From contig JABTUC010000001.1 of the NCBI GenBank assembly GCA_015075545.1, positions 310,001 to 374,000 of the forward strand: a stretch of DNA of 64,000 nucleotides, in the 5' to 3' direction. Positions 1-64,000 of this stretch are shown here, one piece after another. The stretch's first letter is position 1; each line of letters begins with the position of its first letter. This DNA comes from Ideonella sp. (GTDB lineage: Bacteria; Pseudomonadota; Gammaproteobacteria; Burkholderiales; Burkholderiaceae_C). A program made the position numbers and the translations under genes. The notes under the pieces were generated by a model. That model was given only the letters and a program-made list of their open reading frames with translations. It made no database searches and was not told the origin of the DNA.

Positions 1-1328
1 GCCATCGCCCACACGCGCTGCGCGAGCGCGCGCATCTCGGCTGCGCTGGCTGCGCCACCGTAGGCCGCCAGCCGGATCGCCTTGTCCTCGATCTCGTCGC
101 GCGTCAGCGTGTTGCCGGGGTCGCCCTTGGGCTCGTCGACACGCGCCGCGAACTGCCGGCCATCGCGCGCGGTGACACTGACCTTGCCGATCCAGCGCGC
201 CGGGTAGGCGGCGTCGACCTCGGCGTCGAGCACCATCCGCACGCGATCGCGAAACGCGATGGTCGCCGGGTCGCGGAAGTGGGCGTCGAACTCGGCCAGC
301 CCCGCACGGCCGTGCAGCGCGATCATGGCCAGCACCGTGCCCATCGAGAACTTCGACTGGTGCACCGTCTGCGGGTCGGTGACCGGCCCCAGAACATCGA
401 TCGCACCCTGATGCACGTGCGCGGTGACGGTGGCGAGGTCGGACGCCGCCAGCCGATGCTCGCGCATCGCCTGCGCCAGCGCATCGGCGGCCGGGTGCGT
501 GTGGCGGCACGACGCGTGGAACTTGAACGACGTCTCGGCGCTGGCCCAGCGCGCACCCAACCCAGCGGTCAAGCGCGCCGGATCGGCGTCGCTCGACATG
601 CCGGCAGCCATGCCACGCGTGCCTTCGAGAATGCGGCTGGCGCCGGTGAAGCCGTCGGCGGCCAGGTAGGCCGCGGTGAGCCCCGCGGCGGCGGCGTGCG
701 CGGTGTGCAGTTGCTTGGAGTCGGCCGCCTCGCGCAGGAACTCCCACAGCCCCGCCGATTGCGTGCCGGCCGACCCGAAGGCGTGAACCATCTGCGCGGG
801 CGTCAGGCGCAGCAGGTGGCCGGTGGCCGCGGCAGCGGCCAGCGTGCCCGCGGTGCCGGTGGTGTGGAACACCTTGTAGTGCGAGCGGCCGAGGAACTCG
901 CCGACGCGGATGCCGACCTCGTAGCCGGCCACCGCGGCGGTCAGCAGTTCGCGGCCCGATCGCTGCAGCGCCTGCGCCACTGCCAGCGCCGGCGGAAACA
1001 CCACCGCCGCCGGATGGAATACCGAGCCGTTGTGCACGTCGTCCTGCTCGGCCACGTGCGACGCCGCGGCGTTGACCGCCGCGGCCACCAGCGGGCTCGA
1101 GCCGCGGCGGTGGATCAGCACCTCGCTCGGCCCGTCGAGCGGGCCCTGTGCGAGCATGAAGCTGGCGATCGACTCCACCGGCCGCGCACCCTTGCCGGCC
1201 AGCGTAGAGCCGATCCAGTCGAGCAGCAGATCCTGCGTGCGCTCGATCACCGCGCTGGGGATATCGTCGAAGCGCAGCCCCGCCGCGAAGTGTGCGAGCG
1301 TGACGCCGGGCGAGTCGGGAGCGGGCAT
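1..1328 (-). CDS. MmgE/PrpD family protein (3' end cut by window edge)
   Basis: About 442 codons are open from an ATG at 1328 to the window edge, with no stop, so the C-terminus is missing. The family includes 2-methylcitrate dehydratase (PrpD), cis-aconitate decarboxylase and many uncharacterised dehydratase-like proteins. The N-terminal helical half contains a histidine-rich stretch HVAEQDDVHNGSVFHP, and further on CRHTHPAADAL, both typical of the family. The start lies 16 bases after the stop of the CoA-transferase gene upstream on the same strand, so the two are probably co-transcribed. Most members run about 450-480 residues, so only a short tail should be lost. The substrate cannot be named. 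The next genes handle acyl-CoA thioesters, which suggests a hydroxy- or methyl-branched carboxylic acid. Confidence 0.85.
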   Translation of the reverse strand, partial: MPAPDSPGVTLAHFAAGLRFDDIPSAVIERTQDLLLDWIGSTLAGKGARPVESIASFMLAQGPLDGPSEVLIHRRGSSPLVAAAVNAAASHVAEQDDVHNGSVFHPAAVVFPPALAVAQALQRSGRELLTAAVAGYEVGIRVGEFLGRSHYKVFHTTGTAGTLAAAAATGHLLRLTPAQMVHAFGSAGTQSAGLWEFLREAADSKQLHTAHAAAAGLTAAYLAADGFTGASRILEGTRGMAAGMSSDADPARLTAGLGARWASAETSFKFHASCRHTHPAADALAQAMREHRLAASDLATVTAHVHQGAIDVLGPVTDPQTVHQSKFSMGTVLAMIALHGRAGLAEFDAHFRDPATIAFRDRVRMVLDAEVDAAYPARWIGKVSVTARDGRQFAARVDEPKGDPGNTLTRDEIEDKAIRLAAYGGAASAAEMRALAQRVWAM

Positions 1329-1344
1329 GCGAACCTCCTGCGCT

Positions 1345-2535
1345 TCAGACCACGCCGTCGGCGTGCCAGCGCGCGACCGTGGCGGCGTCGAACCCCAGCT
1401 CGGCGAGCAGCGCATCGGTGTGCTGCCCGAGGGCAGGAATCGCCCCCATGCACGCGTCGAACGATGCCGGCAGCGCCGGCGGCTGCAGCGCGGGAAGCGG
1501 CCCCGCGGGCGAGCCCACCTCGCTCCAGCGCCGGCGCGCGGCCAGTTGCGGATGCGACCACACCTCGGCCATGCCGTTGACGCGCGCGTTGGCGATCTGC
1601 GCGTCTTCCAGCCGCTGCACCACCTGCTCGCTGCCGAGCTTGGAGAACACCTCTTCGATGATCGCCGCCAGCGCGTCGCGCGCGGCGACGCGGCGCGCGT
1701 TGCTGTCGAAGCGCGGGTCGCTCGCCAGCTCGGGCCGCTGCAGCACCTTGGCGCAGAAGGCCTGCCACTCGCGTTCGTTCTGCAGCCCGAGCATCACCGA
1801 GTGCCCGTCGCCGGCGGGGAACGGCCCGTACGGGAAGATCGTCGCGTGCGCGGCGCCGGCGCGCGGCGGCGGCGCCGCGCCGTCGAACGCGTAGTACAGC
1901 GGAAAACTCATCCACTCGACCATCGACTCGAGCATCGACACGTCGAGCCGCACGCCGCGCCCCGTCTTGCCGCGCTCGATCAGCGCCGCCAGGATCGCGC
2001 TGTAGGCGTACATGCCGGCGGCGATGTCGGCGATCGAGCAGCCCGCCTTGGCCGGCTGCTCGGGCGTGCCGGTGATCGACAGGAAGCCGGCCTCGCTCTG
2101 GATCAGCAGGTCGTACGCCTTCTTGTCGCGGTAGGGCCCGGGCCGCTCGGGGTCGTCGCCGTAGCCCGAGATGTCGCACACGATCAGCCGCGGCCACTTC
2201 GCGTGCAGCGCCTCGAACGACAGGCCCAGCCGCGCCGCGGCGCCGGGCGCGAGGTTCTGCACCAGCACGTCGGCGCGCACGATCAGCGAGTCGAGGATCT
2301 GCCTGGCCTCGCCGTGCTTGACGTCGAGCGTCAGGCTCTCCTTGGAGCGGTTGGTCCACACGAAGTGCGACGCCAGCCCCTTCACGCGCTCGTCGTAGCC
2401 GCGCGCGAAGTCGCCGACGCCCGGGCGCTCGACCTTGATCACCCGCGCGCCGAGGTCCGCCAGGTGCCGCGTACAAAGCGGCGCCGCGATCGCGTGTTCG
2501 AGCGTGACGACGGTGATGCCTTTCAGGGGCTGCAT
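1345..2535 (-). CDS. CaiB/BaiF family III CoA-transferase
   Basis: This 396-residue protein has the full length of family III CoA-transferases, which move CoA between carboxylic acids through an aspartyl-anhydride intermediate. The N-terminal LEHAIAAPLCTRHLADLGA and VIKVERPGVGD segments are the family's CoA-binding start. Asp170 in GCSIADIAAGMYAYSA matches the catalytic aspartate position. The chosen ATG at 2535 starts MQPLKGITVV, the usual N-terminus; the open frame continues upstream only into low-complexity DNA. It lies directly before the MmgE/PrpD gene and after a 692-base palindrome-rich gap. With the acyl-CoA dehydrogenase and hydratase nearby it probably activates a dicarboxylic or hydroxy acid. 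Which acid is not shown by the sequence. Confidence 0.88.
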   Translation of the reverse strand: MQPLKGITVVTLEHAIAAPLCTRHLADLGARVIKVERPGVGDFARGYDERVKGLASHFVWTNRSKESLTLDVKHGEARQILDSLIVRADVLVQNLAPGAAARLGLSFEALHAKWPRLIVCDISGYGDDPERPGPYRDKKAYDLLIQSEAGFLSITGTPEQPAKAGCSIADIAAGMYAYSAILAALIERGKTGRGVRLDVSMLESMVEWMSFPLYYAFDGAAPPPRAGAAHATIFPYGPFPAGDGHSVMLGLQNEREWQAFCAKVLQRPELASDPRFDSNARRVAARDALAAIIEEVFSKLGSEQVVQRLEDAQIANARVNGMAEVWSHPQLAARRRWSEVGSPAGPLPALQPPALPASFDACMGAIPALGQHTDALLAELGFDAATVARWHADGVV

Positions 2536-3227
2536 GTCATTGATCCATCGCGCTGCGCAGCCACTGCAATGCACGAAACGCCAATCCAGTGCGTAGACCG
2601 AGCAAGGCAAAGCCGCGGCCGGGTGTGCGCCGGCGCTCGTGCACGGCGTCCTCCGCTTCGCGGAGGATCCCTTCCGGTGCTCGGTCTCGTGGCCCGCGGC
2701 GAAACTCGCTACGCTCACTTCGTTCGCTGCGCTCGAACAATCGCCGCGAGTCAGATGTGGATGCGCGCGCTGCGCGCGCGCGGCCACGAGCCCTGCGCTC
2801 CTCAGCGCCGCGCAATGTCGCTGCCGGCGCACACCCGACCGCGGCTTTGCCAGCACCGCCGTGGCATGCGTCGGCAAACACCACGAGCGTCTCTGCGCGG
2901 TGGGCGGTGCCCGGTGGGGGCGACTTGTGGGGCGGCGAGAAGCGCAGCAGCGCAAGGGGAAGTCCGGCCCACAAGGGCCGGACCGGCGAGGAGCCGTGAA
3001 GTCGTGGCGCGTTCAGCGCCACGGCGAGCGGCACCGCAGCCGCCCTTGCGATGCGAGCATCGCAGCGGAGTCGGCGCGCAGCGCCGACCGCCACAGTAGG
3101 AGCCCCTACCGGGCACCGCCCACCGCGCCGCGCCGCGCTCAACCGGAGTACCGCCATCGGTCCCAGCTCGGTCGTCGCAAGTGAACAGCGCACGCCATCA
3201 CGATCGTTCGTTAACACACGATTCACC
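2536..3227. repeat. 692-base palindrome-rich intergenic space, no credible gene
   Basis: No recognisable gene is present. Open frames on both strands are compositionally biased and match no family known to me. The space is crowded with short perfect hairpins: 2650-2666 (7-bp stem, TTC loop), 2763-2782 (alternating GC), 2962-2983 (9-bp stem, ACAA loop), 3004-3022 (7-bp stem), 3047-3064 (8-bp arms) and 3070-3088 (8-bp stem, GCA loop). On the minus strand 2690-2760 would read FERSERSERSEF, a translation I associate with repeated palindromic DNA in Burkholderiales; this is recall, not a search. The acyl-CoA dehydrogenase gene downstream on the minus strand ends at 3228. Confidence 0.6.
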
Positions 3228-4394
3228 CTAGAACGAACGCGGCAGCCCGAGCACGTGCTCGGCGACGTAGCTGAGGATCAGGTTGGTCGAGATCGGCGCC
3301 ACCTGGTACAGCCGCGTCTCGCGGAACTTGCGCTCGACGTCGTATTCGCACGCGAAACCGAAGCCGCCGTGGAACTGGATGCAGGCGTTGGCGGCCTCCC
3401 AGCTCGCCTTGGCCGCCAGGTACTTGGCCATGTTGGCCTGCGCACCGCACGGTTGATGTGCGTCGAACAGGCGGCACGCCTCGAAGCGCATCAGGTCGGC
3501 GGCCTCGACCTCGATGTGCGCCTCGGCGATCGGGAACTGCACGCCCTGGTTCTGGCCGATCGGGCGGCCGAACACGACGCGTTCCTTCGCGTAGGCGGTG
3601 ACGCGGTCGACGAACCAGCGGCCGTCGCCGATGCACTCGGCGGCGATCAGCGTGCGCTCGGCGTTGAGCCCGTCGAGGATGTACTTGAAGCCCTGCCCTT
3701 CGCGGCCGATCAGGTTCTCGGCCGGGATCTCCAGGTTCTCGAAGAACAGCTCGTTGGTCTCGTGGTTGACCATGTTGGCGATCGGCCGCACCGTGAGACC
3801 TTTGCCGACAGCCTCGCGCAGGTCGACGATGAAGATCGACATGCCTTCGGACTTCCTGGTCACCTCGGCCAGCGGCGTCGTGCGCGCCAGCAGGATCATC
3901 AGGTCGGAGTGCTGAACGCGCGAGATCCACACCTTCTGGCCGTTGACGACGTAGCGATCGCCCCTTCCGCTCACCGCGGTGGTCTTGATCTTCGTGGTGT
4001 CGGTGCCGGTGGTCGGCTCGGTGACGCCCATCGCCTGCAGCCGCAGCTCGCCGCTGGCGATCTTCGGCAGGTAGCGCTGCTTCTGCTGCGGCGAGCCGTG
4101 GCGCAGCAGCGTGCCCATGTTGTACATCTGGCCGTGGCAGGCGCCGGAGTTGCCGCCCGAGCGGTTGATCTCTTCCATGATCACCGACGCTTCGGTGAGC
4201 CCGAGGCCCGAGCCGCCGTACTCGTGCGGGATCAGCGCGGCCATCCAGCCGGCCTTGGTGAGCGCATCGACGAACGCCTCGGGGTAGCCGCGCCTGGCAT
4301 CGACCTCGCGGTGGTAGGCGTCGGGAAACTGCGCGCACAGCGCGCGCACGGCGTCGCGCAGTTCGGCGTGCGATGGGGCGGTGGTGGTGCTCAT
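3228..4394 (-). CDS. acyl-CoA dehydrogenase
   Basis: The 388-residue flavoprotein has the three-part acyl-CoA dehydrogenase fold: a helical N-terminal domain, a central beta domain with the substrate-loop motif MGVTEPTTGTDTTKI, and a C-terminal helical domain ending in QFHGGFGFACEYDVERKFRE. The Glu of CEYDVER, near residue 350, sits where the catalytic base lies in medium-chain enzymes. It would oxidise an acyl-CoA to the 2,3-enoyl-CoA and pass electrons to ETF. The ATG at 4394 gives MSTTTAPSHAEL, and 14 bases separate it from the upstream hydratase stop, so the two form one transcript. The pairing with a hydratase suggests successive beta-oxidation-like steps. Chain specificity is unknown. 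Confidence 0.92.
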   Translation of the reverse strand: MSTTTAPSHAELRDAVRALCAQFPDAYHREVDARRGYPEAFVDALTKAGWMAALIPHEYGGSGLGLTEASVIMEEINRSGGNSGACHGQMYNMGTLLRHGSPQQKQRYLPKIASGELRLQAMGVTEPTTGTDTTKIKTTAVSGRGDRYVVNGQKVWISRVQHSDLMILLARTTPLAEVTRKSEGMSIFIVDLREAVGKGLTVRPIANMVNHETNELFFENLEIPAENLIGREGQGFKYILDGLNAERTLIAAECIGDGRWFVDRVTAYAKERVVFGRPIGQNQGVQFPIAEAHIEVEAADLMRFEACRLFDAHQPCGAQANMAKYLAAKASWEAANACIQFHGGFGFACEYDVERKFRETRLYQVAPISTNLILSYVAEHVLGLPRSF

Positions 4395-4408
4395 CGTGAA
4401 ATCCCGCG

Positions 4409-5284
4409 TCAGGCGAGTTCGGCGCTGGCCTGCATCGCCAGTGTGCCCTCGTGGTTGCGTGCCCACAGCGCGGCCGTGCGCTCGCCGCCGTCGAAGCGGC
4501 CGCAGACATCGAACGGCCGCCCGTCGAACAGCGGCGACCTGGCGGTGAACGCGAAGCGTTGCAGCACTGCCGTCGGACGCTCGCGGCGCAGCAGGTCGAC
4601 CAGCAGCGTGGCGATCAGCGGGCCGTGCACCACCAGCCCCGGATAGCCTTCGACCTCGGTGACGTAGCTGCGGTCGTAGTGGATGCGGTGGCCGTTGAAG
4701 GTGAGCGCCGAGTAGCGGAACAGCAGCACCGCGTCGGGCTCGATGCGGCGCGCGAAGGTCTCGTCGGTCGGCGCTGTCGGCGGCGCGGATGCCACGGCGC
4801 CGGGCTGCGGCGCGTCGCGGTAGACGATATCGTGCTCCTCGGTGATCGCCAACCCGCGCGGCCCGGTGATCTCGTGGCGCACGGTGACGAACGCGAGCCG
4901 CCCGCTGCGCCCGCGCTTGGCGTCGACGGCCGTGATGCGCGAGCTGCGCGTCACCTCGTCGCCGACCCGCAAGGCCTGCTGGAAGGTCAGCCGGCCGCCC
5001 GCCCACATGCGCCGCGGCAGCGCGACCGGCGGCAGGAAGCCGCCGCGCCGCGGGTGCCCGTCGGCGCCCAGTTCGGACTGGCGCGCGGCGGTCAGGAAGA
5101 ACAGCCAATGCGCCAGCGGCGGTGCCTCGTCGCCCGGGCGCGCCGGCGGGTCATCGCGGTCGAGCGTCGCGGCCAGGGCGTCGAGCGGTGCCGCGTGGAT
5201 GCGATCGCTGTGCTGCTCGGTGCGTCCGAGCCAGGCGCGCCAATGCGCCAGGTCGGCCTCTGCGGTAGGGGTGGTCTCGCTCAT
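4409..5284 (-). CDS. FAS1-like/MaoC dehydratase (HTD2 or mesaconyl-C4-CoA hydratase type)
   Basis: This 291-residue protein belongs to the double hot-dog hydratases related to mitochondrial HTD2 and bacterial mesaconyl-C4-CoA hydratase. The N-terminal half has LAHWLFFLTAARQSELGADGHPRRGGFLPP, shown here broken as LAHWLFFL, ELGADGHP and GGFLPP, which is characteristic of the FAS1-like dehydratase domain. The C-terminal half has LTFNGHRIHYDRSYV followed by YPGLVVHGPLIA, the MaoC-type active-site region. It should hydrate an enoyl-CoA or dehydrate a hydroxyacyl-CoA. The ATG at 5284 gives MSETTPTAEADL; the frame is open further upstream but reads as non-coding. It heads the operon with the acyl-CoA dehydrogenase at 3228-4394. 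Confidence 0.85.
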   Translation of the reverse strand: MSETTPTAEADLAHWRAWLGRTEQHSDRIHAAPLDALAATLDRDDPPARPGDEAPPLAHWLFFLTAARQSELGADGHPRRGGFLPPVALPRRMWAGGRLTFQQALRVGDEVTRSSRITAVDAKRGRSGRLAFVTVRHEITGPRGLAITEEHDIVYRDAPQPGAVASAPPTAPTDETFARRIEPDAVLLFRYSALTFNGHRIHYDRSYVTEVEGYPGLVVHGPLIATLLVDLLRRERPTAVLQRFAFTARSPLFDGRPFDVCGRFDGGERTAALWARNHEGTLAMQASAELA

Positions 5285-5410
5285 CGGCTTGCGGGGGCGG
5301 CAGGGTCTCAGCTTGCCTGCGAGACCGCCGTCCGGCAACCGGATTCTCACTCGGGCCGAGGCCCGGCCTGCGCGGAGCCGGGCAGCCCCGCGCACGGCGG
5401 CATCAGGCAA

Positions 5411-5701
5411 TCACTTCAGATCGGCAACCAGCTTGCGCATCTCGGCAACGCTGAAGGCACGCATTGTCTGCGTGCGCACGTTGCCGAGCGCGGCGGTCTT
5501 CAACGCCAAAGTCATCACCGCGTCCTCGGAACCTTCGGCGACGATGACAAGGTCGAAGGCACCGGTGGTCCAGTGCACGCTCTTGACGGTGACGCCGGCG
5601 GCCTCGGCGGCCGACTTGAAGGCTTCGTAGCGCGCGGGCGATTCCTTGATGTTGCGCGCACCTTGTTCGGTGAAACTGGCCAGGGTGATGAAGGCAGGCA
5701 T
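5411..5701 (-). CDS. GYD-domain protein
   Basis: This small soluble protein of 96 residues matches the GYD-domain family (dimeric alpha-beta barrel fold, function unknown). Visible family features are FITLASFTEQGARNIKESP at the start, then VHWTTGAFDLVIVAEGSED, whose GAFDLV corresponds to the family's name-giving GxYD strand. GGGGAG lies just ahead of the ATG at 5701 and serves as the ribosome binding site. It stands 182 bases after the ABC permease gene on the same strand and 126 bases before the hydratase gene, so it could belong to either transcript or stand alone. No function should be assigned from its neighbours. Confidence 0.85.
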   Translation of the reverse strand: MPAFITLASFTEQGARNIKESPARYEAFKSAAEAAGVTVKSVHWTTGAFDLVIVAEGSEDAVMTLALKTAALGNVRTQTMRAFSVAEMRKLVADLK

Positions 5702-5883
5702 ACGGTTCTCCCCGTGGCAGCACGTGGCTGCAGCGACGGCCCGTCGGCCTGGGTCCGCGCGAGGTGGGCCGCCTGGCCCTCGGCGCGGGGCGGCCACGTT
5801 AGGCCTGAGCAGCGGCGCAGTCAAGCCCAGTTTTCTCGAGCCCAGTTCTCTCGACCACCAGCTTCCTCGGCGAGGGGCGGCTT

Positions 5884-7561
5884 CTACTCGGCGCTGCGCA
5901 CCTTCGCGCCGACCCAGTTCGCCGCCAGCACCAGCGCGGTCGAGATCGCGATCATCACGATGCCCAGCGCCGACAGCCGGCCCCACAGCCCGTCTTCGGC
6001 GAAGCGCAGGATCTGCACCGCGAGCACCTCGGTGCCCGGCCGCGACAGCACCACCGACAGCGTCAGCTCGCGCACGAACATCGATGCCATCAGGATCCAG
6101 CCCGCGACGATGCCCGGCACCAGCAGCGGCACGATGATGCGGCGCATGGTGGTCATCGGGCTCGCGCCGCAGACCAGCGACGACTCCTCCAGATGGCTGT
6201 GGATCTGGATGAACGCGCTCGACAGCGGGCGGATGCCGTACGGCAGGTAGGTGGCGATGTAGCCCAGCAGCAGCGCCCAGATGGTGGCGTACAGCGGCGT
6301 GTACACGAAGAACCACATGAAGCCGACGCCGATCACGATGCCTGGAAACGAGAACGACAGGTAGCTCAGCGAGTCGAGCACCCCGGCGGCGCGCGTTCTT
6401 CACCTTGACGACGACGTAGGCGACGAACACCGACAGCGCGACGCCGAGCGTGGCCCCCACCACCGCGAGGAAGAGGCTGTTCTTCAGCGCGAGCAGCGAG
6501 ATCGGGTCAGTCAGCACCGCCTGCCAGTGCCGCAGCGTAAGCAGCGCGAACGCCTTGGCGCCCGGCAGCATCGAGTAAGGCACGAGCGACGTGTACAGCA
6601 GCACCGCCACCGGCAGCACGATCAGCAGCAGCGACAGCAGCGCCACCCCCGCGAACAGCGGCCAGCGCGCGCGCCCGAGCGCGACCACGCTCGGGCGGAA
6701 GCCTCGGCTGGAGACGGTGACGAACTTCTCGCTCGCCGCGGTGAGCGCGCGGTAGATGACGATCAGCGTCACCGACGCCGCCAGCACGCTCATGCCGAGC
6801 GCCGCCGCCTTGCCGTAGTCGGTGGCGAAGCCGGTGGCGATCATCTCGTACAGGTAAGTGGCCAGCACGCGCACGCGGCCGGGCATGCCGACCACCTGCG
6901 GCACCGCGAACGACGCCAGGCTGCGCACGATGCCGAGGATCAACGCCGCCAGGATCGCCGGGCGCAGCACCGGCAGCGTCACGCGCAGCAGCGTGCGCCA
7001 GGGACCGGCGCCGGCGACGCGCGAGGATTCCTCGAGCGTGACGTCGAACGAGGCCATCGCCGGCGCGATGATCAGGTAGGCGATCGGCAGGTCGAGCAGG
7101 CCCTCGACCAGGATCATGCCGGGCAGCGTGTAGATGTCGAACGGCGCGCTGTCGAGCGACAGCCCCCGCATCAGCGCCAGGTTGAGCATGCCGTTCGACG
7201 GGTTGAGCAGCAGCGCCCAGCTCGCCGCGAACAGCAGGTGCGGGATCATCATCGGCACCACCGACAGCACGCCGAACAGCACCTTGAACGGGATGTCGCT
7301 GCGCGTGTTGAGGTACGCCAGCGCGATCGCCAGCACGGTCGACAGCGTCGACGAGCCGAGCACGAAGACGACGGTGTTGACCATCACGTCGAGCAGCGCC
7401 GGGTCGCCGTAGACCTCGACGTACTTGGCGAGCGTGAACTCGCCGAACGACGTCAGCCCCTGCGAGAAGCTGCCCAGCAGCAGCATCGCCACCGGACACA
7501 CCGTCAGCGCGCCGACGATGGCGATCAGCAGCGCGGTGAGCCGCGAGCGCGCGTCACGCAT
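5884..7561 (-). pseudogene. ferric-type ABC transporter permease, two-domain, frameshifted
   Basis: Two frames together encode one inner-membrane permease of about 558 residues with two binding-protein-dependent transport domains, as in FbpB/SfuB-type importers. The first frame starts with MRDARSRLTALL at 7561 and runs through the first EAA loop (ESSRVAGAGPWRTLLRVTLP) to VVVKVKN. The second resumes as VLDSLSYLSFSFPGIVIG with the second EAA loop (ESSLVCGASPMTTMRRIIVP). The break is one base too many (or two too few) between 6391 and 6400. It may be an assembly error or a real inactivation. Twelve bases separate it from the ATPase gene, and it clearly belongs to the same operon as the binding protein at 8662-9660. 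Confidence 0.85.
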
Positions 7562-7573
7562 CGCGCACCGCGC

Positions 7574-8658
<1,085 letters not shown>

Positions 8659-8661
8659 GCG

Positions 8662-9660
8662 CTACTTCGACTCGAAGATCTTCTTGAACTCGGCGCCCCA
8701 GTGCTTGATCTCGTCGTCCGACAGCTCGCGGATCGGGATCACCTTGGCCTTGTCGATGCCGTCGATCGGCGGGAACACCCCGGGCGCGGTCACGGTCTCG
8801 CCGACGTCCTTGGCCAGCAGCCCCATCGCCTTGCCCGACAGCCAGTAGTCGACGAAGGCGCGCGCCGCCGCCGGGTGCGGCGCCTTGGCGGCCACCGCGA
8901 TGGCGCGCGGGCTGCCGAGCAGCGGCTGCTCGACGCGCGCCCAGTCCAGCGGCGCCGGCGCCTTGGTGACGATGTACTTGGGCAGCGAGATCGCGATCAG
9001 TTTCTCGCCGCTCTCGATCGGCGCCGGCGTCGGGCCGAACGAGGCCACGAAGGTCGGCTTGTTGGCGGCCAGCCCGCGCACGAAAGCCATCCAGTCGGCC
9101 TCGGACTTGAAGACGTTCTCCTTCAGCCCGACCAGCCACGAGATCGTGGTGGCGTGGCTCGCCGGGTTGGCCATCACGATCTGGTTGCGCCACTTGGGCA
9201 GCGTGAGGTCCTCGTAGCGTCGCGGCGCGTCGGCGGGCTTGACGCGCTCCTTGTTGTAGATGAGGGCGACGGTCTCGATGCCGAACAGCTGGATGCGGTC
9301 GTCCTTGCGCGTCCACTCGGGGTAGCCGGCGGCGGCCGGCGAGCGGTAGGCGGCGAGAACGCCCTTGTCCTTCAGCAGCTCGAGCACCGGCAGCGGCGCC
9401 TGCACCACGTCGGCCATCAGCTTGCCCGCCTCGAACTCGGTGATCGCGGTGGCAACGAACTTCGAGGTCGAGATGCGCGTGTACTCGGCCTTGACGCCCG
9501 TGTCGGCGTCGAACGCCTTGAGGATCGGCTCGATCGCGGTGATGTTGGCGTAGAACGAGACCTTGCCTTCGGCCTTGGCGCGCTCCAGCGCGGCGCGGTC
9601 CTGCGCCTGGGCGGGCAGCGCGAGCACGGTGGCGGCCAGCGCGGCGAGCAGCAGCTTCAT
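8662..9660 (-). CDS. ABC transporter extracellular substrate-binding protein (family 1, ferric type)
   Basis: This 332-residue periplasmic protein has a clear signal peptide, MKLLLAALAATVLALPAQAQ, with a likely cut after residue 18-20. The mature protein has features of the FbpA/AfuA/aminoethylphosphonate-binding group: VSFYANITAIEPILKAF, then an interdomain region with LIYNKERV, and a C-terminal DGIDKAKVIPI. AGGAGG eight bases ahead of the ATG at 9660 supports this start over an upstream ATG at 9843. It opens the operon with the ATPase and permease. The ligand may be ferric iron, but phosphonate and sugar-phosphate binders share this fold. A 290-base divergent space with a palindrome separates it from the Liv cluster. 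Confidence 0.88.
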   Translation of the reverse strand: MKLLLAALAATVLALPAQAQDRAALERAKAEGKVSFYANITAIEPILKAFDADTGVKAEYTRISTSKFVATAITEFEAGKLMADVVQAPLPVLELLKDKGVLAAYRSPAAAGYPEWTRKDDRIQLFGIETVALIYNKERVKPADAPRRYEDLTLPKWRNQIVMANPASHATTISWLVGLKENVFKSEADWMAFVRGLAANKPTFVASFGPTPAPIESGEKLIAISLPKYIVTKAPAPLDWARVEQPLLGSPRAIAVAAKAPHPAAARAFVDYWLSGKAMGLLAKDVGETVTAPGVFPPIDGIDKAKVIPIRELSDDEIKHWGAEFKKIFESK

Positions 9661-9817
9661 GGGGAAAACCTCCTGGGTGACGTTGGCGGGGACTTCGCCG
9701 CGGGCAGCGGGTGAGCCGCGATGGTATTGCAGCGGCGGCAGCCGGCCGGCACCGCATCGCAGCCCCATCGCCGGCCGCCGGCACCGGCCTCGCGCATCCC
9801 CGGATCGAGGCTCCGGT

Positions 9818-9837
9818 TTAGGCAGCGTGTTGCCTAA
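9818..9837. promoter_or_regulatory. 20-bp palindrome in divergent promoter space, possible operator
   Basis: TTAGGCA-GCGTGT-TGCCTAA is a perfect 7-bp inverted repeat with a 6-base spacer. It sits in the 290-base space (9661-9950) between the binding-protein gene (minus) and the livG-like gene (plus). It is a plausible regulator site for one or both operons. No regulator gene of an obvious matching type lies beside it. The rest of this space contains only GC-rich sequence and the AT-richer CATATTGCCCTAT stretch just before livG. Confidence 0.4.
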
Positions 9838-9950
9838 CTGCACGACAGCCCTAGCGTTATCCCCGAGGTTGCACGGCGCCGCAAGGCCCTAGGATTCGGC
9901 CGCATATTGCCCTATCGCCGGCTCGGCCAGGCAGCTCCTCGATCGCCCAC

Positions 9951-10772
9951 GTGAACGCCGCACCCGACGCCGGGCCGCCCGGAACTCAGCCAGCCACGGT
10001 GCCGGTGCTCGAGTGCCGCGACGTCGAGCGCCGCTTCGGCGGCCTGGTGGCGATCACCGGCGTCAACCTGCGCATCGAGCGCGGCGAGATCTTCGGCCTG
10101 GTGGGCCCCAACGGCAGCGGCAAGACCACCATCACCAACGCCATCTCGGGCTTCTACCCGCCGCAGCGCGGGCGCATCGCGCTGCACGGCCGCGACATCA
10201 CCGGCATGGCGCCGCACCGGGTGGCGCGCCTGGGCGTGGCGCGCACGTTCCAGAACCTGGCGCTGTTCAACGGCATGAGCGTGCTCGACAACATCCTGCT
10301 CGGCCGCCACGTGCACATGCACCCGGCGGTGTGGCGCACCGCGCTCTACCCGTGGTTCGCGCGGCCCGAGGAGACGCGGCACCGCGTGGTGGTGGAAGAG
10401 ATCATCGATTTCCTGCAGCTCGAAAACGTGCGCGAGGAGCCTGTGGATTCGCTGCCGCTGGGAATCAAGAAGCGCGTCGAGCTGGCGCGCGCGCTGGTGG
10501 TCGAGCCGAGCTTCCTGATCCTCGACGAGCCGATGGCCGGCATGAACCACGAGGAGAAGGCGTACATGGCGCGCTTCATCCTCGACGCGCGCGACGAGCG
10601 CGGTGTCACCTGCCTGATCATCGAGCACCACATGGACATCGTCACCGGCATCTGCGACCGCATGCTGGTGCTCAGCTACGGCGAGGTGATCGGCAGCGGC
10701 ATTCCGCGCGAGGTGATCGCCGACCCGCGCGTGATCCAGGCCTACATCGGGGGTGCGCATGCCACCGCCTGA
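9951..10772 (+). CDS. branched-chain-type ABC transporter ATP-binding protein (LivG-like)
   Basis: This 273-residue ATPase has Walker A GPNGSGKT at residues 52-59 and Walker B FLILDEP at 188-194, followed by the LivG-specific tail ADPRVIQAYIGG. The ABC signature is non-canonical: SLPLGIKKR (167-175) replaces LSGGQ. This is seen in LivG homologues that travel with acyl-CoA ligases. The start is GTG at 9951. It would power import through the LivH/LivM permeases at 12689-14657. The end overlaps the ligase gene start by 14 bases, so the two are translationally coupled. Confidence 0.9.
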   Translation: MNAAPDAGPPGTQPATVPVLECRDVERRFGGLVAITGVNLRIERGEIFGLVGPNGSGKTTITNAISGFYPPQRGRIALHGRDITGMAPHRVARLGVARTFQNLALFNGMSVLDNILLGRHVHMHPAVWRTALYPWFARPEETRHRVVVEEIIDFLQLENVREEPVDSLPLGIKKRVELARALVVEPSFLILDEPMAGMNHEEKAYMARFILDARDERGVTCLIIEHHMDIVTGICDRMLVLSYGEVIGSGIPREVIADPRVIQAYIGGAHATA

Positions 10773-12684
10773 GCTGCAGCGCTGGAACCTCGACCCCGAG
10801 ACGACGCTGCCACGGCTGGTGGCGGCCAACGCCGCGGCAGTGCCTGCCCAGGTGGCGATGCGCGAGAAAGACCGCGGCATCTGGCAGGAGACCACCTGGG
10901 CGCAACTGCACCGCAGCGTGATGGCGGCGACCGCCGGCCTGCAGGCACTGGGGCTGGCGCGCGGCCAGGGCGTGCTGGTGCTGGGCGACAACCGGCCGCG
11001 CCTGTACATGGGCATGCTGTGCGCCGGCGCGCTCGGCGCGTACGCGATGCCGGTGTTCCCCGACGCCACGCCGCAAGAGGCGCTGCACGTGGCCAGCGAG
11101 GTCGAGATCGCGGTCGCGCTGGCCGAAGACCAGGAGCAGGTCGACAAGGCGCTCGACCTGCGCGAGCGCGGCGCGCGCATCGGCCGCATCGTCTACGACA
11201 ACCCGCGCGGGCTGGCGCGCTACAAGGTGCCGGGGCTGCTGTCGTGGGCCGACCTCGCCGTCGAGGCGCGCGGGGCTGCGCCTGGGCGCCGAGCCGGCGC
11301 TCGAGGCCGCGCTGCTCGCGCTGGCCGCGCCGCACGACCCGCCGTGCTGGTGCACTCGTCGGGCACCACCGGCAAGCCCAAGGGGGTGGTGCTGAGCCAC
11401 TTCAACATCCTCTCGGGCGTGCGCAACGCGTACCGCAGCGGCGCCTACGGCTTCGGCGAATCGGTGCTCGCGTACCTGCCGATGGCCTGGATCGGCGACT
11501 TCGCGTTCACCGTCGGCGCCGGCGTCGCGCTGCGCTTCACGATCAACGTGCCCGAGCGCCAGGAGACCGTGCTCAACGACCTGCGCGAGATCGCGCCGAG
11601 CTTCTACCTCGCCGCGCCGCGCAGCTGGGACAACATGCTCACGACGGTGCAGGTGCGGATGGAAGACTCCACGCGCCTGAAGAAGCTGCTGTACGACGTG
11701 TTCATGCACTCGGCGCAGGCCGCCGAGCGGCGCAAGCTCGAAGGCAAGACGCCCACGCTCGCGCAGCGCCTGCTGCGCCCGCTGGGCGAGGCGCTGGTGA
11801 TGGGCCCGATCAAGGACCAGCTCGGCCTCACCCGCCTGCGCCACGCCTTCACCGGCGGCGAGGCGATCGGCGAGGACACGTTCGTGTTCTACCGCGCGCT
11901 CGGCGTCAAGCTGCGCCAGCTCTACGGCCAGACCGAGGGCAGCGCCTACACCGCGATGCAGTCGGCCGACGAGGTGCGGCTGCACACGGTGGGGCGGCCG
12001 CTGCCGGGCGTCGACGCGCGCATCAGCGACTCCGGCGAGATCCTGCTGCGCTCGGGCAGCATTTTCGCCGGCTACTTCGGCAACGATGCGGCCACTGCCG
12101 AAGCGCTCGAAGACGGCTGGCTGCGCACCGGCGACGCCGGCTACATCGAGCCCGACGGCCACCTGGTGGTGCTCGGGCGCGTGTCGGAGGTGGTGCACAC
12201 CGCCGCCGGCGAGCGCTACATCCCCAACTACATCGAGAACCGGCTGAAGTTCAGCCCGTTCATCAAGGACGTGGCGGTGCTCGGCAAGGGGCGCGACCGG
12301 CTCGCCGCGATGGTGTGCGTCGACCGCGAGACGGTGGGCCACTGGGCCGAGCTGCGCGGCATCTCGGCCATCTCGTACGCCGACCTGTCGCAGAAGCCCG
12401 AGGTGCTGCAGCTCGTCGGCGAAGCGCTGCGGCGCGTCAACGCCACCCTGCCCGAGCCGCTGCGCCTGGCGCAGTTCGTCAGCCTGCACAAGGAGTTCGA
12501 CGCCGACGACGGCGAGATCACGCGCACGCGCAAGCTGCGCCGCAACGTGGTCGAGGAGCGCTATGCGCCGATCATCGAGGCGATCTACGGCGGCCAGCGC
12601 CACGTCACGGTGAAAGCGCAGGTCGTCTACGAAACCGGCGAGACCGGCGTCACCGAGCGCGAGCTCGCGATCACGGAGGTCTGA
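10759..12684 (+). CDS. AMP-dependent acyl-CoA synthetase associated with Liv importer
   Basis: This 641-residue adenylate-forming enzyme resembles long-chain acyl-CoA synthetases. The P-loop HSSGTTGKPKG is at residues 199-209, LYGQTEGSAYTA is the adenine-binding motif, and WLRTGDAGYIEPDGHL plus GRVSEVVHTAAGERY are the later core motifs. It would activate an imported acid to its CoA ester with ATP. About 20 residues just before the P-loop (nucleotides 11276-11336) are garbled as alternating Arg/Ala/Gly. Removing one G at ~11276 and adding one base at ~11336 restores a normal helix (LRLGAEPALEAALLALAAP), so two compensating indels are likely. It sits inside the Liv operon between livG and livH. 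Cyclohexanecarboxylate or another alicyclic/aromatic acid is the suggested substrate because of BadI at 17481. Confidence 0.87.
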   Translation: MPPPELQRWNLDPETTLPRLVAANAAAVPAQVAMREKDRGIWQETTWAQLHRSVMAATAGLQALGLARGQGVLVLGDNRPRLYMGMLCAGALGAYAMPVFPDATPQEALHVASEVEIAVALAEDQEQVDKALDLRERGARIGRIVYDNPRGLARYKVPGLLSWADLAVEARGAAPGRRAGARGRAARAGRAARPAVLVHSSGTTGKPKGVVLSHFNILSGVRNAYRSGAYGFGESVLAYLPMAWIGDFAFTVGAGVALRFTINVPERQETVLNDLREIAPSFYLAAPRSWDNMLTTVQVRMEDSTRLKKLLYDVFMHSAQAAERRKLEGKTPTLAQRLLRPLGEALVMGPIKDQLGLTRLRHAFTGGEAIGEDTFVFYRALGVKLRQLYGQTEGSAYTAMQSADEVRLHTVGRPLPGVDARISDSGEILLRSGSIFAGYFGNDAATAEALEDGWLRTGDAGYIEPDGHLVVLGRVSEVVHTAAGERYIPNYIENRLKFSPFIKDVAVLGKGRDRLAAMVCVDRETVGHWAELRGISAISYADLSQKPEVLQLVGEALRRVNATLPEPLRLAQFVSLHKEFDADDGEITRTRKLRRNVVEERYAPIIEAIYGGQRHVTVKAQVVYETGETGVTERELAITEV

Positions 12685-12688
12685 CGCG

Positions 12689-13575
12689 ATGGACGTCATG
12701 TACTTCCTCGAGCTGGCGACCAACGGCGCGCTGGCCGGGCTGATGTACGCGCTGGTCGCGCTGGGCATCGTGCTGATCTACAAGTCGTCGTCGGTGCCCA
12801 ACCTGGCGCAGGGCGCGCTGACGATGTTCGGGCCCTACCTCGTGCTGGCGCCTTCGCGGCCAAGGGCGTGTCGATCTGGGCCGCGATCGCGCTGGCGCTG
12901 GCGGCGATGTTCGTGATCGGCCTGGCGATCGAGCGCACCGCGCTGCGCCGTCTGGCCGGGCGGCCGATCGTGATGATCCTGATGATGACGCTCGGCCTGG
13001 ACATCTTCCTGCGCGCCACCGCGATGACGGTGTGGGGCGGCAGCGGCCGCAACATGCCGATCGGCATCAGCGACGCGCCGCTGTTCGTCGGGCCGGTGCT
13101 CGTCAACCGCGCCTACGCGATCGGCGCGGCGGTGGCGGTGGCGCTGTTCGCCGCCTTCATGCTGTTCTTCCGCACCCGCCTGGGCGTGGTGCTGCGCGCG
13201 ATCGCCGACGACTACACCGCATCGTGGTCGGTCGGCATCTCGGTGGAGCGCGGGGTCGCGCTGTCGTGGGCGCTGTCGGCGCTGGTGGCCACCGCCGCCG
13301 GCGTGCTGTGGGGTTCGGTGCAGACGGTCGACCAGTCGCTGTCGCTGCTGCTGCTCAAGGGCCTCACGGTCGGCGTGCTCGGCGGCCTCGACAGCATCGG
13401 CGGCGCGCTGCTGGCCGGGCTGCTGCTGGGCATCATCGAGAACGTCGCCTCGGGCTACCTCGATCCGCTGCTCGGCGGCGGCACGCGCGACCTGGTGGTC
13501 GCCGCGGTGCTGATCGTCACGATCATGGTGCGCCCGCACGGCCTGTTCGGCCGCCACGACATCGAGCGGATCTAG
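12689..13575 (+). pseudogene. LivH-like ABC permease, frameshifted
   Basis: This should encode an inner-membrane permease of about 295 residues of the branched-chain amino acid type. The first frame starts MDVMYFLELATNGALAG at 12689 and runs to GALTMFGPYLVLA. The rest continues in another frame as AAKGVSIWAAIALALAAMF and ends at 13575. The break lies at 12847-12856 and one missing base explains it. The later transmembrane segments and the family loop RAIADDYTASWSVGI are intact. It is 4 bases after the ligase gene and 2 bases before livM. Whether the indel is real decides whether the whole importer works. Confidence 0.86.
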
Positions 13576-13577
13576 CG

Positions 13578-14653
13578 ATGTTCTACCGCCGCGCCGGCAT
13601 CTTCCACACCAGCTACGCGACCGACCGCGCGCTGTTCACGATCCCGTTCGAGCGCCGCGCGATGGTCGTCATCTTGCTGCTGGCGCTGGCCGCGCCGTGG
13701 CTCGTCAGCTCGCTGGCCCTCACCAGCTACGTGCGGCCGTGGCTGATCTGGACCTCGGCGGTGCTCGGGCTCAACCTGATCCTCGGCTGGGCCGGGCAGT
13801 TCCACTTCGGCTACGGCGCGATCATGGGCATCGGCGCCTATGCGTCGGTGCACGCGGCGCGGCAAGGCGTGCCGTGGGAGCTGGCGGTGATCCTCGGCGG
13901 GCTCACCGCCACCGTGGTTGGCGTGGTGTTCGCGTTCGCGGCGCTGCGCGTCAAGGGCCTGTACCTGGCGCTGTCGACGCTGGCGCTGCAGTTCGTGATG
14001 GACTGGGTGATCTCGCACGTGCCGGCGATCAGCGGCGGCGTCTCGGCGACGCTGCAGGCGCCGCCGATGAAGCTGCTCGGCCAGGCGATCACCTCGGAGG
14101 CCGGCACCTACTACGTCGTGCTCGCGTGGACGGTGCTGGTGGCGCTGTTCATGCTCAACCTGCGGCGCAGCGCGCTCGGGCGCGCGCTGGTGGCGGTGCG
14201 CGAGAAGGACTACGCCGCCGCAGTGATCGGCGTGCAGAGCTTCTACTACAAGCTGGTGGCGTTCGCGACCTCGGCGTTCATCGGCGGCGTCAGCGGCGCG
14301 ATGCTGATCTTCGGCTTCTACCGCGCGGTGACGCCCGAGCAGTTCGCGGTCAACGTGTCGATCGAGCTGCTGGCGATGGTGATCGTCGGCGGCCTCGGCA
14401 GCATCATCGGCAGCTTCCTCGGCACCGCGTTCATCCTGCTGCTGCCCGGGCAGATGAACGAGGCGTTCGCGTGGGTCGCCGGCGCGCTGGACCTGGAAGT
14501 CGGCATCGAGGCGCTGGCGCACATCCCGAACATGGCGTACGGTGCGGCGATCATCGCGGTGCTGCTGATCGAGCCGCTGGGGCTGGGCAAGCTGTACGGC
14601 AACGTGCGCAACTACCTGATGGTGTGGCCGTTCGGCTACACGAGGAAGTCGCG

Positions 14654-14657
<4 letters not shown>
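13578..14657 (+). CDS. LivM-like ABC permease
   Basis: This integral membrane protein of 359 residues is the second permease subunit of the importer. It carries the LivM hallmarks GWAGQFHFGYGAIMGIGAY in the first third, the cytoplasmic loop VAVREKDYAAAVIGV that contacts the ATPase, and GGLGSIIGSFLGTAFI near the end. The N-terminal 30 residues before the first membrane segment are unusually long and hydrophilic. The stop overlaps the start of the next ATPase gene as ATGA, so the two are translationally coupled. Confidence 0.92.
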
Positions 14658-15460
<803 letters not shown>

Positions 15461-15492
15461 TTCCATCCACCACGCGACGAAGGAGACCGGTC

Positions 15493-16734
15493 ATGAAGAC
15501 GAGAGTGCGATCGATGCTGGCGGGCCTGGCCCTGCTGCTCGGCGGCGCGGCGGCGCACGCCCAGGCGATCAAGTTCGGCCTGTGCTACGACCTCAGCAAG
15601 GCCTACACATTCATCACGCCGCAGATCTCGCAGGCGGTGCGCGACTACGCCACGCTGCTCAACGCCAAGGGCGGCATCGAGGGCCACCCGATCGAGATCG
15701 TGGTGCAGGACCATGGCAACGAGCCGCAGCGCGGCATCGAGTGCTACGAGAAGCTCAAGCGCGAAGGCGTGATGATCTTCGACATGCTGTCGACGCCGGT
15801 GTCGCGCGCCGTGCTGCCGCGCGCGATGGCCGACGGCAACATCCTGCTGCAGTCGTTCGTCGGCCGCGGCGACGCGGTCGACGGCGACGTCTTCAAGTGG
15901 ATCTTCCCGATCGGCCCCACTTACTGGGGCCAGGTGGCCAACGACGTGGCCTGGATCAAGGGCCAGCACAAGGGCAGCCTCAAGGGCGTGAAGATCGCGT
16001 TCATCTACCCCGACTACTCGTTCGGGCAGGAGCCGATCCCGATCCTCAAGACGCTGGCCGCGAAGGAGGGCTTCGAGCTGGGACTGTTCCCGAACCCGAT
16101 GCCCGGTCGCGACCAGGCGGCGGTGTGGACGCAAATCCGCCGCTTCGAGCCCGACCACGTGATCAGCTGGAACCTGGCGGCGATGCACGTGGTGGCGGCC
16201 AAGGAGATGAAGCGCAACGGCATCGCGATGGACAAGCTCATCACGGTGAACTGGCTCAACGAGGTCGACATCGCCAACATCGGCCCCGCCGAGGCCAAAG
16301 GCCTCAAGCGCGGCACCAACGTGGTCGGCGGCAAGAACCACCCGCTGATGCAGCAGATCGTCAAGGAGGTCTATGGCGCCAACAAGGGCGCCGGCGACAT
16401 CAAGCACCTCGACGACATCTACTACAACACCGGGCTGGCGATCTACTCGTCGGCGTTCGAAGGTGTGCGGCTGGCGATCCAGAAGGACAAATGGCCGCTG
16501 ACACCGGCCAAGATCAAGGCCGGCCTTGAGAGCCTGCGCAACTTCGACGCCAACGGCTTCATCGCGCCGGTGACCGTGACCGCGCAGGATCACGGCGGCG
16601 GCGGCAAGACCCGCATCGACATGTGGGACGGCACCAAGTGGGTGCCGCAGGGCGACTGGAGCGCCGCCTACACCGACACCGTGTGGCAGGTGGTGAAGGA
16701 GCAGTCGGCCGAGTTCGCCAAGACCGGCAAGTAG
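15493..16734 (+). CDS. Liv-type periplasmic substrate-binding protein
   Basis: This 413-residue protein has a signal peptide (MKTRVRSMLAGLALLLGGAA followed by AHAQ, cut after residue ~24) and the type I periplasmic binding fold. Typical elements are LLNAKGGIEGHPIEIVVQDHG early on, then VAWIKGQHKG and the C-terminal AIQKDKWPLTPAKIKAGLESL. It would deliver the ligand to the LivHM permeases. It belongs to the group that binds acids other than amino acids in clusters with CoA ligases. This is inference from context. A GC hairpin at 16745-16767 follows the stop. Confidence 0.9.
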   Translation: MKTRVRSMLAGLALLLGGAAAHAQAIKFGLCYDLSKAYTFITPQISQAVRDYATLLNAKGGIEGHPIEIVVQDHGNEPQRGIECYEKLKREGVMIFDMLSTPVSRAVLPRAMADGNILLQSFVGRGDAVDGDVFKWIFPIGPTYWGQVANDVAWIKGQHKGSLKGVKIAFIYPDYSFGQEPIPILKTLAAKEGFELGLFPNPMPGRDQAAVWTQIRRFEPDHVISWNLAAMHVVAAKEMKRNGIAMDKLITVNWLNEVDIANIGPAEAKGLKRGTNVVGGKNHPLMQQIVKEVYGANKGAGDIKHLDDIYYNTGLAIYSSAFEGVRLAIQKDKWPLTPAKIKAGLESLRNFDANGFIAPVTVTAQDHGGGGKTRIDMWDGTKWVPQGDWSAAYTDTVWQVVKEQSAEFAKTGK

Positions 16735-16744
16735 CCTTCGTGCG

Positions 16745-16767
16745 GCCCGCCGCGGCGCGCGGCGGGC
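16745..16767. terminator. GC-rich hairpin between convergent genes
   Basis: GCCCGCCG and CGGCGGGC form an 8-bp stem around a 7-base loop between the stop of the binding-protein gene (plus) and the stop of the marR gene (minus). It has no long T-run, but its position suits a bidirectional terminator. Confidence 0.5.
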
Positions 16768-16774
16768 TCGCTGG

Positions 16775-17263
16775 TCAGGCCGGCTTGGTTTCGTTCGGGC
16801 GGTCGATGCGCTCCATGTTCTCGAGCATCTTCAGCAGGTAGTGCACGGTGTGGACCATGTCGTTGACCGAGAAGCCGTCGAGCGCCTGCTCGTAGAAGGC
16901 GTGGATCTTCGGCAGTGCCTTGCGCTGCCACACCTGCCGGCCGGCGGCGGTCATGCGGATCACGCGTGAGCGGCCGTCGCGCGCGTCGGAGGCACTCTCC
17001 AGCCGCCCGTCGCGCTCGAGCCGGCCGATCACGCCGGCGAGGTTCTGGCGGCTGACCATCAGGTAGCGCGCCAGCTCGCCGAGCTTCATGCCGCCGGCGG
17101 CCTGCGGCCGCGACAGCGCACCGAGCACCGCCCACTGCTGCGTGGTGAGGCCGTCGTCCTCGATCGCCCGCGACCCGGTTTTATGCAGCATGTTGGCACA
17201 TTGGTAGAGGCGAAAGAACAGCCGGTTGGCCATCGACAGCCGCGTCTCGTTGCGGTTTTCCAT
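16775..17263 (-). CDS. MarR family regulator, BadR-like by context
   Basis: This 162-residue winged-helix protein has the MarR core: LTTQQWAVLGAL, then the recognition region MKLGELARYLMVSRQNLAGVIGRLE and the wing DARDGRSRVIRMTAAG. It is transcribed away from the badI-like gene. In Rhodopseudomonas a MarR protein (BadR) controls cyclohexanecarboxylate genes beside badHI, so the same role is likely here. An imperfect 22-bp palindrome at 17327-17348, in the shared 217-base space, is a candidate operator. The ATG at 17263 gives MENRNETRLSMANRLF; the frame is open upstream but crosses the promoter area. Confidence 0.88.
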   Translation of the reverse strand: MENRNETRLSMANRLFFRLYQCANMLHKTGSRAIEDDGLTTQQWAVLGALSRPQAAGGMKLGELARYLMVSRQNLAGVIGRLERDGRLESASDARDGRSRVIRMTAAGRQVWQRKALPKIHAFYEQALDGFSVNDMVHTVHYLLKMLENMERIDRPNETKPA

Positions 17264-17326
17264 CAGTGGATGACTCCTTCGCGCCGGTTTGCGAGGCGCT
17301 TGCTGCAGTGCGCGATCGGCCCTAAG

Positions 17327-17348
17327 ATATGTCGATATATTGTCATAT
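17327..17348. promoter_or_regulatory. imperfect 22-bp palindrome, candidate MarR operator and promoter
   Basis: The halves ATATGTCGATA and TATTGTCATAT pair at 9 of 11 positions. It is a rare AT-rich island in this GC-rich DNA and holds -10-like sequences on both strands. It lies midway between marR (start 17263, minus) and the badI-like gene (start 17481, plus), where the MarR product would be expected to bind. Confidence 0.5.
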
Positions 17349-17480
17349 ACCCCGGGATCGAGCAAGGCGGGCGAAGGCGTCGAAACGGCCCTCGTCGCCG
17401 GCCGAGTGACCGGCGCGCCTTCGACGTTCGAGCGCCGTGCCGACCGCCCGATCCCACCCATCAAAGGAAGGAAGCCCCGC

Positions 17481-18263
17481 ATGCAATACCAGGACCTGCT
17501 CTACGAAGTGCGCAACCGCGTCGCCTGGATCACGATCAACCGGCCCGACAAGATGAACGCCTTCCGCGGCGTCACGTGCGACGAGCTGATCGACGCCGTC
17601 TACCGCGCCGGCTACGACCGCGAGATCGGCTGCATCGTGCTGGCCGGCGCCGGCGAGCGCGCGTTCTGCACCGGCGGCGACCAGTCGGCACACGACGGCA
17701 ACTACGACGGCCGCGGCACCATCGGCCTGCCGATCGAGCAACTCCACCAGGCGGTGCGCGACGTGCCCAAGCCGGTGATCGCGCGCGTGCAGGGCTTCGC
17801 CATCGGCGGCGGCAACGTGCTGTGCACGCTGTGCGACCTCACGATCTGCTCCGACAAGGCGGTGTTCGGCCAGGTGGGGCCCAAGATGGGCTCGGTCGAC
17901 CCCGGCTACGGCACCGCGCTGCTGGCGCGCGTGGTGGGCGAGAAGAAAGCGCGCGAGATCTGGTACCTGTGCCGGCGCTACAGCGGCGAGCAGGCGGTGC
18001 AGATGGGGCTGGCCAACGTCTGCGTGCCCGCCGCCGAGCTCGACGCCACCGTGCAGCAGTGGGCCGAGGAGATCTGCGACAAGAGCCCGACGGCGATTGC
18101 CATCGCCAAGCGCAGCTTCAACATGGACACCGCGCACCAGGCCGGCATCGCCGGCATGGGCATGTACGCGCTGAAGCTGTACTACGACACCGAGGAGTCG
18201 CGCGAGGGCGTGCGCGCGCTGCAGGACAAGCGCAAGCCCGACTTCCGCAAGTTCGCCAAGTAG
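17481..18263 (+). CDS. badI: 2-ketocyclohexanecarboxyl-CoA hydrolase (BadI-like)
   Basis: This 260-residue crotonase-fold protein resembles BadI of Rhodopseudomonas palustris more closely than ordinary enoyl-CoA hydratases. As I remember the BadI sequence, the blocks INRPDKMNAFRG, FCTGGDQSAHDGNYDGRGT, RVQGFAIGGGNVL and GQVGPKMGSVDPGYGTALLA are shared, as is the C-terminal HQAGIAGMGMYALKLYYDT. BadI opens the ring of 2-ketocyclohexane-1-carboxyl-CoA to pimelyl-CoA, a reverse Dieckmann reaction related to MenB. The ATG at 17481 has a GGAAGGAAG run ahead. It is divergent from the MarR gene, and the acyl-CoA dehydrogenase gene starts two bases after its stop. A general dihydroxynaphthoyl-CoA synthase role is a less likely alternative. 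Confidence 0.85.
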   Translation: MQYQDLLYEVRNRVAWITINRPDKMNAFRGVTCDELIDAVYRAGYDREIGCIVLAGAGERAFCTGGDQSAHDGNYDGRGTIGLPIEQLHQAVRDVPKPVIARVQGFAIGGGNVLCTLCDLTICSDKAVFGQVGPKMGSVDPGYGTALLARVVGEKKAREIWYLCRRYSGEQAVQMGLANVCVPAAELDATVQQWAEEICDKSPTAIAIAKRSFNMDTAHQAGIAGMGMYALKLYYDTEESREGVRALQDKRKPDFRKFAK

Positions 18264-18265
18264 CC

Positions 18266-19420
18266 ATGAAGTCGCCCTACATCGACGACGCGCTGCAGGC
18301 GCTGTCGGAGCAGGCGCGGCGCTTCGCGCGCGAGCGCGTGGCGCCGGGCTTTCTCGAACGCGACCGCACGCGCGTGCTCGACCGCGCCCTTATGCGCGAG
18401 ATGGGCGCGCTCGGCTTCATCGCCCCCGAGTTGCCCGAGGCCTGCGGCGGACAGGGCCTGGGCACGCTGGCCGCCGGCGTGATCCACGAGGCGGTCGCGG
18501 GCGCCGACCTCGCCTTCTCGTACGTCAACCTGCTGGCCTCGCTGAACGGACAGATCCTGTCGCAGCACGGGCAAGCCGAGGTCGCGCGCCCGTGGCTGGC
18601 GCGGCTCACGCGCGGCGAGGCGCTGGTGGCCATTGCGCTGACCGAGCCGCGCGGCGGGTCGGATGCGGCCAACCTGCGCCTGCGCATCGAGCGCGCCGGC
18701 GACGCCTACGTGCTCAACGGCGAGAAGACCTCGATCTCGGCGGCCGACCAGGCCGACGCGATCATCGTCTTCGGCCGCACCGGCAGCGCCGACAGCGGCG
18801 CGCACGGGGTCACCGCGGTGCTGGTGCCGGCCGGCGCGCCGGGCCTCACGCGCAGCCGCTTCGACTGCCACGGCCAGCGCGCGATCGGCCGCGGCTCGCT
18901 GTTCTTCGAAAACGTTCGCGTGCCGCTCGACCACCGGCTGGGCGACGAGAACCGCGGCTTCGTGCAGGTGATGCAGGGCTTCGACTTCTCGCGCGCGCTG
19001 ATCGGCCTGCAAGTGCTGGCCGTCGCCCGCGCCGCGCTCGACGAGACCTGGGCGCACGCGGCGCAGCGCGAGGCCTTCGGCAAGCCGCTGAGCGCGTTCC
19101 AGGGCGTGTCGCACCCGCTGGCGGAGTTGGACACCCAGGTCACCGCCGCGCGGCTGCTGTGCCTGCAATCGCTGTGGCTCAAGGACCAGGGCCTGCCGCA
19201 CAGCGCCGAGGCCGCGATGTGCAAGTGGTGGGCGCCCAAGCTGGCCTACGACACCGTCCACCAGTGCCTGCTCAGCCACGGCCACGGCGGCTACGACCGC
19301 GGGCCGATGGAGCAGCGTCTGCGCGACCTGCTCGGCTTCGAGCTGGGCGACGGCACGGCGCAGATCATGAAGACGATCATCGCCCGCGCCCGCGCCGGGC
19401 GTGCGGCAGTGCCGAACTGA
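18266..19420 (+). CDS. acyl-CoA dehydrogenase, probably alicyclic (AliB/BadJ-like)
   Basis: This 384-residue flavoprotein has the acyl-CoA dehydrogenase fold with LTEPRGGSDAANLRLRIERA in the middle domain, the helix AQREAFGKPLSAFQGVSH and the C-terminal LGDGTAQIMKTIIAR. The usual catalytic stretch near the end reads HGGYDRGPMEQRLRD. Compared with EYxVE in medium-chain enzymes, the catalytic Glu seems to be missing and two residues are absent. The base may therefore lie elsewhere, as in some branched-chain and alicyclic enzymes. Only two bases separate it from the badI-like gene. It may oxidise cyclohexane-1-carboxyl-CoA, but this is inferred only from the neighbour and the regulator. Confidence 0.85.
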   Translation: MKSPYIDDALQALSEQARRFARERVAPGFLERDRTRVLDRALMREMGALGFIAPELPEACGGQGLGTLAAGVIHEAVAGADLAFSYVNLLASLNGQILSQHGQAEVARPWLARLTRGEALVAIALTEPRGGSDAANLRLRIERAGDAYVLNGEKTSISAADQADAIIVFGRTGSADSGAHGVTAVLVPAGAPGLTRSRFDCHGQRAIGRGSLFFENVRVPLDHRLGDENRGFVQVMQGFDFSRALIGLQVLAVARAALDETWAHAAQREAFGKPLSAFQGVSHPLAELDTQVTAARLLCLQSLWLKDQGLPHSAEAAMCKWWAPKLAYDTVHQCLLSHGHGGYDRGPMEQRLRDLLGFELGDGTAQIMKTIIARARAGRAAVPN

Positions 19421-19551
19421 CGGCCCGGGGCGTCGGATCGCCGGCCGCAACGCGGGGCCCGACAGGGCGCCCCGCGGGGCCACCCCTGCCCTGCGTGCAG
19501 CCTTGCCGGGGCGGCGCGGCATCGAGGCCCGATACCGAGGACAATACGGCC

Positions 19552-19758
19552 ATGAGCAAGTCCACCTCCTCGACCCGAATCTCGCCCAGCGGCCTGCGTT
19601 ACGCCAACAAGATCCCGGGGTCCCCGTTCACCGGCGCGGGGCATACGCGCTCGTGCTTCCTGTGCGGCAAGCACCGGCAAAGCGCCGGGCTGCGGTCCAA
19701 GCGCGTGCTGGGCCGCGTCGAGATGGTCTGCGCGGCCGGCTGCGACAGCCAATCCTGA
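19552..19758 (+). CDS. small CxxC/CxxxC protein of unknown function
   Basis: This 68-residue ORF starts MSKSTSSTRISPSGLRYANK and ends VCAAGCDSQS. Two cysteine pairs, CFLC in the middle and CAAGC near the end, 22 residues apart, suggest a small zinc ribbon. It is basic and lacks a membrane segment. It is 131 bases after the dehydrogenase gene and has no clear partner. I believe similar unnamed proteins exist in Burkholderiales, but I cannot name a family. The cysteine pattern and ordered composition make it likelier to be a gene than chance. Confidence 0.6.
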   Translation: MSKSTSSTRISPSGLRYANKIPGSPFTGAGHTRSCFLCGKHRQSAGLRSKRVLGRVEMVCAAGCDSQS

Positions 19759-19825
19759 CCCCCGACGGCGCGGCAGCCCGATCGACCACCGCTGCACGTT
19801 GACGGCGGGTGCGGCGCCGCGCGCG

Positions 19826-20581
19826 TTACTCGCTCATCTCCTCGTGGAAGCTGGAGGCGCCGCGCTTCCAGTAGGCCGCCACGCGCATGTCGACACGCGG
19901 ATGCGAGCGCTCGACCAGCAACACGTCGCGCGCGCGCGCCATCACCGAGGCCTCGCCGGCGCACCAGGCGTAGCCTGAGCCTGCCGGCCAGGGCAACCGC
20001 TGCAGTGAGGCGAGCCACTGCTCGGGGCTGGCGACCCAGTGCCAGTCGACCTGCGCGGCGCTCGCCTGCAGCCGGCGATCGGCGGGCTCGGCCTGCAGCA
20101 CGACGAGCGCGCGCGCCCCGGCGGGCAACTCTTCCACCCGGCGGTGGATCGCGGGCAGCGCGCTGGCGTCGCCGGCCAGCAGATGCCAGTCGTAGTCGGT
20201 GGGGATGATCATCGAGCCGCGCGGGCCGCCGATCGCGGCACGATGGCCCGGCTCGGCGCGCTGCGCCCAGCGCGAGGCGGCGCCGTGGCCGTGCAGCGCG
20301 AACTCGATCGTCAGTTCGCCCTTCGCTGCGTCGAAGCGGCGCGGCGTGTAGTCGCGGCGAACCTCCTCGCCGGCTTCGTCCGCGAACACGAACTTGACGT
20401 GGTCGTCGAAGCCGCCGGAGACGAAGCCACGCAGGTCGTCGCCGACGAACGTGACGGCGACGAAGGCGGGGCCCAGCGGGGTCACCCGCGCCACCTGCAC
20501 TTCGCGACGGCGCAGTTCGTAGCGCACGCGCTGCACGCGGCGCGTCGGGGTCGGGGAGAGGGTGTCTTCCATGCGAGGCAT
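19826..20581 (-). CDS. siderophore-interacting protein, FAD-dependent ferric reductase (ViuB/SIP)
   Basis: This 251-residue cytoplasmic flavoprotein belongs to the ViuB/SIP family that reduces ferric siderophores to free iron. The FAD-binding barrel has DDHVKFVFAD and RRDYTPRRFD, a variant of the RxYTxR motif; then GGPRGSMIIPTDYDWHLLAGD leads into the NAD(P)H domain, and the C-terminus has WCAGEASVMARARDVLL, AYWKRGASS and FHEEMSE. The ATG at 20581 forms half of an 11-bp inverted repeat with the ATG of the divergent marR gene, which supports both starts. A second ATG nine bases downstream (20572) is possible. The MarR protein probably regulates it. Confidence 0.9.
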   Translation of the reverse strand: MPRMEDTLSPTPTRRVQRVRYELRRREVQVARVTPLGPAFVAVTFVGDDLRGFVSGGFDDHVKFVFADEAGEEVRRDYTPRRFDAAKGELTIEFALHGHGAASRWAQRAEPGHRAAIGGPRGSMIIPTDYDWHLLAGDASALPAIHRRVEELPAGARALVVLQAEPADRRLQASAAQVDWHWVASPEQWLASLQRLPWPAGSGYAWCAGEASVMARARDVLLVERSHPRVDMRVAAYWKRGASSFHEEMSE

Positions 20582-20636
20582 TTGGTTGATAATGTCATCC
20601 ATCATGCGCGAATCCGTTGACCATGTCAACCAAATG
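20579..20636. promoter_or_regulatory. symmetrical divergent control region with two MarR-type operators
   Basis: CATTTGGTTGA (20579-20589) and TCAACCAAATG (20626-20636) are a perfect inverted repeat that includes the start codons of both divergent genes. Inside lie two similar sites: GTTGAT-AAT-GTCATC (20585-20599) and the perfect palindrome GTTGAC-CAT-GTCAAC (20616-20630). GATAAT (20588-20593) could serve as a -10 box for marR. The space between the two start codons is only 52 bases, so regulator binding would block both promoters. The operator function is inferred. Confidence 0.6.
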
Positions 20637-21065
20637 GCCGGCGACGACGTGGTCGAGGCCATCCATGCCGTGATGCACCTGTTCCGCGCGCGCCAGTACC
20701 GCGCGGTGCGCGACGGGGCGAGCGAGCTGACGCACCTCGAAGGCAGGGTGCTCGCGTTCTTCGCGCGCCACCCCGGCGCGACGCAACGCGAGCTGGCCGC
20801 GCACTCGGGCCGCGACAAGGGGCAACTCGCCCGGCTGGTCGCCGGCCTGAAGGCGCGCGCGCTGCTGCAGGCGCAGGTCGACGAGGGCGACCGGCGTAGC
20901 GTGCGCCTGCGCCTCACCGCCCGCGGCCAGGCGCTGCAGCAGGCGCTGCGGCGTCAGAGCCGCCAGCTCTCGAAGGCGGCGGTGGCCGGCCTGACCGAGC
21001 CGGAGCGGCGGGCGCTGGTCGAGCTGCTGCGCAAGGTGCGCGTGAACATCGAGGCCGCCGGCTGA
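20634..21065 (+). CDS. MarR family regulator of the siderophore-interacting protein gene
   Basis: This 143-residue protein has the MarR winged helix: LTHLEGRVLAFFARHPGAT, then QRELAAHSGRDKGQLARLVAGL as recognition region and the wing DEGDRRSVRLRLTARG. I chose the ATG at 20634 because it mirrors the start of the divergent gene and leaves both putative operators outside the coding region. In-frame ATGs at 20604 and 20592 would add 10 or 14 residues. It probably represses itself and the ferric-siderophore reductase gene. The effector is unknown. Confidence 0.82.
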   Translation: MAGDDVVEAIHAVMHLFRARQYRAVRDGASELTHLEGRVLAFFARHPGATQRELAAHSGRDKGQLARLVAGLKARALLQAQVDEGDRRSVRLRLTARGQALQQALRRQSRQLSKAAVAGLTEPERRALVELLRKVRVNIEAAG

Positions 21066-21089
21066 TCCGGCCGCCGGCAGCCCCGGCGC

Positions 21090-22187
21090 CTACGGCCGCG
21101 GCACGGCGAAGCGGCGCACCAGGTCGAATGCCAGCCCGGCGATGGCGGCCGACCATGCGGCCAGCGCGATGTACAGGAAGGTCTGCGGCACGAACTCGAT
21201 GAACGGGAACCCCATCGCGCGGATCATCACCTCGGTGCAGGCAGAGTACATGCCCAGCGGGAACACCGCGCCCCAGTACAGCGGGTCGTAGCGCAGCGGG
21301 AAGCGCCGCACCCCATGGCGCCACACGCCGAGGATCAGCAGCATCGGGATCCACCAGGTGCCGGTGGCCCAATAGAACAGCGTGAACCCCTTGAGGAACG
21401 GCAGCAGCGACAGCAGGAACGGCCCGTCGGCGGCGTTGATGATCAGCAGCGAGCCCGCCAGCGTGGAGATCGCCATCGCGCCCATGTTGATCCAGTACGG
21501 CGGCGACAGGTCGTCGGGCGTCAGCACGAAGAAGGTGTAGCGAAAGAAGATCAGCGACATCATCCAGATGTAGAGCATGCCGCCCCACAACCACATCGAC
21601 AGCGCGAGCAGGTTGATCGCCAGCCGCGCCGGCTGTTCGATGTGCGGCGCCAGTTGCCCGCTGAGCACCGCGATCGATTGCGTCGCCACCACCGCGAGCA
21701 GCCAGCCGCCGGTGATGCCCTTGTCGAGGCTGGGCTTGCGCTCCTTGACGGTGAGCCCGGTGAAGATGGTGTAGGTGAGGCCGACCCACAGCACGAGCGC
21801 CGCGACCCACATCGCAATGCCCACGCGATCGTTTCCCTCGAGCACCACGAACTGGTTGCCGAGGATGCTGGTGGCCGCCACGGTGGTGAAGAAACCCGGG
21901 CCGCGCAGGTGGTCGACCATGTCGCCGAAGAAGCGGCGCGGGTGCCGCGCGATGCGCAGCAGGGTCAGCAGCCACAGCACGCAGTAGGCGACGATGTTGA
22001 GCTGGAACAGCGCATACCCCACTCGCGGCAGGCCCATCAGGTGCGAGGCCATCGAGACGATGCCCGTGGCCATCACCATGCCGAAGTAGGCGGGCGACAT
22101 GCCCGCCAGGTCGGCCCATGCGCGGCTGACCCGGGTGGCCGGCACGCCAGCGCTCGACGAACCGCGCTCGTCGGACGTGGTGCCCAT
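21090..22187 (-). CDS. SLAC1/TehA family anion or C4-dicarboxylate transporter
   Basis: This 365-residue membrane protein has about ten predicted membrane segments. The first, YFGMVMATGIVSMASHLMGL, is typical of the TehA/SLAC1 family (voltage-dependent anion channels; some are annotated as tellurite resistance or malate transport). Others include WLWGGMLYIWMMSLIFFRYTF, here broken as WLWGGMLYIWMM, and WWIPMLLILGVWRH. The ATG at 22187 shares bases with the stop of the DUF364 gene (TGATG), so the two proteins are made together. The transported anion is unknown. Confidence 0.85.
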   Translation of the reverse strand: MGTTSDERGSSSAGVPATRVSRAWADLAGMSPAYFGMVMATGIVSMASHLMGLPRVGYALFQLNIVAYCVLWLLTLLRIARHPRRFFGDMVDHLRGPGFFTTVAATSILGNQFVVLEGNDRVGIAMWVAALVLWVGLTYTIFTGLTVKERKPSLDKGITGGWLLAVVATQSIAVLSGQLAPHIEQPARLAINLLALSMWLWGGMLYIWMMSLIFFRYTFFVLTPDDLSPPYWINMGAMAISTLAGSLLIINAADGPFLLSLLPFLKGFTLFYWATGTWWIPMLLILGVWRHGVRRFPLRYDPLYWGAVFPLGMYSACTEVMIRAMGFPFIEFVPQTFLYIALAAWSAAIAGLAFDLVRRFAVPRP

Positions 22188-23041
22188 CACCGTGGCGCGC
22201 CGTCGCCTGCGCGAGCCAGCAACGGCTCGAACCCTGGATAGCCGTTTCGAGCGATGGCGAACTTCATGACCGCCGCGCCCCACGGCTCGCCCTCGCGCAG
22301 CGCCGTCTTGTAGGCGGTGGCATCGACCACCCGACTGCCACCGAGCAGAGTGACGCCGCGCGAGAACAGCGGGTCGGGCAGGCAGCCGGCACCCGGACCG
22401 ATCAGCGCCACGCGCTCGGCGTGGCGGCAGCGGCCGAGCACGCCGTCGAGCGTGTCGTTCAACAGCACCGTGCTGGTCGAGAGGATCTTGTTGCAGCGCC
22501 TGAGCCGGTTCGGGTCGAGCGTCACCTCCCAGCCGTCGCGCGGGCCGGCGACGTCGGCGCGCAACTCCACCACCGTCAGCCGCGCGCCGGTGGCGAGCAC
22601 CTGCGGCACCAGCGGCGGGAACAGGCCCACCATGCCGAGGTGGTCGCCCGGGCGCAGGTCGAGGTCGCCGAGCGAACCCTGCGCCGCGGGCGGCACGTAG
22701 CGCGCGCGGCGGAACAGGTGGCTCGTCAGCGCGTTCACCGCCGCGAAGCCGAGCGCGCGCTGTGCGCCGGAATCGCCGGCATAGCTGCGGGCGAGCTGCA
22801 ACGCGGGCATGCCCGCCAGCGCGGCGCCGGCCGTCGGCGCACGCAGCTTGGCCAGCGTGTCGCCCAGCAGCATGAAGCTCATGCCGAGCGAGCCGTCGTC
22901 GAGTTCGATGGCGCAGAACTCGCCCACCCGCGTGCCGTCGGCGCGCGGCGGCGGCACGTGCAGCGCCTGCACGCGAGGCACCGGCCCGAGGCGCGGCAGG
23001 CACTCGAGCAGGGCGACCATTTCGGAGGCGACGGCACTCAT
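22187..23041 (-). CDS. DUF364-type putative heavy-metal chelation protein
   Basis: This 284-residue soluble protein resembles the DUF4213/DUF364 family, thought to resemble PLP-independent, Rossmann-like metal-chelating domains. Recognisable parts are GMSFMLLGDTLAKL early, a central HLGMVGLFPPLVPQV and DPNRLRRCNKILSTSTVLLNDT, then VALIGPGAGCLPDPLFSRG and TLLGGSRVVD. DUF364 proteins have been found beside metal or molybdenum/tungsten functions; the link to a SLAC1-type transporter is notable. It is translationally coupled to the transporter gene. The function is not established and the family call is by pattern recall. Confidence 0.72.
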   Translation of the reverse strand: MSAVASEMVALLECLPRLGPVPRVQALHVPPPRADGTRVGEFCAIELDDGSLGMSFMLLGDTLAKLRAPTAGAALAGMPALQLARSYAGDSGAQRALGFAAVNALTSHLFRRARYVPPAAQGSLGDLDLRPGDHLGMVGLFPPLVPQVLATGARLTVVELRADVAGPRDGWEVTLDPNRLRRCNKILSTSTVLLNDTLDGVLGRCRHAERVALIGPGAGCLPDPLFSRGVTLLGGSRVVDATAYKTALREGEPWGAAVMKFAIARNGYPGFEPLLARAGDGAPR

Positions 23042-23136
23042 GTCTTCACGCCACGGTCACGAAGAGAGCCTAGGCCACGAGAGGCGAAGCCCGCTCGACG
23101 CGGGCTTCGCGAGTGCTTGTCGGCACCGATGGATCT

Positions 23137-23213
<77 letters not shown>

Positions 23214-23226
23214 TCGGAAGTCGGGC

Positions 23227-23232
23227 ATTCTA
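23227..23232 (-). promoter_or_regulatory. -10-like box for tRNA-fMet
   Basis: TAGAAT on the minus strand is 14 bases ahead of the tRNA 5' end, a suitable distance for a start a few bases before it. No good -35 is visible. The downstream CCCG/CGG-rich discriminator is typical of stable RNA promoters. Confidence 0.4.
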
Positions 23233-23354
23233 GCACCGCGAGGCCTTGCGAGCGGCATGCTTGCCTAGGTGCAGACCCGGCGCTGGCGCCGGCCTTTCAC
23301 TGGTGTCCAATGCGCGGCACGGCCACAGGCGCGCCAGCGGCGAAGCACCCGCAG

Positions 23355-24230
23355 ATGAGCTATCGATCGATCTTCCGACCCGGGCTGTTCGAGGGCCGCG
23401 TCGTCGTCGTCACCGGCGGCGGCACCGGCATCGGCCGCTGCATCGCGCACGAGCTGGTGAGCCTGGGCGCGGCGGTGGCGATCGTCGGGCGCACGGCCGA
23501 GAAGCTCGAGCGAGTGGCCAGCGAACTGCGCGAGGCGGGCGGCCACAGCAGCACGCACGTCTGCGACATCCGCGAGGAGACCGTGGTGCGCGACACGGTG
23601 GCCGCGGTGCTGGCCGCGCATGGTCGCATCGACGGCCTGGTCAACAACGCCGGTGGGCAGTTCCCGGCGCCGCTGGAGACCATCACCGGCAAGGGCTGGG
23701 ACGCCGTCGTGCGCAACAACCTGACGGGAGGCTTCTTCGTCGCGCGCGAGTGCTACACGCAGTGGCTGCGCGCGCACGCGGCACAGGCCGGCTGCGGCAT
23801 CGTCAACATCATCGCCGACATGTGGAACGGCATGCCGGGCATGGGGCACTCGGGCGCCGCGCGCGCCGGCATGCTCAACCTCACCGAGACCGCCGCGCTC
23901 GAGTGGGCGCCATTGCGCGTGAACGCGGTGGCGCCGGGCATCATCGCCTCCAGCGGCATGGACCGCTACCCGCCGGCCTTCAAGCCGACGCTGCTGGCCG
24001 CGCCGAAGGCGATTCCCGCGCAGCGCATGGGCACCGAGAGCGAGGTGTCGGCAGCGGTGGTGTTTCTGCTGTCACCGGCCGCGAGCTTCATCTCCGGCGC
24101 CTGTCTGCGCGTCGACGGCGCGGGGCCTAACGCGCGGCGCATGTGGCCGCGAACCGGCGCAGCGCCGAGCGAGGCCTTCAACGGCTTTCATCTCGCCGAG
24201 CTGCCGGCGATCCTGCGCGACGAGCCCTGA
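23355..24230 (+). CDS. short-chain dehydrogenase/reductase, AtuB/AtuG-like
   Basis: This 291-residue SDR enzyme has the cofactor motif VTGGGTGIGRCIAHEL, NNAG in LVNNAGGQFPAPLETI, and the later HSGAARAGMLNLTETAALEW helix. The sequence ADMWNGMPGMGHSGAARAG is close to AtuB and AtuG of Pseudomonas acyclic terpene (citronellol) catabolism, as I recall them. The Tyr of the usual YxxxK appears replaced: HSGAARAG stands where YSAAKAG would be, so the classical catalytic Tyr/Lys pair is absent. This is shared by the Atu/DECR-like group. The ATG at 23355 gives MSYRSIFRPGLFEGRV, the usual start. The carboxylase beta gene starts two bases after its stop. Confidence 0.85.
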   Translation: MSYRSIFRPGLFEGRVVVVTGGGTGIGRCIAHELVSLGAAVAIVGRTAEKLERVASELREAGGHSSTHVCDIREETVVRDTVAAVLAAHGRIDGLVNNAGGQFPAPLETITGKGWDAVVRNNLTGGFFVARECYTQWLRAHAAQAGCGIVNIIADMWNGMPGMGHSGAARAGMLNLTETAALEWAPLRVNAVAPGIIASSGMDRYPPAFKPTLLAAPKAIPAQRMGTESEVSAAVVFLLSPAASFISGACLRVDGAGPNARRMWPRTGAAPSEAFNGFHLAELPAILRDEP

Positions 24231-24232
24231 CG

Positions 24233-25849
24233 ATGGCGGCGATCGAGTCGACCGTCTCGCCGCACGACGAAGCCTTCGCGGCCAACCGCGACGGCATGCT
24301 GGCGCTGATCGAGCGCGTGCAGCTCTACCGCCAGCGCGCGGTCGATCGTTCGGCGGCGTCGTGCGCGCGCTTCGAGCAGCGCGGCCAGTTGCTGCCGCGC
24401 GAGCGGCTGGCGCTGCTGCTCGACGCCGGTGCGCCGTTTCTCGAGTTGGCGTCGCTGGCCGGCCTCGGGCTCGACGACCCCGACCTCGACAAGAGCGTGC
24501 CCGGCGGTGGCGTCATCGCCGGCATCGGATACGTGTCTGGCGTGCGCTGCATGGTCACCGCGTCGGACTCGGGCATCGATGCCGGCGCGCTGCAGGCAAT
24601 GGGGCTGGAGAAGCAGCTTCGCATCCAGGAGCTCGCGCTCGACAACAAGCTGCCGTTCGTGCAACTCGTCGAGAGTGCCGGCGCCAACCTGCTGCTGTAC
24701 CGGGTGGAGCACTTCGTCAAGGGTGGCGGCCTGTTCCGCAACCTGGCGCGGCTGTCGGCCGCCGGGCTGCCGGTGGTGACGATCACGCACGGCTCGTCGA
24801 CCGCCGGCGGCGCGTACCAGACCGGGCTGTCGGACTACATCGTGATGGTGCGTGGCCGCTCGCGAGCGTTCCTCGCGGGGCCGCCGCTGCTGATGGCCGC
24901 CACCGGCGAAGTGGCCACCGAAGAGGAGCTCGGCGGCGCCGAGATGCACACCACCGTCTCGGGGCTGGGCGACTACCTGGCCGAGGACGACCGCCACGCG
25001 ATCGGCATCGCGCGCGCGATCCTCGCCAAGATCGACTGGCCGCGGGAGGTTGCGCCGGCGCGCGCGTTCAAGCCGCCGCGTCTCGACCCGCAGGAACTGC
25101 TCGGCCTCGTGCCGCTCGATTGGAAGCGCCCGGTCGACATGAGGCAGGTGATCGCGCGCATCGCCGACGACTCGGACTTCCTCGAGTTCGGTGCCAACTA
25201 CGGCAGCGCCACCGTCTGCGGTCACGTGCGCCTGGAAGGCTGGCCGCTGGGCGTCATCACCAACAACGGGCCGATCGACGTGCCCGGCGCCAACAAGGCG
25301 ACGCACTTCATCCAGAGCTGCTGCCAGTCGCGCACGCCGATCGTCTACCTGCAGAACACCACCGGCTACATGGTCGGCCGCGCGCACGAAGAGGCCGGCA
25401 TGATCAAGCACGGCTCGAAGATGATCCAGGCGGTCACCAACGCCACGGTGCCGCAGATCACGATCCACTGCGGCGCCTCTTTCGGCGCCGGCAACTACGG
25501 CATGTGCGGCCGCGGCTTCCACCCGCGCTTCTGCTTCTCGTGGCCCAACGCCAAGACCGCGGTGATGGGCAGCGAGCAGGCGGCGCGCACGATGGCCATC
25601 GTCACCGAGGCGGCGATGCAGCGCAAGGGCGGCGCGGTCGACCGCGCGCAGATCGACGCGATGCAGCGCGGCATCGTCGAGCGCTTCGAGCGCCAGATGA
25701 GCGTGTTCGTCACCAGCGCGCACCTGCTCGACGACGGCGTGATCGACCCGCGCGATACGCGCGCCGTGCTGGCCGAGGTGCTCGCCATCTGCCGCGAGGG
25801 CGACGCGCGTCAGCCGCAGCGCATGCAGTTCTCGGTGGCGCGGCCGTGA
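24233..25849 (+). CDS. atuC: acyl-CoA carboxylase beta subunit, geranyl-CoA type (AtuC-like)
   Basis: This 538-residue carboxyltransferase subunit moves CO2 from biotin to a branched enoyl-CoA. Features are LLPRERLALLLDAGAPFLEL, the acyl-CoA-binding region HGSSTAGGAYQTGLSDYIVM, and the C-terminal biotin-binding half with NGPIDVPGANKATHFIQSC, GYMVGRAHEEAGMIKHGSKM and CGASFGAGNYGMCGRGFHP. AtuC and methylcrotonyl-CoA carboxylase (LiuB) are close relatives. AtuA at 34400-36229 and the Atu-type SDR favour geranyl-CoA or a similar terpenoid acyl-CoA. The stop TGA overlaps a GTG that opens a rudimentary copy of the alpha-subunit start. Confidence 0.87.
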   Translation: MAAIESTVSPHDEAFAANRDGMLALIERVQLYRQRAVDRSAASCARFEQRGQLLPRERLALLLDAGAPFLELASLAGLGLDDPDLDKSVPGGGVIAGIGYVSGVRCMVTASDSGIDAGALQAMGLEKQLRIQELALDNKLPFVQLVESAGANLLLYRVEHFVKGGGLFRNLARLSAAGLPVVTITHGSSTAGGAYQTGLSDYIVMVRGRSRAFLAGPPLLMAATGEVATEEELGGAEMHTTVSGLGDYLAEDDRHAIGIARAILAKIDWPREVAPARAFKPPRLDPQELLGLVPLDWKRPVDMRQVIARIADDSDFLEFGANYGSATVCGHVRLEGWPLGVITNNGPIDVPGANKATHFIQSCCQSRTPIVYLQNTTGYMVGRAHEEAGMIKHGSKMIQAVTNATVPQITIHCGASFGAGNYGMCGRGFHPRFCFSWPNAKTAVMGSEQAARTMAIVTEAAMQRKGGAVDRAQIDAMQRGIVERFERQMSVFVTSAHLLDDGVIDPRDTRAVLAEVLAICREGDARQPQRMQFSVARP

Positions 25850-26363
25850 CACGCGCGACGCCGTATTCCAAGCTGCTGATCGCGAACCGCGGCGACAACG
25901 CCGCAGGCGTTGCGGCGCAGGGTGACTTCGCGCAAGCGAAGTCGGCCGCAGCCAGTCGGCAGCGTGCGCAACGCAAAGCTGCACCTGGTCCGCGCCAACC
26001 GAGGCGACAACGCCGCAGGCGTTGCGGCGCGATCGCGCAAGCGAAGCGGACGCCAGGCGCACGGCACGCGCAGCGCGCTGATCGGCTGAGGCGACAGCCA
26101 CCCGAGGGCCTGATCAACCGAGGCGACAACGCCGCAGGCGTTGCGGCGCAGGGTGACTTCGCGCAAGCGAAGTCGGCCGCAGCCAAAGCGCACGGCACGC
26201 GCAGCGTGCGGGGCGATCGAGCCGAGCCACCATGTTCACCAAGGTCCTGATCGCCAACCGAGGCGACAACGCCGCAGGCGTTGCGGCGCAGGGTGACTTC
26301 GCGCAAGCGCGCAGCCAGAGCGCACGGCACGCGCAGCGTGCGGGGCGATCGAGCCGAGCCACC
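25846..26363 (+). repeat. tandem palindromic element inserted at the carboxylase alpha gene start
   Basis: Four copies of a GC-rich unit lie here, at about 25884-25953, 25996-26060, 26115-26187 and 26255-26310. Each begins inside AACCGAGGCGA, the Asn-Arg-Gly-Glu codons of a biotin carboxylase N-terminus. The core holds two hairpins: CAACGCC-GCA-GGCGTTG and GACTTCGC-GCAA-GCGAAGTC. Three start-like copies of the gene exist: GTG at 25846 (VTRATPYSKLLIANRG), ATG at 26232 ([12 protein letters not shown]) and ATG at 26364 ([12 protein letters not shown]), of which only the last leads directly into a normal protein. The unit 26232-26363 is a tandem duplication of the gene start carrying the element after codon 11. 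No other gene is present in these 500 bases. Confidence 0.8.
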
Positions 26364-28422
26364 ATGTTCACCAAGGTCCTGATCGCCAACCGAGGCGAGA
26401 TCGCCCGCCGCGTGATGCGCAGCGCGCGCGACCTCGGCTACCGCACCGTCGCGGTGTACTCCACCGCCGACGCCGAGTCATTGCACGTGCGCGAGGCCGA
26501 CCAGGCGGTGTGCATCGGCGAGCCGGCGCCCGCGAGCTCGTACCTCAACATCGCGGCGATCGTCGAAGCCGCGCGCAAGAGCGGCGCCGACGCCGTGCAC
26601 CCCGGTTACGGCTTTCTCGCCGAGAGCGCCGCCTTCGCGCGCGCCTGCCGCAACGCGAAGCTGGCGTTCGTCGGCCCGTCGCCCGAGGCGATCGACGCGA
26701 TGGGCGACAAGGCCGCCGCCAAGCGGCTGATGCACGCCGCGGGCGTGCCGTGCGTGCCGGGCTACGACGGCGACGACCAGAGCACGGCAACGCGCTCGCC
26801 GCGCAGGCCAGCGCATCGGCTACCCGCTGATGATCAAGGCGGTCGCCGGTGGCGGCGGCCGCGGCATGCGGCTGGTGGCCGCGGCCGGCGAGTTCGCCGG
26901 CGCGCTGCGCAGCGCGCAGTCGGAAGCGCAGCACGCGTTTGGCGATGGCGCGGTGCTGCTCGAGCGCGCGCTGGTCGAGCCGCGTCACATCGAGATCCAG
27001 GTGCTCGCCGACCGCCACGGCCACGCGATCCACCTCGGCGAGCGCGATTGCTCGGTGCAGCGCCGCCACCAGAAGCTGATCGAGGAGTCGCCGTCGCCGG
27101 CGGTGAGCGCCGAGCTGCGCGAGCGCATGGGCGCGGCCGCGGTCGCCGCGGTGAAGTCGATCGGCTACGAAGGCGCGGGCACCCTCGAGTTCCTGCTCGA
27201 CGGCGACGGGCGCTTCTACTTCATGGAGATGAACACGCGGCTGCAGGTCGAGCATCCGGTGACCGAGGCGATCACCGGGCTCGATCTGGTGGCGCTGCAG
27301 TTGCGCATCGCCGCCGGCGAGCCGCTGCCGCTGCAGCAGGCCGACGTGCAGCGGCGCGGCCACGCGATCGAAGTGCGGCTGTGCGCCGAGGACGCCGCGC
27401 GCGACTTCATGCCGCAAAGCGGCACGCTCGGCGTGTGGCAGCCGACGCCGCGGCTGCGTGTCGAGCATGCGCTGCACTCGGGCGCCGAGATCGCGCCGTA
27501 CTACGACTCGATGATCGCCAAGATCGTCAGCCACGGTGCGAGCCGCGAGGAGGCCCAGCGCAAGCTGATCGCCGGGCTGGCCGACACGGTGGCGCTCGGC
27601 GTCACCACCAATCAGGCGTTTCTGTTGCGCTGCCTGGCCAATCCGGTGTTCACCGCCGGCGGCGCGACCACCGCGTTCATCGCGCAGCAGGCCGCAGCCT
27701 TGCTGCCGGCCGATGCGAACACCGATCCGCAGACGCTGGCGCTCGCCGCGGCGATGCTGTGGGCGACGGCGTCCGGCGAGCGCCTTGGCGCCGGCGCAGC
27801 GCCGTCGTCGACGTTGTCGCCGCCAGGTTTGCCCTCGTCAGCGCCGTTGTCGCCGGCGTTGTCGGCGTCGTCGCTGGCGATCGCCGCGCGCTTCGAGGTC
27901 GACGGCCGCGCGCACGGCGCGACGCTGGTGCGGCGCGACGGCCAACGCCTCGAAATCACGCTCGACACGCGGCGCCACGAGGTCAGCGTCGTCGAGTTGG
28001 GCCGCCACCACGCGCGCGTCGCCTGCGACGGCGTGGTCGAACGACTGGCCTGGCACCGCGACGGCGAGCGGCTGTGGCTGGCGCGCGAAGGTGTCGCGCT
28101 CGAAGTGCTCGACACCACGCGCGATGCCACGGCGCGCCATGCCGGCGCCGCCGGCGACGGCGCGTTGCGCGCGTCGATGACCGGCCGCGTCGTCGCGGTG
28201 CAGGTGAGCGTGGGCCAGCAGGTTCGTGCGGGGCAGCCGATGCTGACGCTCGAAGCGATGAAGATGGAGCACGTGCACGCGGCGCCGACCGACGGCGTCG
28301 TGAAAGCGTTGCACGTCGGCGTCGGCGACCAGGTGGCTGCGCGCCGCGTGGTGGCCGAGGTCGACGCGGCGCGGCCCGCGACCGGCAGCGCGGCGCCTTC
28401 GCGAACCGAGGAGTCCATGTGA
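26364..28422 (+). pseudogene. atuF: acyl-CoA carboxylase alpha subunit (AtuF-like biotin carboxylase), frameshifted
   Basis: About 686 residues in total: a biotin carboxylase domain ([37 protein letters not shown], then [14 protein letters not shown] and [16 protein letters not shown]), a linker rich in Ser/Pro/Leu, and a C-terminal biotinyl domain with the biotin lysine in EAMKMEH. Two single-base losses, near 26783 and 26812, break the frame between GYDGDDQS and [11 protein letters not shown]; restoring them yields [10 protein letters not shown] in between. Both losses fit shortened short runs, so sequencing error is possible. I start it at the ATG at 26364. An in-frame ATG at 26232 would add 44 residues encoded by the repeat. 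It would be the partner of the beta subunit just upstream. Confidence 0.83.
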
Positions 28423-29201
28423 TGAGCGATACCGCCGCCGTGCTGCACGCCAGGCACGACCATGCCTTCTGGATCACGATCAACCGACCCGACAAGCGCA
28501 ACGCGCTCAACGCCGAGGTGCTCGCGGGCATCCGCGCGGGCTACGCCGCCGCGCACGCCGACGCCGACGTGCGCGTGATCGTGCTCACCGGCGCCGGCGA
28601 CAAGGCGTTCTGCGCCGGCGCCGACCTGCAGCCGGGCAAGGCCTTCGCGTTCGACTTCGCGCGGCCGAACACCGACTACGCCGACCTGCTGCGCTGTGCG
28701 CACGCCGCCACCCTGCCGTGCATCGCGCGCGTCAACGGCGCGTGCCTGGCCGGCGGCATGGGGCTGCTGTGCATGGCCGACATGGCGGTGGCCGCCGACC
28801 ACGTGGCGTTCGGGCTGCCCGAAGTGAAGGTCGGCGTCTTTCCGATGCAGGTGATGAGCCTGCTGCAGCACATCGCGCCGCGCCGGCTGGTGCGCGAGTG
28901 GGCGTTGGGCGGCGAGCCGTTCGATGCCGCGACGGCGCTGCGCGCGGGGCTGCTCAACCACGTGGTGCCGGCCGCCGAGCTCGACGCCAAGGTGCAGTGG
29001 CTGGTGCAGCGAATCGCCGACAAGTCGCCCACCGCGATCCGCCGCGGCAAGGTCGCGCTGCGCGCGATCGAGTCGATGTCGTTCGAGCAGGCGATCGCCT
29101 ACACGGAGAGCCAGATCGCGCTGCTGGCGATGACCGACGACGCCAGGGAAGGCCTGGCGGCATTCAACGAGAAGCGCAGGCCGAACTGGACCGGGCGCTG
29201 A
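28422..29201 (+). CDS. enoyl-CoA hydratase/isomerase family protein (AtuE/LiuC-like)
   Basis: This 259-residue crotonase has [16 protein letters not shown], the CoA/oxyanion region [10 protein letters not shown], and [33 protein letters not shown] carries a Glu in the usual catalytic position. In Atu or Liu pathways this protein hydrates isohexenylglutaconyl-CoA or methylglutaconyl-CoA, the product of the carboxylase just upstream. The start overlaps the carboxylase stop (TGATG). The stop codon lies in the loop of an 8-bp hairpin (29191-29209). Its N-terminus starts [20 protein letters not shown]. Confidence 0.87.
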
Positions 29202-29233
29202 GCGCCCGGCCGGATCGCGGGCCTGGGGCCCGC
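29191..29233 (+). terminator. tandem hairpins over the stop of the enoyl-CoA hydratase gene
   Basis: CCGGGCGC-TGA-GCGCCCGG (29191-29209) has the gene's stop codon as its loop. A second hairpin GCGGGCC-TGG-GGCCCGC (29217-29233) follows. They probably end or attenuate the atu transcript before the Liv2 genes. No T-run is visible. Confidence 0.45.
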
Positions 29234-29396
29234 CGATGCGCCCACCGGCGGCGCGGCCTGCGAACCCGCGCGATCGATCAGCGCGGAACTCCGCCGCACA
29301 CAACGCACTCGTAGCGCGATGGGGGCGGTGGTGGGAGCCACTGCGGCGGCGCGCAGCGTCGATATTTGCGCGCGGCCGACGATTCGAGGTGTCGCC

Positions 29397-30667
29397 ATGT
29401 CGATGAAATCACTCCCCCCGTTCGCCGCCCTCGTGGTCGGCGCTGTCTTCGCCGGCCCCGCAGCGGCCGCCAACTGCACCACCACCATCGGCGCCGTGAT
29501 GTCGCTGACCGGGTCGCTCGGCACGCTCGGTCAGGCGATCTCCAAGGGCGCGCAGCTCGGCGTGGCCGACATCGACGCCGCCGGCGGCGTCAACGGCTGC
29601 AAGCTCGCGCTGGCGCTGCAGGACGACCAGACCACGCCGTCGGTCGGCGTCGACGCAGCCAAGAAGCTGGTCGACGTGCAGAAGGTGCCGGCGATCATCG
29701 GCGCGTTGTCGAGCGGCGTCAGCGCCGCGATCCTCACCTCGGTGACGGCGCCGAGCAAGGTGGTGCAGATCTCGCCGGCATCGACCTCGCCGATGTTCAC
29801 CGACATGGCCGAGAACGGCAAGACCGGCGGCTACTGGTTCCGCACCGTGCCCTCCGATGCGCTGCAAGGCGTGGCGATGGCACAGGTGGCACTCGACGCC
29901 GGCGTCAAGAACGTCGCCGTGATGTACCTCAACAACGCCTACGGTCAGGGCCTCGACAAGGAGTTCAGCAACGCGTTCAGCAAGCTCGGCGGCAAGGTCG
30001 CCGGCAGCGTGGTCTACAACCCGAGCCAGCCGTCGTACCGCTCCGAAGTCAACAAGGCGCTGGCGAGCAAGCCCGACGCGCTGTTCCTGATCGGCTACCC
30101 GGGCGACGGCACGACGCTCGCGCGCGAGTGGATCAGCTCGGGCGGACCGCAGAAGTTCCTGTTCCCCGACGGCCTGTACTCGCAGCAGTTCGTCGACGAC
30201 GTCGGCGCGCGGTACATATGAAAGACGTGCACGGCACGTCGCCCGGCTCGACCCAGACGCCGTCGCTGCAGAACTTCCAGGTGAGCTGGAAGGCCAAGTA
30301 CGGCGAGCTGCCGCAGCAGGCGTACATCACCAACGCGTACGACGCGGCGGTGATCATCGGCCTGGCGATCGACCAGTCGCACAAGGCCGACGCCACCTCG
30401 ATCCGCAACGCGATCCGCAAGGTCACCGACCCGAAGGGCGAGAAGATCTACGCCGGCAGCGCGGAGCTCAAGCGCGGTCTCGAGCTGCTGAAGCAGGGCA
30501 AGGCGATCCAGTACATCGGCGCATCCGGGCCGCTGCAGTTCGACAAGAACGGCGACATCAACGCCCCGATGGTGGTGTGGTCGGTCGACGCCAACGGCAA
30601 GCTGCAGCAGAAGGGCATGGTCACCGTCGAGCAGATCGCGCAGATCGACCAGAAGATCATGAAGTAG
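29397..30667 (+). pseudogene. Liv-type periplasmic substrate-binding protein, frameshifted
   Basis: This should be a 423-residue binding protein with signal peptide MSMKSLPPFAALVVGAVFAG followed by PAAAA. The first frame carries TTIGAVMSLTGSLGTLGQAI and ends prematurely after DDVGARYI at 30221. The rest, from MKDVHGTSPGSTQTPSLQNF to IAQIDQKIMK, is in another frame. One base lost in TACATATGAAA near 30219 explains it. The mature protein looks like LivK-type amide/branched acid binders. It opens the second Liv operon. The preceding 195 bases (29202-29396) hold hairpins and no gene. Confidence 0.85.
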
Positions 30668-30719
30668 ACAGCGCGCTCGGCAAGGCACTCGAGAAGAAGA
30701 CAGCCGGCGCGAGGGCGCG

Positions 30720-31576
30720 ATGCTCGAGGTGGGCCACCTGGTCAAGCGCTTCGGTGGCCTGCGCGCGGTCGACGACGTGTCGTTCACCTTGCGCGAGGGC
30801 ACGATCACCGGCCTGATCGGACCCAACGGCGCCGGCAAGACGACGCTGTTCGACACCATCGCCGGCGTGCATCGGCCGACTGCGGGGCAGATCCGCTTCC
30901 GCGGCCGGCCGGTGGCCGGCCTGGCCCCGCACCGCATCTTCCACCGCGGGCTGGTGCGCACGTTCCAGATCCCGCGGCCGTTCGCCGAGATGACGGTGCT
31001 CGAGAACGCGATGCTGGTGCCCGCGCATCAGGCCGGCGAGCACTTCTGGAACAACTGGGTCGCGCGCGGACGCGTGCGCGCGCAGGAGCGGGCGCATCGC
31101 GATCGCGCGCAGGAGGTGCTCGCCTTCGTCGGCCTCGCCGACAAGGCGGGCGAGGCCGCCAAGCACCTCTCGGGCGGGCAGCGCAAGCTGCTCGAGCTGG
31201 CGCGCGTGCTGATGGCCGAGCCGCAGTTGATCCTGCTCGACGAGCCGGGCGCCGGGGTCAACCCGACGCTGCTGCTGACGATCGCCGACAAGCTGCGCGA
31301 GCTGCACGCGCGTGGCATCACCTTCCTCGTGATCGAGCACAACATGGATCTGGTGATGAGCCTGTGCAACCCGATTCTGGTGATGGCGCAAGGCAAGCTG
31401 CTGCTCGAAGGCTCGCCCGACGAGGTGCGCAGCGACCCGCGGGTTCTCGAGGCTTACCTCGGTGGCGCAGCCACCGAGGTAAGCCTTCGGCCGAACGGGG
31501 GCACCCCCTGCCCCCCGCCGGGCGGGGGTTCCAGTTCGAACGACGCCCGGGCCGCTGCGCGGCCCTCTGGAATGCA

Positions 31577-31580
<4 letters not shown>
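30720..31580 (+). CDS. LivG-like ABC ATP-binding protein with repeat-encoded tail
   Basis: This 286-residue ATPase has Walker A GPNGAGKT (34-41), signature HLSGGQRK (149-156) and Walker B LILLDEP (170-176), with a normal family ending at VLEAYLGGA (residue 250). Residues 251-286 (TEVSLRPNGGTPCPPPGGG and onward to ARPSGMQ) are encoded by a GC-rich palindromic intergenic element rather than by family sequence. The stop overlaps the start of the next gene (ATGA). The start ATG at 30720 follows the binding-protein stop by 52 bases. Confidence 0.9.
31475..31576 (+). repeat. GC-rich palindromic element translated as the LivG tail
   Basis: The element has the cores GGGGGCACCCCC and CCCCGCCGGGCGGGG and GGGCCGCTGCGCGGCCC. 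It resembles in style, but not in exact sequence, the elements at 32305, 51199, 52514 and 54392. It is read through in frame as the last 36 residues of LivG and ends at the ATG of livF. Confidence 0.55.
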
Positions 31581-32304
<724 letters not shown>

Positions 32305-32308
<4 letters not shown>

Positions 32309-32439
32309 CCCCCCCGAAGCGGCCTTCGGCCGCCTCCCCCCAGGGGGCGCCGCCAGCGGCCCGGCAGAGCCGGATCCGCGGCGGCCGCTTGGCCACACTG
32401 CTCATGCATCGCGAGTCGAGCGCGCAGTGGAGCGACTGA
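32305..32439 (+). repeat. intergenic palindromic repeat, copy A, with an open 44-codon frame
   Basis: This space between livF and livH carries a GC-rich element with the core TCCCCCCAGGGGG. It is about four fifths identical by eye over 85 bases to the reverse complement of 51230-51320, in the rplB-rpsS gap, and both copies have the same orientation relative to their flanking genes. An open frame begins at the ATG overlapping the livF stop (ATGA, 32305) and ends TGA at 32437-32439, one base before the livH ATG. Its second in-frame ATG is in CATGCATC, shared by both copies. Whether the peptide is made is unknown. Confidence 0.65.
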
Positions 32440-32440
32440 A

Positions 32441-33334
32441 ATGCTGGCGCAATACGTCGCAGACGGCATCGTGCTCGGCGCGACGCTGGCGCTGGGCGCG
32501 ATCGGGCTGACTCTGACCTACAACATCCTGCGCTTCGCCAACTTCGCGCACGGCGAGTTCCTCACCTTCGGCGCGTACTTCGCGCTGCTGTTCGCCGGCT
32601 CGTTCGCCGGCACCCGCACCTTCGGGTCGCTCACCTTCGGCCTCGGCTTCGTGCTGGCGATCGTGGTGGCGGCCGTTCTCACCGCCGCGCTCGCGCTGCT
32701 GCTCGACTGGCTGCTGTTCCGGCCGCTGCGCCGCAGCGAGATCGCGGTGACGCTGGTGATCGCCTCGTTCGGCGCGTCGCTGATGCTGCGCAACGTGGTC
32801 GTCTTCGCCTGGGGGCCCGACCCGCAGTACTACTCGCGCGCGATCGCCATCGCCAGCGAGATCATGCCCGGCGTGCGGCTCACCGCCGACGAGATCTTCG
32901 TCGTCGCGCTGACCGCGCTGCTGATGCTGGTGCTGCACCTGTTCCTCAGCCGCACGCGGCTGGGCAAGGCGATGCGCGCGGTGTCCGACGACCCCGCGCT
33001 GGCCAGCACCAGCGGCATCGACGTGCGCGCCGTGATCCGTTGGACCTGGATCGTCGGCGGCTCGCTGGCGGCGGTGGCCGGCGTGCTCTTCGGGCTGACC
33101 GTGCAGGTGCTGCCCGATATGGGCGCGACGCTGATCCTGCCGATGTTCGCCGCCGCGATCCTCGGCGGCGTGGGCAGCATCTATGGCGCGGTGCTCGGCG
33201 GGCTGCTGATCGGGCTCGCGGAGTCGGTGTCGGTGGCGTGGATCGGCCCGGCCTACAAGCCGGGCGTCGCCTTCGTGCTGATGCTGCTGGCGCTGATGTT
33301 CTTTCCGCGCGGCCTGCTCGGCGAGCGGCGCTAG
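32441..33334 (+). CDS. LivH-like ABC permease
   Basis: This 297-residue integral membrane protein is the first permease of the second Liv importer. It has the family's start ADGIVLGATLALGAIGLTLT, the FANFAHGEFLTFGAYF stretch, the ATPase-contact loop MRAVSDDPALASTSGID and the ending GVAFVLMLLALMFFPRGL. It starts one base after the TGA of the repeat-borne frame. It is intact, unlike its counterpart in the first Liv cluster. Confidence 0.93.
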   Translation: MLAQYVADGIVLGATLALGAIGLTLTYNILRFANFAHGEFLTFGAYFALLFAGSFAGTRTFGSLTFGLGFVLAIVVAAVLTAALALLLDWLLFRPLRRSEIAVTLVIASFGASLMLRNVVVFAWGPDPQYYSRAIAIASEIMPGVRLTADEIFVVALTALLMLVLHLFLSRTRLGKAMRAVSDDPALASTSGIDVRAVIRWTWIVGGSLAAVAGVLFGLTVQVLPDMGATLILPMFAAAILGGVGSIYGAVLGGLLIGLAESVSVAWIGPAYKPGVAFVLMLLALMFFPRGLLGERR

Positions 33335-33347
33335 CGAGGCCCTGGCG

Positions 33348-34367
33348 ATGACCGACTACCTCGTGTTCTTCGCGATCCAGGCGCTGATCTACGCCGTGGT
33401 GTGCCTCGGCCTCAACCTGCAATGGGGCTACACCGGGCTGTTCAACATCGGCGTGGCCGGCTTCTTTCTGGTCGGCGCCTACGCGTTCGCGATCCTGTGC
33501 GGGTCGCCCGCCGCGGGGCACCTCGGCGGCTTCGGGTTGCCCTATGTCGTGGGGCTCGTCGGGGCGCTGGTCGCCGCAGCGGTGGTGGCGTTCGTCGCCG
33601 GCATGCCGACGCTGCGGCTGCGCGAGGACTACCTCGCGATCGTCACCATCGGCATCGGCAGCGTGCTGCAGTTGATCGCGCTGAACACGGGGTGGCTCAC
33701 CGGCGGCAGCCAGGGCATCAGCGGCATTCCGCGGCCGCCGCTGCCGCAGTGGTTCGGCGTCGGGCGCAACGTGCCGATGCTGACGCTCGTCGTGCTGATC
33801 GTGCTGGTCGTCTACGGCGCGCTCGAGACGATGGTGCGATCGCCGTGGGGGCGCGTGCTCAAGGCGATTCGCGAGGACGAGACCGCGGCGGCATCGCTCG
33901 GCAAGAACGCGTTCGCGTTCCGGCTGCAGTCGTTCGTGATCGGCTCGTCGATCATGGGCCTCGGCGGCGCGCTCTACGCGAGCTTCATCGGCTACATCAG
34001 CCCGGTCGATTTCATGCCGCTGCTGACCTTCCAGATCTGGGCGATGCTGGTCGTCGGCGGCAGCGGCAACAACAAGGGCGCCGTGCTCGGCGCGGTGCTG
34101 ATGTGGGCGGTGTGGACCGGCAGCGGCAGCGCGGCGCAGGCGCTGCTGCCGCCCGACTGGCAGGTCAAGGGCGGCGCGGCGCAGATCATCCTGATCGGCC
34201 TGATCCTGATGCTGATGCTGATCCTGCGCCCGCGCGGGCTGATCGGCGAGGAGCGCGTGGTGTCGCACGAGGCGAGCGTGTCGCCGGCCAGGCGCAAGCG
34301 CGAAGGGCCTGCCGACTCGAAGCCGGGCGGCGTCGCCGCGGGCTCGCGGCCTCTCGGGCGGCCATAG
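33348..34367 (+). CDS. LivM-like ABC permease
   Basis: This 339-residue permease has NLQWGYTGLFNIGVAGFFLV, LREDYLAIVTIGIGS and the loop LKAIREDETAAASLGKNAF, as in LivM proteins. About 35 hydrophilic residues (VVSHEASVSPARRKREG and so on) follow the last membrane segment. Thirteen bases separate it from livH. It is convergent with the atuA-like gene, and only 32 bases lie between the two stops. Confidence 0.92.
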   Translation: MTDYLVFFAIQALIYAVVCLGLNLQWGYTGLFNIGVAGFFLVGAYAFAILCGSPAAGHLGGFGLPYVVGLVGALVAAAVVAFVAGMPTLRLREDYLAIVTIGIGSVLQLIALNTGWLTGGSQGISGIPRPPLPQWFGVGRNVPMLTLVVLIVLVVYGALETMVRSPWGRVLKAIREDETAAASLGKNAFAFRLQSFVIGSSIMGLGGALYASFIGYISPVDFMPLLTFQIWAMLVVGGSGNNKGAVLGAVLMWAVWTGSGSAAQALLPPDWQVKGGAAQIILIGLILMLMLILRPRGLIGEERVVSHEASVSPARRKREGPADSKPGGVAAGSRPLGRP

Positions 34368-34399
34368 CAAGCGGCTTCAGCAAGCGGACCGGGCCTCCG

Positions 34400-36229
34400 C
34401 TACAGCCTCGCAGCGATCGACTCCGGTACCGCCATCGGCAGGTCGAGCAGCATCTGCGCCATGCCTTTGCCGAGCGGGTCGAAGCGCCCCGACGCGGGGC
34501 CGCCGCCGTCGAGCGCGTCGTGCAGCACGAAGTTGATCGCGGCGATTCCCGGCAGCGCGAAGCGCTCGACGCGGCCCTTGACGAGGTGCGCGAAGTAGCC
34601 TTGCACGACTTCGGGCGTCACGCGCTGCCACAGCAGCGGCAACCACTCGGGCCGCCGCGCGACCAGGCCGATGTTCGAGCGGTTGCCCTTGTCGCCGCTG
34701 CGCCCGTGCGCCAGCTTCACCAGCGGCACCTCGACCAGCGCCTCGCCGAGCGGGTCGACCCACCCCGCGGGCTCGACGGTCGGCATCGGCGTCGGTGGTC
34801 GCGCGTCGCCGGGCGGGATCTGCACCGCGACGCACTCGCCGCCGATCGACACCACCGCCGGCGCGCGCGCCTTGTCGAGCAGGAACGAGAACGGCTTGAT
34901 CAGCGGCGACGGCGTCGGCCGGCCCGCCGACGCGCCGGTGGTGCCCGGCGACCACGAGGTGCCCGCCGGCGCGATCTCGCGCGCGAACATCTCGAGCGCC
35001 TGGCGCGACGAGTGGTCGACCACCACGCGCACCATCGCCTCGCGCGTGCCGCGCGTGCGCGCGTGCGACCCGTACAGCGACTCGGCGCCGAACAGTTCGA
35101 TGCGCACCGCGTTGTAGTCGGGCAGCCCCATCTGCTTCAGGATGCCGCGCGTGCGCTCGACGATCGCCTCGCCGGTGCGCTGCGCCTTGGCCGCGGCGTC
35201 GATGCCGACGATCGCCAGCGTGCCGGCGCAGCGAAAGCCGTCGAGCTGCGTGGCCGACACCTTGTAGCTCGCGCTCGGCGCGCGGCCACGCGCGCCGGCG
35301 ACGCGCACGTGATCGGCGTCGAGCTGCTCGATGCGCACCTGGCGGAAGTCGCAGCTCACGTCGGGCAGCAGGTAGCTCGCCGGGTCGCCGATCTCGTACA
35401 GCAGTTGCTCGGCGACGCAGGCGCTGCGCACGAGGCCGCCCGTGCCCGGCGGCTTGCCGAGCACGAAGCTGCCGTCGTCGGCGCACTCGACGATCGGGTA
35501 GCCGATGTGCGCCCAGTCGGGCACCTCGCGCCAGTCGGTGAAGAGCCCACCGGTGGCCTGGCAGCCGCACTCGATGATGTGCCCGGCGAGGCTGCCGCCG
35601 GCGAGGCGGTCGTGGTCGGCGCTCGACCAGCCGAACTCGTGGATCAGCGCGCCCAGCGTCACCGCGCTGTCGACGCAGCGGCCGGTGATCACGATGTCGG
35701 CGCCGGCGCCCAGCGCGGCGGCGATCGGCAGTGCACCGAAGTAGGCGTTGGCGCTCAGCACCTCGGTGGGCAGCGGCTCGCCGGTGTCGAGGTCGCGCAC
35801 GCCTTCGCTGCGCAACGCCGGCATCAGCGCGCTGACGTCGTCGCCCTCGACCACCGCGATGCGCGGCGCCAGGCCCATCGAGCCGGCCAGCGCGGCCAGC
35901 GCATCGGCGCAGCCGCGCGCGTTGATGCCGCCGGCGTTGGCGATCACCTTGATGCCGCGACGCATCACCTCGGGCAGCACCAGCTTCATCGCGCTGTCGA
36001 CGAAGTCGGTGGCGTAGCCGAACTCCGGCCGCTTGGCGCGCGCGGCGGCCAGGATCGCCATCGTCGTCTCGGCGAGGTAGTCGAACACCAGGTAGTCGAT
36101 CAGACCCGAGCTCACGAGCTGCGGCGCGCCGACCAGGCTGTCGCCCCAGAAACCCGAGGCACCGCCGATGCGCACCGGCGCGCCGGCGCGACGCCGGCCG
36201 TTCGCAGGGGTGGTTGAAGGGTTGGACAT
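34400..36229 (-). CDS. atuA: acyclic terpene utilisation AtuA family protein (DUF1446)
   Basis: This 609-residue protein matches the AtuA/DUF1446 family, required for citronellol and geraniol growth in Pseudomonas but of unknown reaction. Features include VRIGGASGFWGDSLVG at the start, YLVFDYLAETTMAIL, GGINARGCADAL, ITGRCVDSAVTLGALIHEFGW, a Cys-containing AGHIIECGCQATGG, and a C-terminal domain with VKLAHGRSGDKGNRSNIGLV. It points away from the rest of the cluster and is convergent with livM. It lies 78 bases downstream of dsbD on the same strand. With atuC, atuF, the SDR and the hydratase it identifies the region as Atu-like. AtuD-type dehydrogenase was not seen here. Confidence 0.9.
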   Translation of the reverse strand: MSNPSTTPANGRRRAGAPVRIGGASGFWGDSLVGAPQLVSSGLIDYLVFDYLAETTMAILAAARAKRPEFGYATDFVDSAMKLVLPEVMRRGIKVIANAGGINARGCADALAALAGSMGLAPRIAVVEGDDVSALMPALRSEGVRDLDTGEPLPTEVLSANAYFGALPIAAALGAGADIVITGRCVDSAVTLGALIHEFGWSSADHDRLAGGSLAGHIIECGCQATGGLFTDWREVPDWAHIGYPIVECADDGSFVLGKPPGTGGLVRSACVAEQLLYEIGDPASYLLPDVSCDFRQVRIEQLDADHVRVAGARGRAPSASYKVSATQLDGFRCAGTLAIVGIDAAAKAQRTGEAIVERTRGILKQMGLPDYNAVRIELFGAESLYGSHARTRGTREAMVRVVVDHSSRQALEMFAREIAPAGTSWSPGTTGASAGRPTPSPLIKPFSFLLDKARAPAVVSIGGECVAVQIPPGDARPPTPMPTVEPAGWVDPLGEALVEVPLVKLAHGRSGDKGNRSNIGLVARRPEWLPLLWQRVTPEVVQGYFAHLVKGRVERFALPGIAAINFVLHDALDGGGPASGRFDPLGKGMAQMLLDLPMAVPESIAARL

Positions 36230-36307
36230 CGCGCACTCCGGTAGCGGCTGCTCCGAGGCTGCCGAAACGCAGTGTGCCGCGGATCGGGCGCGGCGTCGGC
36301 GCCGCCG

Positions 36308-38176
36308 CTACAGGCCGGCGGCCTGCAGCGTGCGCCCGAAGCGCTCGGCGTTCTGGAAGCCGATCACGCGCAGGCCATCGATCTCGCGGCCCTGCGCGTC
36401 GAAGAAGATCGTGCCAGGCGGTCCGAACAGGCCAAAGCGCTTGAGCAGTTCGCGGTCGGCGCCGTTGTTGGCGGTGACGTCGGCCTTCAGCAGCAGCGCA
36501 CCCGACATGCGCTGCGCCACCTGCGGGTCGCTGAAGGTGAAGCGCTCCATCTCCTTGCACGACACGCACCAGTCGGCGTAGAAGTCGAGCATCACCGGCC
36601 GGCCCGGTGCGCGCAGCAGTTGATCGAGCTCGGCGCTGCTGCGCACCGGCTGGAAGCGAACGACGCCTGCGTTGCTGCCAGCCGCAACGGTGATCGGCAC
36701 CAGGTGCTGCAGCGGGCGCAGCGGGTCGCTGCCGCCCGAGGCGGCGCCGACGATCTGCAACGAGCCGAGGATCAGCGCCACCACGCCGAACGCCTGCTTC
36801 AGCCAGGTGCGCGGCGCTGCCGCGTGCGTGTGGTGGTGGCGGTCGAACGGGCGCAGCATGAAGCCCGTCACCAGCAGCAGCAGGCCCCAGGCGCCGAGCA
36901 CCGCCCAGGCGGCGAGTACCGGTTGCACGATCCAGATCGCTACCGCGAACAGCAGCACGCCGAACGCGCGCTTGACCGAGGTCATCCACGCGCCGGACTT
37001 CGGCAGCCAGTCGCCCGCCGTGCCGCCGACCACCATCAACGGCACGCTCATGCCCGCGGCCAGCGAGAACAGCGCGCTGCCGCCGAGCGCGACGTCGCGC
37101 GTCTGGCTGATGAACACCAGCGCGCCGGCCAGCGGCGCGCTGACGCATGGGCTGACGATCAGCGCCGACAGCGCGCCCATCGCGAACACGCCGGCCGCCT
37201 GCCCCGCCGGCAGGCGCTGCGAGTGCGCGCTCATGCGGGTGGCCAGCGCCGCGGGCAGCCGCAGCTCGTAGACGTCGAACATCGACAGCGCGAACGCGGC
37301 CAGCAGCAAGGCGAACACCGCCAGCACAGCCGGCTTCTGCAAGTAGGCTGCGAGCCCTTCGCCGGCAAGCCCCGCGGCGATGCCGAGGCCCGCGTAGACG
37401 AGCGCCATGCCCAGCGAGTAGCTCGCCGCGAGCGCGAAGGCCTTGCGCCGCGACACCGGGCCGTCGCTGCCGGCGATGATCGATGACAGGATCGGCAGCA
37501 TCGGCAGCACGCACGGCGTGAACGACAGCGCCACGCCCATCACGAAGAACGCACCCACCACCAGCCAGAAGCCGCCGCTGGCGAGCACCCCGTGAACGCC
37601 GCTGCCGTCGAACCAGGAGCCCACTTGCGGCGTCGGGCTCGCGGGGATGGCAGAGCCCGACAGGGCCGGCACCCCGGTGTCGGCCGCTGCGACCTGCACG
37701 CGCGCGCTGCCATCGCCGCCGAAGGCGACCAGGCTGACCTTGGCCGTGCTCGTCATCGGCGGGTAGCACAGGCCGGCATCGGCGCAGCCCTGCGACACCA
37801 CGTTGAGCACGAAGCTCGCGGGCGCCTTGTCGACCGGCACGCTGACGCGCAATTCGTCGCGGTAGCTCTCGACGTCCTTCTGGAAGGTGTCGTCGAACTT
37901 GATCTTGCCCGTGGGCATCGCTAGCGGCCCCAGGGTCGCCTCGGGCGAGGTCACCGCGAAACGCTCGCGGTACATGTAGTAGCCCGGCGTGATCTTGAAC
38001 CGCACCTCGACGTGGCGATCGTCGGCCGCGCGCACCGAGAAGCGGAATGCCTGCTCGGACTCGAGGAACTGCGGCTCGTCGGCCGTCGCGGCACGCGTTG
38101 CGCCGGCCGCTGCCAGCCACAGCATCAGCATCGCCAGCAGCCAGGCCGGCAGGCAGTGCGCGCGGACGGTGGACAT
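36308..38176 (-). CDS. dsbD: thiol:disulfide interchange protein DsbD
   Basis: This 622-residue inner-membrane protein carries reducing power from cytoplasmic thioredoxin to the periplasm. It has a signal-like N-terminus, a periplasmic domain with the redox pair Cys131 and Cys137 (QGCADAGLCYPP), a membrane domain of about eight segments with one cysteine in FTPCVLP (near 222) and the other in SPCVSAP, and a C-terminal thioredoxin-like domain with DWCVSC (Cys537 and Cys540). All six redox cysteines are present. The start at 38176 was chosen because the frame upstream crosses a terminator-like hairpin. No cutA is seen next to it. Confidence 0.94.
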   Translation of the reverse strand: MSTVRAHCLPAWLLAMLMLWLAAAGATRAATADEPQFLESEQAFRFSVRAADDRHVEVRFKITPGYYMYRERFAVTSPEATLGPLAMPTGKIKFDDTFQKDVESYRDELRVSVPVDKAPASFVLNVVSQGCADAGLCYPPMTSTAKVSLVAFGGDGSARVQVAAADTGVPALSGSAIPASPTPQVGSWFDGSGVHGVLASGGFWLVVGAFFVMGVALSFTPCVLPMLPILSSIIAGSDGPVSRRKAFALAASYSLGMALVYAGLGIAAGLAGEGLAAYLQKPAVLAVFALLLAAFALSMFDVYELRLPAALATRMSAHSQRLPAGQAAGVFAMGALSALIVSPCVSAPLAGALVFISQTRDVALGGSALFSLAAGMSVPLMVVGGTAGDWLPKSGAWMTSVKRAFGVLLFAVAIWIVQPVLAAWAVLGAWGLLLLVTGFMLRPFDRHHHTHAAAPRTWLKQAFGVVALILGSLQIVGAASGGSDPLRPLQHLVPITVAAGSNAGVVRFQPVRSSAELDQLLRAPGRPVMLDFYADWCVSCKEMERFTFSDPQVAQRMSGALLLKADVTANNGADRELLKRFGLFGPPGTIFFDAQGREIDGLRVIGFQNAERFGRTLQAAGL

Positions 38177-38515
38177 CACGGCAGCTTTGGGTGTGGGCGA
38201 CCTACGGGGTTTCTCGACCGGCATTGTCGCGCAGGCACCGTGACACGAGGGCACGAAGGCCGGCGCTGCCGGCCTTTCATCATGAAATCGAGGCAGCGCA
38301 AGCTGGTGGGCGCTCACCTAGGCGTTGGCCCTGACGGCTGCTCCAGTCGTTGGTGCCCGCCACACCTGCACCTTCGGGCGCTCGCCCCTCCTGAGCCATT
38401 GGCCAGCGCGCAGGCGCTGGCTCGTGTGCTCAGTCGCCCTGCGGGCCGCGCTCGCGCCTGCAGGCGCTCGCCCCTCCTGAGCCATTCGCCAGCGCGCAGG
38501 CGCTGGCTCATGCGC
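38177..38515. repeat. intergenic space with tandem copies of the rplQ 3' flank and a terminator hairpin
   Basis: Two 59-base direct repeats (38378-38436 and 38464-38522) differ at three positions. The right copy includes the last seven bases of rplQ, so the left copy is a duplication of the gene's end plus 52 flanking bases. Each contains GCCAGCGC-GCAG-GCGCTGGC, an 8-bp hairpin. Nearer dsbD is another hairpin (38256-38276). No gene is present in the 339 bases. Confidence 0.7.
38256..38276 (-). terminator. terminator-like hairpin after the ribosomal operon
   Basis: AAGGCCGGC and GCCGGCCTT form a 9-bp stem with a three-base loop. It lies downstream of rplQ and upstream of dsbD, both minus strand, so it probably ends the long ribosomal transcript. 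The T-run on the minus strand is weak. Confidence 0.5.
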
Positions 38516-38926
38516 TCAGTCGGCCTTGGCGGCGGCTTCGTCCTTGGCGGCGTCGGTGCTCACCGGCTCCGGACGGTCGACCAGCTCGACGTACGCCATC
38601 GGCGCAGCGTCGCCGACGCGCCAGCCCATCTTCAGGATGCGGGTGTAGCCGCCGGGACGCTTGTCGTAGCGCGGACCCAACTCGCCGAACAGCTTGACCA
38701 CCGCGGCGCGGTCGCGCAGACGCGAGAACGCGAGGCGCTTGTTGGCCAGGCTCGGCGCCTTGCCCAGCGTGATCAGCGGCTCGACCACGCGGCGCAGCTC
38801 CTTGGCCTTGGGCAGCGTGGTCTTGATCGCCTCGTGGGTGAGCAGCGAGACGCACATGTTGCGCAGCATCGCCAGGCGATGCTCGCTGGTGCGGTTGAGT
38901 TTGCGAAGTCCGTGACGGTGACGCAT
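38516..38926 (-). CDS. rplQ: 50S ribosomal protein L17
   Basis: This 136-residue protein is the last gene of the alpha operon. [20 protein letters not shown] is the invariant L17 start, followed by [15 protein letters not shown] and [20 protein letters not shown]. It has a short acidic-alanine tail ([11 protein letters not shown]). A gap of 122 bases separates it from rpoA. The gene's last codons and downstream hairpin are duplicated in the flanking space. Confidence 0.97.
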
Positions 38927-39048
38927 GTCGATTCCTTCGGTTGTGGTGCCGCGGCCGTGTCAGGTACCGCGGCTTGCAAGCCGGCTCTTCTTCGGGGAGC
39001 CTTGGGCTGTTGGCTTGCCGTTGTCGTCGCTTCGGCGGGCTTGCCGGC

Positions 39049-40035
39049 TCAGCGCTTGTCCAGGCCCTGCGGCGGCCAGTTCTCGAGTCGCGCACCGAGC
39101 GTGAGGCCGCGCGAGGCCAGCACTTCCTTGATCTCGTTGAGGCTCTTGCGGCCGAGGTTGGGCGTCTTCAGCAGTTCGGTCTCGGTGCGCTGGATGAGGT
39201 CGCCGATGTAGTAGATGTTCTCGGCCTTCAGGCAGTTGGCCGAGCGCACCGTGAGCTCGAGCTCGTCGACCGGGCGCAGCAGGATCGGATCGAACTGCGT
39301 CTGGCGCTGCGCCGGCTGGTCGAAGGCGGCGATCTCGCTGCCCTCGAGCTGTGCGAACACCGCGAGCTGCTCGACCAGGATCTTGGCCGAAGCGCGGATC
39401 GCCTCCTCCGGGCTGATCGCGCCGTTGGTCTCGATTTCCATCACCAGCTTGTCGAGGTCGGTGCGCTGCTCGACGCGCGCGTTCTCCACCGCGTAGCTGA
39501 CGCGCTTGACCGGCGAGAACGACGCGTCGAGCACGATGCGGCCGATGCTCTTGGTGGGCTCGTCGCCGAAGCGCCGCAGGTTGCCCGGCACGTAGCCGCG
39601 GCCCTTCTCGACCTTGATCTGCATGTCGAGCTTGCCGCCTTGCGCCAGGTTGGCGATCACGTGGTCGGGGTTGATGATCTCGACGTCGTGCGGGGTCTGG
39701 ATGTCGCCGGCGGTGACCGGACCCTCGCCCTCCTTGCGCAGCACCAGCGTGACCTCGTCGCGGTTGTGCAGCCGGAACACCACGCCCTTCAGGTTGAGCA
39801 TGATGTTGACCACGTCCTCGGCGACGCCGTCGACCGTGCTGTACTCGTGCAGCACGCCGGCGATGGTGACTTCGGTCGGCGCGTAACCCACCATCGACGA
39901 CAGCAGCACGCGCCGCAGCGCGTTGCCCAGCGTGTGGCCGTAGCCGCGCTCGAACGGCTCGAGCGTGACCTTGGCGCGATGGCCGCCCAGCGGCTCGACG
40001 TTGATGGCTTTGGGCTTCAAAAGATTGGTTTGCAT
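39049..40035 (-). CDS. rpoA: RNA polymerase alpha subunit
   Basis: This 328-residue protein has the N-terminal dimerisation domain ([24 protein letters not shown]-type [16 protein letters not shown]) and the C-terminal DNA- and activator-binding domain ([36 protein letters not shown]). Start [14 protein letters not shown] at 40035 is the usual betaproteobacterial one. It sits between rpsD and rplQ. Confidence 0.98.
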
Positions 40036-40188
40036 GCGTCCTCTAGTTCCTCTCAATACCCTCGGCTCGTTACACCGATAAGGCTGATGGACCGTGCCGG
40101 GATGAAGGTCGTCGCCCCGTACCCGGCAAGCGGGGCAACCGAAAAGGGTCGGCGGCCGATGGCCGGCAACCCGCTGTCGTCGTTAGCG

Positions 40189-40812
40189 CTAGCGCGAGTA
40201 CAGCTCCACGATCAGCGCTTCCTTGATGTCGGCGCCGAACTGGTCGCGGTCGGGCATGGCCTTGAACACGCCCGAGAACTTGCTGGCGTCGACCGCCACC
40301 CAGGCAGGCAGGCCCACCGACTCGGCGAGCTTGAGTGCATCTTGCACGCGCAGTTGCTTCTTGGCCTTGTCGCGCAACGCGATCGTGTCGCCGGTTCTGA
40401 CCTGGTACGAGGCGATGTTCACCACCTTCTCGTTGACCGTCACCGCCTCGTGCGACACCAGTTGCCGCGCCTCGGCACGGGTGGAGCCGAAGCCCATGCG
40501 GTAGACCACGTTGTCGAGGCGCGACTCCAGGATCGCCAGCAGGTTCGAGCCGGTGTTGCCCTTGCGGCGTTCGGCCTCGGCGAAGTAGCGCCGGAACTGC
40601 CGCTCGAGCACGCCGTACATGCGCTTGACCTTCTGCTTCTCGCGCAGTTGCAGGCCGAAGTCCGACGTGCGCGAGCCCGACGTGCGGCCGTGCTGGCCAG
40701 GCTTGCTGTCGAACTTGGCCTTGTCGCTGATCGCGCGGCGCGCGCTCTTCAGGTAGAGATCGGTGCCTTCGCGGCGCGACAGCTTGGCCTTGGGTCCTAG
40801 GTAACGTGCCAC
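40189..40812 (-). CDS. rpsD: 30S ribosomal protein S4
   Basis: This 207-residue protein binds 16S rRNA early in assembly. It reads [20 protein letters not shown] at the start and has the S4 domain [22 protein letters not shown] (given in pieces: [22 protein letters not shown]). The start is GTG at 40812. The gaps on both sides (156 bases to rpsK, 153 bases to rpoA) are larger than elsewhere in the operon and hold hairpins. Confidence 0.97.
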
Positions 40813-40934
40813 TTGATGTTCCTTCGATTGTCGATCTGACGCGAGCCCGACGCTTCATTGGGGTCGATTCGCGCGAGTCTGGCGGGGTTGTTCTCGAAAA
40901 TGGCGCTCAGACAGGGGTCACAGCAGGCGAAACA

Positions 40935-40955
40935 CGGGCGGCCGCCGGCCGCCCG
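40935..40955 (-). other. 9-bp hairpin between rpsK and rpsD
   Basis: CGGGCGGCC-GCC-GGCCGCCCG lies 14 bases after the rpsK stop. It may attenuate transcription or stabilise the upstream mRNA end. Confidence 0.45.
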
Positions 40956-40968
40956 CGCGCGAGGTCTC

Positions 40969-41373
40969 TCAAATCCTTCTGCGCTTCTGCGGGCGGCACC
41001 CGTTGTGCGGGATCGGCGTCACGTCGCTGATCGAGTTGATGCGGATGCCCAGCGAGGCCAGCGCACGCACGCTCGACTCGCGCCCGGGGCCCGGGCCCTT
41101 GATGCGCACGTCGAGGTTCTTGATGCCCTGCTCCTGCGCGGCGCGGCCGGCCGTCTCGGCGGCCACCTGTGCGGCGAACGGCGTGCTCTTGCGCGAGCCC
41201 TTGAAGCCCTGGCCGCCCGAGGAGGCCCAGGCCAGCGCCGCACCCTGGCGGTCGGTGATGGTGATGATCGTGTTGTTGAACGACGCGTGTACGTGCGCGA
41301 CGCCGTCGGCCACGTTCTTGCGAACCTTCTTGCTGACGCGGCGTGCCGCGGTGTTGACGGGTGGTTTGGCCAT
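40969..41373 (-). CDS. rpsK: 30S ribosomal protein S11
   Basis: This 134-residue protein includes [21 protein letters not shown] and [20 protein letters not shown] followed by [11 protein letters not shown], the conserved S11 ending at the mRNA platform. The start [16 protein letters not shown] is at 41373. It lies 31 bases after rpsM. Confidence 0.98.
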
Positions 41374-41404
41374 GGTCGGTGGTGCCTTCGATGCGGTGGC
41401 GGGC

Positions 41405-41770
41405 TTACTTCTTCAGCGCGGCGGCGCCCTTCTTGGGGCCCTTGCGCGTGCGCGCGTTGGTGCGGGTGCGCTGCCCGCGCACCGGCAGGCCGCGACGGTG
41501 GCGCATGCCACGGTAGGTGCCCAGGTCCATCAGCCGCTTGATGTTGATCGACATCTCGCGGCGCAGGTCGCCCTCGATCGTCAGACGCGCGATCTCCTCG
41601 CGGATCTTCTCGAGTTCGTTGTCGGTGAGATCCTTGACCTTCTTGGAATAGGCGATGCCCACCGAGTCGCAGATTCTCTGCGCGGTGGAGCGGCCGATGC
41701 CGTAGATCGCGGTGAGGCCGATCTCGGCGTGCTTGTGCACGGGGATGTTGATGCCGGCGATGCGTGCCAT
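41405..41770 (-). CDS. rpsM: 30S ribosomal protein S13
   Basis: This 121-residue protein starts [20 protein letters not shown] and has [12 protein letters not shown] and [20 protein letters not shown], the standard S13 head-region contacts to 16S rRNA and tRNA. It is the first gene after the large rpmJ-rpsM hairpin. Confidence 0.98.
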
Positions 41771-41828
41771 GGTCTTCCTTTAACCTCTCTTCCAGGCCGC
41801 GCGCCTGCATGCGCGCGGCCGTTCGATC

Positions 41829-41862
41829 GGCGAGGGCCGGTCCGCAGGGACCGGCCCTCGCC
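41829..41862 (-). other. 15-bp perfect hairpin between rpmJ and rpsM
   Basis: GGCGAGGGCCGGTCC and GGACCGGCCCTCGCC pair perfectly around a GCAG loop. It lies 4 bases after the rpmJ stop, within the transcript. With so stable a stem it may act as a transcription attenuator at the spc/alpha junction or protect the spc mRNA end. A T-run is absent. Confidence 0.65.
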
Positions 41863-41866
41863 TATC

Positions 41867-41980
41867 TCACCCCTGCCTTTGCTTGTGACGCGGGTCGGTG
41901 CAGATCACGCGCACGACGCGCTTGCGTCGCACGATCTTGCAGTTGCGGCACATCTTCTTCACCGATGCAGCGACTTTCAT
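41867..41980 (-). CDS. rpmJ: 50S ribosomal protein L36
   Basis: This 37-residue protein, [20 protein letters not shown] and onward to RHKQRQG, is a classical zinc-binding L36 with CxxC, Cys27 and His32 (CTDPRH). It lies between infA and rpsM and is the last gene before the 15-bp hairpin. Confidence 0.97.
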
Positions 41981-42000
41981 TGCTCTTTCTCCTGGCTCGC

Positions 42001-42219
42001 TCACTTCGCACGGAACACGATGCGGGCGCGCGTCAAATCGTAGGGCGTCAGCTCGACGGTCACCTTGTCGCCGGGCAGGATGCGGATGTAGTGCATGCGC
42101 ATCTTCCCGGAGATGTGGCCCAGCACGACGTGTCCGTTCTCCAGCTTCACGCGGAAGTTGGTGTTGGGCAGCTTCTCGAGGATCTCGCCCTGCATCTGGA
42201 TGACGTCGTCTTTGGCCAT
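42001..42219 (-). CDS. infA: translation initiation factor IF-1
   Basis: This 72-residue OB-fold protein starts [20 protein letters not shown] and includes [19 protein letters not shown], matching IF-1, which binds the A site with IF-2 and IF-3. It lies 33 bases after secY, as commonly found in Burkholderiales. Confidence 0.97.
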
Positions 42220-42252
42220 ACGGTGGGTCGGGTGAACGCCTTTCTGTTCGGT

Positions 42253-43563
<1,311 letters not shown>

Positions 43564-43609
43564 GTTGCTGCGGCCGCTGTCGGGTTTTCGTCGGATGCGA
43601 GTCCGCGCG

Positions 43610-44059
43610 CTACTGGGCCGCCGGCACGGTCTCGACCTTGCCGCCGGCCGCTTCGATGGCCGCCTTGGCGCCGGCGGTGACGCCGATGCCCTTCAGGCTG
43701 ACCTTGCGCTCGAGCTTGCCGCTGTTGATGACCTTGACCGTCTTGACCCGCTCGCGCACCAGGCCGGCGGCCTTCAGCGACAGCAGATCGACCTCGCCAA
43801 GCCCCAAGCGCTCGAGGTCGCGCAGCGTGATCTCGGCGGCGAACTGCTTGAGCGCCGACTTGAAGCCCCGCTTGGGCAGGCGCCGCTGCAGCGGCATCTG
43901 ACCGCCCTCGAAGCCGACCTTATGGAAGCCGCCGGCGCGCGAGCGCTGGCCCTTGTGGCCGCGCCCGGCCGTCTTGCCCAGGCCCGAGCCGATGCCGCGG
44001 CCGACGCGGCGGCGCGCCTTCTTGCTGCCGGCGGCGGGCTTGATGGTGTTCAGTTGCAT
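43610..44059 (-). CDS. rplO: 50S ribosomal protein L15
   Basis: This 149-residue protein starts [20 protein letters not shown] and has [20 protein letters not shown] and [19 protein letters not shown], the glycine/arginine-rich L15 head followed by the globular domain. It sits between rpmD and secY as in most bacteria. Confidence 0.97.
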
Positions 44060-44087
44060 GGTTGGTTCTCGCTTGCGCGCCGGCGCC

Positions 44088-44270
44088 TCACAGCACCTGC
44101 ACCAGGTACGACACCTTGTCGACCATGCCGCGCACGGCCGGCGTGTCTTGCAGTTCGCGCACGCTGTTCAGGCGGCGCAGGCCGAGCCCGCGCACGGTGT
44201 CGCGGTGCGACTGCTTGCAGCCGATCGGACTCCTGACCAGCTTGACCTTGATCGTCTTGGTTGCTGCCAT
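44088..44270 (-). CDS. rpmD: 50S ribosomal protein L30
   Basis: This 60-residue protein begins [20 protein letters not shown] and contains [20 protein letters not shown], matching bacterial L30. It lies 23 bases downstream of rpsE. Confidence 0.96.
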
Positions 44271-44293
44271 GGCACTGCCTCGGGGCGCGGTTC

Positions 44294-44812
44294 TCAGCCG
44301 AAGATCTCTTCGACGCTCTTGCCGCGCTTGGCGGCGATCTCGGCGGGTGTGGCCGAGTGCTTCAGCGCGTCGAGCGTGGCGCGCACCATGTTGTACGGAT
44401 TGGTCGACCCCAGGCTCTTGGCAACGATGTCGGTGATGCCCATCACCTCGAACACCGCGCGCATCGGGCCGCCGGCGATGATGCCGTCGCCGGCCTTGGC
44501 CGGTGCCATCAGCACCTTGGCCGAGCCGTGCTCGCCGCGCAGGTTGTGATGGATGGTGCCGTTCTTCAGCGCCACCTTGATCATGTTGCGACGCGCCTGC
44601 TCCATCGCCTTCTGCACCGCCACCGGCACCTCGCGCGCCTTGCCCTTGCCCATGCCGATGCGGCCGTCGCCGTCGCCGACCACGGTGAGTGCGGCAAAGC
44701 CGAGGATGCGCCCGCCCTTGACGACCTTGGTGACGCGATTCACCGAGATCATCTTCTCCTTCAGGCCATCGTCGCGCCCTTCGTCCTGAACACGGGGTTG
44801 GAATTTCGCCAT
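44294..44812 (-). CDS. rpsE: 30S ribosomal protein S5
   Basis: This 172-residue protein has [20 protein letters not shown] (S5 double-stranded RNA-binding fold) and [20 protein letters not shown]. It takes part in decoding accuracy. The ATG at 44812 gives [16 protein letters not shown]; the frame is open upstream only as an overlap of rplR. Confidence 0.97.
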
Positions 44813-44832
44813 GTTGCTTCCTCGATCCTGGT

Positions 44833-45198
44833 TCAGAACTTCAGGCCGGCTTCGCGCGCCGCCTCGGCCAGCGCCTTGACGCGGCCGTGGTAGGCAAAAC
44901 CGGCGCGGTCGAACGCCACCCTCTCGATGCCGGCGGCCTTGGCGCGTTCGGCGATGCGCTTGCCGACCAGCGTCGCCGCGGCCGCGTTGCCGCCCTTGCC
45001 CGCCGCACCGAGTTGGCCACGCAGGTCCTTCTCGACGGTGGAGGCGCTGACCAGGATCTTGCTGCCGTCGTCGGACACGATGCTGGCGTAGATGTGCAGG
45101 TTGGAGCGGAACACCGTCAGGCGCGCCACGTCGTGCTTGCCGATGCGCACGCGCGTCTGCCGGGCGCGGCGCAGGCGTTGCTCTCTCTTGTTCAACAT
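44833..45198 (-). CDS. rplR: 50S ribosomal protein L18
   Basis: This 121-residue 5S rRNA-binding protein starts [20 protein letters not shown] and has [20 protein letters not shown] and the ending [20 protein letters not shown]. It lies between rplF and rpsE with short gaps. Confidence 0.97.
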
Positions 45199-45213
45199 GA
45201 TGCGGCCCGCTCC

Positions 45214-45747
45214 TTACTTCTTCTTGGTTTCCTTGAGGGAAACGCGTTCGTCGCTGTATCGGATGCCCTTGCCCTTGTAGGGCTCGGGTGGCCGGATGCC
45301 GCGCACCTCGGCGGCCACCTGGCCCACCACCTGGCGGTCGGCGCCCTTGATGACGATCTCGGTTTGCGTCGGGGTTTCGCACTTGATGCCCGCGGGCATG
45401 TCCTTGACCACCGGGTGCGAGAAGCCGATCTGCAGGTTGAGCTTCTGGCCCTGCGCCTGCGCGCGAAAGCCCACCCCCACCAGCGTCAGCTTCCTCTCGA
45501 AGCCCTTGGAAACGCCGTTGACCATGTTGGCGACCAGCGCCCGCATCGTGCCGCTCATCGCGTTGGCCTGCATGCTGGCGTCGGCCGGCTCGAAAGTCAC
45601 CTTGCCGCCGTCGTGCTTGATGCGCACGTGACTCGACAGCGCGCGCGACAGCGTGCCGTTGGCGCCCTTGACGGTGATCTTGTCGCTGGTGAGTTGTACG
45701 TCGACGCCCTTGGGCACGTCGATCGGCATCTTGGCTACGCGGGACAT
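45214..45747 (-). CDS. rplF: 50S ribosomal protein L6
   Basis: This 177-residue protein has two homologous domains, with [20 protein letters not shown] in the first and [20 protein letters not shown], the L6 signature, at the end. The start at 45747 gives [15 protein letters not shown]; an upstream in-frame ATG falls inside rpsH. Confidence 0.97.
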
Positions 45748-45760
45748 CGCTTCTCTCCTG

Positions 45761-46156
45761 TCAGGCCACGTAGACCAGCACTTCACCGCCGATGCCCGAG
45801 GCGCGCGCCTTGCGGTCGGTCATCACGCCCTTGGGCGTGGTGACGATCGCCACGCCCAGGCCGTTCATCACCTGCGGGATCGCGTCGCGCCCCTTGTAGA
45901 CGCGCAGGCCCGGGCGGCTGACGCGCTCGATGCGCTCGATCACCGGGCGGCCCGCGTAGTACTTGAGCGCGATCTCCAGCTCGTTCCTGCCGGCGTCGCT
46001 CTTGATGGCGAAGCCGTCGATGTAGCCCTCGTCCTTCAGCACCTGGGCGATCGCCACCTTCAACTTCGACGACGGCATCGACACCACCGTCTTCTCGACG
46101 CCCTGCGCATTGCGGATGCGCGTCAGCATGTCGGCGATCGGGTCACTCATGCTCAT
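45761..46156 (-). CDS. rpsH: 30S ribosomal protein S8
   Basis: This 131-residue protein begins [20 protein letters not shown] and contains [20 protein letters not shown] and the C-terminal [19 protein letters not shown] motif. In enterobacteria S8 represses the spc operon by binding its mRNA near rplE. An internal ATG at 46150 is a less likely start. Confidence 0.97.
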
Positions 46157-46180
46157 ATGGGATCTCCTGCAGCCAACGGC

Positions 46181-46486
46181 TTACCAGCTGGCCTTGACGA
46201 CGCCGGGGATGTCGCCCTTGAACGCCAGCTCGCGGATCTTGCTGCGACCCAGGCCGAACTTGCGGAACGTGCCGCGCGGCCGGCCGGTCAGCCCGCAGCG
46301 GTTGCGCAACCGCGTCGGGTTGGCGTTGCGCGGCAGCTTCTGCAACTCCAGGCGGGCGGCGTAGCGCTCCTCGTCGGACTTGCGGGCATCGTCGGCAACG
46401 GCCTTCAGCTCGGCGTACTTCTTGGCGTACTTGGCCACCAGCTTCTCGCGCTTGCCTTCGCGCTGCTTGAGGGAGAGTTTCGACAC
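46181..46486 (-). CDS. rpsN: 30S ribosomal protein S14 (zinc-free type)
   Basis: This 101-residue protein starts with GTG at 46486 ([15 protein letters not shown]) and ends [38 protein letters not shown]. The long form without the CxxC zinc pairs is the usual betaproteobacterial type. It lies between rplE and rpsH. Confidence 0.97.
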
Positions 46487-46498
46487 GGATCGGACCCC

Positions 46499-47176
46499 TT
46501 AGTTCTTGAACGGGAAGCGGAAGGCGCTCAGCAGCGCCTTGCACTCGTCGTCGCTCTTGGCGCTGGTGGTGAAGCTGATGTTCAACCCGCGGATCGCGTC
46601 GATCTTGTCGTACTCGATCTCGGGAAAGATGATCTGTTCCTTGACGCCGACGTTGTAGTTGCCGCGGCCGTCGAACGAGCGGCCCGAGATGCCGCGGAAG
46701 TCGCGCACGCGAGGCAGCGCGATCGTCACGAAACGATCGAGGAACTCGTACATGCGGACACCGCGCAACGTGACCATCGTGCCGATCGGCACGTCCTCGC
46801 GGATCTTGAAGGCGGCGATCGCCTTGCGGCTCTTGGTCACCACCGGCTTCTGGCCGGCGATCTTGGTGAGGTCGGCCACCGCGTGGTCCATCACCTTCTT
46901 GTCGGCCACCGCCTCGCTGACGCCCATGTTGAGCGTGATCTTGCGCAGGCGCGGCACCTGCATGCTGCTCTTGTAGCCGAACTTCTTCATCAGGTCGGGA
47001 ACGACCTTCTGGCGGTAGTAGGTCTGCAGACGCGGCGGCTGCGCCGGCTTGATGTCGACCGCTGCGGTCTTGACCGCGCTGGCTTCCTTCGACGGCTTTT
47101 CCTTGCCGCCTGCTGGCGTCGCCTTCGCCTTGGGCGCCGGCTTGTCCTTGGTGGCAGCTTTCTCGTTGGTGGCCAT
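46499..47176 (-). CDS. rplE: 50S ribosomal protein L5 with unusual N-terminal extension
   Basis: The last 178 residues are normal L5, from [20 protein letters not shown] to [10 protein letters not shown], which binds 5S rRNA and contacts P-site tRNA. The first ~48 residues ([20 protein letters not shown], then [13 protein letters not shown] and so on) are rich in Lys, Ala and Pro, unlike the usual start MARLQ. No ATG, GTG or TTG stands near the normal start, so the extension must be translated. Common L5 length is about 179 residues; here it is 225. It starts 11 bases after rplX, as expected for this operon. Confidence 0.96.
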
Positions 47177-47187
47177 TGCCTTGCCTC

Positions 47188-47520
47188 TTACGCCTTGATC
47201 TCTTGGCCGCTGGACTTGAAGACGCGCGTGCGCGTGACCTTGTTCGTCTTGGGGTCCTTGCCGAGCTTGATGCCGACCCGGTCGGCCTTGCCGGTGGCCG
47301 CATTCCAGATCGCGACGTTGGACTGGTGGATCGGCAGCGTCTTGTCGACCACGCCACCGGTGGTGCCCTTCAACGGGTTGGGTTTGACGTGCTTCTTCAC
47401 CACGTTGACGCCCTCGACGACGATGTGCTCGTCGTCGACCCGGCGCGTCACGGTGCCGCGCTTGCCCTTGTCGCGCCCGGTGGTCACGACGACCTGGTCG
47501 CCCTTGCGGATCTTGTTCAT
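47188..47520 (-). CDS. rplX: 50S ribosomal protein L24
   Basis: This 110-residue assembly-initiator protein starts [20 protein letters not shown] (KOW motif) and has [20 protein letters not shown]. It lies between rplN and rplE with gaps of 23 and 11 bases. Confidence 0.97.
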
Positions 47521-47543
47521 GGCCAGTCCTTGCGTGCGATGCG

Positions 47544-47912
47544 TCAGAGCACCTCGGGTGCCAGCGACACGATCTTCATGAAGCGCTCGGTGCGCAGTTC
47601 GCGAGTCACCGGCCCGAAGATGCGCGTGCCGATCGGTTCGAGCTTGGGATTCAGCAGCACCGCGGCGTTGGCGTCGAACTTGATCAACGAGCCATCGGCC
47701 CGGCGCACGCCCTTGGCGGTGCGCACGACCACCGCGCTGTAGACCTCGCCCTTCTTGACGCGGCCGCGCGGCGCGCACTCCTTGATCGACACCTTGATGA
47801 TGTCGCCGATGCCTGCGTAGCGCCGCTTGGAGCCGCCGAGCACCTTGATGCACATGACGGACTTGGCGCCCGTGTTGTCGGCGACATCGAGCCGCGATTG
47901 CATTTGGATCAT
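47544..47912 (-). CDS. rplN: 50S ribosomal protein L14
   Basis: This 122-residue protein starts [20 protein letters not shown] at 47912; an upstream GTA-ATG alternative would add four residues. [20 protein letters not shown] and [20 protein letters not shown] are invariant L14 features. It is the first gene of the spc operon here, with its own strong promoter 164-193 bases upstream. Confidence 0.97.
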
Positions 47913-48075
47913 TGCTGTCCCCAACTTCTCCCGGCGCAGCCCTCGCGAGGCAGCAACCGGTCAGTCTTGGGCCCGCTTGCCGTGCGAGGCGCCAGAAGGC
48001 GCCATGCGCGGTGGGTTTGGGCTGAAATGCCGCGCGACCCTCGAGCCAAACCGGGCTTGCGCGGCGAAGCTGCGA

Positions 48076-48105
48076 ATTATGCCCTGCCAGCGGGCGCCGC
48101 GTCAA
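48076..48105 (-). promoter_or_regulatory. strong sigma-70 promoter for the spc operon (before rplN)
   Basis: On the minus strand TTGACG (48100-48105) and CATAAT (48076-48081) are separated by 18 bases. The sequence from -10 onward (ATAATTCGCAGCTT) is identical to the one before rpsL. It lies in the 203-base space between the peroxiredoxin gene and rplN, so the spc genes can be transcribed apart from the S10 genes. Confidence 0.7.
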
Positions 48106-48115
48106 ACCGCAGCGG

Positions 48116-48628
48116 CTAGCGAAGCTCCCTGGCCTGCCGCAGCAAGGTATCGGCGTCGCTGACTTCGAACTTGCCTGGCGCCTCGACGTTCAGCGAACGG
48201 ACGACGCCGTCCTTGACCAGCATCGAGTAGCGACGCGAACGCAGCCCCATGCCGCCGGCGGTCAGGTCGAGCGTCAACCCGGTGGCCCTGGCGAACTCGG
48301 CGCTGCCGTCGGCCATCATGCGCACCGTGCCCGCAGTCTTCTGGTCGCGGCCCCAGGCGCCCATGACGTGGGCGTCGTTGACCGAGACGCACCAGATCTC
48401 GTCGACGCCAGCGGCCTTCAGGTCGGCCGCGCGCGCCACGTAGCTCGGCACGTGCTTGGCCGAGCAGGTGGGGGTGAAGGCGCCGGGCAGGCCGAACAGG
48501 GCGATGGTCTTGCCGGCAGCCGCCTTCGCAATGTCGAACTTGTTCGGGCCGACCGAGCAACCGTTGCCTTCGACCTCGACGAACTCCTGCAGCGTGCCGT
48601 CGGGCAGCTTGTCGCCAACCTTGATCAT
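48116..48628 (-). CDS. peroxiredoxin (Prx5/AhpE-like redoxin) within the ribosomal cluster
   Basis: This 170-residue thiol peroxidase has the Prx5-type motif [20 protein letters not shown], with peroxidatic Cys55. Cys24 and Cys80 may resolve the oxidised form, or glutathione may be used. It ends [19 protein letters not shown]. Its own ribosome site AAGGAG precedes the ATG at 48628. It lies between rpsQ (S17) and rplN (L14), exactly where the S10 operon ends and the spc operon begins. A hairpin (48653-48688) stands ahead of it and a promoter after it. It is likely to be transcribed with the S10 genes. Confidence 0.93.
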
Positions 48629-48652
48629 GAGACAGTCTCCTTTGAAAGCAAT

Positions 48653-48688
48653 GAGGCCGGAAACGCCTTCGTGCAGCGGCCCGGCCTC
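48653..48688 (-). terminator. hairpin between rpsQ and the peroxiredoxin gene
   Basis: GAGGCCGG and CCGGCCTC form an 8-bp stem around a 20-base loop in the 111-base gap. It could attenuate S10-operon transcription into the peroxiredoxin gene. There is no clear T-run. Confidence 0.35.
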
Positions 48689-48739
48689 GAGAGCGGCGCA
48701 CGGAGCCGACCCGGCCCACTGCGCACGCGATGCAGTTCG

Positions 48740-49033
48740 CTAGACGATGCGCGCCTTTTGCACCAGGCGCGTGACCACCCAGCTCTTGGTCTTGGAGATC
48801 GGGCGCGACTCGGCGATCTCGACCATGTCGCCCGCCTTGTACTCGCCCTTCTCGTCGTGCGCATGGTACTTGCGCGACTTGCCGACGATCTTGCCGTACA
48901 GGTCGTGCGTGACGCGCCGTTCGACCAGCACCGTCACCGTCTTGGCGCGCTTGTCGGAGACGACGCGACCGACCAGCTTGCGCTGGTTCTTGCCCGGCGC
49001 GCCGATGACGATCTCACCCGCGGTCGAGGTCAT
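48740..49033 (-). CDS. rpsQ: 30S ribosomal protein S17
   Basis: This 97-residue OB-fold protein has [20 protein letters not shown] and the conserved [21 protein letters not shown] 17-residue N-terminal extension ([17 protein letters not shown]) is longer than in E. coli. The start overlaps the rpmC stop by four bases. Confidence 0.97.
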
Positions 49034-49230
49034 TTCGCGGCCTCCTTCTTCTTCTGCGCCAGGATCGTCTTGGCGCGCGCGATGTCGCGGCGCGTACGGC
49101 TGAGCTGGGCGGTGTTGGTCAATTGCTGGGTCGCCTTCTGCATGCGCAGCCCGAAGTGGGCCTTCAGCAGGTCGGAGACCTCCTTCTCGAGCGCGGCCAC
49201 GTCCTTGGCGCGCAGTTCGGATGCTTTCAT
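49030..49230 (-). CDS. rpmC: 50S ribosomal protein L29
   Basis: This 66-residue helical protein starts [20 protein letters not shown] and includes [20 protein letters not shown], matching L29 beside the exit tunnel. It overlaps rpsQ by four bases. Confidence 0.96.
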
Positions 49231-49251
49231 CGTCGATCCTTTAGCGGGCGC

Positions 49252-49668
49252 TCAGGCGCCGACCTGGCGCGACACGAACACGCAACGCAGCGGCAGCTTG
49301 GCCGCCGCCAGCGTGAACGCCTCGCGGGCCAGCGATTCGGGTACGCCGTTCAACTCGTACAGCACCTTGCCCGGGGTGATCTCGGCCACGTAGTACTCGG
49401 GGTTGCCTTTGCCGTTGCCCATGCGCACTTCAGCGGGCTTCTGCGACACCGGTTTGTCCGGGAAGATGCGAATGAAGACGCGGCCGCCGCGCTTGATGTG
49501 GCGGGTGATCGCGCGGCGCGCGGCCTCGATCTGGCGCGCCGTCAGGCGGCCGCGCTCGGTGGCCTTGAGGCCGAACTCGCCGAACGAGACCGCGGCCCCA
49601 CGCGTGGCGACGCCGGTGTTGCGGCCCTTCTGCTCCTTGCGGTACTTGCGGCGGGTCGGTTGCAGCAT
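49252..49668 (-). CDS. rplP: 50S ribosomal protein L16
   Basis: This 138-residue protein starts [20 protein letters not shown] and has [20 protein letters not shown] and [16 protein letters not shown], the conserved L16 core near the A-site tRNA. The start lies three bases after the rpsC stop. Confidence 0.97.
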
Positions 49669-49671
49669 CGC

Positions 49672-50559
<888 letters not shown>

Positions 50560-50571
50560 GTTGCTTGGCCT

Positions 50572-50907
50572 TCAGTTGCCGACGGTCACGTAGATATGGC
50601 AGGTGCCCTTGCTGATGCGGTTGCCGCGCCCCTTGGCGCGCGCGCGAAAGCGCTTCAGCGTCGCGCCCTGCTCGACGTAGATCGACCTGACCCTCAGTTC
50701 GTCGATGTCGACTCCGTCGTTGTGCTCGGCATTGGCGATCGCCGACTCCAGCGCCTTCTTGACGATGACGGCGGCCTTGCGCGGCGTGAAGGCCAGGATG
50801 TTCAACGCCTGGTCCACCTTCTTGCCGCGCACCAGGTCGGCCACCAACCGGCCCTTGTCGGCCGACAGGCGCACGCCGCGCACGATCGATTTGGTTTCGG
50901 TTGCCAT
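50572..50907 (-). CDS. rplV: 50S ribosomal protein L22
   Basis: This 111-residue protein has [20 protein letters not shown] and [20 protein letters not shown], the latter part of the beta-hairpin lining the exit tunnel. It lies between rpsS and rpsC with 12-base gaps each side. Confidence 0.97.
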
Positions 50908-50919
50908 GTCGGCGCCCCC

Positions 50920-51195
50920 TTACTTGACCGCTTTCTTGTCCGCCGGGTGACCCTTGAAGATGCGGGTCGCGGCGAACTCGCCGAGCTTGTGGCCGACCAT
51001 CTGGTCGGTCACGTACACCGGCACGTGCTGCTTGCCGTTGTGCACGGCGATCGTCAGGCCGATGAAATCGGGCAGGATGGTCGAGCGGCGCGACCAGGTC
51101 TTGATCGGCTTCTTGTCCTTGGTGGCGGAGGCCTTCTCGACCTTGCCCAGCAGGTGGTGGTCCACGAACGGACCCTTCTTCAGTGAACGTGCCAT
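50920..51195 (-). CDS. rpsS: 30S ribosomal protein S19
   Basis: This 91-residue protein starts [20 protein letters not shown] and has [20 protein letters not shown] and [12 protein letters not shown], matching S19 of the small-subunit head. The start lies three bases after the stop of the open frame in the upstream repeat. Confidence 0.98.
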
Positions 51196-51198
51196 AGG

Positions 51199-51348
51199 TC
51201 AGTTGCTCCGCCGTGCTTCGCGCGGCTGCTGATGCATGAACCAACGCAGCCAAGCGGCCGCCGCGGAACTGGCTTCGCCAGGCCGCTGGCGGCGCCCCCT
51301 CGAGGGGGAGGCGCCGAAGGCGCATCGGGGGTGGGCCAGGTTCATCAT
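51199..51348 (-). repeat. intergenic palindromic repeat, copy B, with an open 49-codon frame
   Basis: This fills the gap between rplB and rpsS. The core CCCCCTCGAGGGGG and the following GCGCCGCCAGCGGCC and CCGCGGCGGCCGCTTGGC match copy A at 32305-32439 in the same orientation relative to transcription. A frame opens at the ATG that overlaps the rplB stop (51348) and ends TGA at 51199-51201, three bases before the rpsS ATG. Both copies have an internal ATG in CATGCATC and a GGAGC just before the terminal stop, which could be the ribosome site for the next gene. Confidence 0.65.
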
Positions 51349-52169
51349 TTCTTGCGGCGCGAGACGATCATCGTCTGGGTGCGCTTGTTCTTGCGGGTGC
51401 GATAGCCCTTGGTCAGCGTGTTCCACGGCGACACCTGCGGCTGCGCCTCGCCGGTGCGGCCTTCGCCGCCGCCGTGAGGGTGGTCGATCGGGTTCATCGC
51501 CACGCCGCGCACGGTGGGGCGGATGCCCTGCCAGCGGATCGCACCGGCCTTGCCGTAGTGGCGCAGGTTGTGCTCTTCGTTGCTGACCTCGCCGATGGTG
51601 GCGCGGCAATCGATGTGGATCTTGCGCACCTCGCCGGAACGCATGCGCACCTGGGCGTAGGTGCCTTCGCGCGCCATCAGCGTCACCGACGCGCCGGCCG
51701 AACGCGCGATCTGCGCGCCTTTGCCGGGCAGCATCTCGATGCAATGGATCGTCGAGCCCACCGGAATGTTGCGGATCGGCAGCGTATTACCCGCCTTGAT
51801 CGGCGCCTCGGAGCCCGACAGCAGTTGCGCACCGACTTCCAGCCCACGCGGGGCGATGATGTAGCGGCGCTCGCCGTCGGCATAGCACAGCAGCGCGATG
51901 TGCGCGGTGCGGTTGGGGTCGTACTCGATGCGCTCGACCTTGGCGGGGATGCCGTCCTTGTTGCGCTTGAAGTCGACCACCCGGTAGTGGTGCTTGTGAC
52001 CGCCGCCCTTGTGCCGCATCGTGATGTGGCCATTGTTGTTGCGGCCGGCCTTCTGCTTCTGCGGCTCGAGCAGCGACGCCTCGGGGGCACCCTTGTGCAG
52101 GTGCTTGTGCACCACCTTCACCAGTGCACGGCGGCCGGGCGAAGTGGGTTTGACCTTGATGACGGCCAT
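51345..52169 (-). CDS. rplB: 50S ribosomal protein L2
   Basis: This 274-residue peptidyl-transferase-centre protein has [20 protein letters not shown] and [20 protein letters not shown], with the catalytic-site histidine of L2 (HPHGGG). It ends KTRT-type [15 protein letters not shown]. It starts right after the rplW stop (TAAATG). Confidence 0.98.
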
Positions 52170-52517
52170 TTAAGCGGCCTCCCCCGAGAAGTTGAGCTGC
52201 TGGCCTGGCATCAACGAGACATAGGCCTTCTTCACGTGGTCGCGGCGGCCGATCGAGCGGCCGAAGCGCTTGGTCTTGCCCTTGACATTGACGATCTGCA
52301 CCGAGGCGACCTCGATCTTCTGCGCGGCGAACATCAACTCGACGGCGGCCTTGATCTCGGGTTTGGTGGCATTGCGCAGCACCTTGAACAGCACCTGGTT
52401 GTGCTTCTCGCCGACGCGCGTGGCCTTCTCGGAAACGATCGGCGCGACAAGGATCTGCGCCAGGCGACTCTCGTCGTACCTGGGCCTGGCAACGGGGGCA
52501 GAGGCAGCCGTGCTCAT
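52170..52517 (-). CDS. rplW: 50S ribosomal protein L23
   Basis: This 115-residue protein has [20 protein letters not shown] and [20 protein letters not shown], the L23 exit-tunnel protein that docks SRP and trigger factor. The N-terminus has 14 extra residues ([14 protein letters not shown]). Its ATG overlaps the stop of the small frame in the preceding element. Confidence 0.97.
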
Positions 52518-52588
52518 CGGACCCCCTTGGCGCTGCGCGCCGTCCCCCCAAGGGGGAATTCGCCCTGCGGGCGGCCGTACGGGCTCAT
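52514..52588 (-). repeat. GC-rich intergenic element with a 24-codon frame between rplD and rplW
   Basis: The 67-base gap carries the core CCCCCTTGGGGGG. A frame starts at the ATG overlapping the rplD stop (ATGA) and ends in the TGA that overlaps the rplW start (ATGA again). It would read [20 protein letters not shown] followed by KGVR. Tails of this type (GRPxGE...ARSAKG) are familiar to me from C-termini of Comamonadaceae proteins, by recall only. It could be a coupling peptide or an untranslated repeat. Confidence 0.5.
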
Positions 52589-53205
52589 GCGTACATCTCC
52601 TTCAGCTGCTCGATCGCGCCCATGGTGACCAGCACCTTCTTGTAGAACACCAGCGACAGCGGGTCGGCGTAGCGAGGCTCGACGACCAGCACGTTGGCCA
52701 GGTTGCGCGAGGCGAGCGCGAGGTTCTCGTCGACCGCGTCGGCGATCACCAGCACCGAGTCCAGCCCCATGGCCTTGAGCTTGGCGGCCAGCAGCTTGGT
52801 TTTCGGCGCATCGACCTTGATCGCATCGACCACCGCCAGGCGGCCGTCGCGCGCGAGCTGCGACAGGATCGACGCCATGCCGGCGCGGTACATCTTCTTG
52901 TTGAGCTTGTGGGCGAAGTTCTCGTCCGGGCTGTTGGGGAACGTGCGGCCGCCGCCTCGCCACAGCGGCGAGCTGGTCATGCCGGCACGGGCGCGGCCGG
53001 TGCCCTTCTGTCGCCACGGCTTCTTGGTGCTGTGCTTGACGGCTTCACGGTTCTTCTGCGCGCGCGTGCCCTGGCGCGCATTGGCCTGGAACGCCACCAC
53101 CACCTGGTGCACCAGCGCCTCGTTGTAGTCGCGCGCGAACACGGTGTCGGGCGCGTCGACCTTCGAGGTGGCCTGGCCTTGATCGTTCAGGAGCTCGAGC
53201 TGCAT
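52585..53205 (-). CDS. rplD: 50S ribosomal protein L4
   Basis: This 206-residue protein starts [20 protein letters not shown] at 53205; a GTG one codon upstream is possible. [20 protein letters not shown] is the tunnel-reaching L4 loop region. In enterobacteria L4 represses the S10 operon. The start shares bases with the rplC stop (TGATG). Confidence 0.97.
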
Positions 53206-53885
53206 CACTTGGCTCCCTTCTTGGCGCGCGTGCGCACCGCCGGGTGCACGGTGACGAAGCCGCTGCGCGCGCCCGGCACGGCGCCCCTCACCAGCAGCAA
53301 CGAGCGCGCCTCGTCGACGCGAACGACGTCGAGATTCTGCGTGGTCACCGTCTCGTCGCCCATGTGGCCCGACATGCGCTTGCCCGGGAACACGCGCCCC
53401 GGATCCTGCGCCATCGAGATCGACCCGGGCACGTTGTGCGAGCGGCTGTTGCCGTGCGACGCACGCTGCGAACCGAAGTTGTGCCGCTTGATGGTGCCGG
53501 CAAAACCCTTGCCGATCGAGGTGCCCTGCACGTCGACCTTCTGGCCGGCCGCAAACAGGGTCACCGGTACGCTCGCGCCCGGCTTGTACTGGCCCACCAC
53601 CTCGGCGGAGACGCGGAACTCGCGCAGCACTTCGCCCGCCTCGACGCCCGCCTTGGCGAGGTGGCCGGCTTCGGGCTTGGTGACGCGCGACGCCTTGCGC
53701 GAACCGAAGGCCACCTGCAGCGCGTTGTAGCCGTCGGTGGCTTCGGTCTTGACCTGCGTGACGCGGTTGTTGGACACGTCAAGCACCGTCACGGGCACGG
53801 CATCGCCGTCGTCCGTGAAGATGCGCATCATGCCCACCTTGCGGCCCAGCAAGCCGAGACGATGGCCGTGTGCGGCAGTCGTCAT
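53205..53885 (-). CDS. rplC: 50S ribosomal protein L3
   Basis: This 226-residue protein has [20 protein letters not shown] at the start and the conserved [20 protein letters not shown] and [21 protein letters not shown] in FGSQRASHG is a known methylation site in E. coli L3 (Gln150). The start [11 protein letters not shown] is at 53885. Confidence 0.97.
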
Positions 53886-54000
53886 GGTTCGTTCTCCAGC
53901 GCCGAGGCAATCGGCGCCTTTGTTTCACATGCCCGACAACGATTGGCCGGGCTGGTTCGGTGCCGCAGCAGCATCGAACGGCCACTGCGGCGAGCCGGGC

Positions 54001-54029
54001 AGTATAGCCGATGCGCCGGTCGCATCGGC
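54001..54029 (-). promoter_or_regulatory. TATACT box and hairpin between rpsJ and rplC
   Basis: TATACT (54001-54006, minus strand) could be a -10 box for a promoter inside the 158-base gap before rplC. Just upstream the perfect hairpin GCCGATGCG-CCGGT-CGCATCGGC (54007-54029) occupies the spacer and -35 area; no TTGACA-like box is seen. Regulation of L3 onward apart from S10 is possible. Confidence 0.35.
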
Positions 54030-54043
54030 TGCCCCGCCCGCGA

Positions 54044-54355
54044 TCACTGCAGCTTGATCTCGACGTCGACACCCGCGGGCAGATCGAGCTTCATCAGCGC
54101 GTCGACTGTCTTGTCGGTCGGATCGACGATGTCCATCAGCCGCTGGTGGGTGCGGATCTCGAACTGGTCGCGGCTGGTCTTGTTGACGTGCGGCGAGCGC
54201 AGGATGTCGAAACGCTGCTGGCGCGTGGGCAAGGGCACCGGACCCTTGACGATCGCGCCGGTACGTTTGGCGGTGTCGACGATCTCGAGCGCGGACTGGT
54301 CGATCAGCTTGTAGTCGAATGCCTTCAAGCGGATCCGGATCTTCTGTTTGGTCAT
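54044..54355 (-). CDS. rpsJ: 30S ribosomal protein S10
   Basis: This 103-residue protein, which doubles as the antitermination factor NusE, starts [20 protein letters not shown] and has [37 protein letters not shown]. It is separated from tuf by 166 bases of repeat and from rplC by 158 bases. Confidence 0.98.
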
Positions 54356-54391
54356 GGTCTTTCCTAAAGAGCGGTACTCATGTCGCGGCCC

Positions 54392-54520
54392 CTAGGGCCG
54401 CGACGAAGCGAGCGTTGTCGGCCAGGCGCCCCATCCGCCGGGCCGCCCCAAGGATGGGGCGGGCCCCCTCGGGGGGCGGCTGCAAGCGCCGTTAAGGCGC
54501 GACGCAGCCGGGGGTTCCAT
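54392..54520 (-). repeat. GC-rich element with open frame between tuf and rpsJ
   Basis: The element has CCGCCCCCCGAGGGGGCCCG and GCGGCCCTAGGGGCCGC cores. A 42-codon frame starts ATG one base after the tuf stop (54520) and ends TAG at 54392. It is less complete than the others because 36 bases remain before rpsJ. It seems to be a diverged member of the same class. Confidence 0.4.
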
Positions 54521-54521
54521 G

Positions 54522-55712
<1,191 letters not shown>

Positions 55713-55849
55713 CGCTCGATCTCCATCTCAAAGAGCATTGCCAGCTGCGTCGTTTTGGGTCTGTCGCGCATTGCACTGCCGCTGACCGCAGTGCGCCGGG
55801 GCCGAAGACCGTACGAGGGCCGGACTCCAGCGAGTCCGCCCCCGGCTTC

Positions 55850-57952
<2,103 letters not shown>

Positions 57953-58034
57953 GGTTCGCTCCAAATACAGGGCCGCCTGCAGGGTCGGCGACAACCCTGG
58001 CGAGCAGCCGGCAGGTACGAAAGTGCGGTTCGGG

Positions 58035-58505
58035 CTAGAAGCGGAAGTGCGAGAACGCCTTGTTGGCTTCGGCCATGCGGTGCACCTCGTCGCGCTTCTT
58101 CATCGCACCGCCGCGACCTTCGCTGGCTTCGAGCAACTCGTTGGCCAGCCGCGCCGCCATCGACTTCTCGCCGCGCTTGCGCGCCGATTCCTTCAGCCAG
58201 CGCATCGCCAGCGCGACGCGCCGAATTGGACGCACCTCGACAGGTACCTGATAGTTCGCACCGCCGACGCGGCGGGACTTCACCTCGACCATAGGCTTCA
58301 CGTTATTGAGCGCGGTCAGGAAGATCTCCATCGGATCCTTGCCCGCCTTCTTCTCGACCTGATCGAGCGCGCCGTAGATGATCGACTCGGCCACCGCCTT
58401 CTTGCCGGACTCCATGATGACGTTCATGAACTTGGACAGATCCACCGAGCCGAACTTCGGGTCGGGCAGGATCTCGCGCTTGGGAACTTCGCGACGACGT
58501 GGCAT
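58035..58505 (-). CDS. rpsG: 30S ribosomal protein S7
   Basis: This 156-residue protein starts [20 protein letters not shown] and has [22 protein letters not shown] and [20 protein letters not shown]. It nucleates assembly of the 30S head and in enterobacteria represses the str operon. It lies 153 bases after rpsL, with GGCC-rich hairpins in the gap. Confidence 0.98.
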
Positions 58506-58658
58506 GGGAGTCTTCCTTCCTACTGGTTTCAGTTGGCGCAACGCCCTGTCGGCCTGCGCCTCGAAAGGCCATCGGGGCCCTTCACTTACTGGCCGGCGCC
58601 AACGGAGCCGGCCTGCACGGACCCGGCCCGAAAGGCCGGAGATCCTGGTGGCGGCGCC

Positions 58659-59036
58659 TTACGCCTTCTTGGGCCGCTTGGCACCGTACTTCGAGCGGCT
58701 TTGCTTGCGATCCTTGACCCCTTGCAGGTCGAGCGAACCGCGCACGATGTGATAGCGCACGCCCGGCAGATCCTTCACCCGCCCGCCGCGCACCAGCACC
58801 ACCGAGTGCTCCTGCAGGTTATGCCCTTCGCCGCCGATGTACGAAATGACCTCGAAACCGTTGGTCAGCCGCACCTTGGCCACCTTGCGCAACGCCGAGT
58901 TCGGCTTCTTGGGGGTGGTGGTGTAAACGCGCGTGCACACGCCGCGGCGCTGCGGCGAGTTCTGCATGGCGGGCGACTTGCTCTTGGTCGCTTCGACCTT
59001 GCGGCCGACGCGAACGAGCTGGTTGATGGTGGGCAT
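58659..59036 (-). CDS. rpsL: 30S ribosomal protein S12
   Basis: This 125-residue decoding-centre protein starts [20 protein letters not shown]. Lys43 in [12 protein letters not shown] and Lys88 in [14 protein letters not shown] are the wild-type, streptomycin-sensitive residues. It is the first gene of the ribosomal block, with a near-consensus promoter upstream. No rpoC lies before it. Confidence 0.98.
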
Positions 59037-59170
59037 GTCTGACGCTTCCGGTGAGTGTTCGCTGGTCTGTCGGCTCAAGTGCCCAAGCGCCCCGGTGGCG
59101 TCGATGCCCCACACCGCGCAGGCGGGGCCGCTCGACAAAGAGCGCGGCAGAATCTGCCGAAAAGCTGCGA

Positions 59171-59200
59171 ATTATATGCCGTCGCCGAAGACGCTCACAA
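59171..59200 (-). promoter_or_regulatory. strong sigma-70 promoter for rpsL
   Basis: On the minus strand TTGTGA (59195-59200) and a perfect TATAAT (59171-59176) are 18 bases apart, about 135 bases before rpsL. The bases from the -10 into the discriminator (ATAATTCGCAGCTT) repeat those before rplN. Confidence 0.75.
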
Positions 59201-59259
59201 GAACCGGCACACCGCCGCCGGCATGCGCTGCTTCGCAGCCGCCTTCGCTCGCGCCGGCC

Positions 59260-59742
59260 ATGCTGGTGCTGGACACCAACACCGTGCTCGACTGGCTGGT
59301 GTTCGGCGACGGCGCTGCGCAAGCCGTCGGCCAGGCTATTGGGCGCGGCGACCTGCGGTGGCTGGCGACGCCGCACATGCTGGCGGAGTTGCGCGCGGTC
59401 TTGGGGCGGCCGCTGGCACCCCGTTGGGAGCGCGCACGCGAGCTTGCGCTAACTATCGACATCTCGCCCCTGGCGGCACTGTGCGCCGAGCCAGAGCGCG
59501 GTCGGCTGCAATGCCGGGACCCGGCCGATCAGCGCTTCATCGACCTCGCGCTCGCGCGCCGGCCAGCGCTACTGCTGACGCGCGACCGCGCGCTGCTGGC
59601 GCTGCGGCGACCGGCGGCCACAGCAGGTGTGCGAATCGAAACCGCAGCGGCCTGGCTCGCAGCGCGAATCGAAGGTCCCCGACCGTCCGGTGTGGAAACG
59701 ACTCCCTCGCGCGATCCGGGCCGACCTCAAACGCCGAGGTAG
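59260..59742 (+). CDS. PIN-domain protein, putative ribonuclease (VapC-like)
   Basis: This 160-residue protein begins MLVLDTNTVLDWLVFGDGA, the PIN-domain start with Asp5. Further likely metal-binding acids are Glu43 (MLAELRAVL), Asp90 or Asp95 (DPADQRFIDLALA) and Asp109 (LLTRDRALL). PIN proteins are mostly single-strand ribonucleases and often toxins. No antitoxin gene is next to it. The frame is open to an ATG at 59176, but that overlaps the rpsL promoter -10, so I prefer 59260. The end overlaps the convergent LivF gene by 16 bases. Confidence 0.75.
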   Translation: MLVLDTNTVLDWLVFGDGAAQAVGQAIGRGDLRWLATPHMLAELRAVLGRPLAPRWERARELALTIDISPLAALCAEPERGRLQCRDPADQRFIDLALARRPALLLTRDRALLALRRPAATAGVRIETAAAWLAARIEGPRPSGVETTPSRDPGRPQTPR

Positions 59743-60425
59743 CGCTGCAGCAGTTCGGGCTGCGACTTCAGATCGACGGCGGGCCCTTCGTGCGCGATGT
59801 GGCCGTTGTTGATGATGTAGACGCGGTCGGCCAGCGATAGCGTTGCCGCCAGGTTCTGCTCGACCAGCACGATCGTCTGGCCCGAATCGGCGAGCTTGCG
59901 GCAGACGGCCAGCAGATCCTTGACGATCACCGGCGCCAGCCCCTCGAAGGGCTCGTCGAGCAGGATGATCTTCGGCGCACGCACCAGCGCGCGCGCGATC
60001 GCCAGCATCTGCTGCTCACCGCCGGAAAGCTCGGTGCCGCGATTGGCGCGCCGCTGCTGCAGGCGCGGGAACATCTCGTAGACGCGCTCCAGCGGCCAGC
60101 GCGGCTTGGCGTTCAGCCCGGCAAGGACGAGGTTCTCCTCGACGCTGAGGGTGCCGAAGATGCGCCGCTCCTCGTGCACCAGCTGCATCCCCGCGCGCGC
60201 GATCTCGTGGCTCTTCTTGCCTGCGATCTCGGCGCCTTCGAACCGCACCGAACCCGAACGCGGCGTGACCACGCCCATCAGGCTCTTCAAGGTTGTGCTC
60301 TTGCCGGCGCCGTTGCGGCCGAGAAGCGCCACGACTTCGTTGCGCTCGATGCGCAGGCCGACGTCGAACAGGATGTGCGAGTCGCCGTAGTACGAGTTCA
60401 GACCCTTGACTTCGACCAGGCTCAT
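59727..60425 (-). CDS. LivF-like ABC ATP-binding protein (third Liv system)
   Basis: This 232-residue ATPase has Walker A GRNGAGKS (36-43), signature ELSGGEQQMLAIARAL and Walker B IILLDEPFEGLAP, all LivF-like. The ending DLKSQPELLQRYLGV is typical. The start overlaps the stop of the fused permease-ATPase gene as ATGA. It is the last gene of its operon. Confidence 0.93.
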   Translation of the reverse strand: MSLVEVKGLNSYYGDSHILFDVGLRIERNEVVALLGRNGAGKSTTLKSLMGVVTPRSGSVRFEGAEIAGKKSHEIARAGMQLVHEERRIFGTLSVEENLVLAGLNAKPRWPLERVYEMFPRLQQRRANRGTELSGGEQQMLAIARALVRAPKIILLDEPFEGLAPVIVKDLLAVCRKLADSGQTIVLVEQNLAATLSLADRVYIINNGHIAHEGPAVDLKSQPELLQRYLGV

Positions 60426-62272
60426 GGCTTTCCAACGGCATGCATGCCGCCCAGGTAGGCCTCCTGCACGGCGGCGTTGTTCCTGATCTCCTCGGGTGTC
60501 CCTTCGGCCAGGATGCGGCCCTCCTGCAGCACCGTGACACGCTCGACCATCTCGAACAGCAGGTCCATGTCGTGGTCGATCACGATCAAGGTGCGCCCCT
60601 CGGCGATCGAGCGCAACAGCTTGACGGTCTCGACGCGCTCCGACGGGCTCATGCCGGCCAGCGGCTCGTCGAGCAGCAGCAGGCTGGGCGACGAAGCCAG
60701 CGCGAGCCCCACTTCCAGGCGGCGCTTCTCGCCGTAGGCCAGTTCGGACACGCGGGCGCCAGCCCGATGGGTCAGGTTCACCAGCTCCAGCGTCTGCGCC
60801 ACGCGCGCCTGCAACCCGTCGACGCGATCGACGTTCGACAGCAGGTCGAGCCTGAACCTGCCGCGGCGCTCGGCCAGCGCCGAAATGGTCACGTTCTCGG
60901 CCACCGTGAGCTTGTCGAACAACTGGTTGACCTGGTAGCTCTTGGTCAGCCCGAGCTGGCAGACATCGGTGACGCCCATGCCGGTGATGTCGCGGCCCTC
61001 GAACACGATCTGCCCGGACGTCGGAGTGACTTCGCAGGTCAGCATCTTGAAGAACGTCGACTTGCCGGCGCCGTTGGGCCCGATGATGCCGCGCAGTTCG
61101 CCACGCCGGACGCTGAAGTCGATATCGGTGTTGGCGAGCACGCCGCCGTAGTGCTTGGTCAGGCCCTTGACCCGCAGCACCGGGCCATCGGTGGCGACCG
61201 CCGGCAGGCGTCGCGGCGGCACGGGTGGGGTCGCTGGCGCCGCGGCGCGGGAGTCGGCCCGAACCGCTGGCGCCTCGGCGGGCTTCTTCCTGCGGAACAC
61301 CATCGCGTACAGGTCTGCCAGGCCGCCGATGATGCCCTTGCGCAGGAAGCAGACCAGCAGCAGGAAGACCAACCCGAGCGCCAGCCTCCACGTCGTTCCC
61401 ATGTTGAGCGTGCCTTGCAGGAAGTCCTGCAGGAACAGCCAGACCGCGGCGCCGGCCAGCGGACCGAACAGCGTGCCGATGCCGCCGATGGCGGTCTGGA
61501 TCACGAGTTGGCCCGAGGTGTCGAACATGAAGGCATCGGGCGGCATGAACCCCTGCATGACCCCCAGCAACCCGCCGGCCAGGCCCGCATAGGCCGCAGC
61601 GATGACGAACGCGACCAGCTTGTAGCCATGAACGTTGTGGCCGACGGCCGCGGCGCGCAACGGGTTCTCGCGGATGGCGCGAAACACGACGCCGACCGGC
61701 GAGCGGACGATCCGCAGCGCGACGACGATGCCGATGAAGAAGCACAGCGCGAGGAACGGATACAGCGCCGATCCGCTCTTGAACGCGTGGGTGTAACCGA
61801 ACAAGCTGAACACCGGGGCCGGCACGCCGGTCAGGCCGTTCTCGCCGCCGGTCCACCGCGACAGCGGGTTGAACTCCAGGTAGAAGAAGACTTCGGAGAT
61901 CGCGACCGTGATCATCGCGAAGTAGATCCCGGTGCGACGCAGCGCGATCAGTCCCACCAGGTAGCCGACGACGGCGGCCACCACGGTGCCGATCAGCAAC
62001 GACAGCAAGACCGACGAGAATCCGGCCTCCACCAGCAGATAGGCCGCGACCATGCCGCCGGTGCCGTACAGCGCCGACTGCCCGAACGAGAGCAGCCCGG
62101 TGTAGCCGAACAGGATGTCGAAGCCGATGCCGAACAGGCCCAGCACCAGGACCCGGTTCACGGTGTCGGGTGCCGCCCCCAGAAACTCCAGCACGAACGG
62201 CGCGGCCACCAGCGCCACCGCCGTCAGCACCTCCGCCCGCGACGGACGCGGCAGCGACAGGCCCGAGGTCAT
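60422..62272 (-). CDS. fused LivM permease-LivG ATPase
   Basis: This 616-residue protein joins two usually separate subunits. Residues 1 to ~320 are a LivM permease (GYTGLLSFGQSALYGTGGMV and FRAIRENPLRAAAVGHNVHG). A ~40-residue Ala/Pro linker (PAEAPAVRADSRAAAPAT and on) leads to a LivG ATPase with Walker A GPNGAGKS at 397-404 and Walker B LLLLDEP. The signature segment reads ELAYGEKRRLEVG, as in LivG-like proteins of urea-type systems. The overlap with LivF at one end and with LivH at the other (both ATGA) shows one tight operon. Confidence 0.93.
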   Translation of the reverse strand: MTSGLSLPRPSRAEVLTAVALVAAPFVLEFLGAAPDTVNRVLVLGLFGIGFDILFGYTGLLSFGQSALYGTGGMVAAYLLVEAGFSSVLLSLLIGTVVAAVVGYLVGLIALRRTGIYFAMITVAISEVFFYLEFNPLSRWTGGENGLTGVPAPVFSLFGYTHAFKSGSALYPFLALCFFIGIVVALRIVRSPVGVVFRAIRENPLRAAAVGHNVHGYKLVAFVIAAAYAGLAGGLLGVMQGFMPPDAFMFDTSGQLVIQTAIGGIGTLFGPLAGAAVWLFLQDFLQGTLNMGTTWRLALGLVFLLLVCFLRKGIIGGLADLYAMVFRRKKPAEAPAVRADSRAAAPATPPVPPRRLPAVATDGPVLRVKGLTKHYGGVLANTDIDFSVRRGELRGIIGPNGAGKSTFFKMLTCEVTPTSGQIVFEGRDITGMGVTDVCQLGLTKSYQVNQLFDKLTVAENVTISALAERRGRFRLDLLSNVDRVDGLQARVAQTLELVNLTHRAGARVSELAYGEKRRLEVGLALASSPSLLLLDEPLAGMSPSERVETVKLLRSIAEGRTLIVIDHDMDLLFEMVERVTVLQEGRILAEGTPEEIRNNAAVQEAYLGGMHAVGKP

Positions 62273-63144
62273 TCGCGCCCCTTGACGCCCATCAGACCGG
62301 CGGGTCGGAACATCAGCACCAGCGTCATCGCGACGAACAGCATGATCTGCGACCAGGCGGGGTCGAACATCGAGGTGAGGCTGGCGATCTCACCGCAGAT
62401 CAACCCGCCCAGGACGGCGCCGGGGAACGATCCGACACCACCGATCACCACCACCACGAAGGTCTGCACCAGGATCGCCTCGCCCATGTCGGGCGCCAGC
62501 GAGACCACCGGCGCGTTGACGATGCCCGCGAAGCCGGCCGCCATCGCGCCGATGCCGAACACGGCCATGAACACACGGTCGACGTTGAGGCCGAGTGAAC
62601 CGACCATCACCGAGTCTTCGATTCCGGCGCGAACGATCAGCCCGAGCTGGCTCCTGTACAGCAGCAGGAACAACACGATCAGCGCCACCGCGACGATGCC
62701 CACGAGCGCCAGGCGGTAGGTCGGGTAGATCATGAAGCCGAGGTTGGTGGTACCGGTGAGGATGTCCGGCGCGGGCACCGACTTCGACAGGCTGCCGAAG
62801 AAATAGCGCACCACCTCGACGATGACGATGCCCAGACCGAAGGTCACGAGGAGCTGATCCTCGGGCGGGCGCTTGTAGAAATGCCGGATCAGCACGCGCT
62901 CGGTGAGCATGCCGAAGATCGCCAGGAACACCGTCCCCGTGGCGACCGCGACCAGGAACGAGCCGGTGTGGTCGTAGGCGACCCAGCCGGCGTACCCCCC
63001 CAGCATGAACATCGCGCCGTGCGCGAGGATCAGCACCCCGAGGGCGCCGTAGATGATGGTCAGCCCGGAGCTGATCAGCGCCAGCAGCGCACCCAGTGCC
63101 AGCCCGTTGAAGAGCTGGGAAGCGAAATTGCCCCAGGAAAGCAT
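62269..63144 (-). CDS. LivH-like ABC permease (third Liv system)
   Basis: This 291-residue membrane protein has NGLALGALLALISSGLTIIY, AHGAMFMLGGYAGW and the ATPase loop IVRAGIEDSVMVGSLGLNVD, with the ending MTLVLMFRPAGLMGVKGRE. The ATG at 63144 (MLSWGNFASQLFNG) is preferred over an upstream one at 63180. It overlaps the fused gene by four bases. Confidence 0.92.
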   Translation of the reverse strand: MLSWGNFASQLFNGLALGALLALISSGLTIIYGALGVLILAHGAMFMLGGYAGWVAYDHTGSFLVAVATGTVFLAIFGMLTERVLIRHFYKRPPEDQLLVTFGLGIVIVEVVRYFFGSLSKSVPAPDILTGTTNLGFMIYPTYRLALVGIVAVALIVLFLLLYRSQLGLIVRAGIEDSVMVGSLGLNVDRVFMAVFGIGAMAAGFAGIVNAPVVSLAPDMGEAILVQTFVVVVIGGVGSFPGAVLGGLICGEIASLTSMFDPAWSQIMLFVAMTLVLMFRPAGLMGVKGRE

Positions 63145-63214
63145 GGGAGAGCGGGCTGAGTCTGGTTCGCGGCGCGCCACGGGGCGCGCCGCGATGCTGG
63201 TTCGGGCTATTCCC

Positions 63215-64000
63215 TCAGGTGTAGTCGCCCAGCTTGCAGCCGAAGGCGTCGGGCGCCTGCATCAGCGGGCCGCCCGCGACGACCTCGAGCACATCCCAGA
63301 GGTCTTCCTTGTTCTTCATGGCAGAGGGCTTCTTGCCGCGCACGATCACCACCGGACGCACGCACTGGTGATCCTCCGGCCGGTAATGCACGGGGCCGAT
63401 GAGCGACGGGATGGTTTCGCCCTTCTCGTAGGTCTTGATGACCTCGGGCGGATAGAAGGTGCCGGCCTCTTCGACCATGCGCGCCCAGTGCGCGAAGCTG
63501 ACGTAGCCCTGCTCGGCGCTCCACTCGGGGCGGTAGTTGAACTTCTTCTGGAACGCCTCGACGAACATCTTGGAGTTCGGGTACTTGTCCTCGAGCGTCC
63601 ACCAGAAGTCGGTTGCCGCCAGCACCCCCTGCGTGATTTCGGCGCCGACCTCGTGCGCCAGGAACGGGGTCTGGTACGGCACGACCAGCGTCATCTTGGG
63701 CAGCAGGCCGAACTTGTGCGCCTGCTGGGTCGACAGCACTGCGTCGCGGCCCCAGTTGACGTTGATCAGGAACTCGGCGCCCGAGTTGGCGATGTTGGTC
63801 AGGTATTGGCTGAAGTCCTGAGTGCCCAGCGGCGACACCTGATCGGTCACCTGCGTCCAGCCACCGTTCTTGGTCAGGAAGTCGTTCACCGACTTCGTGA
63901 CCGTGTGGCCATAGGTGTAGTCGGGCGTCATGAACGCCGCCTTGCGGTTCTTGCCGAACTGCTTGAGCATCACCGGGCCGATCGCCGCCGCCGCCGTCTG
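63215..64000 (-). CDS. Liv-type substrate-binding protein, partial (N-terminus outside window)
   Basis: About 261 residues of a type I periplasmic binding protein remain, from QTAAAAIGPVMLKQFGKNRK at the window edge to DAFGCKLGDYT. Features are FMTPDYTYGHTVTKSVNDFL and DQVSPLGTQDFSQYLTNIAN. The C-terminal PVVIVRGKKPSAMKNKEDLW suggests the amide/urea or short-chain acid binders rather than leucine-specific ones. The signal peptide lies beyond 64000. It is the first visible gene of the third Liv operon, 70 bases upstream of LivH. Confidence 0.9.
   Translation of the reverse strand, partial: QTAAAAIGPVMLKQFGKNRKAAFMTPDYTYGHTVTKSVNDFLTKNGGWTQVTDQVSPLGTQDFSQYLTNIANSGAEFLINVNWGRDAVLSTQQAHKFGLLPKMTLVVPYQTPFLAHEVGAEITQGVLAATDFWWTLEDKYPNSKMFVEAFQKKFNYRPEWSAEQGYVSFAHWARMVEEAGTFYPPEVIKTYEKGETIPSLIGPVHYRPEDHQCVRPVVIVRGKKPSAMKNKEDLWDVLEVVAGGPLMQAPDAFGCKLGDYT

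Follow-up and report, generated by a model that had tools for sequence, protein, structure and literature searches.

An array of palindromic units where a biotin carboxylase gene begins

Where do tandem palindromic units lying within the start of a biotin carboxylase gene come from, and how can the gene be read behind them? The question is raised by a locus in the window, i.e. the whole 64,000-nt stretch of Ideonella sp. DNA that was analysed, where the first-pass annotation had described such an element, in tandem, in a betaproteobacterium. Four units were confirmed by a recurring anchor, AACCG(A/C)GGCGA, and by a TRF array call at 25993-26405, and together they make a net insertion of 503 bp (25896-26398) inside the Glu codon of the IANRGE motif. 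The unit copies begin at 25885, 25997, 26116 and 26256, and the anchor occurs a fifth time at 26388; it recurs at each unit as had been claimed, except that the first anchor reads AACCGCGGCGA rather than AACCGAGGCGA. The features of the locus, all on the forward (+) strand, are the following.

24143..25849 (+): upstream acyl-CoA carboxyltransferase gene (NCBIfam TIGR01117 at E 4e-70, under the family cut-off); its TGA overlaps the native GTG of the carboxylase
25846..25895 (+): native biotin carboxylase start (GTG; VTRATPYSKLLIANRG plus GA), which now opens a leader ORF; resembles the uninterrupted G001 orthologue
25896..26398 (+): net insertion, made up of four units in tandem that all close with a copy of AACCGAGGCGA; empty site in G001:C55
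25896..26007 (+): unit 1, in which both hairpin 1 and hairpin 2 are intact and the start copy at the end has decayed to RANRGD
26008..26126 (+): unit 2, in which hairpin 1 is intact, whereas hairpin 2 and the start copy at the end (now LINRGD) have decayed
26127..26266 (+): unit 3, complete, with hairpins 1, 2 and 3, the tail GGGCGATCGAGCCGAGCCACC and a new start; 51.4 bits with model R1
26267..26398 (+): unit 4, hairpin 2 damaged, its new start leading into the gene body; 51.4 bits with model R1
26195..26209 (+): hairpin 3 of unit 3, GCACGC-GCA-GCGTGC (second copy at 26327-26341); its stem covaries across units
25846..26250 (+): leader ORF through units 1-3, whose stop codon begins 16 nt inside start 26232
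26232..26363 (+): start of unit 3, from which 44 extra residues are read in frame through unit 4
26364..26798 (+): regenerated start, followed by the N-terminal part of the biotin carboxylase (NF006367 at E 1e-59, partial, under the full-length cut-off)
26830..28422 (+): remainder of the biotin carboxylase/biotin carrier protein in another frame, after a frameshift or sequencing error near 26780-26815

Two hairpins had been ascribed to every copy. Hairpin 1 (CAACGCC-GCA-GGCGTTG) is indeed exact in all four units, and allowing up to 3 mismatches on both strands gave 8 matches versus 1.07 expected, a count reached in 0 of 100 shuffles; hairpin 2, however, is exact in two units only (25924 and 26155) and decayed in units 2 and 4, and a third hairpin exists. 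Minimum-energy folding of single window units was uninformative (z of -0.23 for unit 4 and -2.82 for unit 3). By DNA search of the own genome, the exact hairpin 2 core was found in the array only, and two weaker partial matches were the sole others outside it, so a dispersed REP family as source was dropped. Palindromic modules resembling hairpins 1 and 2 are present in intergenic DNA of the same genus.

Where three gene-start copies had been noted earlier, there are five start-like sites; three have usable start codons (GTG 25846, ATG 26232 and ATG 26364), and the other two have decayed. Start 26232, formerly taken to be in frame with the full gene, does share its frame with start 26364, but it is out of frame with the complete carboxylase because of the frameshift in this assembly. 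The insert has brought a foreign start, MFTKVL, while the native start, VTRATPYSKLL, is kept upstream.

An empty site and independent carriers

The orthologue of the window gene in the congener G001 (89% identical) has the start VTPLATPFSKLLVANRGEIALRV and no insert, i.e. an empty site, and another congener, G005, carries five units of the same kind; the array is therefore no assembly artefact. This direct empty-site comparison concerns the window insertion only. At accC, one unit was found in G001 and no insert in G002 or G003. Artefact or sequencing error, which the first-pass annotation had named as a possible undoing together with a unit found nowhere else, could draw on the 85% completeness of the assembly and the frameshift in the same gene. 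Since unit and anchor recur in numerous assemblies made independently, among them that of the named strain Caldimonas tepidiphila YIM 730274 and genomes in a single contig, G157 for one, it is refuted for the element itself, and we give it negligible weight overall. The independent genomes exclude a chance origin as well.

Distribution of related units

Searches beyond the window, of the kind proposed earlier as a check, show that the unit belongs to a family. A strict pattern run on 84,980 species returned 17 stretches, 11 with the architecture, in 10 genomes, and model R1 detected related units in 71 of 299 family genomes, covering 51 of 141 genera. Related units are present in three further families of the order, where 5 of 5 matches found lay at carboxylase starts. 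Each matching genome held at least 1-4 matches (E up to 1e-4) at carboxylase starts, a lower bound as 15 candidates were scored per genome. Of 70 newly read matches, 68 immediately precede the start of a biotin carboxylase and the other 2 are truncated by the end of a contig; wherever context was readable, all R1 matches of at least 35 bits sit at biotin carboxylase starts, and three read matches of 27-31 bits elsewhere look like chance.

The same codon is occupied in non-orthologous carboxylases, whose type labels (accC-, pcc- and mcc-like) are our own, from sequence signatures and, for some accC, an upstream accB. Units were present in 13 of 137 carboxylase genes in a census, and a tree of 144 carboxylases can accommodate the insert trait with no fewer than 28 changes. 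A known structured RNA family was rejected, as no Rfam 15 match exceeded gathering: the best in 25700-26500 of the window had E 0.066 (RF03015), under the gathering score, and 9 of the 11 architecture loci gave nothing at E up to 0.1. The idea that plasmids or phages carry the window unit was likewise dropped, this unit, used alone as query, matching neither collection.

A leader frame that closes at the new start in most units

Comparison of 97 units, which are related rather than independent and were mostly found with model R1, gave a length of 108-151 bp, ~35 bp of which is a copy of the carboxylase start. Each cassette is made of hairpins and a start copy that runs up to GGCGA, in many cases with a GGAG resembling a Shine-Dalgarno motif, and throughout the family the insertion point is the Glu codon (GA^G) of IANRGE. 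The frame that begins at the old start ends, in 93 of 97 units, somewhere from 22 nt before to 8 nt after the new start, and in 57 cases it overlaps that start; the other two frames end so close to it in 2 and 7 units. The leader ORF is mostly 32-51 codons long. GGAG, GAGG or AGGA lies no more than 18 nt away from 82 of the 97 new starts, versus 22 of 47 uninserted starts and 100 of 720 random 18-mers, and the stems covary, with 154 double-changed cells versus 28.4 in shuffles. Attenuators of the leader-peptide kind sense a metabolite through their peptide or its codons. The leader peptide here is poorly conserved as such, the motif being changed in 19 of 97 first copies and in none of the 97 second copies. 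Among the 97 units the codon TTT occurs in 64 second and 27 first copies, and it is present in 15 of 47 uninserted genes, where TTT of new starts is definitional if the leader stops at +5, leaving the total as the sole open comparison. The window breaks the family rule: the leader there stops at +16, no GGAG-like motif accompanies the new starts, and, unusually, the last unit continues in frame into the gene.

Because the leader ends at the new start, ribosomes reading it could terminate there and reinitiate on the gene, and such reinitiation probably takes place. Conserved clusters of translational coupling, one of them called 'Biotin carboxylase', are reported in PMC3711429; their stops and starts likewise overlap or lie near each other, whereas here the coupled ORF is the gene's own start copy, split off by the insert. 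Section 11 and the other consulted passages of that paper describe no structure of this kind, no description of one was found among the titles and abstract openings of the literature searched, and a literature search for a leader peptide at the biotin carboxylase gene accC returned no paper.

Could hairpins and leader ORF instead be a conserved regulatory leader that controls translation of the biotin carboxylase, e.g. its dose versus the carrier protein, and is kept by selection? The frame and stems are conserved, and the readable R1 matches of at least 35 bits are confined to one gene family. Moreover, a 35-bp direct repeat ~80 bp apart should be easily deleted, yet the units persist in 51 of 141 genera, suggesting benefit or constant regain. 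Against this stand the patchy occurrence (13 of 137 genes; absent from the G001 orthologue and from accC of G002 and G003), the decay of first-copy peptides and the lack of a tie to a single carboxylase type, and we regard this account as unlikely, though credible. The cassette may still regulate its gene in some way.

Comparison with known mobile and palindromic elements

A parallel with Rickettsia RPEs, suggested by the first-pass annotation, is not supported, and that label does not fit. RPEs lie in frame inside the proteins that many unrelated genes encode, and they remain in the product. The cassette resembles them as palindromic DNA of ~100-150 bp, in frame at a coding sequence and open in the frame entered, but it occupies a single codon in one gene family and provides a new start at which its leader normally stops, the protein being remade without the insert; as the leader frame ends at the new start in 93 of 97 units, the element would not be kept in the mature protein there, the window's last unit being an exception.

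REPs are extragenic and dispersed, with many copies in a genome, whereas the readable R1 matches of at least 35 bits lie at carboxylase starts, and at least 1-4 matches were counted per matching genome. The Y1 transposase (PF01797) is the REP-linked type. Short imperfect hairpins with compensatory stem changes recall REP/BIME elements, as do the similar modules between genes in the genus, which would also suit an element of MITE or REP type that a transposase with strong target preference mobilises, with a long duplication of the start. PF01797, the sole transposase family searched, was however found in 11 of 20 picked carriers versus 8 of 10 picked non-carriers (one of which, G020, in fact carries a unit at accC), and it is missing from 9 of the 20 carriers, G000, G004 and G005 among them; a RAYT link was thus dropped. 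MITEs have terminal inverted repeats and a short target duplication in common with an autonomous transposon; the units have hairpins and a duplicated segment of ~35 bp, and a parent transposon was sought via PF01797. The ~35-bp duplications, ending at the same codon in different genes, match no transposase footprint known to us, and we hold transposase-driven movement of this kind to be rather improbable. Integrase elements at tRNA genes restore the end of their target gene; the cassette similarly brings along its own version of the targeted segment and thereby rebuilds the gene, but it does so at the gene start, with ~110-150 bp and no integrase.

Proposed origin and source of the second start

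We consider it fairly probable that these units are a family of palindromic cassettes that copy between carboxylase genes and leave behind a translationally coupled leader ORF. Once a cassette has entered the Glu codon (GA^G) of IANRGE, the old start opens the leader ORF, which ends on or just before the new start, and the gene itself stays intact. The cassette may copy itself among carboxylase genes via recombination between their conserved start sequences; no transposase, donor circle or vehicle for it was seen. In the window, one insertion carried the foreign start and was later amplified to four units, two of which have decayed since. More tentatively, the cassettes could represent a new class of minimal protein-less mobile DNA, confined to one codon motif of one gene family, moving by recombination through copied sequence, and harmless by virtue of the rebuilt start and coupled leader ORF. 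If so, an enzyme-less palindromic element can spread among paralogues with a protein motif as its address and render itself harmless by remaking a start codon. In any case a good number of Burkholderiales biotin carboxylase genes (13 of 137 in the census) have an overlooked leader ORF, annotated starts are ambiguous in these genes, and leader control may extend to genes of fatty-acid synthesis, accC for example.

The second start does not always come from a donor, as a templating of the later starts from another carboxylase, proposed earlier for this locus, would have it if generalised. Residue 3 is identical between both starts in 70 of 97 units (21 of 48 without K/K pairs), which a pure donor model does not predict and which counts against the cassette reading in that form; own-gene duplication or homogenisation is therefore common. 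The donor reading fits where a distinctive first N-terminus differs from the second, namely at L087, L093, L110, L137 and L179, and in the window, where MFTKVL is unlike the gene's own start.

The carboxylase start of the window carries a tandem insertion

The four tandem palindromic copies reported in the first-pass annotation were borne out in the window, which is G000:C1:310001–374000 and belongs to an assembly of 3.69 Mb in 13 contigs that is 85% complete. The features located were:

25846, GTG, the first start, opening a frame through units 1–3 that runs to 26250
25885, 25997, 26116 and 26256, starts of the four GC-rich units
26388, fifth occurrence of the anchor, AACCG(A/C)GGCGA
25896–26398, net insertion of 503 bp, given by anchor spacings of 112, 119, 140 and 132 nt
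26830–28422, ORF, remainder of the carboxylase

As described earlier, hairpin 1 (CAACGCC-GCA-GGCGTTG) is exact in all four units, whereas hairpin 2 is exact in only two; in front of the ATGs at 26232 and 26364 there is also a third hairpin, together with the tail GGGCGATCGAGCCGAGCCACC. The start at 26232 does share its frame with that at 26364, but not, as had been claimed, with the full gene, as the frame from 26364 goes out of register near 26780–26830. This frameshift, near 26780–26815, may be a sequencing error and was left as in the assembly, with the sequence uncorrected.

The array is genuine and arose by insertion. The congener G005 bears five units in tandem at the start of a different carboxylase and the congener G001 one unit at accC, so the unit does occur elsewhere. 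The G001 orthologue of the window gene (89% identical) is without insert and begins VTPLATPFSKLLVANRGEIALRV; a native-type start is kept upstream in the window (VTRATPYSKLLIANRGD) while the present gene start reads otherwise (17 residues), in line with the earlier remark that the first start is unlike the later ones. At the accC of the window's own genome (L072, G000:C6:637050–637457), which has no unit, a tail-like GGCGATTGAGCCGAGCCGCC precedes the ATG and is perhaps a scar.

Distribution of the unit at biotin carboxylase starts

A strict pattern, the anchor plus hairpin 1, matched in 4 of 399 family genomes and its reversed control in none of them; across 84,980 species it matched 17 stretches, 11 with two carboxylase starts flanking a unit (in 10 genomes) and six unrelated. 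A looser double-start pattern hit 13 places in 10 of 170 family genomes, among which its control had no match. The covariance model R1, built from 18 units, was run on 18 chosen genomes and gave 31 matches at E up to 0.01, spread over 14 of them. Those of at least 39 bits were situated at biotin carboxylase starts, and four of 27–31 bits lay away from any known carboxylase; the three of these that were read (L111, L119 and L123, with G004:C4 left out) are sited elsewhere than carboxylase starts. Made with R1, the search of Burkholderiales genomes proposed at the outset returned units in 71 of 299 family genomes, representing 51 of 141 genera, and in 4 of 120 across the order, namely the own genome and one in each of three other families. 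A carboxylase start directly follows 68 of the 70 newly read family matches (three extra copies in scored loci of G090 and G115 left out), and the other two, L198 and L201, lie <40 bases from a contig end. An intact first start by our motif was missing in 13 of the 68; a decayed one is visible in 12 of these (an indel has shifted that of L168), and in L142 the bases at this place are ambiguous. The accC unit of G020 was not picked up, so R1 misses some units.

In an unbiased census of upstream DNA in 36 genomes from 36 genera, the anchor motif was placed in 135 of 137 biotin carboxylase genes (L312 and L314 lack it), and 12 of the 135 had a duplicated start at a threshold of 25 or more identical of 35 nt. 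Genes below threshold reached 21 or fewer, save one of 23 inside accB, and base-shuffled controls at most 21. L118, added apart since the script had anchored it on its first copy, has two ten-residue starts 134 nt apart, bringing the total to 13 of 137 genes in 9 of 36 genomes. L118 and L189 represent another carboxylase subtype with a distinct 15-residue beginning, in which the duplicated start is likewise MKKV.

A tree was built from 144 carboxylases, of which 97 carry the insert in a sample enriched for carriers; on it the insert trait required at least 28 changes versus a mean of 39.9 (minimum 32) in 200 shuffles. The trait therefore partly tracks descent, yet its gains or losses have been numerous. 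Genes of accC-, pcc- and mcc-like type bear the unit, as do several other kinds of carboxylase. Such paralogous types are older than the order Burkholderiales, and the same element in all of them implies that the cassette would have been copied between carboxylase genes.

Paired structure and novelty

Among 102 distinct aligned units, 94.9% of stem cells were paired against 81.5% when shuffled and 19–36% when slid, and 154 cells were changed on both sides of a stem against 28.4 in shuffles, figures biased towards the covariance model to which the alignment was fitted. No Rfam family was assigned to the unit at 25700–26500 of the window or in nine of the 11 double-start loci from the 84,980-species search; matches below threshold were Transposase-2 RNA (25878–25947, E 0.066) and Cupriavidus-1 RNA (25835–25943, E 0.2). 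A literature search, with subscription journals mostly outside its reach, found no description of such a cassette. Intergenic chains of GC-rich hairpins (L005 1440–1800, L006 1495–1570, L013 1480–1560) share modules with the window unit, GTTGCGGCGCAGG and, with changed stems, GACTTCGC..GCGAAGTC, and probably form a palindrome family of their own that is dispersed in the genus.

The leader frame closes at the new start

In 93 of 97 distinct units, the frame that the first start opens reaches its stop no more than 22 nt ahead of the next start and no more than 8 nt past it; the other two frames do so in 2 and 7 units. The stop falls exactly at +5 (an ATGTT[TRR] overlap) in 57 units, at −4 in 8 and at −14 in 8; the four exceptions are L052 (−24), L097 and L142 (+16), and the window, where the leader frame ends 16 nt into the start at 26232. 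Conservation is weaker in the leader peptide than in the gene start. The motif [IVA]L[IV]ANRG is not matched by 21 of 97 first copies, 19 of them changed (of the other two, one contains an ambiguous base and one shows the natural variant LLIANRG), nor by three of 97 second copies, each being that variant. Of the second starts, 82 of 97 have a Shine-Dalgarno-like tetramer within 18 nt, as do 51 of 97 first starts; the figure is 22 of 47 for starts with no insert and 100 of 720 for random 18-mers. The new starts of the window have none. The pattern fits selection for termination at, and reinitiation on, the gene rather than for the peptide. Among the conserved translational-coupling frame transitions in Table 2 of PMC3711429 is a cluster named 'Biotin carboxylase', with 128 genes from 44 genera; the entry may stand for this leader or just for a gene lying upstream, and the stop/start overlap could partly have been seen before.

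How the cassette may spread

The suggestion that the duplications were templated from another carboxylase is supported in part. In the window and at L087, L093, L110, L137 and L179, the second start differs from a distinctive first-start N-terminus, which is what an insert bringing its own start should produce; among these six loci, the direct empty-site comparison covers only the window. Elsewhere, however, both starts often share gene-specific residues (e.g. MFDT, MKKV, MIKK), which implies that the own start was duplicated or that the direct repeats were later homogenised, a reading that also fits the tandem arrays (four units in the window, five in G005, three in G115, and two each in G445, G123 and G078). 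The route that we prefer would be recombination through the conserved start sequence. Y1 transposases showed no association with the cassette in 20 genomes picked as carriers and 10 as non-carriers.

Two 551-bp loci, L258 (G020) and L298 (G028), have shorter 109-bp units at accC with their own start almost identical; the unit tail is repeated in the DNA before the first start, which suggests recent tandem amplification. G020 also has 20 Y1 transposase matches, several being two adjoining fragments split at the same profile point.
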